Positions 1-64,000 of a stretch of 64,000 nt of DNA are shown here, one piece after another. Position 1 is the stretch's first letter; the number at the start of each line of letters is the position of its first letter. The position numbers were made by a program, and so were the translations under genes. The stretch is taken from assembly GCF_019059575.1 (NCBI RefSeq), contig NW_024881530.1:1217501-1281500 (forward strand), given 5' to 3'. Under the pieces are notes generated by a model. That model was not told the origin of the DNA. It saw only the letters and a program-made list of their open reading frames with translations, and ran no database searches. The DNA is from Amphibalanus amphitrite (lineage: Eukaryota > Arthropoda > Thecostraca > Balanomorpha > Balanidae).

Positions 1-304
1 TGCTGTGACTCATCGACTGAATAGTTTTAGTATCATATCCGTAATATCTGTTCCAAAAATGTAATTGAACCCATTTATCTCAAAGTATGACTTCTAAAAC
101 TGTGTGACTGTAATTTTCTTGAAAATGATCTCTGATAGATCGAAACGTCGAACAACAATATAGCTATGATATTTTGTATTTATGACATCTTTTGGTAATA
201 TTTTACATTCTCACGAACCCGAACCTCGACAGTGCATTCGCCGCCTCGAAAGTCTTAATAAGAAGAAGATAAGTGCCCATTATGCTGTTGTGTTTAACAA
301 AACT

Positions 305-307
<3 letters not shown>
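1..307 (+). repeat. possible 3' end of a second Penelope-like element
   Basis: No gene is seen. The stretch ends at the first (TA)n tract in the same way as the right arm of the neighbouring Penelope-like element does. The last ~100 bases (ctcgaaag..., gctgttgtgtttaac) resemble 3765-3815 at what I judge to be well under full identity, and tctctgatagatcgaaac at about 131-148 resembles the ctctgatgatgatc...gatcgaaag block near 2680-2705. I infer a diverged relative of the same family reading into the (TA)n tract. This is a weak call made by eye. Confidence 0.35.

Positions 308-371
<64 letters not shown>
308..371. repeat. (TA)n microsatellite, tract 1
   Basis: An uninterrupted AT dinucleotide run. 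It abuts the left arm of the Penelope-like element. Two longer tracts lie at 3818-3931 and 9614-9744; all three sit exactly at transposon edges. Confidence 0.95.
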
Positions 372-375
<4 letters not shown>

Positions 376-886
376 ATATTTGGGAAGCAGGTTCTCTCTA
401 ATACATATGTCATTAAACACGACTGCATGTTTGGTGTTATTTAGCTTTTTTGTTTCATTTTCGAGACGTCGGACAGTACTTCTTTCCTCATCGTTCAAAG
501 AGAAAAGTAACTCACCAAAGGAAGCAATGGCTGCGATCGAGATTAAAGTTGTCGTAAATCGGTTACTCATTAGGATGCAAATTAAAGTTCGTTCATAATT
601 CGTTCGCTGTTATATTTATCTTAGCTTTCGATCAACATTGATCATCATCAGAGAAATGAATATACACAAATGATGCCGCGCAATATATGTCACAGATGAA
701 TAAAATATTAACATTTCTTCAAACATCGTCCTATTTGTTTCATGGCACCACTCTTTCGAACACAAATCTACATCCAGTTAAATACACAGGTCATAACATC
801 GTTACCGTGAATATTCACATTGGGTCTTGCATAACAGAACAAACCATCACAATTCATCGATGACACATTGTTTCAACTTTCACGCA

Positions 887-2097
887 TTACGTCATTTGTC
901 TGTCGAACAGTGGAATGTTTGTCAGAGTTTTCATGTGTGTGTTGATGATGGGTGATGTGTCGCGGATGATGATGGTTTCGGTGATGGCCAGTCGTCGTTT
1001 GTCGTTTAGTCGCGCTATTATTGTGGTGTTGTTTGTCAGTAAGTCTCTCGTGAGTCGGGTTCCGTGCTGGTCATGAAGATGTGCCTTGGGTCCTCCGTCT
1101 TGTAAGTGCATTGTCAGTCGGCGGCTCAGTGATGTAGTTGTGTGACCAATGTAGTATACGTTGCGGGTTGCACAGTCCCCGGTAGAACACTTAAAACGGT
1201 ATACTACATTGGTTTCTTGCAGTGGTGTAGTGGTCTGTTGATTGTTACGCATTATGAGTGAGGAGGTCCGTGGTGACTTGTAGTAAATTTTGAAGCGTAT
1301 GCGGTGCTCAGGATTGACCGGAGTGACGTTTTTTGTGATGATGTCACGCATAGCTTTTTCATCTTTTTTCCAGGATGGTGTGAGGGTGTTTCTGTAGTAT
1401 ATGTCTATGTTGGTAGCTTGGTCGTTTTTGTTGTGCATCATGTTTGTCGACTTTGTCATGTACTTGTCAAGAAGGTCACGTGATACGTCGTCAAAGTCAC
1501 TATTACTGTATCCATTGTTCACCAGCATCGACCTCACTCGCCGCAGCTCACTGTGGATAAGTGGCCAGGTTGAACAATGAGTCAGAGCTCGACGCACGTA
1601 CGACCGGATAACTCCTCGCTTGTATGAATCGGTACAGTCGCCTTTGGCATTCATGCAGCGTCCCAAGTTAGTAGTTTTGACGTGTACCTGAGTTTCAAAG
1701 CTGTCATCCTTGGCATGAATCAATAAGTCGAGGAATGGTAGTTTGTTACTGACGTTGAGCTCTGTGGTGAATACAAGACCTGACTCGGCCTCCAGCATAC
1801 CTCTGAGTGTTTCCAGGTGATCTACGTCACGCACATCTACAAAAATATCATCGATGTAGCGGAAATACATAGACGGTCGCACAGCGCTATCAGACAAGAC
1901 TCTGTTTTCAATGTGGCACATGAAGGCATTGGCGAATAGGACGCCCAAGGGGGAGCCCATTGCTACGCCATCAATCTGGCAGTACATTTTACCTGAAGGG
2001 CACCGGAATGGGACCTCCAGGGTGCACGCACGTAGAAGGGCCTCCAATATCTTTCTGGGTAGTTTTGGTGCGGCAAGGCTACCAGAGTTTGGTTTGG
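887..2097 (-). pseudogene. Penelope-type reverse transcriptase/GIY-YIG endonuclease, 5'-truncated
   Basis: The open frame runs on the minus strand from about 2170 to 887, but its first ~27 codons lie in the inverted second copy and are probably not authentic, so I start the homologous part at 2097. Motifs, in residues of the 427-aa frame: RT palm block QIDGVAMGSP (65-74), catalytic YIDD (105-108), a thumb-like region to ~300, then a GIY-YIG endonuclease with VVY (322-324), YYIG (339-342), an Arg at 350-351 and Glu in the ITETIII block near 399. That domain order, RT followed by GIY-YIG, is diagnostic for canonical Penelope elements. The N-terminal fingers of the RT are absent. The frame ends 14 bases after the sequence for DRQMT begins, with the same stop as the plus-strand copy. 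Confidence 0.85.
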
Positions 2098-2444
2098 TTT
2101 CTACACCACTGCAAGAAACCAATGTAGTATACCGTTTTAAGTGTTCTACCGGGGACTGTGCAACCCGCAACGTATACTACATTGGTCACACAACTACATC
2201 ACTGAGCCGCCGACTGACAATGCACTTACAAGACGGAGGACCCAAGGCACATCTTCATGACCAGCACGGAACCCGACTCACGAGAGACTTACTGACAAAC
2301 AACACCACAATAATAGCGCGACTAAACGACAAACGACGACTGGCCATCACCGAAACCATCATCATCCGCGACACATCACCCATCATCAACACACACATGA
2401 AAACTCTGACAAACATTCCACTGTTCGACAGACAAATGACGTAA
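2098..2444 (+). pseudogene. GIY-YIG endonuclease fragment (second Penelope copy)
   Basis: Plus-strand reading gives the same ~113 residues as the C-terminus of the minus-strand protein, from PLQETNVVY to DRQMT and the stop at 2442-2444. It contains only the endonuclease domain and no RT. An apparent upstream start at 1911 is antisense to the RT of the first copy and is not real. The fragment is the coding part of the inverted right arm. Confidence 0.8.
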
Positions 2445-2720
2445 TGCGTGAAAGTTGAAACAATGTGTCATCGATGAATTGTGATGGTTTGTTCTGTTAT
2501 GCAAGATCCAATGTGAATATTCACGGTAACGATGTTATGACCTGTGTATTTAACTGGATGTAGATTTGTGTTCGAAAGAGTGGTGCCATGAAACAAATAG
2601 GACGATGTTTGAAGAAATGTTAATATTTTATTCATCTGTGACATATATTGCGCGGCATCATTTGTGTATATTCATTTCTCTGATGATGATCAATGTTGAT
2701 CGAAAGCTAAGATAAATATA

Positions 2721-3613
2721 GGGGAAGTTGGGGCAATGCCGGGGTTGGGGCAAAGCCGAAATTCGAGATATTTCGAAAACCGTACGACATGGATGCCACC
2801 TGTCAGTGATGATCTGAAGCTTAAGTGACTACCAATTATCGCATGTTTGTTACCAGTCGTCATTCGGAATACTTCGGCTGTGAGGGCGCCAAGAGCGTTT
2901 TCAAGGTACGTTTCCTTTGTACTACATGCGTCTTCGAAGCTGCATTTCCTACTCATTATGCTACCGTTTGTCTGGCCAATTCGGTCAAGGAATCTTCAGC
3001 ACGTCTTTGCATAAGTGTGCTGCCTATTTGAAATTTATACAGCACGTTGAAAAGTTATGGGCCTGCAAATGAAAGTATGGGTGGCTGGGGTAATGCCGAA
3101 AACGTGCAATTACGCGGCGCGTTAAAGCATGCTACGTGAACTTTACCGCTGTAGAATAGCAACGCGTATTTTTAGTCACACAAATTACACTTTTAACCGA
3201 CACAACGGCCTGTTACCATAAAGAATGATTTATCTGGCCTTTTCTTATTATATCACACAATTATAACTTCCAGTGTGCACCAAGCTTCCTCAAGCTCTTA
3301 AAACGCGTGTCAGCTTTGACGAATTCTGGATAAAATTTGAGATAAAATAGCAAAACATCAATTTCGGCATTCCCGTAGATCATTCCTCCCATTTTCGGCT
3401 TTCCCCGCAGTCCGGGGCAACGCCGAAAAAGTCACTTCTTTGATATTTTTAGTTTGTGCGCTTAACGGTATGCGAATTCATCAAATGCGCCTGGTATGTT
3501 TGAAAGGCAAAAGACTAGCCTCTCGAATGACGCCAACAAGAATAGCTTATGTTGTCTACCTTGCGTGCTACGGGCGTCAGAAAAAAAGTATTCGGCGTTC
3601 CCCCAACTTCCCC
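2721..3613. mobile_element. TA-flanked MITE, copy 1 (inserted in Penelope arm)
   Basis: Terminal inverted repeats begin GGGGAAGTTGGGG at both ends, and TA is duplicated at 2719-2720 and 3614-3615. Removing it rejoins ...agataaata and acagcgaacg..., which is the uninterrupted order seen inverted in the left Penelope arm (around 600-620). That gives an internal empty-site control. No protein is recognised inside. The TA duplication suggests Tc1/mariner-type mobilisation, but this is inferred from the target only. Confidence 0.85.
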
Positions 3614-3814
3614 TAACAGCGAACGAATTATGAACGAACTTTAATTTGCATCCTAATGAGTAACCGATGTACGACAACTTTAATCTCGATCGCAGCCATT
3701 GCTTCCTTTGGTGAGTTACTTTTCTCTTTGAACGATGAGGAAAGAAGTACTGTCCGACGTCTCGAAAATGAAACAAAAAAGCTAAATAACACCAAACATG
3801 CTGTCGTGTTTAAT

Positions 3815-3934
<120 letters not shown>

Positions 3935-4124
3935 GGTGGCACTTAAAAATCGATTTTTGATTTTTAATGCGTGCGGTTGGTTTAACCCATTTATGCCCAG
4001 GAATATTGACCATCATGAAAATCGATGAAATCAAGATATGTTACGCTTCTACCGGCCTTGCATGGAATCGAAAATAATTTTTGCCGGCAGCGAAAGTTTT
4101 TTGAGAAAAACGTAAAAAACGTGC

Positions 4125-4181
4125 GTTGCGAAATCGCAACGAAGGGCACACCGGGCGCCATCAGCGTTGCGAAAACGCAAC
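4125..4181. repeat. paired subterminal palindromes (left end)
   Basis: Two copies of GTTGCG-N4-CGCAAC at 4125-4140 and 4166-4181, spaced 41 bases, each followed by GA(A/C)GGGCAC. Matching copies lie near the other end of the same element. They could be transposase-binding sites. Confidence 0.7.
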
Positions 4182-4240
4182 GACGGGCACATCAGACGGA
4201 CATAAAGTACACTAAAGTAGTAGTAGGGGAAGTTGAAGTA

Positions 4241-5129
4241 GGGGAAGTTGGGGCAATGCCGGAGTTGGGGCAAAGCCGAAATTCGAGATATTTCGAAAAC
4301 CGTAAGACATGGATGCCACCTGTCAGTGATGCTCTGAAGCTTAAGTGACTACAATTATCGCATGTTTGTTACGAGTCGTCATTCGGAATACTTCGACTGT
4401 GAGGGCGCCAAGAGCGTTTTCAAGGTACGTTTCCCTTGTACTACATGCGCCTTTGAAGCTGCATTTCTTACTCATTATGCTACCGTTTGTCTGGCCAATT
4501 CGGTCAAGTAATCTTTAGCATGTCTTTGCATAAGTGTGCTGCCTATTTGAAATTTATACAGCACGTTGAAAAGTTATGGGCCTGCAAATGAAAGTATGGC
4601 AGGCTGGGGTAATGCCGAAAACGTGCGATTACGCACGTGTTAAAAGCACGCTACGTGGACTTTACTGCTGTAGAATAGCAACGCGTGTTTTTAGTCACAC
4701 AAATTACACTTTCAACCGACACAACGGCCTGTTACCTATAAGGAATGATTTACCTGGCATGTTCTTATGATATCACACAATTATAACTTCCAGTGTGCAC
4801 CGCGTCCTCAAGCTCTTAAAACGCGTGTCAGCTTTGATCAATTCTGGATAAAGTTTGAGATAAAATGGCAAAACATCAATGTCGGCATTCCCCGTAGATC
4901 ATTTCTCCCATTTTCGGCTTTCCCCGCAGTCCGGGGCAACGCCGAAAGTCACTTCTTTGATATTTTTAGTTTGTGCGCTTAACGGTATGCGAATTCATCA
5001 AATGTGCCTGGTATGTTTGAAAGGCAAAAGACTGGCCTCTCGAATGACGCCAACAAGAATAGCTTATGTTGTCTACCTTGCGTGCTACGGGCGTCAGAAA
5101 AAAGTCTTCGGCGTTCCCCCAACTTCCCC
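4241..5129. mobile_element. TA-flanked MITE, copy 2
   Basis: Same family as 2721-3613 and in the same orientation: GGGGAAGTTGGGG termini, 889 bases, TA at 4239-4240 and 5130-5131. The interior is closely similar to copy 1 with scattered substitutions and small indels. A partial duplicate of the left terminus (ggggaagttgaagta) lies just outside at about 4226-4240. Confidence 0.85.
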
Positions 5130-6051
5130 TATATGCTAGTTTGTTTTAACATATATTTCACCAACCGTTGAAAAATATTGCTTGAGAATGCGGAACCCAC
5201 ATCCCTCATGCTTTATTACCCGCCTAAGAGCCTCAATGAGGGAGCATAACTTAAGGGTTCGCGAACGGGGAGATGGCAACAAACGGTCATTATCAACAAC
5301 AATTGTCCATTTAAAGTACCTAGTGGTCAGCACGTACCCTGGGCGGTGCTTTCTTTTTGGAAGTTAGACAGAGCCATTAGCCCATTACCCTCTCATATGA
5401 GAACCCCAAACTGAAAACAATTTAACCGAGGATTGGGAGTCAACCAGTGCCTCGCCTAAGCGCCTATCCGCAATACCATTGTTAACCACCCTCCTAGGAG
5501 TAAAGACAAATTCAAATGCAGGGTAGTCGTGCACACTCTTATCAAAAAATGAACCTATCCGGCTTTCACAAATTACCTGCGTAAGGCGTAGAGCGTCATA
5601 ACAACTCGGCTTAAAGTGTCTCCCAGGACCCATTTTATCACTTTTACACCTAATCCAAAATTTTCATTGTCCCACTCTCAGCGACCTTCACACTTGTAAC
5701 CTCTTTCTCGAGACAATGCCAGGGCAGACTGGTGATTCGATACAGTTCACACTTTCCAAGTGTTTCGTCAATCCGTCCTTTCCATCTTTAGGATAGTAGA
5801 ATCCTTCTCCATGCCTCAACCTTTGTTTCAACTGGACGGGCAACTAGGTATATCGCATTCGAGCAGCTCCCATAGGAGCACAGGTCTGTAGCCGGATACA
5901 GAAAGTGCTTGGGAAGGGGGGGGCTGGTTCATGGGTGGCCTGGATTAATGGGCTCAGCCTCGACGATTCACCATGCCCGCTCAGACCAATGTTTTCCCTA
6001 ATTCCAATAATGCTTCTAGCTCTAAAATGGTCTGATTAGACAAAAGGCCTA
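5130..6051. other. unrecognised interior of the TTAA element
   Basis: No gene, tRNA or repeat is recognised. Short open frames occur (for example minus strand 5385-5633) but show no motif I know. A G tract lies at about 5917-5925. Confidence 0.5.
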
Positions 6052-6059
6052 CCCTCAGT

Positions 6060-6473
6060 CAGGGGCGTCGACGCGTAAGGAAAACTGGTCCGACTTTTTC
6101 TCGGGGGGCCCCCACCGGTGGGGGCCCCCAGGTGTCGCGAGGGCCCCGCGAGGCGCAGCAGGGCCCCGCGAGCCGCAGCGGGGGGCCCCCGTTGCCGCAG
6201 CAGGGGCCCCCGTGGCCGCAGCAGGGCCCCCCAAGAGCCCCAACAGGGGCCCCCCGCGGCCGCAGAAGGGGACCCCGCGGGCCGCAGCAGGGCCCCAAGG
6301 TGTCTAGCAGGGCTCCAGAGGCAGGGCCCCCGCGGTCTCTAGCAGGGCCCCCCGAGCCGCAGTAGGGCCCCCGCGGTCTGCAGCAGGGGCCCCCGCGAGC
6401 CACAGCAGGACACCGCCTAGTCGAAAAAGTGGTCCGACTAGTCGGAAAAGTCGGACCGGTGTCGACGCCCCTG
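6060..6473. mobile_element. hAT-type MITE with GC-rich tandem core
   Basis: Ends are CAGGGGCGTCGAC and GTCGACGCCCCTG, a 13-bp inverted repeat, flanked by a perfect 8-bp duplication CCCTCAGT (6052-6059 and 6474-6481). CAGGG-type termini with 8-bp duplications identify the hAT superfamily. Subterminal tggtccgac/gtcggacc blocks repeat the inversion. The middle (about 6100-6410) is made of degenerate ~20-bp units of the form gcagcagggccccc. The open frames across it are low-complexity artefacts. Confidence 0.9.
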
Positions 6474-7003
6474 CCCTCAGTAAACAAACAAGCAATGCTT
6501 CACATCAACCACCTTATCAATCCGTGCAAACCATGAATTCTAAAAATAAACTATTATTTTCCAGACGCCCTCATCACTCCTGCCGAAGGGGTCTGTTGCC
6601 CCCCCCCCTCCCTCGAGGGGGCATATCCCACATTTGCCGCTTCTGGGAGTTATCTTTTCTAACGTAAGGGCCAGCGGATTGCATCCAGAGAATGACAATG
6701 CCTATCTGTCGTCTGATACCAGACTACGTACCCATTATTTAGTACAAAGTAGATCCAATTTTCAAAGTACCTCGCTATCTCTCAGCTCCGTTAGCATCGC
6801 CGAGCGTTTGATGCAGGTCCTTTTCCTACCATGCGATTTTCAGATGCTCGAAAACCCATTGCTCGAATAGCCCGATAATCTGCGAGAAAAAGAAATGAGT
6901 GTTTGATAGCTGTTTAAGTGAGTTAATGTGAAACGTGTCGCAACATTCACGTGCAAATGCACCTTGCACTTTACATACCTACACATCCCTCACGACTACA
7001 AAA

Positions 7004-7008
<5 letters not shown>

Positions 7009-7079
<71 letters not shown>
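7009..7079. repeat. (GA)n microsatellite
   Basis: About 35 GA units, imperfect for a further ~60 bases. Open frames of Arg-Glu or Ser-Leu repeats over it are artefacts. Confidence 0.95.
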
Positions 7080-7082
<3 letters not shown>

Positions 7083-7215
7083 AGGAGAGAGAGAGTTGGG
7101 AGAGCGTGGAAGAGAGGGAGGAAGATTGGGGAGAGAAGGAAAGAACCCACACCGTATCTCAAGTGAAGTCTATTTGATGTTCCTATACTTCCGCTGCCCT
7201 GCCAATTTGCCCCTC

Positions 7216-7273
7216 GTTGCGTTTTCGCAACACCCCTGTCTTTCCGATGTGCCCAACGTTGCGTTACCGCAAC
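7216..7273. repeat. paired subterminal palindromes (right end)
   Basis: GTTGCG-N4-CGCAAC at 7216-7231 and 7258-7273, spaced 42 bases. They mirror the left pair, and a fifth copy lies at 7618-7633, only 16 bases from the right terminus. Confidence 0.7.
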
Positions 7274-7989
7274 ACGACTGTAGTCATATTTGAAAATAGT
7301 CACAAACCCTATTTGCAGCATAATTTGTTAATAAAATGTATATTCTAGCTATTGTAGGGACTCTGCAGAATATGTTCACACATTATTCATCACGATATAA
7401 TTAATCACTTAATCTACTTATTTTGGTTTTCGTGACGTCATCACTGACGGGACCTTTGACTTCCCTCTGGGAGCTCTGGACGGTAAGTTACCGGCCGCAC
7501 AGACTTGTAACTGCGTAGCATCATGCGCGGATCCATGCTAAACGCGCTGAAACTTGTCTCATCGGTGAGACGTTATTATACACTTCTCAAGATTTGATCG
7601 CGTCGACGCTTGCTTGTGTTGCGAAAACGCAACGAAGGGCGTAAATGGGTTAACGGTTCCATTCCCGTAAAAAATAAGGAAGGCAAATTTTTGTGGGAAA
7701 ATATTGATATTTAGAGGTCGCGAATCAAGGTCAAAGTTGAGATTTTTGTAGGAAATTTCGATATCATCAAATTCTCTTCTGATTTTGCTATGTAACTGTG
7801 TTTGGATGATAATAAGGTATTTCTTAGTCATTTTCATATTGTTTATCGATATTCCACGCATTTACGCTACTCCAGTTCCCCCTTTTGTAGATAATTGGCG
7901 CCTCATTGGAGCGAGGGGTATCATGGGCAGTGGACACCCAGGTCCCTTTATGTGTGGCCTGGGTAGCAGTTGCAGCCGATCTTCGGGCT

Positions 7990-8880
7990 TCAGGCTAGCG
8001 TTTTCTGTGATCTTCAACGACATGGAGGAAGAACTGGCGCTTATCTTCGTCTTTCATGAGTACCAGGCCTACATCAGTGCCACACCGCGCCTGGTGAAAT
8101 CATTCACCACTCGCAGCTCCCGGACCACACGAGCTGCGGTTTGGTAGCTACTGTCCTCCCAGTGGTCTTGGTCATTGATGATGAGCCCTGCGTCCAGGTC
8201 GTGGATTCTTGAGAGCTTTTTGAAAGATGGTATTAGGAAGCTCGCCAGCGTCTTGGTCGCGAGAGCGGCGTTCTTGGTGTCCACTAAGGGCTTGTGGGGC
8301 GGGTCCTCGTCCTCACTCTTCTGCAAGTCCATTACCCACATCATGACTTGATGAATCCCGAGGGTCTGGGTCGAAAGGATCCAGTCACCAGCCGATCATT
8401 TAAGTACCACAGGTGACGGCCGAAGACCGGGACTGTCGCCTTCGACAGCTCCTTGTCGGGGTAGGTGCAGAGCGCATTCACGAAGGTCAGATTCCGAGCC
8501 GGCGCAGCAGCGGGGAGTAGAGTCCGAGACCAGGCGGCGGCGGTGGCGGCGTACGTGCAGAGTGCAGACGACGACAGCGCACAGCGTCTGATGACCTGGG
8601 CCTCGGCCGCCGTCAGCTGGAACTGCTCCCTGAAGAGGAAGACATCCACAGGGCGGATGGCCTTTGCCATCCACATAACTCAGTGGAGTACTCTGGGGCG
8701 AAGAAGCGGATGCCGTGCTTTGGAACTCCACCGAGAGCAATTACGCAGAGCTCCAGAAGTTTTTGGCAGTCTTCCCGGAGCTGGGCGTAGTCGAGGAAGC
8801 GGCGGAAGCTGACCAGCAGCTCGTCCCACTCCGGGACGTCGTCGACGGCGAACCGATCTAGGGCCGATCCAACCTTTGCT
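7990..8880 (-). pseudogene. decayed transposon-encoded protein
   Basis: Minus-strand translation gives one protein-like path broken by at least two frameshifts: about 8880-8690 (includes FAVDDVPEWDELLVSF and GIRFFAPEYSTE), then 8676-8341 (MWMAKAIRPVDVFLFREQF, HLWYLNDRLV), then 8344-7990 (SSYQTAARVVRELRVVNDF, then RRGVALM and a stop after EDHRKR). The segments wWMAKAIy, RHLWYL and VVND..RGVAL resemble a family of uncharacterised transposon-associated proteins I remember from arthropod and cnidarian genomes; I cannot name its superfamily. It lies inside the 3932-9612 element and is probably the remnant of that element's own gene. Confidence 0.55.
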
Positions 8881-9609
8881 CGATGAGGGCTAAATCTCCG
8901 TTCACCAGCATGCTGTTCGCCGTCGTGGTGTCGAAGGAAAAGCCGCAGATCCGCTTCTCCAGCTCCTAGTCCCCCAGCGCTGAGAGCACATGACCTGTGC
9001 TTGGATGGACGGGAGTTTGGGAACGACGATGAGCTTCATCCTAAGTTCCGAGCCGCAGCAGGTTCACGTGTTCTTCACACATTACGGTTGGACAGTTGGG
9101 TCCAGTCGAGGCTAGTTCACTGTTGGGGACGCTCGCTCGCCCCCATGCGCCTAGGAGTGTCATTTCCGGTCAACTGTCATTTCCGGAATTATTAAAGCCA
9201 GGTTTTACCAGAGAAGCGCCATTTGAACGGTGTCATGTGTCTGCGTGCGAAGAAATCGATGTCATCGGTATAATGTCGCTTGATGTGTTGCTCTGTGCAA
9301 TGTGTGTAAACTTTGACAAGGGGTCGAGATGACCCGAAACTGTTAGTTTTACATGCACATATACGATCGACTCCGAAGTTTTTTTTTTCGTAAATATTGG
9401 TGCAAAACGAAGTTGCATTTCTTTTCAGTTTAAAAAAAGTTGATTTTCCCCCAAAACTGTAAACTTTGACCTCAATTCGCGACCCCTCAATATCAATATT
9501 TTTCCAAATCATTTTGCACACATTATTTTTTACGGGGATGGAACCAGAAAACCACCCGCACGCCTAAAAATCGGACAAAATAAAATTCACCCTATTGCTA
9601 AGTGCCACC

Positions 9610-9746
<137 letters not shown>

Positions 9747-9799
9747 TTCGATGCGGATTGACGAGAAGATCACGATGATGCCCTTAGTTTGTTCCTATC

Positions 9800-10064
9800 T
9801 TGACTAATTCGAAAGTTATTCGAGACAAACTCTCTCCAAATCTAGCGCCGCCATCTTGACTCTTTTGACCCCTGTGACGTCATCTTTGACCTGACCTGAA
9901 AATGACCTTTGTAGAAATTGTAGACCTTGTCCGTGCGTCTCCGATGCCGTTGACCGCTTGTCGCTATCCTGCTTCGTTCTCGCTCGATTTCTCAAGAGGG
10001 CGGTCATCCGCCCCCCCCCCCCCCGTCGGTTCTAAGTTGGCGCAGACTCCCGTTGGTGCGCGGT
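9800..10064. mobile_element. right-end fragment of the AGGTCA hairpin-end family
   Basis: Contains gtgacgtcatc, tgacctgacctg, gttgaccgcttgtcgctat and a C tract before a gcgcgg-TTAA end (TTAA at 10065-10068). The same order of blocks is seen at the right end of the complete element at 35487-36663. The left part is missing. Confidence 0.7.
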
Positions 10065-10429
10065 TTAAGGCACAATGGCCACCAACCCATTGTACCTTTT
10101 CTAATTAAACGTTCATTCAACTCCCACAAGGCTCGTCGTCATGGATTGTCGGGTATGATGCGAATGTGTCTAGACTACTGCAAGAGTAAGGAGCAAGAAC
10201 ACTGGATAGCCTAAACAAGGTCCCTCGAGCTAGGGAGGCGACTAGGATGTCGACTGGGATGTTTGACCTTCAGATGTTTGATGTCATTAAATAGCTCGTT
10301 CAGAAAGACAACTGACAGATCACCTGAAGGCAGCCAATTGGTTGCCAGCTCTTGTCACCCCTTCAGTATCTAAAAGATCGTTTGACTCACAGCTTGATAC
10401 ATCGGTTGAACCACGGGAGCGTTTATTAG

Positions 10430-11325
10430 CCCTCGCCGGCACGGGGGGGGGGGGGTTGATGCAACCCCCCTAAGGTTTTTCGCGAATAACTCGCGTGAAA
10501 AGCGACCGATCGCGACGAAACTAGTACCCTCGCATTGATCAATTTTACACCTACCCTGAAAATTTCATGACCCTGACCCAAATGACCTTTGACCTGTGAC
10601 CTCTTTTCCGAGACCATGTTTGACCGGAATCGCGATTCGGCGTATGTCGGCTCGCATTAGCCGCGCGTTTGCAAGCTTTTCGTGGTTTCAAACGTTCAAA
10701 CATGTGATTTGATGTTGCTCCCATACATAAGGGTGGGTGTCAAGGTCACCTGAAGGTCAGGTCAGGTCATTGACCTTTGGTGACCTCGGGTGACCTCGGT
10801 TCACTTTTTCGAGCTTTACATGCTTCTAGGCTAGTTTTTGGAGCTGAATTCGAATTTAGCAACCATTTGAAAATTTACGAATTAGTTTTGGTGCCTTCGT
10901 AACATGTTACGAAGCTATCAGAGGCGGTTGACACGTATTACGAATACCCGTCACAACCCCTACCGTTTGACCTGACCTGACCTGACCCGACCTGGTCTAA
11001 ATGCTTAAAGACATCATCTCTGATCAAAGCTAACACGATATTCGTGATCAGCACCCCGGAAAACCACATAGCAGCCACACTTTACGACTTTCTAAGAGGT
11101 CCCGATTTCCCCGGTTTTCGGGTCATTGACCTGACCTGGAAGGTCACCCGATGACCTAGGACCTTAAAGTTGGGTATCATCGGCTTCCTCTCGTGACGGG
11201 CAACACGCTGGTTTTTTTTCGCGAAGCTCTAGCTCGATCAGGGGCCAAACGCGAGGGGGCGTCGTACCAACCCCCTCCCCCCCTTGTGCCGTCGAAGGAC
11301 GCAAAATGGCCTGTGCCGGCGAGGG
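10430..11325. mobile_element. AGGTCA hairpin-end element P1
   Basis: Termini CCCTCGCCGGCAC and GTGCCGGCGAGGG, a perfect 13-bp inverted repeat, flanked by TTAG at 10426-10429 and 11326-11329. A G-tract/core/C-tract hairpin lies near the left end (core ttgatgcaa) and a degenerate partner near the right end. The interior has many TGACCT/AGGTCA half-sites, including runs at about 10745-10795 and 10971-10992. No coding capacity. It lies within the first tRNA repeat unit; the second unit has the corresponding site empty (around 12505-12520). Confidence 0.85.
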
Positions 11326-11443
11326 TTAGAGTAGCCCCTCTCGAAGGAAGAGTAACCTGTCTAAATACTAAATAGTCTTAGTTGTCTTCTGTATGTATTT
11401 TGCTGAAAATTGTCTCCTCATTTCCAACAAGAAGTGGAGGATT

Positions 11444-11516
11444 TGGAGCTGCGGGGTATCGATCCCCGTACCTCTCACATGCTAAGCGAGCGCTCTACCA
11501 CTTGAGCTACAGCCCC
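11444..11516 (-). tRNA. tRNA-Ala (AGC), copy 1
   Basis: Read on the minus strand this is a 73-nt cloverleaf: 7-bp acceptor GGGGCTG/CAGCTCC, D arm GCTC...GAGC, anticodon loop TTAGCAT with anticodon AGC, and T stem CGGGG/CCCCG. The third acceptor pair is G:U, the classic alanine identity element. The discriminator is A. The B-box-like ggatcgatacc is present. It is paired with a divergent tRNA-Val 160 bases away. No CCA is encoded, as usual in eukaryotes. Confidence 0.95.
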
Positions 11517-11676
11517 ACGTATAGCGGAGAATTTCCCACCTGTTCAGATTTTAGGCCATCTTTCACCCAGTGGCCAGTAATAATTAGATACCTGTCCGAG
11601 GTCACGGAACCTGTTATCGACGATCAGTGGCCACTCCACCAGCCCGCCGACCTCGCCCTCCTGGGCTTCAACAGCT

Positions 11677-11749
11677 GTTTCCGTGGTGTAGTGGTTATCA
11701 CATCCGCCTAACACGCGGAAGGCCCCCGGTTCGATCCCGGGCGGAAACA
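11677..11749 (+). tRNA. tRNA-Val (AAC), copy 1
   Basis: A 73-nt cloverleaf: acceptor GTTTCCG/CGGAAAC, anticodon stem-loop CCGC-CTAACAC-GCGG with anticodon AAC, and T arm CCCGG-TTCGATC-CCGGG holding a consensus B box. A box tggtgtagtgg is near the 5' end. It lies in the duplicated Ala/Val unit. Confidence 0.95.
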
Positions 11750-11865
11750 GGTTTATTGGCGCGTTTTCCCAAAATTTTATAAGCAGGATGAATCACACAA
11801 TTTTGTGGCGGAGTACCGCACTTTTTTGCAAATGTTTTCTTTTTTTGTTGAAAAAGCCAAGGGAG

Positions 11866-11983
11866 GAAAAATAAGTAGCCTAAAACCGGTGAGAAAAATA
11901 GATTTGGGGGTAGGCCCTAGGTTGACCTCTATTATGGTGTGCCCCCCCCCCCTAGTCTGAAGGTAGTTCCCGCGCCCCTGTTC
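11866..11983. repeat. fragment related to the hAT MITE at 34812-35245
   Basis: The block aaataagtagcctaaa.ccggtgagaaaa.aga.tttggggg followed by a C tract is shared, in the same orientation, with 35130-35215. Termini are not clear here, so I treat it as a fragment. Confidence 0.5.
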
Positions 11984-12625
11984 CAACAGAATGTGGTCTG
12001 ATTTCCAGAAGACAAGTAAATCATATGACACTCGATGCGGCGCTTGGATCTACAGGATTCAGAAGACACGTTCACTGCAGATTTTCATGGAGTGGAGATG
12101 CAAAGAGTCACCGTTTTCACTTTTCGCCCGTACTTATCACCGTTTTCGGCTTTTGCCCGTACTTATCTCAAGTTCTCGTAAATTCAGCAACTTGTCGGGC
12201 GTTGGCTCGTTGAGTTCGCACTCCCTCCAACAACTTGCCGCTGAAGTTGTTGGACGTAACACAGAAGTGCCCACTGCCCACTGCACCCAGTGCTTTGGGA
12301 AAGCATAGGTAGCATGGAAAAGCTGGATACGAAGAGGTAAGCGAGCTTGATGCCGATGTTATCATATGCCGCAGCCAGACACCATGGGTAAACAACTAAT
12401 AGCACACGTGGGACAGCAATGTGGTTGCCAGCTTCCGGTACCGCTTCAGTGGCTATAGGATCGTGTCGCACAACTAGCTACCTCTGGCTGAAACTTGGAA
12501 ACGCTAGTAAGGGTGGCCTCTCCCGAAGGAAGAGCGACCTGTCTAAGCAGTCCTGCAGGTTGTCCTCTGCATGTCTTTACCTGAAAACAGCTTTCACCAG
12601 CAGTCCCGACAAGAAGTGGAGGACT

Positions 12626-12698
12626 TGGAGCTGCGGGGTATCGATCCCCGTACCTCTCACATGCTAAGCGAGCGCTCTACCACTTGAGCTACAGCCCC
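12626..12698 (-). tRNA. tRNA-Ala (AGC), copy 2
   Basis: Same 73-nt sequence as copy 1 by eye, with G3:U70 and anticodon AGC. It belongs to the second duplicated unit. Confidence 0.95.
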
Positions 12699-12849
12699 AC
12701 ACGTGACGGTGATTTGGCCACCTGTTCACATTTTACGCCACCCTTCACCCAGTAATAATCGGATACCTGTCCAAGGTCACGGAATCTGTTATCGGTGACC
12801 AGTGGTGACCCCACCAGAGCACCGACCTCACCCTCCCATTTCAACAGCT

Positions 12850-12922
12850 GTTTCCGTGGTGTAGTGGTTATCACATCCGCCTAACACGCGGAAGGCCCCC
12901 GGTTCGATCCCGGGCGGAAACA
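12850..12922 (+). tRNA. tRNA-Val (AAC), copy 2
   Basis: Same 73-nt sequence as copy 1 by eye, anticodon AAC, with intact acceptor and T stems. The following gtttat.ggcg.gtttt block is also shared between copies. Confidence 0.95.
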
Positions 12923-13591
12923 GGTTTATGGGCGTGTTTTGCTCTCAACTTTCTTATAAGTAGGTAAGGCGAACCAACGAAAAGTCGACGTTTCAGAGGC
13001 AGCAGGAATGGCAAGTCATTGAGTCATTGACCATAATAGAGCTTCGAACGAGACAACGCTGCAGACACCAAGGCCGGCCAAATACTCTTCTATTGAATCC
13101 GTGCGTCTCTTCTCCAGACTTGCTTCGTTCAAAGGCGGAATGCCTTAACACTAAAGTGCAGCTCCAAGGAACTGCTCTCAGCAACAAAAGACAGCGAGTT
13201 GATGATGGTGCCTAAAGGCGCATCAGACTGTTGTAAGTTGTTCATTCTTTACCTAGCTCTCAGGAATCTCGGGACCCGTCTTGGTCACTGGAGTTGTATG
13301 GCTTACCAAAGTGCGCATTGTGCGTGGTTAAAGAAGGACAGCAAGAAGAGCCAGTCCCGAGGAACGAGAGAAAGGCGAGTTAGGGCTCGACACCATGACC
13401 TCATGTTGCAGCTAGACACCAGACAAAGAAGAAGTTCACCTTGAGACAGCAAATGGCCTCCAACTCCCGGTATACCGCTTCGGCGCCCATGACATCGCAT
13501 GTCGCACAGGTATCACTAAGATTCCTCTTTCATCTATAAAGATAGTTCTATGACAAAGTAGTGCGACCTTGATAAGGTCCTGGTGTCTGTA

Positions 13592-14390
13592 GATATGAAT
13601 TTGGCATCACTGACTCACTTTACGACTGGCTAAAATCTTACTTGTCTGATAGACGACAGCGAGTTCAGATCGGCGATACCTTTTCAAAAACAGAAATTAT
13701 CAACGCCGGATGCCCACAGGGTTCGGTTTTGGGTCCTTTTCTAGCCCTCATTTACCTCGATAACCTCTCTACTAGAACAGAAAACGACATTTTATTTTTC
13801 GCAGACGACGTATCGCTTTATGCATCCCATACAAAACAAAATTTCAACACAACACAGACGTCATTACAAAATGATCTCAATGAAATACAAAAATACGGTA
13901 AAGAATGGGCGATTACTTTTAACATAAGCAAAACAATACAACAGACATTTTCACGCAGCCCACAAAACACACCACCTGCTCTTACATTTGGGGACGACAT
14001 AATACCCATTCACGAAAACCACGCTCATCTGGGAATGATATTTTCAAAGGACTTGCGGTTTCATCAGCACATTAACGAAATTTGCAAAAAGGTAAACAGA
14101 GCCATTAGCCCATTGTACTCCATTGCTCCATACATCCCCCGAGAAATTTTAGATCAAATTTACAAAACATACACGAGACCACATTTTGACTTTTACGACA
14201 CTGTTTATGACGGACATATTACGCTCCAGGACACACAGAGACTTGAAGTTTTACAAAACAGAGCGGCTCGGCTTGTGACTGGCACTTTATTTAGAACACC
14301 AACTGACAAATTGCTAAAAGACCTAGGATGGAACAAGTTAAAAACAAGAAGAGAGATGCACAAAATAACACTATATCATACACTCAATAG
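13592..14390 (+). pseudogene. LINE reverse transcriptase, central part
   Basis: The frame opens before position 13642 (no ATG there; the first codons read EFGITDSLYDWLKSYLSDRR), as expected for a truncated copy. Motifs: GCPQGSVLGP and the catalytic FFADD (LFFADDVSLY), followed by thumb-type residues with HLGMIF and LEVLQNRAARLVTG. This pattern suits the CR1/Jockey-like RT group; the exact clade cannot be fixed from sight. The frame is interrupted at the MITE insertion site after HTLNS. Confidence 0.8.
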
Positions 14391-15163
14391 CAGAGCTGGG
14401 CAAGTGCGTTCCTTTAGTGCGTTCCTGCGTTCTTCCGTACGTACGCACCGCCCTTTTTAGGAACGCAAGAACGCAGGAACGCAAGGTTTTTCAAAGGAAC
14501 GCAAGTAAGAGGAACGCACCACCCGAAATTTTGAAGCGTTCCTGCGTTCTTGCGGAACCACCCGAAAAATCATATTGCTGCCAATGACCTCTGTGTCAAA
14601 TGTTTGAATCTCGAGTACGTGTGTTTGCCGGTAGAGGCGCCACTTGTCGGTCGAATCGAAGAAGGCTTGCTTAGATTTAGTGGTGATGTTTACTATTCGA
14701 TTCGGTTTCAGGCATTAAATGTGTAAAGATTTTTAGTGGTGATGTTTACTATTCGGTTCAGTTTCAGGCATTAAATGTGTAAAATAAATATGATAACTTT
14801 TACTAAGATACATCTTTTAACTTAACTATTGTTTTTAAGCAGGTCGTATTTTTGTTGAAAACCCTACGGATGATGTTCGTAAAACGTATTTCAGATATTC
14901 GATTCGGAAAAGAGATGTCGAGTTGCTTTTCGGCCCCACGTCGCCATTCTGGGTATTCTGTGATCGATTCGCCCCGTGTTTGGTTGGGCCCGCGCCGCGT
15001 GGTTCGGCGGTATTTTTGAGGGAGGAACGCAGGAACGCAGGAACGCTAACGCACCGAACGAAAAAAAAATGAGGAACGCTATTCCAGGAACGCACTAACC
15101 GCGGCCGGAGGAACGCAGGAACGCTAACGCACTACCGAAAATCGAGGAACGCGCCCAGCTCTG
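14391..15163. mobile_element. hAT-type MITE with GGAACGCA arrays
   Basis: Ends CAGAGCTGGGCA and (other strand) CAGAGCTGGGCGC, flanked by a perfect 8-bp duplication CTCAATAG (14383-14390 and 15164-15171). Both subterminal regions are packed with variants of ggaacgca/acgcaggaacgct; the centre (about 14570-15015) is not. It interrupts the LINE in frame, so it is younger than the LINE. Confidence 0.9.
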
Positions 15164-15171
15164 CTCAATAG

Positions 15172-15775
15172 CCACATACAAAAAACTCCCAACTACATCA
15201 AATCAATCATACCGGATACCCGTTCACAAAGAACAGGAAGGACCCTGCGAAATCACAGGAACCATACACTCCAACCACATCGCACCACATCCTATCAGTC
15301 ATCGTTCTTCCTATCAACAGCCGAACTATGGAACCAACTCCCAGAATCATTAAGATCCTTGCTCCATACATCCTTCAAAAAAGAAATGAGCCAGCGACTA
15401 GGGATGCCCAAACCCCCAGACTACTACAAAATTGGCTAAAAAACTGGAAATATTCTGCATACCCGACTAAGAACTGAAATGTCTTGCCTAAATTCTCATC
15501 GTTTTCAAATCAACAAAGCAGATTCGCCTGAATGTTCTTACGGCCACTTCAAGGAAGATGTCCGCCACTACGTAATATTCTGCCGAAATTATGATGCCCA
15601 AAGGAAAACACTATTTGATAACGCTTCTCGTATACTGGGAGAAAATTTTGCAAATTACTCACCCGACCAAAAATTGAACATTCTTATCCACGGAGATCGC
15701 TTGAGTGGCGAGGGCAGTCGAGAAATGGCTTACGCCTTTCAAAAGTTTTTGACAAAAACAAATAGATTTTCGTAG
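15172..15775 (+). pseudogene. LINE C-terminal region
   Basis: Continues the LINE frame after the MITE (HIQKTPNYIKSIIP..., AELWNQLPESLRSLL), has an in-frame TAA at about 15438, then MSCLNSHRF...CSYGHFKEDVRHYVIFC, a Cys/His pattern typical of LINE C-termini, to a stop at 15773-15775. The internal stop shows decay. Confidence 0.65.
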
Positions 15776-15910
15776 TAACAAATTAGTTCATTCGAAGTTT
15801 TCAAAATTTGCAATCCCGAAAGCTGAGCGGCTGATGAACACCAAAATTTACCGCTCATGAGCGACTGGTCAGCGGCGGCGGCGGTTGTTTCACATGTTTT
15901 ATTTTGTTCC

Positions 15911-15955
15911 AGAGTGGTGCCTCGAGTTAAGCGATTGCGCTTTTGCACCACTCTG
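15911..15955. repeat. small hairpin
   Basis: AGAGTGGTGC and GCACCACTCT form a perfect 10-bp inverted repeat around a ~24-base loop. The gagtggtgcc word also occurs in the Penelope arms (near 2579). The role is unknown. Confidence 0.5.
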
Positions 15956-16042
15956 CTATCACTTTTATGTTGCTACATTGTGCCATATGTTTCATTGATC
16001 ATGCTTATTTCTCGTGTATCTTTTGTTCCTTAATTAAAGGTT

Positions 16043-16065
16043 TTGTGTGTGTGTGTGTGTGTGTA
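16043..16065. repeat. (TG)n microsatellite
   Basis: About eleven TG units followed by tacag. Confidence 0.9.
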
Positions 16066-18370
16066 CAGCATGCCAATTGCTTTTACTTGAAAAGAAGATA
16101 CCCATCGCCAGCAAGTGGTTTTAACAAGAAGAAGAGACCCTGGATCTGCGTAGTTTGCAGATCTCGCACGCTAAACAATTGTTCCAACACATCATCTACA
16201 GTCTCTCTGACATCTATCGGTAGTTTTTAGAACCATCAAAAGGTTAAGCTTGTATCTCATTTTATCATTTTATATAATGTTCAATATAATGTTCAATACA
16301 ATATGGCTGAAAATCATTGCAATATGGCGGCCGACGAAGTCGTCGTCATGAGTCATAATCAGTACTGACGACACTTTTTGTCACCGAGCCTTCAAATGAC
16401 GTTTCGGTGACAAATGTCACTATGCTGACTCATTGAACGGTGACGAAGCTAAGTGCTATCAACTTTCCGGATGATTTTATAGCAATTATGACAATTTGAC
16501 GAATTGAGTGCTAACGGGTACTTATCGTATGATAAAAGATGTTTGTTTAGTGGCTAGAAATTATAAAGGGCTATGCAAAGGCGCTTACGAGCTGTGGCGG
16601 AGGAGCAATAGGAGCAGACGGTAATCCGTACTCGACCTATATACTACCCAACACCTATTCACAATTGATTAATGAAATAACTCATTTTCTTGGGTAATCC
16701 GAAAAGTCAAATGTTCTAGGCATATGAAATCCAATAAAAAGTGCACGGATACATTAAATTCAGGTTGAAAAACATGTCAATTTGCTATTTAGGCTGTTCA
16801 CTGTATAAATAACGTGACGAGAACTTTAAGCAAAGTGGTCGCACTTTTCCATGCAAGGCGAAATGTTTCTTATGTCAAGTAAGTCATTCGTAACGCTAGC
16901 ATTCATATAATGTGCATTGCAGTGCATTACGAGTTTAAAGTTACTCACCGTTCTGGTGGGACCTTTGGTCTCATCGGGAACCGGCTCGTACCCTGTTCCA
17001 TCCTCCGTCCCTTTCGTCGCCCCCACATCTGTAACGGTCATTGTTAGCACTCCTCTACCACCCGGGTGTCTTCTCCCTTCAGTCGGTTCCGACGTGGCAC
17101 TACCGAACCCAGCCGGTGCCTGCAGCGGGCCTGTGACGCCGGCTGACCTGCCCGCCTGCTCTGTCACCCCCCCCCCCCCTCCGTCACTCAGAGGTGACAG
17201 GTATGACGCGTGACGGTCGACCCGTGTGACGGTCCGGTACGAGGACACGTCTGACAGGGCGCCGGGCCCGGCTGGTCACGTGGCCTGGTTGGACGCCCAC
17301 AATGGCAGTCACGTGACAAGAGGCCTCGCCGGATGACACGGTGAATAGACGATCTGTGATGATATTGGGTCATGGATGCATTGCTTACCATTAAAGATGC
17401 TCACCGCTGTTGTGTGATTTGCTTGCATATACTATTGAAAGAAGTTCCTACTCAAAGTAGCAACGAACTGCCGAAAGCGGGTACAAGCGATAGGTTATAA
17501 TCGTTAGAAGCATTGTTTGAGTAAGGACCTAGTGCAATATTTTTTTTTTTGCGTGTGTTGTGCGGCCATGGTCGTCACGCATATTAGGTCACTGCTACTT
17601 CATGCGATTGACAAATGAACTCCAATCCAAATTAGTTTCATTCTTAATCGAATAATGTTTTATTTAATCGACATTTGACTGTGAACTTAAATACTTAGCG
17701 CAAGTGCGGGCTGCGCATCGTTCTGAATATGGAAGTGGCCATGATCGCTTACATACTCAATGATTTTCAGTGTACATATGTATATCCGATTTCCGCGGAT
17801 CAGCAGAGGGCGACCAAAGCCGAGCTGTTATCGATCTCCGGCGGGCCTTTGAACGCTCCATCTCGGGTAATTGGGCCGGCCTTGTCTGAGCGGGCTCTTG
17901 CTAAGTAGGATTACCTGCGAACTGCGATTGGGTACAAACTGGAAACGACACTGATTGTCTCTTGGAAATGTGTTTATTTAGGTTCACTCTGTAAAAAGCT
18001 GTCTGATACCTAAGCCATGTAGTCGGTTCGTAAACAGACTCTTTATCCACCATTTCTTTCGCAGTCTCCCCACGCCACTCTATGGCTTTCTCTTTCTTTC
18101 TTTCCTTCCTTCAATTTTTTATTCCCTCATATATTCTTTGTATTTCACACATGTGTCTACATTCACTGACCAAAGGTAGGCAATTTTATTATGGTGCACA
18201 AATAACAGGCTTATTATGGATGTAAGGCACCATATTTTGATTTTACTGACTCTATTTGGCTGTCATTGGTAGAACGTGCCTAGTTCAGTCGGCGAAACAC
18301 ATAAATACATCCTTGTTTATCTAATAAACCGAATCAATCACTACTCATTCCTCCTGCTCTCCTCTGCGCA
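16066..18370. other. spacer, no gene recognised
   Basis: No tRNA, exon or transposon was recognised. There is a GC-rich patch at ~16970-17300 with a C tract at ~17166-17180, a T tract at ~17540, and a pyrimidine (CTTT/CCTT) patch at ~18080-18110. Open frames up to 140 codons here have no recognisable motif. Confidence 0.5.
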
Positions 18371-18374
18371 TTAA

Positions 18375-18937
18375 CCCACGAGCCACTGGGGGGCATAAAG
18401 TTGCCCCCCCCCTTTACGTTTTGTGGAATATGTATCTCCGAAACCTGATGAGCTACGAACGTGAAACTTGGCATAGCTTTAAATGAATACCTAGGCAATG
18501 TTTGCGGAAGGTTTCGTGGTTGTAGCGCTTAAGAGCTTAAGATGACGTCACAGTGACGTCATAAAATTTTGTCGTTTTCCGATATGGACCGTTTCTGATG
18601 TCGCTAAGCACGAAACTCAACTGTAAATGAACTACACAGCACCTGCTGTCATCCTAAAACATCTAAGTACACTTCCAACTAATTACTGACCAATAATCGG
18701 CCCTTTACATTCGGTCTCATATATCGGATATATCGTGAGGAAGCTGAGAGTCGCAAATCTATAATTTGACTTCTGACGTCACTGTGACGTCATTTCAAAT
18801 GGTATCGACACCAAATTTGGATTAAACTTTGGCTAGGTATTCAGAAAAGTGTGTGCAAAGTTTCGCTCTTCTATCTCTTCGCGTTGCGACGATATCGTCG
18901 CAGAAGTAAAGGGGGCAACTATATGCCCCCCTCCAGC
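18375..18937. mobile_element. AGGTCA-type hairpin-end family member P7, right end lost
   Basis: Starts TTAA-CCCACGAGCC with a G-tract/cataaagttg/C-tract hairpin (~18388-18412). Near 18910-18930 the inverted partner ggggcaactatatgcccc appears, but the outer terminal repeat is missing. The interior has paired CRE-like gtgacgtca blocks at ~18543-18560 and ~18774-18793. A 236-codon minus-strand open frame over the right end (18822-19532) shows no family features. Confidence 0.65.
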
Positions 18938-19644
18938 GCGGCGGTCGGCGGGTGGCGCGGAGGCCCAGCGGCCGCCGGGTTACATACCAGCTAATGCAGC
19001 ACCCCCACGGAGGCTGTCTAGTGTCTTCCATCACTCGGTCCTCGTCGCTGTCGATAACATCACACCCCGTCGATTGCGGCCCATCCGTCGGTCCCCGTCG
19101 ACTGCTGATGACCCCTTCTGCCGCTGGTGGCGGGCCCACGCCCATTCGTCTGCTTCCGGCGTGACCTGACACCGGCAGGGGCTGCGACCCGCGGACGGTG
19201 GGTGCCAAGGAAACGTCCAAAAAATGCCAGGTCAGCGGTACTACTGCGCAGTTTCCGTGAGAAGGATGGAGAAAGAGCAGGAAAGGGCTAAGGCAAGTAG
19301 TATGGGCTCTTCCTTTGAATTCACGGTAAACGTTACGTCTTATCCTGCTGAAAATAACCCCACCTGGTTTTTTTCCAGTCTCTGGTATGGTTTGGCGACA
19401 GCTTCGAATAAAATGCTTTGAAATCTGAGCAAATTCAAGAGTAAAACATAAAACATACACTGTTAAAACACAACTTTCCTGAAAAAATCTTTCATTAATA
19501 TATTTATCAAGAAAAGGGCAGACCATTTCCAACTCACATCACATATCCGTATTTACACACAGATTGAATATGCGTGCTCCCGAAGTTCAGTGCTGAGAGC
19601 GGCCCTGCCGACGCCTCCTTCCCTGTCGGTTTCAACACACACAC

Positions 19645-19974
19645 ACAGAAAAATATTAACACCGTTAGCGGTGTAATTGCACAGTACATATCTGAGCACT
19701 TGAGGAAAGTTAATTTAGTCCCTTCCCCGCTTAAATTACTCGCGCTTCCAAATGAACACCAGGAAGAAGGTAATAGAACACTGTTAGGAGGGTTGGGTGT
19801 TTTGCTACATGTAGTAAAACACCCAACCCTCCTAACAGTGTTCTATTACCTTCTTCCTGGTGTTCATTTGGAAGCGCGAGTAATTTAAGCGGGGAAGGGA
19901 CTAAATTAACTTTCCTCAAGTGCTCAGATATGTACTGTGCAATTACACCGCTAACGGTGTCAATATTTTTCTGT
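19645..19974. repeat. near-perfect ~330-bp palindrome
   Basis: Two arms of about 165 bases are reverse complements with only a few mismatches; the centre is ctacatgtag at 19805-19814. Arms begin acacagaaaaatatt and end aatatttttctgtgt. The same peptide is read from both strands because the sequence is self-complementary. No gene is implied. It may be a foldback MITE. Confidence 0.9.
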
Positions 19975-19979
19975 GTGCA

Positions 19980-21101
19980 GCGCTTACACGCACTGATTGA
20001 TGGGAGCCAGCTACGATGCGGCTTTGGGTCAAAAATAGACAGGCCGCGCCGAGAAATCGAGAACAAACAAGCCTATCAATCAGCCGAGCAATACCAATTT
20101 AGAGGCATTATGTTATCTTAGCCTGAAGCATGAGTGTTTGGAATGATAAACAAATCCGCGATTCATGTTTTGATATCTTTTTTTGCATAATTTGAGGACC
20201 CAGAAACAGTGAATGGAGGGGTTAGCTTTGCGACGGCAAAACAAAACACCCGTATGATACCCGTGGGCTCTCGTGTGATTTGCTATTAACTTATGGTAAA
20301 TTTCTATTGTTGAGTTGCTTCAAGCTCTTCAAACATCTCTCAAAACTGCCGAGATGACGACAATCATTCCAATTACCAAAGAACAAAATGTTATTTGACG
20401 TTTTTGACAGTGACACAGTCCGCCTTATTACGGCTCCTAGGGACGCTGGCTGCCAAATTCAAGTCTCCAATTGACGTTTTTTCCCGAGATATTGGCCACT
20501 TAAAAGACAATACGAAGATGAGCGCGGGCAAAAAGCAGACGGCCGAGCATGTAATAATCATTATTGGATTCTGATGGCGCAGAAAGAAGAGCGATACTGA
20601 CCTTTGTTCCTATGTGTTATTGAGGTATTTACATATTTCTAGGTCTTTGATTGTGATCTGATCTATCGTCAATGAATAACCAAAAGTAAATAGTAGTGGC
20701 GAGAACTTTAAGTGCTGTCTCAGTTTAGTTAGATTATCTATTTTCGAGGCAGTAGATACAATTTGCTGGATTTGGAGAGGCAATGTGCCTCTTCCTGCAA
20801 ACAAATGGACAATTCTTAAATGATTTTCAGCCATGATGATGACTTGCATGTTTTTACAATTAAAGTTAGGCCGCCATGTGCCAGCGTGCAGCTTTGCTGT
20901 GACATGCATTAATTATCCAATTTGCTTCATTCATTTTTCGTCTAAGGTATTTAAATTAACAACAAATAATAATGTAGTTATGGTTTCTTGATAAAAGAGT
21001 CTTTATTTACATTGACTGGGATTCTCGAAAAAAAATGCAACTTTATTTCGCTTGGAGTGAGGAGATAAGGCGTCAGTCATTTGCCCTATCGGGTATCTCA
21101 T
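19980..21101. other. spacer, no gene recognised
   Basis: AT-rich sequence without recognisable exons, RNAs or repeats. Confidence 0.5.
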
Positions 21102-21105
21102 CTAG

Positions 21106-22013
21106 CCCTCGCCCGCACATGCTATTTTCCCATCCTAGAACGCACATGGGGGGGTGGTTGCCACCCCCCCCCCCCCGCGCCATTTCGTTCCTGTTGGAGA
21201 TAGAGCTTAGCAGTAAAGACCAAAAAGATTCTTTGGGAAGAGACGAATCCAATGATACCCAGTTTTACCTTCTCAGGTCAGTCATTGACCTTCCAGGTCA
21301 GGTCAAACTAAAAAATATTGCTGTTTTGGGTCACCGTTGGATATCAAGTGCGCTGCTTATCAAATACCGATGACGATGCTGTTTTCTGGTGCCAAGCCAG
21401 CTAGAACCTCATTGCCACACTACCCGACCAGAATTTTGCTGCTGAGGTCATTTCAGGTCAAGTTAGGTCAAGGTCAATTATATGTGTTTGTATGTCTGTG
21501 TGTGTCTGTGTGTATACTGATGTGTGCACCGATTGTTTTTGGGTCCATATTACATGAAATCATGATCTGAGAAGCTTTTACCAAAAATGCAGTCAAAAAA
21601 CTTCACAAAAAGTAAATTCAGCTTGCCTAAAACGCAATTATCTTAGATGACCTAGGTTGACCTTGACCCTGACCTTGACCCCTGTACATCGTCGAACAAC
21701 ATGTTCCATGATAGGTGGGAGGTAAGACTGGCAAAAAAGGCCGAAATCAAGGTGTCAAAAGCTCACAAGGCCCATGGCAAGCGAAAGATGTTGAGAATTG
21801 GCCATTTGGGTCATGACATGACCTGAAAAACAAGGTCATATCTCCGAAACCAAAAATCACAGAAACTTGAAATTTTCAGTGGACATCAAGAAAGGATAGG
21901 GGAGCAGCTATACGAAAAATCAGCCTTCTAGCTCTAAAAATGTTGAGTGCAGAGCAGAAAGACTACCTGGGGGGGGGGGTGGCAACCACCCCCCCCCCAT
22001 GTGCGGGCGAGGG
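21106..22013. mobile_element. AGGTCA hairpin-end element P2
   Basis: Termini CCCTCGCCCGCACATG and CATGTGCGGGCGAGGG, perfectly inverted, flanked by CTAG at 21102-21105 and 22014-22017. Hairpins: G-tract tggttgcca C-tract on the left and its exact inverse on the right. Internal half-sites include aggtcaggtca (~21293) and tcaggtcaagttaggtcaag (~21451). No coding capacity. Confidence 0.88.
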
Positions 22014-22017
22014 CTAG

Positions 22018-24021
22018 GGTTTTAGCGAGTAGCCTGTGCAGTTCCCTGTCCAGTACCTATACTCCTTTACGTGAGAACAGGCAGTGACGCAGTCAGCTTT
22101 AGTTCACTGGTTTGAGAGCAACATTCTGGAAAGCTGTCGACCTGTCACCATTGTTGAAGACGCAGCCGTCTGCCGATTCTCTCCGCCAACACCACTCTCA
22201 CTTCAAATGACAGGTATTCCAAGTTCACAAACACCCCTGTAACAGCGCAAACGCAGCTGCTCAACCTATCGACAAACAGCCTGTAGGTATGTCTGTGCGT
22301 ATTAGGAACAACTATATAACTTAGAAGTATTACAACAGTAAATAGACATGTCCACCGCTTCAACACCACAAAGAACTGACAAAAACTGACCCAGCGCGTA
22401 GTCACTTTCCGTTAATTATGTTAACTTTAAATGGAAACAAATGCCGCGCCGAACAATGTCTGACAGGGAAAGAAAAACTGAGACCACTTTATTATCAGTG
22501 ACAAGTTTCGAAAGTGTGAATGGATATTTCAGGGCGATGACTCTTTGGAATGGCGCACCATGATTGCTCCTTGCATATCTATTGTGCACATAGTACTTAC
22601 AGCGTCATGCCAACAGCAGCCATTATTATTGCGATATGTCAAGTTAATTACGAATAATAAGCCCTGCCGAGCAGTAACTAAGTTACACTGTCCGTGCTAG
22701 CATGGTAGGTGTAAAACATCCTTGAAAAATATGACACTCAAGTTGCACCAGGAGCTGCTCAATCTGCAGATTGACTAGCTCTGTCACTTCAGTCACGTAT
22801 GATGTCTGGAGTAGTTAAAAAGTAATTCGAGTGTTTCAGCCGGAACTTTCTACCTGGCGAACATAACCTTGCAACTGCGTACATTTACAACAAATTGATT
22901 ATGACGTCATAATTATTGTCATGATCTCCACGTTGAATGGGGTCGCATTTTCAGCTGTTTTGGCTGATTGCGTGTGCTGCTGCTGAAGCGCCACTGCTAC
23001 TGACCAAGGTCCACCTCCGAGTCCCGCACCTCACCGCACAATACCCGTAAGTCACTGTTCTCCGGTATGAGGGGGGGGGGGGGCGGACCGATAACACGGC
23101 GCTACTGTGATGGCTGTGCCGCCACCGGTAATAGGTGCCGACTCACTCTGTTTATCCTAGACTCTACTGTGTGTTTGCACCTTCCAAGGAACAATGCAGG
23201 TGGCCGGAGGCAGCGGTGGGCCGACGCTAGCACTTAGGTCAAGGTCGTGTCAATCGAGGACCCATGGGTCCGGCTGAGGTCAGAAAGGAGCGTGGTACAG
23301 TCTGATACAGGCTCCTCTTCCTAATATGAAGATACGTACTCTATATTGTAGGTTGTCCACCTGTCAGAGGATATTGTAGGTGTCCATGTTCATGTCAATC
23401 GCTCTTCTAATCCGGAAGTCGCGTACTCACCAGCAGGGGTGAATCATGTTTTTAGCTGCAGCTGCCATTCAAAGTCATGATTAGGATGCATGGTTATTGA
23501 TTTCCATATTCATAGGATGGGAGAACTATAAATGTAAAAGCACCCCGGCGGAGTGCTGAGCAGTTCGTAACGATCAGGAAAAAGGCTGCGTACTTGAAGA
23601 CTAAATATTTCGATATTGATAAACTCAGATCGCATGAGAAGTTCTTTACGGACATATAAGACAAAATTTAATTGCATAACCACAGTCTTTCCAAACATGT
23701 ACCTAGACCGTTTACCACACCAGTGTATGCTTTCAAGCTCGATGCGCTCTGCAAGCATCATCTTACTCTACATAGTCTCTCAAGTTCAAAATTTGCAGAA
23801 AGCAAAATGCTATCCTTGTTGCTTAGCTTGAAAAAATATATTAATGCTCCGGAAAGCCAGTAAAACTTTTATCAACACGACTAACTTTGAAAGTGTTGAG
23901 TTTGATTCGAAATTGCATAGTTCCGGATCCGACTAAATCGAGTTTAAAAGCTTGGGCGATGTAAAAAAAATATTTACCTCATTTTACCTCCACTGAATCT
24001 AGAAGTAAACGGAAAGTGCAT
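22018..24021. other. spacer, no gene recognised
   Basis: No feature recognised apart from a 13-base G tract at about 23070-23083. Confidence 0.5.
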
Positions 24022-24029
24022 ATGAGTTT

Positions 24030-25961
24030 CAGGGTTGTATACGACTCAATCAATAGCAATCAATTCAATCACGACAAATTTGGGAAACCAATCAAATCAA
24101 TCAAGTCAGAGCAGTTTTCGGGAATTGATTCAATCGACTCAAACACGGCAATGAAAGGAATCAATCAACTCAATCAAACGACTCAAACCAAGATATACAT
24201 TAGGTTTTTTGCCCCACCAACTTGGAAAAGTGTCCATAGCAGTCTGGTGTACCTACCTACCTACCTACCTACCTACCTACAGAAGAAACATAAAAATATT
24301 GTCATTTAAAATTTTAAATTGCCATGCCATTCAAAGTTTCTATGTAATAAGGAAGGATACATAGTGATGGACAGGTGGATCATGATATTGAGGTTCAATG
24401 GGTAGAATTGGAGCAGAAGTTTCATTTAATGGGTGCAAAATAACCCAGTAGTTGACTTCAACAAACGCCCCTTAACCCAAATCACCACCTTTCACCTAAA
24501 AGTTGTCAATTTAATTTTGGCCATATTCCAGCTAAGTCATCAGGCCATCTACCCCATGTAAAGCCCCCGTCTGTCTCTTATCATTATGTGAGTTATGCGG
24601 AGCTCTTCTGAATTGAACCCTGGGCCTGAACATAATGAACCTAGCTAGGTTTCATGCCACACTGACACCATATGAAAGTGTTGAAAATGTGCTACAAATT
24701 TGACAACTTCATTAGGTATGCTTTATGAAGACAGCAGGAAAGCAGGTAGGTACCTACTTACCTGCCTAGATGTGTCACTGGCTACCAACAGTACCAACGA
24801 AGGTAGATAGGTTATGTGTGAAGAATTCAAAACATTTTATTGCAATACAATTTGAAACTGTTAGGACTGGGGGATAGGGATGAGCATTAAAAATATATTT
24901 AAAAGGAAAAGGAAAGGACAGGGACTCTGGAACCACAGGATAAGTTAAAGACAAAGGAAGTAGGTAAAAATTAAAACGCGAAAACGGCACGGTGCGACTG
25001 CGAAAAAAAAAAACAAAGAAAACGTTGGACAAAACGTTTTGCCGATAAGTATGCTAAGCTTTTATAAATCCTTATTCTACGTCTTTTGATTTTTTGGTAA
25101 GATGACGTCATTGATTATCATGTAGTATGGTAAGTCATCAAAAAATAAATCGGTTGTACAACACCAATTTCGTTTTAATTATTATTTCATTTGAAATAAA
25201 ACCACTAAATAATATTCGGTAAAATATTTCAAGGAACATGAAATATATTAAATATGTTATGCTTAGGCTCTCAGGAAAAAAGGATCAACAAACGTTCTGC
25301 TGCAAATTAAACAATGCAGCAAATTAGCTATTAATTTACGTAAACGTAATTAACGAGACGAAAACGACGCTTTTGTTTCAGTTATTTTTGTAGGGGTTTC
25401 AGATATTTATAGAGTTCAGTGGGTTGTTTCTGAGATGTGGAGGTGTGAATTATTAATTAATCACACTTTATTAGTATATAGGGCCTTGCACTTTATCATC
25501 TGGATTAAAAAAAGTTTCCTGCTGAGTGCAGAAAGGTAGGTAGGTGCATCGCCAGGTATTATCTCATCCATGGCCAGGTTCTATCACAGGATTGGAGCAG
25601 TTATTGCAGTTGAAAGTCAAAGTTGGCTGTTCATGTTTAGGCCCTGTTCTTTATTTGGCCATCTACCCCATATTGCAGTTGTGATGACAAGCAGTTTTCA
25701 GTGTAGTTTTGTGATCTTTGATGTCATCAATTGGTGTCATTATTTTTTGTCAACTAAAACTTATTTCAACTTTCCATTCAATCGACTCAATCATACGAGT
25801 CACTCTAATTTTCGGGAATCAAATCAGTCAACCAGTCGCTAAAGTCAAACGAGTCAGTCAACCAGTCATCTCGAAAAGTCAATCGACTCAATCCAATCAA
25901 CTCAAAATACGCGTTGAATCAAATCAATCAATTCAATCGACTTGATTGGTATACAACCCTG
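24030..25961. mobile_element. hAT-type non-autonomous element with ACTCAATC arrays
   Basis: Ends CAGGGTTGTATAC and GTATACAACCCTG form a 13-bp inverted repeat, flanked by a perfect 8-bp duplication ATGAGTTT (24022-24029 and 25962-25969). Both subterminal regions (24040-24190 and 25785-25950) are arrays of caatcaa/gactcaatc variants. The interior includes (CTAC)n at ~24246-24280 and no recognisable transposase. Confidence 0.9.
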
Positions 25962-25969
25962 ATGAGTTT

Positions 25970-27765
25970 TATGGTCGGAAATATTTCTTTCCATTTTAGT
26001 AAACACATACATAATTCACGGCTTTAAAACCTGGGAAATGATCTAAGAACGATTGTAAGTGCTTGCCAGAGGTGTTTACCGAGCGGGGCACGGTCAAAGT
26101 GTGCTCCAGTAAGCGTGCTGAAGAACGCTGCGATAACTCGCACTATGTATAATTCGTGGAGGAGGCATGATGCAGTCGTGGTATTTCGATCCTGGCCGGA
26201 TCTTGGTTCATAATATGCTTGCATGGTAATTATTCCACAATACATAGACAACTTGTTCAATAGGAATATAATTCAATATATACTGAAATTCACTTTACAT
26301 GGACAGGTTTAGCTGTAGCTTTCCGTATCAACTTAGCCTATTTCATGTGAATATCTATACGTTATTTTATCGGCTCATGCCGCAACGCCTTAGCTACATG
26401 TATACTCAGGATCGCCAATGCGCCTGTCTGGTTCCACTCATTGGCCATTGCTCATACGGAAATGACACCATGCGTGCAATGCAGACAGAAAACGTTAACT
26501 AACCCACTCTCATAGACCTGCCACTGAAAATGAGACGACGTAACCTCGTAAGAGCCACTGTTGTGCTTTCATGTTTAGACAAGTTCGATATCCTCGCACG
26601 ATATGCAATAAACGTGCGCTAAAGAAGCAATAAAAACTCCCCCTAGCTGCCTTGGGTACCATGCCACTCGCATAAATGTGATTTTATGACCCACAACACA
26701 TTACTTCACAGCAGTAGTTTGCGTAATAGAATACCACACCGTATAGTAAACAATCTACCGGTGTCATCCATGCTCCAGTGGCATATTGCACGCTCACTGA
26801 ACCGCCACAATAACCGCTACCAGACCGCGCCATTTTACGTGTCTCCAGTGACCACTCCCCCGGCACTGCGGCTCTTAATGACCGGAGGTCTCTGGGTTCT
26901 GTGTGACCGACCGCGGGGGTCGCGCGCGGGCGCCGTGGGTCCTGAGGTGGCGGCGGCGGCGGTGGAGGCGACCGTGGTGCCAGGCCGGTCCCAGTCGGTG
27001 GGTGGATCCGGCAGCAGTCGGGTCGGCCACGGACGGCGCCGTCAAGATATCACGACAGTGACACCGAGTGTCGAGCTATCGAGAGAAGAGGTGGCGTGAG
27101 TCACAGGTAGAACTGAGTCGGGACTGATCGAGAGGAAGGATGCTTGTGGCTTGGGCGTCTGAAAGTGGAAAAGACTCGATCAAAATTGACACACAGCATA
27201 ACTCTATAGCGGCTACAAAAGTGATCTTAAATATTGCTAGCTTTGACAGCTTTGCAGCAGGTGACTGTACTATCTAACTGGTCCACCTTTTGCTCATAAA
27301 ATCAGCTACGATCAAACAAAGTAGGATAGTGCTCTTCGTCGTCCCACAAGTGGCGTATAAATCGATTTACGGAGAAGCGCCGCTGCTGGCGTCCAATTAC
27401 CGGGACTAAGCTAGTGTTCGGTGGTTCATGAAGATTGAGCGCAGCAGAAGACGGACCGCGAACCATCAGGTTCGGTTGATAGCGCAACTCATCTTCCATA
27501 GTCGTTGTCTTTGACCAGGGACAGCCTGCTGGGGCTTTTGGCTGACTAGGAGATACGCCAATCGTGCTGGCATTGAAGCGCTCAGATAGTGACCCTAACA
27601 AACTGATGCTAGCTTTCTGTTAATTGACGTCAAGAGAACCGACAGACGTGGGTTGACAGCCATTCACTGGGGCGTATCATCCAGCTGTCAGAGCTCTTGA
27701 CCCGTCTCAGAAGGAATCTCACCCCTTGGACAGCCCTCGTCTTCAGCATCCGCTCCTCCGTGACC
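25970..27765. other. upstream region of the receptor gene
   Basis: No exon recognised. A GC-rich segment with a CGG-rich run lies at ~26880-27070. A 99-codon minus-strand frame (27302-27601) has no known motif. The 5' UTR and promoter should lie here or further upstream, but no TATA or initiator can be assigned. Confidence 0.4.
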
Positions 27766-28146
27766 ATGGAGCTGCCGTCGCCCTCCCCGGACACCACCGG
27801 CCCGTCCACCACCGCCGCCGTCTCCATCCCCATGGAAACCACCACCGAGTCGGACGAGGAAAAGATGCGTCAGATCCTCGAGAGCATCTGGCCGAAACCG
27901 CAGTTCTGGGTGCTGATCGTCTGTCACCTGATAGTCTTCGTCGTCGGCCTCATCGGCAACGCGCTCGTCTGCATCGCCGTCTGCCGCAACCACACGATGC
28001 GGACGGTGACCAACATCTTCATCGTCAACCTGGCCGTGGCTGACTTCCTGGTGCTGCTGTTCTGCATGCCGCTGACGGTGCCGGTCGACATCACACAGAC
28101 ATGGTTCTTCGGCAGCGTCTGTTGCAAGGTCATCACCTCACTTCAG
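27766..28146 (+). CDS. allatotropin/orexin-type neuropeptide receptor, exon 1
   Basis: First coding exon of a class A G-protein-coupled receptor expected at the plasma membrane. The ATG at 27766 sits in ACCATGG, an ideal Kozak context; an in-frame extension upstream has no ATG. The exon encodes 127 residues: a short extracellular tail without N-glycosylation sites, TM1 with GN (N65, position 1.50), TM2 with LAVAD (D93, 2.50), DITQTWFFG in the first loop, and Cys120 (3.25, disulfide). DIT.TWFFG..CCKVI and NH.MRTVTN.FIVNL are hallmarks of allatotropin and orexin receptors. It ends ...LQ at a gtgagt donor, phase 0. Related peptide receptors such as SIFamide are a less good match. Confidence 0.75.
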
Positions 28147-30453
28147 GTGAGTTTTGGGATGGTGGTAAGGGTGACGGGGAGGTCATGGGTAGACGTTTTA
28201 CCTTGAGAAAGTGTAGCTTCACATATGTAATCCAGTTTGAGTCTTGCGACATGAGTCTGAAACATATGTCAATATTGAAACTGAAGTTGATCGATATCAG
28301 GCAGACATTGTCTAAGTAATGGCACACTTGGCTTCCCTGCAGCAAACACTAACTATGATGAACGGGAAAGGCGTTAATTCGCTCTGTGAAGGCAGTTTTC
28401 CTCACGGTAGAAAACCGAGTCGGGTCGATGCACCGTGCCGGCTGAACCGGGCGGCCGCCGGGATGGCTTCTGTTCCTCAGAGGAAGCAGTACCCTGCGCT
28501 CCTTCAGTTAATCACAGACTGTAATCAAGCGGGCAATCTCAGAAGCCAGACAATGTTCCTAGCGATATGGGTTTATCGTTGTTTGATCAATGCTATATCC
28601 TGGTTGTTGTGTAACAGGGAGTCATGTTGCAATTACGAAGAATCCCTGGACCATCTCCTAGAACAAAAAGTATTATTTGACCCTAATTATGGTGAGACAG
28701 CATGCTGGATGCTAGAGATCAATTGTGTTTCGCATATGGAAAGACCCTAATACAACGCTGCTGTTATGGTCATGGCAAATGTACAATGATGCTGCTGTGA
28801 CCTTCCTACCGTGGTTGTTTACGGTGCTATATCTCTATGAAAGTGCGAGACTGTTGCAAGAGTGGCGGCTTTTTACATAGTGACAACAATGAGAAGAGTG
28901 AATAGACAACGATGCGACCATAAAAGTAATCAGATGGAATTGGCCAGCTATACTCGCACACTAACGCTGAAATCAGCCGTAAGCTCATATTTCGTTATCA
29001 TGTATCAGTTTTCATTAAGAAAAAATATAAAAGAACTACAAATACAAAAGCCTTAAAAAGCTTTCACTTGCACTTAAAAACTTTGCAACACATTCATATC
29101 TATGTACATACGTTAGCACGTTTGGACTTTTCGATAGCAGAAATTGAGGATGTTTTCGGGAAGGACAGGTGATTTACCTACACTGCCGGGGGACGACTGT
29201 GAATAGCCGCAATAAAATCAATAATTGGAGCATTGGGAACTTGAATATGCACGAACACCTATTGTCATGTTCGGTAAAGCTGCTGTCATTTTCTTGCATT
29301 TTTAATTGCTTTTCTAATTCAAGGTGACCGTCTTTCTCAGGATGTTACCTGCGGTTTACTTGCGATTTACTGCTGATGAACTTAAGGTTAAATAAATAAG
29401 CTTTAAATGGAAAACACTGAAGTACTAATTAACTTTCACCTTGTCGGGCTGGATGGTTTGTCAATGGTTCTCTTTGCACTCATAGCTAACACTGACTGTG
29501 TCAACACTTGGCGACCATTGAATAGCAATCAGTATAAAGCAAAGAGCAACCGCAATTCGCAAATCCATGAACCACAAAAATGCTAACGTGCAGACAATAG
29601 CATAGTTTCAATTCCACAAAACGAAAACAGTCGGCAAAGTATACCGGTTCGCTGGGTTCACACCAATAAACCAGTTGGGGCGGCCGTAAATATTGCTACC
29701 GTCTCCAGGCCACGGTGCCGAACACTATATCACGTGCCGAAGGCCCGCTGTGACCGTGCCCCTCGTGCAGGCCCCGATCAGTGTCCCCACTGCCAGCTGC
29801 ACGCGGCGCGACGCAGACTTATGAGCAATGGATGCACTTTATTGGCGGTGGTGAGGAATCAATAATTTAATGGGACGCATTTGATGTGGTGCGCAGTCAT
29901 GAACAGATTTGAGTGGTGGTAGGTGCACAATGGTGTAGTATTTGTCTAATATAATTCTGCTTCCAACACAACCGTCAACGATCAAATTTTTATTTTGTAT
30001 GAGCCACAGTTGGTTTGCTATACATGTACACATGGTTTTATATGTCATGAATTTAAGAGTGAAGCCCGAAACTAGCTGGATAACGCTATAGTCTAGTGGA
30101 ATAAAGTACGAAAACGAACTGCAGGCCTTGTTTTTAGCATGGCAAATGCAGATATGTAACTTAATGTTAAGTACATTATTTTTCTATTTGTATCCGTCAT
30201 ACCTATTCGTTGTCATTCAAGTAACTTGCCGATGCATCAGTTCCACGTGTTGTCTATGAGGCAGTTCGTATTCGGGCGTGCCAAACCGCACACTAACTGC
30301 GACCGCATCCAATTTTGAGAACACTGCAAGCATATTCCAGGCTACCATATGGGCTACCATCCCATTTCACTGGACCATGAAAGTGGAGCTGTTGTCTCTG
30401 AAATGCAACAATCCACGTAACATCTATAACCACACCGTACTCATTTTATTTTA
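28147..30453. other. intron 1, first part
   Basis: No further exon recognised. A GC-rich patch lies at about 29690-29820 and another at 28420-28500; either could be regulatory, but nothing in them is diagnostic. Confidence 0.45.
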
Positions 30454-30457
30454 TTAT

Positions 30458-31627
30458 CCCGCGCGGGGCTGGGGTCTCCAGCCGAACGCGCGGGGCTGGG
30501 GGGGGTAAATTTTACCCCCCCCCCTGTTATCTCCCGAACTAATGGTCCGATTTGGAAAAATCAAACGCCAGTCGAAAGATCTCATCACGAACAACTAAAA
30601 ACATGTACTTAATTTAAAGTTTGAGGTCAAGGTCAAGGTCAGGTCAAGGGTACAAATTGCAAGTTTCTACAGTATCGGCCTTGCACCGTAGTTGCCGAAG
30701 AATGGAGTCATCGACTGAGACTGATTGCCCAAAACGTGTTTTTAGGCTACCAAGACAATATTCGTTGCATACAATATCATTCAGAGGTCAAGGTCAAGGT
30801 CAGGTCAGGTCAGGTCAGGTCACCAAAAACAAAATATAGAAAAGGGCATGTGCGACACATATTTTATGGGTCATTTTACTCATAGAATTCAACAGGCACA
30901 CTCAATAAGTGATATGGACCACCTCTGGATGAATTTCAGGTCGAGGTCAGGTCAAGGTCAGGTCAAGTGAGGTCATATTTTGAAGTTGGTTGTTAAGGCC
31001 TAAAAAGGTATCTATCTGATGCAGTTTTTCACGACGAATCGAATGGTGCTATTTTTGTTTCCGTACGAGGTCTAGAACTTCCAAAAAATCATTTTTCAAA
31101 ATTTTTGTGTGTCGTGACGTCATAAAATCTTGAATAACTCCCACATTTTTGAACCGATTCTTCTAAAAATTGGTATGTAGGTGCACATAGACCACTTCTA
31201 TGACATATATTCCGGTTTTTTCGATACACTCAAAATTTTGGATTTTATAATCATTTTCCCAAAAAAAATCAGTTTTTTGAGAAAAAAAATTGGGTCAAAA
31301 TCCAAAATTTTCAAAAAACCGAGATAGCTATTTGATAGACAAAGTTGAATCACGTATAACCTTTTTTGTTACGTCTTGATTCCTTTAAAAATGAAGATGT
31401 TAGCGGCGTTTGAACTTTTGCCGTTTTGGAGACGAAAATGCGAACATGACGTCACTAAAACGTCAATTTCTCAAAAAAATTTCCGACGGATTTCGCTCAA
31501 ATTTTCAGGGAACGTGTCAAATTGATGTAACAAAAGGTACTAAAAGTTTAGCGCCGCCGTTTTCGAGATATTGCAAAAATTCTCGAGGGGGGTAAAATTT
31601 ACTCCCCCCCCCCCAGCCCCGTGCGGG
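30458..31627. mobile_element. AGGTCA hairpin-end element P3 (in intron 1)
   Basis: Termini CCCGCGCGGGGCTGGGG and (other strand) CCCGCACGGGGCTGGGG; flanked by TTAT at 30454-30457 and 31628-31631. Hairpin core taaatttta between G and C tracts on the left, inverse on the right. Internal half-sites: gaggtcaaggtcaaggtcag at ~30624 and ~30784, continuing as GGTCA repeats. A gtgacgtcataaaa block lies at ~31117. Confidence 0.82.
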
Positions 31628-31631
31628 TTAT

Positions 31632-34803
<3,172 letters not shown>

Positions 34804-34811
34804 CCAAACTA

Positions 34812-35245
34812 CAGGGCCTCGTTTAGCATGTTAACTGGGGGGGGGGGGGCAATTGCCTCCCCAGTCGAGCGTATCCCCCCCAGTGACCAATGTTTGCCCC
34901 CCCCCCCCCAGTCAAAGCGTGAGCTTTTTCACAAAATTAGCTTTTCACAAAATTTTCCACGAAATTGGCCCTGCCACTCAGTCAAACGCCCAACACGGAG
35001 AAGTGTGTTTATCACTATCTGATGAGTCAATGTGAGAGGGTAAAAAACTAATTTTAAAGCATGACTCGGATGGCCTATGTTTTTCTTTTTTATTTAAAAA
35101 AAAAAATCATGGTGCCAAGGCTGTGACGAAAAATAAGTAGCCTAAATCCGGTGAGAAAACAGAATTTGGGGGTATCCTAGTTTTGGCTCCTTCAGTCTCT
35201 TGCCCCCCCCCCCCCGCAGTAAAAATTCTTTAGACGAGGCCATGC
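34812..35245. mobile_element. hAT-type MITE with G/C tracts
   Basis: Starts CAGGGCCTCGTTTAG and ends CTTTAGACGAGGCCATG; flanked by a perfect 8-bp duplication CCAAACTA (34804-34811 and 35246-35253). It contains several C and G tracts next to cagt words and the ataagtagcctaaatccggtg block shared with 11866-11983. Confidence 0.85.
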
Positions 35246-35486
35246 CAAACTATTCATTTAAAACACATCGACACAACTTTCTCCCCGTATAGGCCCTCCG
35301 GCTACATCACCGTGAATACAGATGTGCTTAATTCCTATCCTCACTGACCATTACCATCTTTCTCCCTTGTCCCATAATTCATTAGGACTTACCGAAAGAC
35401 ACTGTCGTCGCTGTCACGTCACAGTTTATCCAGTGACGTCACTGTATATGAGAGCTGCATCGTTGCAGCGATATTGTGATCCTTAA

Positions 35487-36663
35487 CCCTCGCCCCGTTG
35501 GGGGGGGCCATTTTGGCCCCCCCTGTGGTTTTTCCTGAATAGCAAGAAAACGGCGGCGCGCAGCGCCGCCAAATTTTCAGTACCTTCCCGGGCATCAATT
35601 TGACACCTTCACACCAAATTTGAAGTCTTAGGTCACCTTAGGTCAGGAGTTATTGAGGTCAAACTGAGGTCATGTTCGAGCAAAAATGAGCAAAAAACAT
35701 GCAATCTTGAAACGCTCACCAAATCTACAGTTATCAAGCAATTTCAAAGTTCTTTACATGGTCTAGTAGACAAAAAGCGGCGCTACAAAACTGCCATCTC
35801 GGATTTTCAAATTTTTTGGTTTTTGACCAAAAAAAAATCAAAAAATTGATTTTTTTAGAAAAACTTTGAAAAAATCCAAAAATTTTCCGAATTTCGAAAA
35901 AACCGGAATATATGTGATAGTGCCAGCGCTCTTCTATATACATACCAAATTTCAGATCGATATCCCGTTTTTTGGCCAAGTTATAGCGAAAAAACTGTTC
36001 AAAAATGATGACGTCAAATTTTTGAACTCAATTTTTAGCAATTCTTGACCACGTACGGCAAAACAAAGACCACCATTGAACTCCCCGTGACGAGCTGCAT
36101 CGATTCGATACCCATTTTATGCAAAAATATTAACTTTGAAATTTGACCTAATTTGACCTGACCTTGACCTGACCTTGACCTGACCTTGACCAAAACGTGA
36201 TCTAAGCTGGCCCCAAAGGCTGCCTGACCCATATAATCGCATTTGTCATGTAAAATGGACCATAAAACATGTATCACACGACACTTTCATATTGTGACCC
36301 CCCCGTGACCTGACCTCTGTGACCTGACCTGGTATCAGTGACCTCAAATAGCAAAATATGTGTTTGAAGAACATTTCCCCATCGATGATTTTCAATGAAA
36401 TGCATTTTACTCGATTTTACAACGCATTTCTTGAAGTGCCTGTAAACGGTGAAAATTGGACCTTTGACCTGACCTGTGACGTCATCGGTTTGACCTAGCT
36501 CAATAAAATTGGGTCACAAGGTAGTTCCCCGTTGGGGCTATCCAACGCCGTTTACCGCTTGTCGCTATGTTGCGTGGTTCTCGAGATCTTAGGGGGGGGG
36601 GGCCAAAATGGCCCCCCCCCCCCAACCGGGCGCGTTGCTCGGCAGAGCCCAACGGGGCGCGGG
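35487..36663. mobile_element. AGGTCA hairpin-end element P4 (in intron 1)
   Basis: TTAA duplicated at 35483-35486 and 36664-36667; termini CCCTCGCCCCGTTGGGG and (other strand) CCCGCGCCCCGTTGGG. Hairpins G-tract ccattttgg C-tract and its exact inverse ccaaaatgg. Internal tgacctgaccttgacctgac repeats at ~36155-36192. A GC palindrome cggcggcgcgcagcgccgcc lies near the left end. No coding capacity. Confidence 0.88.
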
Positions 36664-36840
36664 TTAAGTCAACACTTTTGTCGGCGGAAGATGAACATTG
36701 GGTATGGCCATGATCACTCAATTTGGTCATCCCGTGAGGCGAAATAGAGGCAGGTCAAGCGAAAGCTCAGATCGTTGCTGCCCTAGGGCTGCAGAGCAGA
36801 AAAGGATAGCGTAATGTCCCAATGTATATCACATACGACC

Positions 36841-36860
36841 TTAACCCTCGCCCGTATTGG
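36841..36860. repeat. solo terminal sequence of the hairpin-end family
   Basis: TTAACCCTCGCCCGTATTGG matches the left terminus of P1/P2/P4, including the target TTAA, but no hairpin, interior or right end follows. It may be a remnant or a chance match. Confidence 0.4.
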
Positions 36861-39800
36861 TCGGTGTCAAATCCGTTGGCACGAAGTCGAGCCACGTGAC
36901 GTCACGTTTGTCAACTACAAACGGCAGCGATTACTGGTTCACTGGACGGTAGAAAGCGGGATCGTATATCACGTGGCAGCGATCATTTATCACACTGTTG
37001 CATGCAGTCCATCATTTGTGGTCATTGCGGTCATTTGGCAATAAGGTAATGGAACAGGGGGAAAAGGGCACCTATTCTTTAATCTGATGCAAGCATGACG
37101 GTGGATTATGAATGGGGCTGGCCATTCGTCACACACGTCCTGCTCGGTAGCATTAATCTTCCTTTTAAATGTGTCCGATTGTACAGTCACGAACTCAAAT
37201 GCATTGACTTTGTATTCTTGCGCACTGATTCATTGACTTATTCTCAATTAGGTGCCAAATGCTCCGCAGTGAGAAGGCCAATAGTGTAGGTAATTCTCAC
37301 TTTATTTGTTCTCATATCGCATATTTGAAGATAATTGACAAACTATACTCGTAGGAATTTGCGAAATCCGTTCATTGATTTAAGCAGGCAGGCCCCTTTA
37401 GTATCCCCCTCCAAAAAGCTACCACTGACGCCTTACGCCTGTGCCAGAGTATGATTGATAGTACTGTGACTCGGATGACGTCATTCTGACGTCATAGACG
37501 TCATTTCAGGGCTAGGGCGACGCGAATCAGCCTTCTACTTGTATTCGTATTATTGGTAGGATTAGCCCAATGCACAACCAATCGGTAACTCTGTATGAAC
37601 TGAAGAGTATGTTTGTACTTATCAACACTAAGTTTCAGTAATACTATGAAACGGTTATACTAATTCAGTGATGCAGCGATACCAATGCGTTTCAGTTTAC
37701 TCTTTGATATCATATGAAGATACTATTATGCGTGCTGTGATATGTATGCGTTCAGGCGACCGATCAGTTCATGTTTTTCCTATCGATATAAACCAATTCT
37801 TGATTTATGTCTCGCTTTTCCCAGCGCATTTTGTTTTACCAAAACCACAATTTTGTGTGGCTTCTGGTTAAAAAGCTTTCACGTAAGCGAAAATCAATAA
37901 ATACTTTTAGAAGTTGCTGATCAGTTCCATAGGTACCTACTTAAACACCCACACCTGACCTTATGTCAAGCAAGCCCTCATATTCATGCAGCTGATGGGC
38001 CGTAACGCTTGGAGCATTGAAATGGCGAGCTATCTCTGGTGCTATCCTGTTTGTTCGGTAAACAGCTTTTACAGCTGGATCGCATTCCTAGCTTTTCAAA
38101 GAGTTTGAACACCAGATGATTATTATGGCACAATTTAGAGCAAACAACACTTAGGGCGCTACATTTCACTTCCGGCTGCACGTTTGAAACGGCCCAATAT
38201 CGTCCCCTTGGCTATATCCCACGAAGAGAGGTTGCACATTTTCGTGATAGCACCAAAATAGCTCTCGTGAGCTGGCCCTCAAGCTATTTAATCAGCCTAA
38301 GGTGCTTCGAGTGGGCAGCTATGCTTGACCGGCTGCAGCGCATCGTGAACAGCCCCCCCCCCCCGCCCGATCAATAGGTGCCCCTCGCCTCTGTGAGGTC
38401 AGCTGCCCACTGGTATACCAGTGACGGCAGAGAGCTGAGAGGCCGGGAGCGGCGAGCCCTGGTATATGGAGCCGCCGTCGATGTCGTTAAGCGTCGGTCA
38501 TTCGTTTGTATGTAGCGCGGCACTCTGTGGCGCTGCCTAGGGCTGCTTTATGGTCCATTTATGGGTTCAACTGGTGACGGAAGTGTTTACCAGAGTGGCC
38601 CTCACAGTTCGCTGTGGCGTGCTGAAGGAGCCAGCTGCAAACGCACTCAAACTGACATGTGATGTCTGGTGGTGAATAGTGGAGCAGCTTTCAGAATCTG
38701 GAATAGATAAAACGCATTTCGCTATCTCTTTCGGCAGTCAGTGTTGTGACGTGAAGTTAACATAAGAATAGAAAGTATCGGGCTAGAAATTTCAGGACAA
38801 AGGCATTGGATGATTTCAGAGAAAAGCACACGCATAACCAAAATCATCCTAACATTTCATTCGAACTCAAAATGTGCTTCCTAACAAATATACCTCGAAA
38901 AGGTTTCATATGCTATTCGTCACAAGCTATTGTTGACTCATACTGCAATGCATCTTTTCACCAAAAATTGATATTTGACTTTTCCTGGCCCTGCGTGTAT
39001 TACAATTCCGCGAACGGCGCGTTGGAAGTCATACTGCGAATTCGCCATTTCCTTCACTGCAGCTGCACCGCAGCGACGCTAGGTTTCTTTTCAGCAGTCA
39101 CTATACGACGGATCATCCGTGAACGTTGATAATGGATTGATCGGCCCGAAATGATGCAGAGGTTCCGGAACAGCACAGCAGCTGGGATCCGTCGCCTTGC
39201 CAGCTGAAAAATGATTGCCATGCCAGCTGCCCTTGCATTCACAGAATCAAATATCCGAACATATGTTGGCGCGGTGGGATATCACACTGATGTCAGGCTT
39301 AGTGAGTTCATTGATCATGAAACAGTACGGGCCTTACCGGCGAGGCTGGAGGCCGGAATAAGGTCAGCGTGGTGAGAAAGGACGACGACAAAAGCGAACA
39401 TAGACAAACGAAGGGACGACAGAAGTTCAGAGAAGAGACACTGGCAGGTCAAACGGTCTGGCTATTTCAGCGGTTTAAATGTCGACCATGCTTTAAACAA
39501 AACCCATGACGCGGAATATTGAGTGCCTCCCGCTCTGATGCCTCCAGCCTCTCTGATGTCACGGGCTGATACCAACCACTATGCAAGACAGACGGCAGTA
39601 ATTTAGCGAAAATAAACGGGCCAGCCCACGAAACATGACGTGGGCGCCCGCCCGTCTCCGGTTTGAGCCCATTTCCGCCCTCAATATCACTTGAATTCCT
39701 CGCCACCACTGGATTCCTTGGTGAGGCAGGCCTGAGGAATTGGGCCATCGCTCAGCAGTACAAGGACACGACTGTCGGTTTCAGCATATTACTGGGGTCA

Positions 39801-42800
39801 TCTGGGGTTAATGGGTGTGTTATGTCAGACGCCTTCATTGATAAAAGGCGGCAGCTAGTCATTTATCAGCCCCCTGGCCATCGAGAGGAGAGATTATCAC
39901 TATCTGGTGGCTTGGAACTCGATTAAAGAACTAATTTATGGATGTTATCAACAGGAATTTGTGCAACAGATAAAAGTATTCGACCAGGCTGGTCATAACT
40001 AATGCTTCATAAAACATGCATCATATATTCATATCGTCCATGTGCCTTGAACTTGGCGTGATGACCCTGGGTGATCTGTATATATTCTTCATCTTTTATA
40101 CAACTAATAATGATTGTGAGCTCTCGATTCGGGATAAGATGGCACACGCAGTATCATCCCTAGATAAATAAAAATTGTACCTAATGCTACAGGGCGCGTT
40201 GTCATCTGGTAGACCGTTATGCTTTATTTATCCGGTGAAATCGCTTCGGACCACTTCTGGCAACGATGAAGTTTGCACTTCCTTCAATATCTCGTTAGCA
40301 GTTTGGACCGTTATCGGAACGGAGCCAGACGTCAGCATGCCACCAGCCGGTTTTCGTTGAGGCAGGCACTCAGCCCACAAACCAGCCCCCAAATTGTCGC
40401 GACACTGTCTAGTGTCCACTTCCAGACGTCGACCTTCAGCCTGACGCCGATCGAAGCCGGCGTGAAATGGGACACCAGGCGGCGGTATACAAGCCGACCC
40501 CGCGTCCCCGTCCCGCCCCTCCGTCCCCACATCCCCTCCCTCCCCACATCCCCTCCGCCTGTCCTGTCTCCTCGCTACGTTTCCGCTCTGCCCCTCCCTC
40601 CCTGTGGGTCAGCGCTCCTATTGGCGCCCTTTGTCGCCCGAAACCCGACGCCCACTTTGGCTCAAGTTCGGATTACCACATCTCACCAATCACCAACTCG
40701 CAGCTTGAAACGAGCGCGACCGGACGTGGGTGGATACAACCGCTCTCATCGGTCGTCGCGGCGCTAAATCCATGCATAAATTGACATCTTCTTGGGACTC
40801 GGTTAGTTACCAGTTACCACCCCGTGATTGGAGAGCGGCAGCGCTGCTTAGAGCCATCTGTGAGCAGTTCTTCGAACAGGGGTTAGCTGAAAGTTTATGC
40901 GGGAAGGCGACAGACTAGCCATTTGGCAGCCAATTCAGTATGGTAGTATATAATACTGAACGAGGCCGGTGTAAATAAATTTTCAAGACCGAGGTCCTTA
41001 CTGGATTTTTGAACGAGGCCGAAGGCCGAGTTCAAAAATCAGTAAGGACTGAGGTCTTGAAAATTTATCACCGGCCGAGTTTGGTATGTATTTTACTGTA
41101 TGCCAACGATAAATTTATTTTCTGGACCGAAGCTCTTAGCCGACTTAGGAACGAGACCATCCCAAAATGTTGGCTTAAGTGCATTCTGGTAATGCATTTT
41201 TGACCGTGGTCAATTTGCTTACACCAGTTATTACCACACCCCTCTGGCTAATGTATTTGAATAGGCCAGGCATACAGTAACTAAGACACGGGTGCTCGTC
41301 GGTGACTTGGGTGTCAGCGATGGAGCCCATAGGTATCCCGGCTCTGTGATGTCAATGCAAATGCGCTGAAGGCTTGTTGTCAATGCGCATACTGTGCAGA
41401 CTGCAGGTGCTGGTGAGGGCAGATTTGTTCAGCGGCCGTATCTGGCCGGTATGTTTATTGATTAGGTCGAATCCGGTGCTCGGTGAGTCAGCAGAAGGGT
41501 GCTAGCAGCGACCCGTGTCACCTCCCGTGCGACAAGTGATGCTGTGCTTTGATAGCCTATCTGACGTCACGAAATTAGCCCCATCGTGCTCAGGTAAACG
41601 GTGATGAGTGCGAACCGTGCGGCGGTCTGACATAGGTCTTTATACAGACAAATGGGAGCAGTTAGTTGAACATAACACATAAACTGAATATGCTGCACTG
41701 AATATTTACAAATCTCATATGCAATTTTGCGATAAAAAGGACCCAAGCAACGCAAAAGTTGATAGGTGTGCATGACTTTGGGCCTCCATGAGTCTGTGCT
41801 AGCTTGTTGACATTCGAGATAATAGTAAGTGAGGATTTCACAGCAAATTTAGGTCACCGGAAGTTTTATAAGTGCTTGAGTACAGATCCGAAGCATGTGG
41901 ATTAGTGGGCACACGAAAGATTAAAATGTCTCAGCGTAATTCATATAACCGAACATACAATATCCATTCAATAAAATGGGTTAGCACAATATTATTAATC
42001 ATGCATGGGATATAAAAGTGAGTGACGAAACACAAATCTGCAGATTTAACAGCTTAAAATGGAGAAAACTACCATTTCATATAAGTTTTGTTTGATGACT
42101 TCTTCAGGTCATATGCTTCGGCAGTATCAGGTCACAGATGAATAATAACGCACATGCAATGGTAATGCAGGCATATTTACAAAGTAATGCATATTATTGA
42201 TGCTTACGTTCTCATCAGACTTTATGCATTTAGAACAAATCAATCAACCCAGATGCATACTAGAAAGCATTGGTTATGCATGAACAAGTAAAGCGCAACG
42301 TAACCTAAGTCAGCATACACATATGGATCATCGCTCGTTTGCATCCCCGGTTGTAATGCGCATTTACTTTGCTCATGGATCTGGAGTAATTTACGGTCAT
42401 CTATCAACAATTAAACCCCATCCGGTACCACAGTTAGTTCTCCAACACTGTTGATATTTAGGTGTCTCGTTCATGGAGCCCAGAGTATCTTGAAGCTCAA
42501 CTAAAACCCCATAAGCTGCCCGCAGCTCCGCGCCATTGGCGGACCCAGTCGCTGATCGTTGTCAGGCGCTCTGAATGCCAACAGCTGGTTCCCACTACCC
42601 AGCACAGGGCATCAATTATACTGTCGCCATAACTTACCACATAAATTGCACGGCCAAGTTAGTGGAAGTACTCTGTGCCTCGTTCGAAATGTGAGCTTCG
42701 GTTTGATCTCGGTCTGTGGCTAGCGGACACGTTAGGGAAACGATTATGACTTGAAATGAAGACAAGGATGGACAATCTTAGTTCATACTTCGTAGCTTCG

Positions 42801-45428
42801 AATTGAGGAAGGTGATCTGTTCATTAACAGTTTGATAGCTTTAACAGTGAAAATTTGAAGTTAAATTGATAGAACAGACATTCAATAAAAATTTAATACG
42901 CATTTCAATACTCAAACTGGCAGTTATAAGCAAATGAATTAGCAAAGCTAAGCTGCTCAGGTGCTAGGGGAGCTTTAGCAAAGGTTATTCCTTTGTGCTA
43001 AAAACAAACAATTATTATACCTTTCTACTTGCTAACGCTAACTATAACCCAAGTACCTATATGCAACCACCATTTCTGAGCTGATGCCCGTATTTCTTTT
43101 TCAAGGCTGGTTCCACTCAGCACAAAATGCTGTTACTGTGCGGGTTCAGCCGACACCTACATAGTGCTGTACTCGTAGACCGCTCCCATCAAGTCCAGAC
43201 CAAACCAACACCTGCAGTGAGCCGCTGAAGCAGCGGTATCTAGCTGACTGTACAATACACCTTGTTCAGCACCTCCCAGTAGCAGAGGGCGATCCGAGGG
43301 GCGAGGCACAGGTCAGCTGAGACCACTGAGGCTGACCATTGTCGGTGCGATCGGCACTGAGGTCGGGTTGAAAGAAAGGGAGGTTGCTCGTCACTCGTAC
43401 CCGACGACGGGTGGAGATCCATTGTCCGTACCGACGCCCGAGTTATGAGGTGCAACACAAGGCGCTGTTTGGTAAACAGGCTGGCTGCACACGGTCAAAA
43501 AGGAACGTCAGCAGGAGCGCTAATGCGATATTGCAGTGATATGAGGTCGGTAGGGCACGTCGGCATGGGCAGCAAGGAACAAGGTCAGAGTATGTGCTCT
43601 GTGCCCCCTCAGATGCAAAGTCGCGTCATCAGGTCACGCTAGTTTGCGTCATCTCAAATTCCATTTTCAAGTCGTAGGTACGGCATATTAGATGTCATAG
43701 GGGCACAGTACCGTATGGAAGGATGTAAAATTGTCAGTGCTCTTCCAGGCGACAGCAGGAATGAGGGCATTTGCTACCAAAGAGCTGTCCTTTCAAGTGA
43801 CATAAGATCACCGTTCTTTATTTCCTACTTTACATTGCGGAACCTGAGGTGTAGATACTTTGAACCGTTGCCAGACGTCCTCTGAGTTTTATTGAGTTTT
43901 ATCAGCAAGCGCGCTTGTTTATAAACAGCGCACATCTTCCCAGTCCTGAAACTTTTTCCATCCACTTTGAGAGTGGCGCCCCCACCTCTATAGACCATCC
44001 AGATTACAGAGGCCATCTTTATCCATCTTTTTCTCTTGCATCCTGTCATAATCTAATAATAGCTGAGCGCCACAGCATATGACAGAGAAATGGGAAAAGT
44101 TAGATGACAAAGAAGGCTGATGAGAATAGGCGGAGCATAAGAACTCACTGCCGCCGATACGACACAGACCAACATCATCCATCACGCCAAATGAAGGCCT
44201 TATGGAAAGCTATTAAATGTAGCAAAATCCGAAAAGGCTAGGAGATAGGCAGAAAATAGGAAATTCAAACATCCCTGATTTCACACAGATGTGCCTCCAT
44301 TGCACTCATGTATCCACAGTAACATTTTCAGGCCATGGAGTGCAGTGATCTCACGGTTGCATCGGACATGCAGTGCCTGTGAATGTTTAACGACACTCTC
44401 CAGCCATACAAGTGTTCATTATGCTAATCACTATCTACTGATTACAAGGGGTGGACGATATCACTGGTGTGTTTTATGCAAACGGAAGCAATTATGGTTG
44501 TGCACGCTTTACACTGTTTTGAAATGAATAAGCTTAGCCCACTGAGTGTCATAGCTCAACGTTGCGATTGGTTTTTGGTTATTTGGGCAGCTGCAGTGAC
44601 CCGAAAATTTGTTTCATCATTCAGGAAATGTCATCAAGTGGTATCAAGCAGCAATATACCTATAGCATTATTGAATGAGGTGACATCGATGGCATTGCAC
44701 GGCTACATCGTGATCATTATCACTTTGAAAATTACCCTTGGGTAAGAATTACTCAGGTATGACATTAGTTTGTGATATGGCGCAATCGAACTTGAATCGT
44801 ACACGCTAGCAGTTTGTTTGGATTTATGACATTCTATTGACTCCGCTGGCATATACCTGAGCGCTGGGCAGAAATAATTCGAATGACTAGTTTGACCAGT
44901 TGCAATTAACCTAATGGACTAATGGAATGGCATAGTTCAATTTGAAGCCACACATCCCTGTCTTAGTGTTGCTGTTGTGTTAGCGTACTGTAAGAATGTC
45001 ACTTATTTGACCGTCATCTTTTGACAATTGACGGTCACTATTGAAAATGTATTGAATAACTTCACTTGAATGCGTTTCATTCCGGACTAAACCATGTGTA
45101 TCTCGTTGAGCTATATGGTGTTCCTGGCAGCAAAGGCTGATCAGAACGTGACCGCCCTTTCATTGGGCAGTGGCGATACTTCTGATGTTTCGACGCCAAC
45201 CAATGTCCCGCATCAGAGCGCCGACATAATCGATGTCGTAAACCGCCGCGCCGCAGCAAAGACACCATAAAACGCGAATTATCACGGTCTCCGTCACTGC
45301 GGAACAACCAACCGTGTAAACGTTCAGCTGATACGAATAGCATTAGACATTTGTCGGTAAAGGTTATACCGAATGTTATACCATCGCTCGCTCGCTGTAG
45401 ACCTGTACGATAAATATCGCAGTCGTTG
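36861..45428. other. intron 1, long part without recognised genes
   Basis: No exon, tRNA or transposon recognised apart from the foldback at 40959-41081. Triple tgacgtca words at ~37476-37503 (CRE-like). C tract at ~38347-38361. GC-rich patches at ~38340-38470, 39600-39690, 40340-40640 and 43260-43640. Confidence 0.45.
40959..41081. repeat. foldback element
   Basis: Inverted arms of ~58 bases (aacgaggccggtg...gaggtcctta / ...taaggactgaggtc...ccggccgagtt) meet at a gaggccgaaggccga centre near 41020. No target duplication is evident. Confidence 0.75.
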
Positions 45429-45436
45429 TCCTAGAC

Positions 45437-46097
45437 CAGAGCTGGGCATTGCGCAACTTAATCCGCAACTCCGCAACTCCGCAACTTGCGGACTACCCTC
45501 TTGGTAGCGGAGTTACGGATCGGCTACCGAGCCCAAAAAAGTTGCGGAGTTGCGAGTTGCGGAAGCGAAAAATTCTAAAGCGCAACCGCTACCGGGGCCG
45601 CCACCGCCGGTGGGGGCGCCACTGTACTCTTTGCTCTCCACTGCACACTGCACGTGTTTCCAGGCTAGTTTTTGAAGCTGATTTCGAATTTAATGACCGT
45701 TTGAACATTTACGAAGTAGTTTTAGTGCATTAGTAACATGTTACGAGGCTTTTAGTGGTGGTTGACACTGGATAGGCGGTAGGACGCCTACTGGTTGACC
45801 TGACCTGACCTGACCCGACCAGGTCCAAATGCATGAAGACGTCATCTTTGATCAAAACCAACATGAAATTTGTTATCAGCGCCCCCCCCCCAAAAAAAAA
45901 GCATAAAAGCTTCACTTTACGAAGTTCTAGCAGGTCCGATTTTCCCGACTTTTGGGTCATTGACCTGGCCTGGAAGGTCAACCAATGACCTATGACCTTA
46001 AAATTGGGTATCATCGGCTTCCTCTCGTCACGGGCAACACGCTCGTTTTTTTTTTTCCCGCGAAGCTCTAGCTCGATCAGGGGCCGAACGGCCTCTG
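45437..46097. mobile_element. chimeric hAT-type element carrying part of an AGGTCA element
   Basis: Left end CAGAGCTGGGCA equals that of the hAT MITE at 14391. Perfect 8-bp duplication TCCTAGAC at 45429-45436 and 46098-46105. The left ~150 bases are arrays of cgcaactc/gttgcgga. From ~45656 to ~46091 the sequence matches P1 (about 10818-11245), including aacatgttacga and tgacctgacctgacctgacc. Only CTCTG remains of a hAT right end. The matching 8-bp duplication implies the chimera moved as one unit. Confidence 0.75.
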
Positions 46098-46105
46098 TCC
46101 TAGAC

Positions 46106-49030
46106 TTGGCGTAGCAAACAACACAAGGTCAAGCAGTTGTAGGGAAGAGAGCTGTCCCCACGTCGGCGAGTGGTACGCTTTCCTCCACTCAATGCATTAA
46201 TCACTGAGAGCTGCACTATCAGGGAGCAATCCTACTTGATTCAACGTATCAAGAGCGAAATAACCTGTTTTGACGCCACATTTTCAATGAATTTTTTTCG
46301 GTTCTAGCTTAACTTCACCAACTTGGATACGGCATGCATAAAGTTATATGATTTTGTGCTGTTTTTACCCACGGCATGTAAGGTTTTCCAATATTGCCCA
46401 CTGCATGCATGATGCAATGCTTTTATTTAGTCACGTTTCTGGCTTCATTCAAGTCAAATGTGCAAACAATTAGCATGTCATATCTTCTGTTGAATTCATG
46501 AGCTCCTTCATCTAGCCATGAACATCATGGGTCCGTTGGGATTCATGAAAAAAGCTTCCAATGTATATTCGATTAGACCTATTCAGTTCTATTGAGACTC
46601 ATGAAAAAACGCTTCTGTATATCTAGCAAGGCCCTATCACATCGCCTATATTAAACAAGACTCATTTTGCTTAACATCTCTACAAGAAAGACCTCTTGCT
46701 CGCTCTGATAACCCGTGGGATCTGGCCGCGCTGTAACCACGTCCTGCTATAACCCAGTCCGAGCCTAGTCGTATCTCCCGAAGACAGCTCCTTGTTAGGC
46801 GTTAGCCGTATCGATGTCGGTGGGGGACGGCTCCCAGTAGGGCTGCCGAGCGAGGCTGTGGGCGCCGCCGAGTTGGAACTGTGGCCCGCTGGGGTCGTCT
46901 GAGGTCGCCTCGTCTGGGTGGAGGGTCACTCGGGCTGGTCGGGGTCACCAGGTTTGACCAGGGGGTCGGCTGGTGTAGCACCAGTGCAGTGTCTGTTGAC
47001 TCAGCTGGCAGAAGTCGACTCCGCGGCCTCTAGACACGCGCGCGCTCATTTTCGGATGAGCGAGTCTCACCACAGGGGAGCGCAGCCGGTGTTCCGCGGT
47101 TGTGAGACACGGTACAGCTGTCTGGGTCAAATAGGGTACTATTTTCTGGGTCAGGGGTGTTTAGTCCATGCAGAGATTAACACGCTACACAGTAGTCCGG
47201 GCTAGACGTGGCGGTTGTTTGAAACAGAGATCCGCGTACCAAATCAGTCGAAATCAGGCTTGGAAACTGAAATATGATCAGACTTAAGCAAAGTAGCGAA
47301 GCATGTCATGACTTTCATTTCTCTGGGCCATCCATTTTTTTCTTGAAATCGTAGTCTGGGCGATGAATAGCAGGCTAAAAGATAGGAGATTCTCCAAAAA
47401 GGACTTGGTTTACGGTGCACACTGCACAAAGTCATCACTCGAGGACGTTTTAAAGGAGGCATCAGATCGGCGGTTACACTTGCGCTAGGCTATTCAGGAT
47501 GTTACCTGCCCTCGATAAAACGAAAGAAATGGGTACCCGATGAGACTGGAATGGGCTTTTATTATTTTACTCTCTTCGCACTAGCTCTTACAGGTGTACT
47601 TAATGCTGTTGAACAGTGCACTAGCACTACTCATGCTCGCAGAATCACTCGTCAGATTAGGTAGGGCCGCTTCATTTTGCACGGTACATCTCTGGGGCCG
47701 GGTCCAAAAACCACCACTTATCGCCGGTCCAAAAGCATGCTGACGCCCACCTGAAGTCAGCCGAGGCTGTCCGAACAGGCTGACGATCGGTCCGTCTTCC
47801 GGCCAAGAGGTCGCGCAGTCCGAGCGACCCGAGACTGGATGGATGGTCGGTAAGATTCGCCCTGGTGTGAGATCTCGCCGGACTATGTTTTGATTGGCTG
47901 TGATGGGCGCCGGGCAGTATAATCGAGCCTGTATCAGCGGCCGTTCGGTGCTGAACTAGGTACGTCGCTGATGATAACGATCCGCGATCATTAGTGGTGT
48001 TATTTTGGTCTTCATGCGGCTGTTTTGAGTGACAAGAACACGCATGCAATGTTGTTGATAAACATTTACAATAGTTGCAAAAGTAAGCCAGAAGCAAAAA
48101 TTTTTCTCACAGATTATTCCTTTGGTACTTTACCTTCATGTAAAGACATTGCAATTTTCTAGTTCTGAATATCACAAATGTTATCTTATATTGTGCTGAA
48201 CTGCTAGATGCACATGATATAGGAAGGTACGCATTCCCACGCTATATAATTGAACTCACTGCAATTGATATGACACAAAAATGACCTACCTATACGAATT
48301 AGATTTGATAGTTTATCCATTAATTTTGTGTGATCTACGCGGTGTGTCGTGGCCCGCAAGTTTGGTTTCTCCTTTGTCTGTACTCTGTACCCGTTCATCA
48401 TTTGTCATGGCAGTGCTTTAACACAAGGAGACGACCATCTCTCAGGCGCGGTTGGTAGGCGGCCCCATGGGACTGCATTAAGCTAACCCAAGTCGGTTGT
48501 CGTCCATAAATTTCCCTGCTGAGCCGGGGCCGGATACGGCCGAGACGGACTGGGACAGACCTGACCACCCCCAACAAATGTCCGGACTGAGCCGCCAGAG
48601 ACGAACGGCGTGCGATTAAGTTCAGTCCGGCTGACTGTGCAGTCGATGAGGGCGGCGAGTTATAATAGTTGCTCTGTAACGCCATACTTGATCTGCGGCA
48701 GTGGTGGCGGTGATTGGTGGTGCCTGTGGCAGGAATTATTTTTACGTAAAATGAACATACAATATAACTTGATACTTATCTAGGGGCGCAAATATATGTC
48801 CAATGGTACATACATACCAGTTACCCGATTAGAGACGCCTATGGCGCCCCTAAAACTTTGAAGCACTTTGAAGTGCACTGTGCATTATATGTTTCATTTT
48901 GGAGGTAGCGGTTATTTTTTTGATGGTTGCTGGTTCGGCTGCTGTAGCACGCATGCTCAATGTCCTCGTTTGTGATTGTCAGTCTGAAAAACAGTGAACA
49001 ATGCTCATTTGCAATGCACTGCACAATATC
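46106..49030. other. intron 1, part without recognised genes
   Basis: GC-rich patches at ~46800-47110, 47690-47960 and 48420-48690. No convincing exon or repeat. Confidence 0.45.
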
Positions 49031-49034
49031 TTAA

Positions 49035-50227
49035 CCCGCGCCCGGCTGGGGGTCCTGGATTTCCACGCCCTGCTGGGGGGGGGGGGTGTTTGAACCCCCC
49101 CCCCCCTTGTAACTCGTCTCCTGGGCCACGTAGCGATTCGCGGAAGGTGGCGTTCGAAAGAGCGTCAAAAATAATGACGAAATCACTTCGGTCAATTTTT
49201 TGGTCAGGTCAAAGGTCAGGTCACCAGAGGTCATTGAAGGCAAAATTTCGCCGATTTCCAGGTCGAATGTCGAAAATTTCCAAGAAGCCAACGCATAACT
49301 CGAGAACCAATAGAGCTACAGCGCCGCGGAAAAGCGCATTCGATAGCCCTATTAAAGCCCTTTCTGGATAATTCTCTCAGATTTGACCTAACGACAAAGG
49401 TTTTGCCTGCAGGGGGCAAAAATTGCAAAAATAGCCGATTTTTTCGGAAACAGTTTTTCTGCAATAACTTTTGACCCAAGCCTTGTACGAGCTTACTTTT
49501 ACCGGCATTGTGTTCCTCTCGTCAAGACGCATCGAATGAACTATAAGTTGACCTTGAAAGGTCAACTTGAAAATTTGACATCAGGTCAAGGTCATGACCT
49601 GACCGGAAAGGGTCATGTTGCATATCAGTCGATCCGTATCGTCGAGCTGAACACATCTAAGGCGTTTTCATCGCTCTAGCATGCCTCTATCAAAAGTTAT
49701 TTGCGAAAAACTGTTAGATACTATTCGTGACCTAAGATGACCTCAGGGCATAAACAAGGGTCACGGACACCATTTTCATGTTCAGTGTGTCTAAACCACT
49801 TGTAATTCGGTGTTTGGGAGTGTTCATAATGTCTTTTGTCCAAAAGAGGCGCATTTCAATTTTCTCCCATTGACTTATAATGGGGAGGTCGCAAAATTGA
49901 CCTGACCTTAGGTCATCGATATCAAACTTCTGAGATAAACATTTTGTACATGCTATTGCTCTTAGCAATCGCTGAAAGTTTCAAAGCGATCGGTCACTCG
50001 GTGTAGCTATGACAGACATTGAAACTTTTTATGAGGTGAGGTCACTTCAAGTGACCTGGTGACCTGACCTTGAATGACCTTGGTCTGAAATTTTCACAAC
50101 ATGTGTAGAATTGATGTACGATAAGGTGTACCAAAAACGGCGGCGCTCCGCGCCGCCGTTTTTGAGATATTCGCGAAAAACCACAAGGGGGGTGTTCAAA
50201 CACCCCCTCCCCCCAGCAGGGCGCGGG
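49035..50227. mobile_element. AGGTCA hairpin-end element P5 (in intron 1)
   Basis: TTAA duplicated at 49031-49034 and 50228-50231; termini CCCGCGCCCGGCTGGGG and (other strand) CCCGCGCCCTGCTGGGG. Hairpin core tgtttgaac between G and C tracts on the left, inverse tgttcaaaca on the right. AGGTCA/TGACCT half-sites recur from ~49204 to ~50082. A ggcggcgctccgcgccgcc palindrome lies near the right end (~50140-50160). Confidence 0.86.
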
Positions 50228-50231
50228 TTAA

Positions 50232-51837
50232 CCTGGATTTTGTCTGAGTAGTTATTTCACTCCGACAATTCATCCCTCGGACATTGGACTAAGCTCAGAG
50301 CATCCCCGATTACTGATGGGCGATTCCATTTGTTAGATTTGATCACTTCAATAAAACCTTATCAGAAATTAATTTAGGATAGTTGAACGTTGATTGCTGC
50401 AGACCGTTTTAGGTCCTAATTAATTGATTGATAGCGATCGTAACAAAGATGAGATAGCGTTTGGCTTTCTGGAATTGTTACGTAAATAAACAAGCTCAAT
50501 TTGATTCAAGTTTACAATTCACAGTTCAATCGCACTCTTACGTGGTAGGTATTTTGGGCATCGGACATAGGTATATTTGACGCTTCAAATAAGAAACAAC
50601 ACTCAGAAACTATTTTTGCCTAGTTCCAATAGTCATCAACAGATTATCGTACAATGCAAGTGCGATAGATGTATTTAAGTGAAGAAAGACGAGCCAGCAG
50701 CTGAAAGTTCTTTCCTTCTCCACATGCCATTATGTGTGTGAACTCAGCACAATAACAGGTCTTTGTATCCGCCTTGGAACGTTCCCACGAATATGATGCC
50801 CCACAAAGCTGTTTGTTGCTGGTGTTCATTGTATGACAATAAATACAGCGGTGAGGTCTTGAATCATGGCGACTGCACCTCCTTAGCCCGTAACAGCTCA
50901 ATAGCTCGCCGCCCCTTGAAAGCTGGATCGCCATTCAAGGGAAGCTTTTGTGGCAATGTCGATGCGGTGCTGTTGGACCAAGGCTACCTGGTGAACAGTA
51001 TTAGGTGCAGCCCATTTCTGTCAATAAGCGACGCATATCACTTTGGAATTTCAAAACAACTTTTTGCGCAAGCTCTGCCTACTTAATAGTTACCAGTCCA
51101 TCTTTAAGTAAATATAATACGTTCTTCGTAATGTAAGACTAATGTCCACGACTGATTCCATACTCGTACATACCTATTTTTCTTACATTTCAATGCCAGC
51201 ATCTGTGGAACCTTTCGTTGTTTTGATCGCAGCCTAAAATCTTATGGCGATCGATTTTCCATCAGCATTTCAGCGTGTGGTGGTGATAGCCCCAACGATG
51301 TTTACCGGCACCGCCCTACAGCCCCAGAGGCGCTTCAAACCAGTTCCGGTTTCAAGGCTGTCTTGATACATTAGCTTTGCTTGTGATGTTTTAATCAGTC
51401 AAGTGAAACTTGCATCCCAGGGTTTCTATTTTTAGCCTAGGTCTGGAAAGTGATTATAGTCTGGGCAGAAAAATCAGCGAGCTTAACCCGACACTGCACA
51501 CTGCTCGGCTTCACTTATGTTTTTGTTCGCTCTCCGAGCTAAACTTCACAAACTGTCGCAGTATCCGCCGCACCAGCTTCCTGTTTTTTTTTTTTTGTTG
51601 TGATAATTGGTAAAATTAGGCCACCATTTATCTTTACAGAGCCTTTATGTTGTTTTCTTGGGTGATCGTGGAACTTTAAGATCGTTGTGCTTTCCCCCGC
51701 GCGAAAAAAACAATTGTTTGGCGTCACGTCAGAAGTGTAAGGAGCAGGCTGTTGCATCTTTGATGACGTTACGCTTACAAAGCAAATAAATGTAAAGCCG
51801 CTTTAGGAACTCACGTGTGGCCTGCGGACCGCGACCC
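50232..51837. other. intron 1, last unique part
   Basis: AT-rich, no recognised exon or transposon. A T tract lies at ~51585-51597. Confidence 0.45.
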
Positions 51838-52376
51838 TTCTCTTGCAGATGACGTCGGTAGCTAAAACTTGTGACCCATGACCTGTGATCCTTCCCTCAG
51901 ATAATGTCTGTGACCTGTGGCCTGTGACCCCTCCCTCAGCTGATTTTGGTGACGCGTGAGTGTGACCCGTGACCCCTCCTTGAGATGAAGTCGGTGACAT
52001 GTGACCCATGACCTGTGACCGGTGACCCCTCATTCAGATGATGTCGGTAACCTGTGACCCATGACCTGTGACCCGTCCCTCAGATGATGTCGGTGACCTG
52101 TGACCTGTGATCTATGACCTGTGACCTGTGACCCCTCGCTCAGATGATGTCATGTCGGTGACCCATGACCTGTGACCTGTGACCTGCGGCCCCTCCCTCA
52201 GATGATGTCGGTGACCTCTGACATGTGACCCATGACCTGTGACCCCTCCCTCAGATGATATCGGTGACCTGTGACTCATGACCTGTGACCTGTGACCTGC
52301 GACCCTCCCTCAGATGATGTCGGTGACATGTGACCTGTGACCTGTGACCTGTGACCTACGACCCCTCCCTCAGATG
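51838..52376. repeat. minisatellite of decoy 3' splice sites
   Basis: Eleven imperfect units of about 39-60 bases. Each contains a pyrimidine-rich stretch ending in AG, mostly cctccctcag, then atgatgtcggtg or a variant, then tgacctgtgacc filler. AG ends at 51848, 51900, 51939, 51984, 52037, 52083, 52143, 52201, 52254, 52313 and 52373. The genuine acceptor of exon 2 (AG at 52513) and the first 12 bases of the exon are the same sequence. Filler TGACCTGTGACCT is, on the other strand, AGGTCA-C-AGGTCA, a DR1 nuclear-receptor arrangement. Confidence 0.9.
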
Positions 52377-52513
52377 ATGTCGGTGACCTGTGACCTGTGA
52401 TATGTGACCCGTAATCGCCGTAATCGCCACGCCATATGTGGAAGGCTTTTGGTGTCAATACATACATACATACATGCATACCCATTACCCATGGCCTGTT
52501 ACCCCTCTTTCAG

Positions 52514-52661
52514 ATGATGTCGGTGGCTGTGTCGGTGCTCACGCTGGCGTTCATCTCCCTGGACCGGTGGTACGCCCTGTGCCACCCTCTGCGGTTCCGA
52601 GCCACCGCGCGATGGGCCAAAAAGGCCATCGCTCTCATCTGGATACTCTCGATCATGATTG
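52514..52661 (+). CDS. allatotropin/orexin-type receptor, exon 2
   Basis: Codes for residues 128-176 plus one base (phase 0 start, phase 1 end; acceptor ctctttcag, donor gtgagc). It contains TM3 (MMSVAVSVLTLAFISL), the DRW motif (D144-R145-W146 in place of DRY, as is usual in allatotropin and orexin receptors), ALCHPL in the second intracellular loop, and the start of TM4 (IALIWILSIMI). The preceding acceptor is the last of a series of twelve near-identical AG sites. Confidence 0.78.
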
Positions 52662-53156
52662 GTGAGCGCTGCCGGTGACGTGATGGGGTCCCCAGGGTCC
52701 ACCCTGTCACATTGAGCCAGACTGACGGCCAGGCTTACGAGAAAGTAAATAGTTTCCGAGTTTTGACGTGGCGATTGTGGAGGAAATGCCTCGGGCTGCT
52801 GGAGTAAACTATGTTATTGCTAATATCAGACGACTCTGAATTGCTATGAGATCTCGCCTTTGGTTTAGAACTATTTCATGGTGTTGTGAAGCGCATACTG
52901 CATCCAAATGGTCATAGCCGGAATGTTATCCTCATTTGTGCGAGTAATTATCGCAAAGGTATTGCTACGAGTAACTGTCGGATAGCTATTAACCTGTGGA
53001 ATGATTCAACCAAGCCAAATTTGGCCACTTTCACCTTATCATCAATCAGTTTCAAAAAATAATCCTCAAGAATACTCCTATAATTTTTTACGTTATTACA
53101 AAAGATCGTTCCGCCGACATCGCTAATGCACACCGACCCCCCCCCCCCCCCCGCAG

Positions 53157-53411
53157 GCACGCCGTACATGGTGTGGAGCGAAGTGCACCCGTACGACTGG
53201 AGTCCCAAGGGCACCGTCTACTTCTCCTCGTGCGCCACCACCTGGGGCGCTCAGATGGAGCTCTACTCGGCCATCTTCAACTTCGTCTGCCTCTATCTGC
53301 TGCCGTTGTGCTTCATGCTCTTCACCTACTGCCAGATCGTGCGCGTCCTGTGGAAACCGGCCATCCCCGGCCACCCCGAGTCGCGGGACTACTCGGCTAT
53401 CTCTGGATCAG
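53157..53411 (+). CDS. allatotropin/orexin-type receptor, exon 3
   Basis: 255 bases, phase 1 to phase 1. Encodes the second extracellular loop with the conserved Cys (SSCATTW), TM5 (FNFVCLYLLPLCFMLFTYCQI) with its Pro, and the start of the third intracellular loop with LWKPAIPG, a signature shared with allatotropin receptors (LW.PAIPG). The acceptor is preceded by a pure ~16-base C tract ending ccgcag. The donor is gtgagc at 53412. Confidence 0.78.
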
Positions 53412-53441
53412 GTGAGCGAGCGGAGCAGGCGCTGAACGTAT

Positions 53442-53546
53442 CGGGTCTTAAGATCAGAGCGTCTGCATATACTATACGGGTCTTAAGATCAGAGCGTCTG
53501 CATATACTATACGGGTCTTAAGATCAGAGCGTCTGCATATACTATA
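53442..53546. repeat. 35-bp tandem repeat, three copies
   Basis: Three identical units beginning cgggtcttaagatc and ending catatactata start at 53442, 53477 and 53512, just 30 bases after the exon 3 donor. Confidence 0.95.
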
Positions 53547-54972
53547 CACGGCTGGGCAGTTGCTAGAGACCGTCTTCTAGAACAACAAATGATAGAATTT
53601 GATTATATTGAAAACAATATCTACAACGAGGCTACTCAAATCAAGAGCTAATTTTTCGACTGCTGCTCAAAACCGTGTTCCAGTATCAACGCGTAAAAGA
53701 TGGCGTCTACATAGTTTTCTTATCTGCTTTCGAGCATAGAACTGCGAAATAGCGCATTTTCCCCTTGTCCTGTCGTCATTCATCACCATTTTAAGGCGGC
53801 GTTGACGTTTGGTCTGACGTGCAGCCTTCACCCTCCCGTACCCTGGTTCATTGTGCAGTAAGATGATGAGGATGATAGCATTCAGTGCATGCTGTTTGTG
53901 GTGACAGCTTTGAGTCAGGGCTTGCTGCAATGGCACAACCACTACAATGCGATATCTTCCTACAGAGCTATACCCCTGTCAGTCTCAGGCATATATAAAC
54001 GTCTTTATGGTTAAACAAAACAAACAGGGACATACTCACAAAATGCACTCACCGAAGCAATGCTCTCTGTTATATTTGTAGGTGTGTGCGTTCACGCCCC
54101 AGCTCAGCTCCCGCACGTTTATTGACTTTATCGCTCGCATTCTGATCATCCTTGCCATACCCTATTCCATAGCTGCGTATGCAACTGGCAACTGAATCCC
54201 TACCCTCTTGGTTCACTCCGCGGCTGCCGCCATCCATTCCCAGGCAGTCAGCATCCACCAGAGATTAATGCCCACTCAGTGATTGATCCCATCGCGGACT
54301 AAGATGAACAGGCTCGCCGGCTCACCCAAAGCGAGCAACGGAGCCCTCTGAATCCAAATGCAATCGCCGTCCCATCAGTGGACTGCGCTCGTTGTCCTGC
54401 TGGTGGTCGGTTTTTACGACGGAAAACGCCGTGAAATTTCACCAGTTTATTGGAATTGGGTGGAAATTGGCTGACCAATTCGTAGTTTGTTTGTGAGAGG
54501 TAATGTGAAACTCTGCCCATTGCTATGAGGTTGCGCCAATTTTAAGACAGACTCGCCTGCACTAATGTTTGCCTACCATTTGTGTTTGTTGAAATGAGCC
54601 AAGATTGTTCATGCATACGTTATGCGCCATGCTTTTTTGGTGTTGGTGCCATGCTGTGCTGAATAGTGCAATAGTTTCTTTCTCTTTAGCAGGAGCTTGA
54701 CTGCAACTGACGTTAAAGTAGTGGCTTTTTGACGGTATATTTCACTGATTAGGCAAGTAGAAAGTTTAGTGCGTAACTGCTTACAGTAACACATCACCTG
54801 TTATCGTCGTAAAGGCAATGTATTATTGAACAGACATACACGCTTACTTTGTGACACTTCGCGCCACTCACCCGTCATTTCTATCTCATCTGTAAAATCT
54901 GTAAAGCCATTTCAACATGTCCATAAATGGTTTGCTTTTTTGCTCCACAATTGCTACAGTTTGTGCCAATCT
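53547..54972. other. intron 3, unique part
   Basis: No exon or element recognised. Confidence 0.45.
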
Positions 54973-54976
54973 TAGC

Positions 54977-56165
54977 CCGCGCCCCACTGGGGGGGGGGGG
55001 GGCTATTTATAGCCCCCCCCCCTCCCGTTTTTCTGCAATAACTTCCAAACCGCTTGATGTATCGACTCCAAACTTTCAGTACCTTCGGCTCCATCAATTT
55101 GACACCTTGTGTCAAAATTTGAACTTCGTAGCTACCATAGGTCGGCCGGAAATGACGTCAGACTGACGTCATGTTCGGCCGATTTCGACGCAAAACATTG
55201 AACCACGGCAATCGCTCCCATGGGCTCAGTTTTTAAGCTAGATCCAATTTCTTTGCATGAGAGGACTCAGAATAGACTGCGCTCTCAAACTGCTATCTCG
55301 GATTTTCGAAATTTTGAAAATTTTGAAAATTTTAAATAATAAAATTCAAAATTTACATTTATACATTTTTTCAAAAAGTTTTTGACTTTTCGAAAAACCC
55401 GGAATATATGTGATAGAATGCGTTATTATGACTAACTCTAGCAAGTTTTAGCTAAATATCTTCAAAAATGGCCAAGTTATACGCATTATTGCAAAAAAGT
55501 AACAATTATTAATTTTTCAAATCAATTTTTCACCACGTATTTGACATCGTACGCCAATATAAATAGCACCATCGTGTTCCTGAGCTCAAACTGCATCCAA
55601 TAGACACCTTTTCTGTTGAAAAATTATAACTTCAAAATTTGACCTTTTTTGACCTGAAAGTGACCTGACCTAAGCTAAATTCGACTCAAAATGACTTCGA
55701 ATGACACAGACGATATCACATTCGAAATCTTTCGCCTAAATGGACCATAAAACATGTGTCATGTGACCGACGCATGATATAATATTTTCGTGACCTGTGA
55801 TGACCTGACCTTGACCTGAAAATCAAAGTACAAGTTTGGCACCCTCAGGGTATCTAGAGCATCTGTTCACGAGTGTGTGAACAAAAAATGAGCCTGATCT
55901 GACTTGTAAGACGGCGGCCAGAGCCCAAAACGTGAACAAGCCAAAATGCTAATAATTTTTAATTTGACCTGACCTGTGACGTCATCGGTGACCTCGAGGT
56001 CAATGAAATTAGGTTTCGCTCGACAGTTTTTCCGGGCTATCAGACGCCGTTTGAATTTTGACGATCAGCCCAGTAGTTTCGGAGTTAGGAGGGGGGGGGG
56101 GCTATGAATATTAGCCCCCCCCCCCCAGTAGGGCGTGTTATACGCAGACCCCAGTGGGGCGCGGG
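54977..56165. mobile_element. AGGTCA hairpin-end element P6 (in intron 3)
   Basis: TTAG duplicated at 54973-54976 and 56166-56169; termini CCCGCGCCCCACTGGGG and (other strand) CCCGCGCCCCACTGGGG, identical. Hairpin core ctatttatag on the left, ctatgaatattag on the right. Internal tgacctgaccttgacctga near 55800. It ends 164 bases before exon 4. Confidence 0.87.
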
Positions 56166-56329
56166 TTAGGGATCCCCTAGCTCTTCACGCCGGCTTGACA
56201 TTGGAGCCGCAACAGACGGCGGAGGTCAAGGTAATCGCTAGGGCGGCGGCGGATTTGCTGCGCCCGGGCATCCCCAGTTCGGCATATCGTCCACATATGC
56301 CTTCATCTGTGTTTTCTGCGTGTTTTCAG

Positions 56330-56477
56330 ACGGCAGGAACAGCTCGCACGGCGGCTCAGGTCACGACACCGTCTCGGCTCACATACGCTCCCGGCGCAAG
56401 GCCGCCAAAATGCTGGTCGTCGTCGTCATCATATTCGCCTTTTGTCTTCTGTGTGTTCATCTCATCATCGTAATCAG
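56330..56477 (+). CDS. allatotropin/orexin-type receptor, exon 4 (partial gene)
   Basis: 148 bases, phase 1 to phase 2; acceptor gtgttttcag, donor gtgagt. Encodes the end of the third intracellular loop (SRRKAAKML, a G-protein-contact region conserved in the family) and TM6, VVVVIIFAFCLLCVHLIIV. In most class A receptors TM6 has CWxP; here the aligned residues are C-L-L-C, so the near-invariant Pro is Cys. TM7 (NPxxY) and the tail are not found up to the LTR element and probably lie beyond 64000. Confidence 0.72.
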
Positions 56478-57288
56478 GTGAGTGTATGCCACGCTCTGCA
56501 CCAAGAGCTTGGGTGGCCCAAAAAAAACGTTCCCAACTTTGGAGGCCTATATCTCAAATTGGAGTGCAAATAACGAGCCAAAATTTTCATCAAGTTTGCA
56601 TCACTTCTTTGCGCATTGGCATACTAAATTGTAACACTGTACCATCATTTTCAAGCCAGCAATCTTATGTTGAATCAAGTAAGATGTTTTTGCTTTTTTT
56701 GCCGATGTTGAACGGAAGTGATGATTGGCTTGGACGTACTACGTTAGAAAAAGATAGTAAAATAGAACACGTGAATGAAACCAGCACGTATGTTGTTATT
56801 TTAAATATTTTTTTATCCCACTTATGTGCCAAATATTCAAATAATGAGCCAAAATGGTGTTAATGGATGCCATTCGTTTCAACGCTAAGTCCTGTTTCGA
56901 GCAGAAGGAGTGGCACGGTGCATGGGTTACTGCTCATCGCCCTCCCTTCAAGAAGATCAAACAGTAAATCGACCGAATAACGAAAAAAGCTAGCCGGAAT
57001 GTATCACCCTGCGGCCTGAACCATCAATGAGTCTAGCTGTCAGTAGCAGTCATGGCTGCAGGCCGTGGTGCCGAGATGGAAGTGGCCCGTTCACTCACAG
57101 TTTTTAGTAAACATCTGAGCAAAAAAGTAATTTTTACATGGCATGCTAGAAACACGAACCGTTTAAAAAGTAATTGACCGAATAACATAAAAATCATACC
57201 ATTCACGGAAAATATAGGCCGCATTGACTATTGGAAGTTTCAGTGTTGCATCTTTATCACTTTCTGAGAAATATTGATTCAAAGTTGG
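56478..57288. other. intron 4, start
   Basis: AT-rich intron sequence up to the LTR. No TM7-encoding exon recognised. Confidence 0.45.
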
Positions 57289-58383
57289 TGTTGGCGACGC
57301 TTTCGTTCGAATCTCCTTTCATGGTGTGGACTGTATTTAATCGCGCATCGCACAGCATTTGGTTGTTTGGTGACCGAGATCCAGGAGGAAAATGGTTTAA
57401 TTGGAAAATTGGGAAAATAAATGTTATAACCTATCACGTTAGCCTAGTTAAGATACAACTAAATATTGGATACAGGATAGAGCGCCGGATGCCGACGACT
57501 AAGGAACCTCCTTCTTAGGAAGTATATTTGGACCTAATAAAAGAGCGCCGGATACCGACGGCAAAGGAACCCCCTTCTTAGGGCGTATGTTAGGACCTAA
57601 ATAAGAGAGCGCCGGATACCGACGTCAAAGGAACCCCCTTCTTAGGGAGTATGTTAGGGCCTAAAATAAGAGAGCGCCGGATACCGACGACAAAGGAACC
57701 CCCTTCTCTGGGCGTATGTTAGGGCCTAAATATAGAGCGCCGGATGCCGACGACAAAGGAACCCCCTTCTTAGAGAGTTTTAGGAATGTTTTAGGATAAA
57801 AAAGGATAGTCAGTAGACCTGGTCACCGGAACCGATACGCCTGCCGCATCTCCGTCGAATATCTCATCTGTGTGTAGACCGCGCACTGTTTCACTTCTCA
57901 CTCGGGCTTCTCACACACTTTGTCTTCTAGTTCACTATATTTGGCGGACAAGGCAGCGAAACGTACCGGGAAGAGAGCTAGGGGCAGCGCAGTGTCCCCG
58001 TCGAAGTCGAAAGGTGAAGTGAGGGCTGGGGGTGTTTACAACTAGTTTATATACAGCGACAGGGTGTGAAAACAAGACGCGTTGAGGACGGTCAGAGCAC
58101 ACAGAAAAGGCTAAAAATGGCCCGGGCGTCCAGCGCTCCACCCGGAAGACACACAAGCTGGGCGCGCACGTGCGTGCCCCACACAATGACCCGGACCTGG
58201 GCCGGTCCTACGCAAACAGGGAGCCGCCCTGCCGCGCCGGCCGGCCAGCCGGGTCAGAGGGGACGCCAGCGTCCCGCGACCGCGGACGGCGCTCGGCTCG
58301 GCGGCGCGGCAACGGTTCGGCTCAGCAGTGCTGAGTCTCTCGCCCGTACCGCCTTGCATAGGTGCAATTTGTCGGCAACATCA
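57289..58383 (-). repeat. 3' LTR
   Basis: On the minus strand it starts TGATGTTGCCGAC right after a purine tract and ends GTCGCCAACA, giving the standard TG...CA limits, about 1095 bases. The outer end at 57289 matches 63433, the inner edge of the other LTR. The start at 58383 is inferred from the purine tract because the partner LTR is cut by the window. Confidence 0.8.
57481..57795. repeat. five ~64-bp tandem repeats inside the LTR
   Basis: Units begin agcgccgga at 57481, 57543, 57608, 57673 and 57736 and contain aaggaacc.ccttctta and gtatgttagg.cctaa. The same array is in the other LTR (63625-63940). Confidence 0.9.
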
Positions 58384-58393
58384 CTCCCCCCTG
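58384..58393 (-). promoter_or_regulatory. polypurine tract
   Basis: CAGGGGGGAG on the minus strand, directly before the LTR start, as expected for the plus-strand DNA primer of reverse transcription. Confidence 0.7.
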
Positions 58394-58775
58394 TGTTCGG
58401 CTTCACTGCGAACGTCGAACACATACATTTGACCGACAAATTGAACAGCACAAACGAACAGTCAAGCAAAGGTGATAACCGAAACGGGCGCGGGTAACTA
58501 TCATTTCCAAGCTCCATACAAGTAAAACACGCACAGCATTCCAGGAAGGTGCAGAGCGAGATAAAGCGGGCCTAACACTCGCGCGCGGATACCGGACCCT
58601 TTCACTGAGCCCGGAACTCAGGTCCCCGTCAGGAAGGCACAAAATGCACACGCACAAGGGAATGACGGACGACCGTTGGATACCCTCGCCGAGAAAGCAC
58701 AGACGAGCAGGGTGGCACCGGCCATGGGGGGCCGGACGGTTGGTACATCGGGCGTATGACCGCAGCAGGCAGTGA
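58394..58775 (-). other. non-coding tail between gag frame and 3' LTR
   Basis: About 380 bases with no RT, RNase H or integrase motif in any frame I checked. Confidence 0.5.
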
Positions 58776-61700
58776 TCAGTTGTCCACGGGACGCAGCCAT
58801 GAGCGCTGCGTGTTCAGCTCCTCCCGGGCGGCGCTCAGTTCGCGCGCACCACGGACAGCAGGTCCTGGTTGCGCGCCTGGAGCTCCTCTTTGCCCCAGAA
58901 GGTGACCAGACGCTGGGCGATCAGCCGTCCGGCGGAGGTATCCAGCTCGAGCTCGTCCCGGAGTGTGGTGACGACCGCCGCGCGCCTTCTCCACCTCCTT
59001 CAGCGGCACGCAAACCTGCATTGCCAGGTCCTCTGTCTGGGCGACCAGTCGGTTCCTCTTGTGTTGTACGGTACGCAGTCGCCGGCCGGCGTCGTCAGGC
59101 TTGGCGTGTGCTGTCTCCAGCTCCCGTAATGCCTCGTCATTGCTGCCTGTGGGAGAGTCGATCGTCTGCACCGCCGCCTCATAATCCTCTTGCTGCCTCT
59201 GGATGGCCGGCGTCCACTTATCAATGTCCTTCAGGATCTGGTCGAGGCACAGTTTGAACTGCTTGCTCTCGGCCTCTGTGGCCGTCAGCTGCTCCTTGGC
59301 CTGACTGAACCCGGTGAAGATCTGTGTGGGCGTCATACCCTGCCGCAGGAGCCGGCTGACGGCGGCGGGGGCGGCGGACGGTGACGTGGCCTCCACCGCC
59401 TCGTCTGAAAGGCTACCTTTGCGGGTGATTGCCTGCAGCTGCTCCTCGTACGTCTCCAGCCGGTCACGCAGCTGGAGGATCACCTTGTCGCGCTCCACCA
59501 GGTACTGGCCGTGCTGGGTGTGCGTCTCGTCCAGATGCACCTCCAGCTGGCTTTGCTGCTCGCTGGCCGAGCTCAGCAGTGACCGCAGCTCGTCCACCGA
59601 GCGCAGCATCTCATTCGACCTGGCCTCCACCTTCTCAACGCCCTCTTTGTAGGGCTGCGCCAGCCGCTCCTGTGGCCGCAGCTGCTGTCGATAGTTTTCT
59701 TCCTGCTCGATCTCGGCCTCATGCTGCAGCTGGGGCTTCTCCACCAGTTCGGTGAGCCGCTGCTCCAGGTCGGCCGCCTGCTGTGTCAGCCGTTCTTTTT
59801 CCGCCTGCTCCGTCCCCAGCTGGTCCATCTTGTTAGCAAGGTCGGCCTGCAGCTGGAGGATCCGCGAGCTGTGCAGGCGGCGCAGCGTGGACAGCTCCTC
59901 TGCTTGCGACTTCAGCCTCTCCAGCAGCAGGGACATCTGCTTCTCCAACACCTCCTTCTCACTCGCCATCTTCCTCTCTCTGTACTGGAAACTGCTCTCC
60001 TTGGCGGCAATTTCCCCCACCTGTGCCAGCGCCCGACACTTGGCCGCATGAGCTGCAGCCAGTTCAGATCCCCGGTCTTCAAGCTCAGCCGTCAGCCGGG
60101 CCACCCCAGCAGCGCGCCGCTCCAGCTGCTGTACCAGGCTCGCCTTGTCTGAGAGGACCTGGTCGCGCTCCCGACAGGCGGCCAGCTCAGCGGCCAACGC
60201 CCTGGTGAGGCCGGCATCTGCCTTCCTGTAGTCTGCGGTGGCCGTGGTCCGCTGCTCCTGGAGTCTGGCAGCTGCCTGCTGCTGCTCCTCCAACTGGCTG
60301 GACTGCTTCTGCAACTCCTGCTGGGCCTCCTGCAACTGCTGGCCCAGCTCAAACTCATTCTGCTCTCTGAGTGCGTCTGCTGAGACAGCAGCGACCGATA
60401 CATGTCTCTCGGCGACGTAGGAGTTGATGATGACCTTGTACTTCCCTGCGACCTCTGGAAGCTTCTCGAGCTTTCTCTCCGTTGCCTGTAGTCGCTGAAT
60501 AGCCTGTCGCTTGTTGTTGGGAACTGTAGGACTTGTCTCCTTCCACAGCAGACCGGTCTCGTATCGCTCTCCACCTTTGGTCGTGTTTCTTTCCAGCATC
60601 TGGAGTGCTTTCTTATCCATCTCCGATCGTGACGTCGTTTCACTGTACTTTGTTCCAGCTGCTTCTGCAGACCACCATTCGTTGACGGCAGCGCACAGCT
60701 CCACTTCGCTGTCACTCGATTGACGTCTCAGAAACATGACCCGGCGCCTGCTGCTGGGCACGATGTCAGACACGCAGCCCGTCAGGGTCCACCCTAGGTC
60801 TGTCTTCACAGCGGCCGGTTGATTCGGACGTCCCACACGCACCTCCTTCTGCAGCACTGCTTCAAGGACGTTTGCACCGATCAACAGCTTCACCTGCCCG
60901 CCATTATATTGCGGGAACTCCAGATCACGAAGGTGTTCAAACCTCTGAAGCTGACTCTTCGTCATTGAAGTCGCAGTCACATTCAGCGCTGGCACAGACC
61001 ACACTTCAGGAATGTTAATGCACTTCTTTGCCCCTGTGCCAAGGGGGCTGATCTTCAGTTTCACTCTCTCGGACGGACGCTGAGTGCCACTGGTCTCCAC
61101 GTTTTGTATGCAGAGCGGGTGTCGCTCCCCGGCAACGCCCAGCTCCTCCAGAACATCCTCACGACACAGTGATGTCTGAGCTCCAGCATCCAGGAGTGCC
61201 AGAACGTCTGTCGAACCACGGGGCCCGTGAACCCGCACAGCAACAATCTGTAGCAGTGTGTCTGTGTCCGTTTTTACCGAGGCCGCTACAAACGGCTGGT
61301 TCCCGGAACTACCTTCAGCTGAAGATTCAGGCGCTCCCGTGGTTGTCCCTGCTGACGACTGATCCCTCCTCGAGTTGCTCTGATCGGTTCCTGACCGACT
61401 TGATCCGCGGTGGAGAAGCGAATGGTGCGTGAGCTTGCATCCCTTCACATTGCACCGCCGAGACACTTTGCAGCTTCTGCTCCAGTGGCCCTTCTTGAGG
61501 CATGAAAAGCAAAGACCTTCTTCATAGGCAACAGCGCTTCTTGCGTCTGGGGTCTTGGCCTTGAATTCTGAGCAGTCGCTCAGCCTGTGGTTACTGCTGC
61601 ACACCACGCACACTGGCAGAGAGCGGGCCTCTGGTTCGGTTTCACCATTAGCTCCTGTCGCCAGCGCTGTTCGCCGAACAGGGCCGTCCCTTGAAGCAAC

Positions 61701-63350
61701 TGTTGCACGTTTCCGTTCCGATGTTGAAGTCCCGGATTGGACAGCAGAGAAGCTCAGGATGCTGACTTGGACTTGGAGCCACTCGGTGAACGTCTCCAGA
61801 GTCGGTCGCGTCGGTCGCAGCCGGAACACTTCACGGCCCCACTCTCGGGCTAGCTCGCTCGGCAGCTTTTCCACCACTCTTCTCAAGTTTTCACTGCTTG
61901 ACAGGTCACTCGCATAGCCGAGATTTCGCAGGACGGTGACTGTGTTGTGGACGACCGCATAAAACTTCTCCATCGCTGGGAGGTCCATTAGTGACGGTGG
62001 CGAGGTCATGAACACATTTCGCAGGTGGGCCTGGATGATGTCTTCCTCTCGTCCGAACCTATCTTGCAAGGTTTTCAAGGCCTCGTGATACAAGTCACCG
62101 TTGAATAACATGCCGTCAATGGCCTGGGCCGCGGGCCCTTCCACCGCGTTTTGAAGGTGAGCCATGCGCTCAGCATCCGACAGGGACGGCTGATCATGCA
62201 CCAAGGCTTTGAAAAGACCAATCCAGCGCGGCCACTCACGTGCATTTCCACGGAACGTTGGCAGAGTCAGTCGCGGTATGCTCTTTACGAACGCTGATGG
62301 TCCTGCCAGGTCATTCCGTCGGGATGAGGCCGGCGGTGCGATCCAGCTGGCACGAGCCAGTCCGTCATTCTTGTGCACCCCATTCTCACCTTGAGGAACA
62401 CCGACAGCTCTGGGTGATGACGAGATGCAGCGGGAAACTTCGCCACCATTGGATGCCGGCCGCTGCTCACCTGACGTATCACGGACGGCTCTCGATATAT
62501 CGCATTGCTCAGGCTCCACCTCCACTGGGATTTCGTCATCAAAGTCGTTTCTCCGCTCCCATTCAAGGTCATTTTCTGCAGCCCTCAGAAGTCTTGCCCT
62601 CTGCTGCGCTCGTTCCACCTCCTCTTCTAACTCCTTTTCCTCCATCATCCTCTTCTCTTCTTCCATCCTTTCTTCTTCTCTTCTCCTCTGAGCTGTGCTT
62701 TCTTCCTCCTGTTTTCTCAGCTGCCTTTCTCTGTCTTGCCTGGCTTTCAAATGCTTCAGCTCCAGGCTTTTCATCTCTGCCGTTATTACAGCTTCCCTGG
62801 ACGCCGCTCTGGAAACTCCTGAAACACGGGATCCATTCACTCTACTCCCCCCGTGATGCAACTTTGATGGTGGTGGTCTGTCATCTGCTTGCGACGCCGC
62901 GCAGCAGCTCACTGGTCGGTGCGTAGTCGCCTCTTCAATTCTTTTCACCGTCTCGGCGTGCCGTGCCGTCAGTCGGGTGGCGTACTCTTCCGCTTCTTCC
63001 AGTTCGCAGACCTCCTGCACCTTCTCAACATAGGTGTCATTGGCCTCCATGAAACCATCCAGTGTCGCATTCAGGGTTTCGAGCCGCTTCTTTAGTTCTT
63101 CCTCGCTAGCTCGGCGCGCGATCTGAGCCTCCGCCGTGTTACAGGCACGAGTAAACGCGGCGGCCTTGCGCCCGCGCTGAAGTTTCAGGTGCTTCAACAC
63201 GCATGCAGTGTCTCCAGCTTCCTCGCCGGCAGTGTCCTGACTCACCGTCACCGTCTCTGTGTTCTCCGCCTGAGTCGAATCTTCCATCATCGGAATTTTC
63301 TTCTCGATCCGACTGGCACACACGAGGCACAGCTTGTAACCTACAATCAA
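58776..63350 (-). CDS. BEL/Pao gag-protease fused to TPR/Megator-like coiled coil
   Basis: An uninterrupted 1524-codon frame. Residues ~60-290: charged coiled coil. ~360-530: BEL/Pao gag domain of the DUF1759 type (LPTFRGNAREWPRWIGLF...). ~580-650: Cys/His cluster with the zinc knuckle CFSCLKKGHWSRSC. ~715-850: aspartic-protease-like domain (LALLDAGAQTSLC; the catalytic Asp followed by Ala-Gly, as in other BEL proteases). ~905-975: start of BEL pol (ERYETGLLWK). From ~980 the protein becomes a long coiled coil that matches the N-terminal region of nucleoporin TPR/Megator: YRERKMASEKEVLEKQ, EARSNEMLRSVDELRSLL, RKGSLSDEAVEATSPSAA, RLLRQGMTPTQ, then AIQRQQEDYE. About 45 codons near the end (58985-58845) read in a shifted frame. 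The family normally has RT, RNase H and integrase here; all are missing. I infer that a Gag polyprotein with a host-derived tail is made. Confidence 0.82.
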   Translation of the reverse strand: MIVGYKLCLVCASRIEKKIPMMEDSTQAENTETVTVSQDTAGEEAGDTACVLKHLKLQRGRKAAAFTRACNTAEAQIARRASEEELKKRLETLNATLDGFMEANDTYVEKVQEVCELEEAEEYATRLTARHAETVKRIEEATTHRPVSCCAASQADDRPPPSKLHHGGSRVNGSRVSGVSRAASREAVITAEMKSLELKHLKARQDRERQLRKQEEESTAQRRREEERMEEEKRMMEEKELEEEVERAQQRARLLRAAENDLEWERRNDFDDEIPVEVEPEQCDISRAVRDTSGEQRPASNGGEVSRCISSSPRAVGVPQGENGVHKNDGLARASWIAPPASSRRNDLAGPSAFVKSIPRLTLPTFRGNAREWPRWIGLFKALVHDQPSLSDAERMAHLQNAVEGPAAQAIDGMLFNGDLYHEALKTLQDRFGREEDIIQAHLRNVFMTSPPSLMDLPAMEKFYAVVHNTVTVLRNLGYASDLSSSENLRRVVEKLPSELAREWGREVFRLRPTRPTLETFTEWLQVQVSILSFSAVQSGTSTSERKRATVASRDGPVRRTALATGANGETEPEARSLPVCVVCSSNHRLSDCSEFKAKTPDARSAVAYEEGLCFSCLKKGHWSRSCKVSRRCNVKGCKLTHHSLLHRGSSRSGTDQSNSRRDQSSAGTTTGAPESSAEGSSGNQPFVAASVKTDTDTLLQIVAVRVHGPRGSTDVLALLDAGAQTSLCREDVLEELGVAGERHPLCIQNVETSGTQRPSERVKLKISPLGTGAKKCINIPEVWSVPALNVTATSMTKSQLQRFEHLRDLEFPQYNGGQVKLLIGANVLEAVLQKEVRVGRPNQPAAVKTDLGWTLTGCVSDIVPSSRRRVMFLRRQSSDSEVELCAAVNEWWSAEAAGTKYSETTSRSEMDKKALQMLERNTTKGGERYETGLLWKETSPTVPNNKRQAIQRLQATERKLEKLPEVAGKYKVIINSYVAERHVSVAAVSADALREQNEFELGQQLQEAQQELQKQSSQLEEQQQAAARLQEQRTTATADYRKADAGLTRALAAELAACRERDQVLSDKASLVQQLERRAAGVARLTAELEDRGSELAAAHAAKCRALAQVGEIAAKESSFQYRERKMASEKEVLEKQMSLLLERLKSQAEELSTLRRLHSSRILQLQADLANKMDQLGTEQAEKERLTQQAADLEQRLTELVEKPQLQHEAEIEQEENYRQQLRPQERLAQPYKEGVEKVEARSNEMLRSVDELRSLLSSASEQQSQLEVHLDETHTQHGQYLVERDKVILQLRDRLETYEEQLQAITRKGSLSDEAVEATSPSAAPAAVSRLLRQGMTPTQIFTGFSQAKEQLTATEAESKQFKLCLDQILKDIDKWTPAIQRQQEDYEAAVQTIDSPTGSNDEALRELETAHAKPDDAGRRLRTVQHKRNRLVAQTEDLAMQVCVPLKEVEKARGGRHHTPGRARAGYLRRTADRPASGHLLGQRGAPGAQPGPAVRGARELSAAREELNTQRSWLRPVDN

Positions 63351-63410
63351 TCACTAAGTCGGCGACGGGCAGCCACGAAGGTCATCAGTTCTCACTTCAG
63401 GCCAGGACCA

Positions 63411-63428
63411 TCCGGCCCGGAGGACCAG
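63411..63428 (-). promoter_or_regulatory. putative primer-binding site
   Basis: TGGTCCTCCGGGCCGGAT on the minus strand starts 4 bases inside the 5' LTR and begins with TGG as primer-binding sites do. The priming tRNA is not identified. Its position agrees with the LTR limit at 63433. Confidence 0.5.
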
Positions 63429-63432
63429 AAAA

Positions 63433-64000
63433 TGTTGGCGACGCTTTCGTTCGAATCTCCTTTCATGGTGTGGACTGTATTTAATCGCGCATCGCACAGC
63501 ATTTGGTTGTTTGGTGACCGAGATCCAGGAGGAAAATGGTTTAATTGGAAAATTGGGAAAATAAATGTTATAACCTATCACGTTAGCCTAGTTAAGATAC
63601 AACTAAATATTGGATACAGGATAGAGCGCCGGATGCCGACGACTAAGGAACCTCCTTCTTAGGAAGTATATTTGGACCTAATAAAAGAGCGCCGGATACC
63701 GACGGCAAAGGAACCCCCTTCTTAGGGCGTATGTTAGGACCTAAATAAGAGAGCGCCGGATACCGACGTCAAAGGAACCCCCTTCTTAGGGAGTATGTTA
63801 GGGCCTAAAATAAGAGAGCGCCGGATACCGACGACAAAGGAACCCCCTTCTCTGGGCGTATGTTAGGGCCTAAATATAGAGCGCCGGATGCCGACGACAA
63901 AGGAACCCCCTTCTTAGAGAGTTTTAGGAATGTTTTAGGATAAAAAAGGATAGTCAGTAGACCTGGTCACCGGAACCGATACGCCTGCCGCATCTCCGTC
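63433..64000 (-). repeat. 5' LTR, truncated by window end
   Basis: Identical by eye to 57289-57856. About 527 further bases are expected beyond the window, followed by a short target duplication that would fix the insertion site. Confidence 0.9.

Follow-up and report, generated by a model that had tools for sequence, protein, structure and literature searches.

How does a segment of a nuclear-pore protein come to stand where a retrotransposon should encode its reverse transcriptase (RT), and does the element gain anything from it? The question arises from a 64,000-nucleotide stretch of the genome of the acorn barnacle Amphibalanus amphitrite, here called the window (C33:1217501-1281500; assembly total 807.55 Mb), whose minus strand holds an element with one long open reading frame (ORF) that opens as a BEL/Pao gag and continues as a coiled coil. 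A first-pass annotation, made from the letters alone, read this as a retrotransposon in which recombination with a spliced host mRNA had replaced pol with part of the nucleoporin TPR. Its observation is confirmed by the analysis reported here, and its interpretation as a capture is supported.

Structure of the element

As the annotation had it, the ORF lies between matching LTRs. Both are 1,092 bp long with TG...CA ends, they show no mismatch to each other, and the 5-bp target duplication GTTGG stands on both flanks (Table 1). Adjoining the 3' LTR is the stretch CAGGGGGGAGTGA, which resembles a polypurine tract. Near the 5' LTR lies a stretch that resembles a primer-binding site; it was matched to no tRNA.

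The 1,524-aa ORF exists as described, with the quoted TPR-like blocks in it, and leads in one frame from gag by way of a short stub of pol to TPR. Pfam finds DUF1759, a BEL/Pao gag domain (E 1.1e-15), and the TPR family PF25481, both above cut-off. The zinc knuckle and protease also claimed for this frame are placed in it by Pfam, in both cases with matches below the cut-off, and residues 561-983 can be aligned over their full length with BEL/Pao polyproteins such as P0021. In agreement with the annotation, Pfam found no RT, RNase H or integrase in this ORF or in six other element ORFs. The element is a non-autonomous BEL/Pao derivative, not an autonomous member of that group.

Table 1. Features of the element in the window (coordinates are those of the window).
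Feature	Position	Strand	Basis or remark
Target-site duplication GTTGG, left copy	57284..57288	.	right copy 64525-64529, beyond the window
3' LTR, 1,092 bp, with about five tandem 63-bp units inside	57289..58380	-	
Polypurine-tract-like stretch CAGGGGGGAGTGA, adjoining the 3' LTR	58381..58393	-	sequence
In-frame C-terminal tail and stop	58776..58814	-	likeness to BEL pol C-terminus by eye
Single ORF, gag-protease-pol stub-TPR-tail, 1,524 aa	58776..63350	-	
First part of TPR exon 10, lacking 75 nt between two GAGCTGAGC repeats of the host exon	58815..58924	-	right limit by eye
TPR exon 9	58925..59015	-	81/91 aligned bases as in host
TPR exon 8	59016..59177	-	131/162 aligned bases as in host
TPR exon 7	59178..59416	-	204/233 aligned bases as in host
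TPR exon 6	59417..59644	-	199/228 aligned bases as in host
TPR exon 5	59645..59819	-	152/175 aligned bases as in host
TPR exon 4	59820..59979	-	135/160 aligned bases as in host
TPR exon 3	59980..60201	-	188/222 aligned bases as in host
TPR exon 2	60202..60364	-	145/163 aligned bases as in host
Candidate back-splice junction, exon 10 last base (60365) / exon 2 first base (60364)	60364..60365	-	
TPR exon 10, last 49 bases, in a frame other than that of TPR	60365..60413	-	
Stub of BEL/Pao pol N-terminal part	60414..60738	-	limits approximate
Aspartyl protease, LLDAGAQTSL	61053..61238	-	sub-threshold Pfam match
Zinc knuckle	61467..61514	-	sub-threshold Pfam match
Gag domain DUF1759	61830..62255	-	Pfam
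5' LTR, part within the window	63433..64000	-	extends to 64524

When aligned to the polyproteins returned by a protein search, the ORF tracks BEL/Pao pol up to ...INSYVAERH. At this point the seven relatives compared proceed into RT, P0021 and P0027 by way of ARKLT and then LPHHAVTNPNKP. P0021 is the closest full-length protein named for A. amphitrite, with 57% identity over the aligned part, and P0027 is 70% identical over 281 residues. The protein search gave 49 matches at E <= 0.001, one of which is a TPR chimera (P0008); many of the others bear PF03564, PF05380, PF17921 and PF18701, domains that mark BEL/Pao polyproteins. The annotation had allowed that its coiled coil might prove to be an ordinary part of pol found widely among BEL elements; the seven relatives that run into RT there rule this out.

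The captured segment is part of TPR

The identity of the segment rests on both profile and pairwise comparison. Nucleoprot-TPR (PF25481) matches at E 1.3e-14 with the whole ORF and at E 8.8e-16 with the segment alone, above the cut-off in each case, and a second TPR family, PF25785, matches at E 8.8e-5, below it. The segment also aligns in order and co-linearly with a vertebrate (bird) TPR, P0010, over 467 alignment columns at 27% identity (E 1e-47, valid for that single comparison), and the protein search brought TPR matches from Pollicipes as well. The ordered likeness to TPR that the annotation pointed to is thus borne out by the profile search it had proposed, and generic coiled-coil likeness is ruled out by Pfam together with the ordered TPR alignments. 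The sole PDB match to the segment is a surface protein at E 0.27, which we take as chance. The later TPR region, PF07926, is absent from the window and present only at the host loci C37 and C204; what the element holds is a fragment of TPR, exons 2-10. Seven protein matches with 85-94% identity are named for Amphibalanus amphitrite, and the public 'nucleoprotein TPR' entries P0001, P0002, P0003 and P0005, at least, are ORFs of the element.

A family of recently mobile copies

A genome search with the TPR part returned 43 matching stretches, which make up at least 17 element loci and two host loci; 80 of the 97 candidates were scored, and the counts are lower bounds. The copy in the window is not a solitary oddity; it belongs to an amplified family. 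The breakpoint that was to be sought elsewhere, the junction of pol with exon 10 and exon 2 of TPR, is common to 17 of the 17 loci found.

LTRs and flanks were tested at eight of the 16 loci other than the window copy. Seven carry exact 5-bp target duplications, all different, and the eighth, C201, has a low-complexity flank match, AAAAAC. Gap columns aside, the paired LTRs show no mismatch in four of the eight (C1855, C154, C251 and C204), two to three in C135, C15 and C211, and 11 in C201. Exact duplications together with mismatch-free LTR pairs indicate recent copying by an integrase that the element does not encode, and recent insertions of an element without pol imply a helper. The family is recently mobile, non-autonomous and amplified.

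These copies also bear on whether the chimera could be an assembly artefact, such as a host gene misassembled beside a retrotransposon. We found nothing in favour of this idea and regard its probability as negligible: the junction recurs at 17 loci on different contigs, the target duplications differ between copies, and the public entries P0002 and P0005 carry the junction on contigs of 76,995 and 558,162 bp, which match none of the 17 contigs in length and probably belong to another assembly. P0001 and P0003, on contigs as long as C201 and C780, do not count as independent evidence.

Most copies keep the frame. Stretches of at least 1,505 aa occur at 14 of the 17 loci; setting aside C65 and C441, where the TPR part is broken, and C386, where the frame is cut about 17 residues early, leaves 11 loci with a stop-free frame no shorter than 1,511 aa and the same C-terminus, ...RPVDN (RPMDN in C154). 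In C780 and C431 the frame is shorter (1,168 and 739 aa), yet the TPR part reaches the end. The damage in C65 is an insertion beside an A-rich stretch, while C114 and C441 have frameshifts. As judged from translations, exons 9-10 contain two frameshifts that compensate each other at seven of the 17 loci, the window copy among them.

The shared junction speaks for a single capture. A quick tree (FastTree) does not by itself show this, as it attaches the host beside C15 within the copies (support 0.95), a placement that we attribute to the long host branch; the tree was used only for tip lengths.

Host exons in permuted order

The host TPR gene is found on the minus strand at C37 and C204, which differ at 26 bases over exons 2-10 (1,727 bases; dS 0.044) and are probably alleles. 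In the 40 kb read at either locus, each of exons 2-10 is present a single time. At C204 all are flanked by AG and GT, and the same holds at C37 except for one extra base before exon 8. Against this gene, the element has exons 2-10 fused without introns, as the annotation stated, with spliced internal joints and 81-89% identity per exon for exons 2-9; overall, element and host differ by about 14% in sequence.

The order of the exons is circularly permuted. From 5' to 3' the element carries the last 49 bases of exon 10, exon 2 from its first base, exons 3-9, and then the first part of exon 10, which meets the element tail at a right recombination junction near 58815. The joint between exon 10 and exon 2 is exact, with zero bases gained or lost. 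Host exon 10 ends on a codon border while exon 2 starts one base past such a border, and the change of frame at the joint fits these phases, the exon 10 tail being read out of the TPR frame and exon 2 in it. The switch that had been placed near 60400 can accordingly be specified: bases 60413-60365 are exon 10 in the other frame, and TPR in its own frame starts at 60364. Exon 10 in the element is without the 75 bases that lie between two host GAGCTGAGC repeats, a feature common to the seven copies compared. The captured part repeats no exon and ends about 55 bases short of its own starting point, nearly one turn of what would be a 1,727-nt circle.

A circular RNA as the most likely template

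An exon 10-exon 2 joint at the exact splice borders is the joint that back-splicing makes, so a circular RNA is the most likely template, and the TPR part was most likely copied from it in almost one turn and not from a linear mRNA. The proposal that a host RNA replaced pol therefore holds as to the spliced TPR origin and most likely fails as to the linear mRNA, given circularly permuted exons at exact splice sites.

A linear TPR mRNA could still have been the source if an extra internal template switch had put the end of exon 10 before exon 2. Chimeric LTR elements are known to arise by template switching (PMC13317346), and the loss of sequence between the GAGCTGAGC repeats points to at least one slip of the polymerase within this segment. 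The joint, however, is exact on both sides, and two random breaks would both have to hit exon borders, which makes this route very improbable in our view. We also judge it unlikely that the template was a linear RNA already carrying the exon 10-exon 2 joint, produced by trans-splicing or by a tandem duplication of host exons 2-10. Such an RNA would yield the same sequence, but a tandem duplication was not found in the 40 kb each of C37 and C204, where every exon is single, or in the genome search; no further TPR exon copies beyond the two host loci and 17 elements appeared among the 80 of 97 candidates scored (a lower bound); and the capture stops just under one turn with no exon repeated.

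Complementarity between flanking introns is a feature of many, but not all, genes that produce circular RNAs. Introns 1 and 10 of host TPR show no significant complementarity to each other (best E 0.89), a result that neither proves nor excludes circularisation.

Starting from a circular template, the following course of events would account for the element. Back-splicing of host TPR exons 2-10 would have given a circular RNA, which was co-packaged by a BEL/Pao element of the barnacle. During reverse transcription the polymerase would have left the element RNA near the 3' end of pol, run almost once round the circle, from exon 10 back to exon 2, over the back-splice joint and into the end of exon 10, and then gone back to the element RNA close to where pol begins. 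This would have removed RT, RNase H and integrase and left the frame gag-protease-pol stub-TPR. The chimera would have kept its own LTRs and Gag and been moved and amplified by enzymes supplied in trans, with Gag building particles in cis and a related BEL/Pao element giving RT and integrase. The circular template, the two template switches and the trans-acting helper are what we infer from the sequence, and we hold this account as a whole, capture of a circular RNA by a BEL/Pao element followed by loss of pol and trans-mobilised amplification, with considerable confidence.

Constraint on the chimera and possible function

To what extent the TPR part is maintained was assessed from rates of synonymous and nonsynonymous change. 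The window copy differs from the host with dS 0.40, dN 0.096 and w 0.24 over 454 codons, exon 8 of C37 having been corrected for its one extra base. For 16 of the 17 copies, w relative to the host lies at 0.21-0.28. C65 gives 0.57 through misalignment, and it was left out of the rate counts because its insertion misaligns the TPR part. Among the remaining 16 copies (120 pairs) the summed dN/dS is 0.60. By part, w is 0.33 from the second half of gag to the protease, 0.73 in the pol stub, 0.41 in the first half of TPR and 0.88 in its second half. Bootstrap intervals (30 of the 120 pairs, 60 resamplings) are 0.24-0.49 for gag-protease, 0.46-1.16 for the pol stub and 0.43-0.80 for the whole of TPR, which overlaps the pol stub and is therefore not clearly separated from it. 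Constraint on gag-protease is what one would expect of a Gag that works for the element.

Fixed differences between element and host number 72 synonymous and 49 nonsynonymous, while those among copies, each rarer codon being compared with the commonest, number 106.5 and 229.5 (Fisher p 1.3e-7, rounded counts). With Pollicipes P0009 as outgroup, 29 of the 43 fixed amino-acid differences fall on the element side and five on the host side, with nine undecided. From neutral substitutions on the tips alone, a stop would be expected in about 9.9 of the 16 TPR parts, an expectation that takes in substitutions and not frameshifts. The codon alignment has none, and the observed number becomes one if a TAG in C114, seen in the genome search and not part of that alignment, is counted.

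These figures have to be weighed against the view that the TPR part is a passenger, the copies looking intact through their youth and the element living by Gag in cis and pol in trans. The second half of TPR evolves near the rate of the pol stub and far above that of gag-protease, and the interval for the whole of TPR also overlaps, slightly, that of gag-protease. The compensating frameshifts in the window copy and six others, and the broken or shortened TPR parts of C65, C114, C441 and C386, fit the same view. Against it stand the low w of the first half of TPR, the scarcity of stops, and fixed differences far richer in synonymous changes than those among copies; constraint on the host contributes to the fixed differences, which are counted over both branches together. 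On balance we give the passenger view a little less than an even chance. It can be held together with a circular origin, as it concerns function. Overall, we read the rates as partial constraint: Gag is clearly constrained, the first half of TPR is so to some degree, and stops are selected against. This falls short of functional proof.

The TPR part may simply travel along, promote the oligomerisation of Gag, or guide particles to the pore. TPR residues 436-606 are reported to suffice for pore localisation (PMC6640030), with L458 and M489 needed for Nup153 binding (PMC3258255). In the alignment to P0010 the element reaches roughly three quarters of the way into the counterpart of residues 436-606; with the bird numbering taken as human, it has leucine at position 489 and asparagine at 458, the latter shared by the host TPR. 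In the window copy the end of this stretch is frame-scrambled. The Gag proteins of Ty3 and Tf1 are reported to bind nucleoporins (PMC5918913), so contact between Gag and the pore is a known theme. A reading in which the circular RNA was captured, its coding part is under selection, and Gag-TPR serves as an oligomeriser or nuclear-basket anchor for helper-dependent particles reaching the nucleus is possible but doubtful. The benefit of TPR to the element is the least certain part of our explanation.

Discussion

Several known systems share features with the barnacle element. In acutely transforming retroviruses, host coding sequence fused to Gag replaces replication genes, and a helper is needed; those are vertebrate viruses that took up linear mRNA, whereas the barnacle element is an intracellular one of the BEL/Pao type, and its captured sequence codes for a structural pore protein. 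The maize element Bs1 lacks pol and is mobilised in trans. Gene transduction by Bs1 has been described, and so have LTR-mediated retroposition and circular-RNA-derived pseudogenes with nearby LTRs (PMC5408686, PMC8232201, PMC13317346, PMC12747553, PMC8465862). Bs1 is likewise an LTR element with transduced host coding sequence, from several genes (PMC5408686, PMC13317346). It is a plant element, and the passages on it in these sources do not mention a circular-RNA template, while the barnacle element is a crustacean BEL/Pao derivative with one TPR segment, permuted exons and 17 loci found.

In the LTR-mediated retroposition of animals (Tan et al. 2016), host mRNA is retrocopied with LTR sequence at the flanks. 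These cases are described as retrocopies, whereas the barnacle capture lies within a complete LTR element that continued to move. Circular-RNA-derived pseudogenes (Dong et al. 2016) have non-collinear exons and a circular-RNA template, and LTR involvement has been suggested for mouse; they are described as pseudogenes, while the barnacle copy of a probable circle is fused in frame to gag and has multiplied with the element. Bdelloid rotifer LTR elements offer an animal case of extra or captured ORFs (PMC5408684), and those of rice and sorghum have captured coding sequence (PMC3726574); the relevant passages of both sources mention neither circular RNA nor TPR. Among the open-licence PMC papers listed by our searches we found no report of an LTR element with a circular-RNA copy or of TPR capture, so that gene capture by LTR elements and circular-RNA pseudogenes are each known and their combination appears to be unreported there.

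In the barnacle family an LTR retrotransposon seems to have copied a host circular RNA into DNA and multiplied it as part of itself, an event that can be dated. If this is true, circular RNAs are a further source from which mobile elements assemble new genes. Any genome can be screened for the mark of such an origin, an exact back-splice joint, and whether a retroelement gains from carrying a nuclear-pore protein becomes a testable question.

Repeats and insertions in and around the element

The LTRs of the retrotransposon carry 63-bp tandem units (table). The copies compared range in LTR length from 1,084 to 1,159 bp, and the number of units is perhaps the source of this variation. The copy on C201, another contig of the assembly, has two LTRs of unequal length. 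The copy on contig C65 contains an insertion that adjoins an A-rich stretch around the exon 6–7 border of the TPR part, and this insertion is possibly a short retroposed element. The window holds further repeats, including two G-run/C-run palindromic stretches that lie 1.1 kb apart and match each other in both orientations, an arrangement that could mark the ends of another mobile element.

Repeats and insertions, in window coordinates unless a contig is named
Feature	Position
Minisatellite, 39–60-bp units (GTGACCTGTGACC...)	51866–52524
Three exact 35-bp tandem copies	53442–53547
G-run/C-run palindromic stretches	54989–55026; 56088–56126
63-bp tandem units (~5) within LTR	57479–57785; 63623–63929
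Insertion (~470 bp), TPR part of C65 copy (L026/L029)	C65:866640–867109

Related database proteins

The metagenome protein P0018, which is 65% identical to the gag-pol part of the element, is laid out as gag, protease, pol stub and then a C-terminal pol domain, with no RT among the domains listed for it. From this layout, it is perhaps another pol-deleted BEL/Pao element. Among public A. amphitrite entries named ‘nucleoprotein TPR’, P0001, P0002, P0003 and P0005 contain the pol-TPR junction of the element. Two others, P0007 and P0008, have the appearance of fused gene models that combine TPR sequence with an AMP-binding and a sulfotransferase-type (PF00685) domain.
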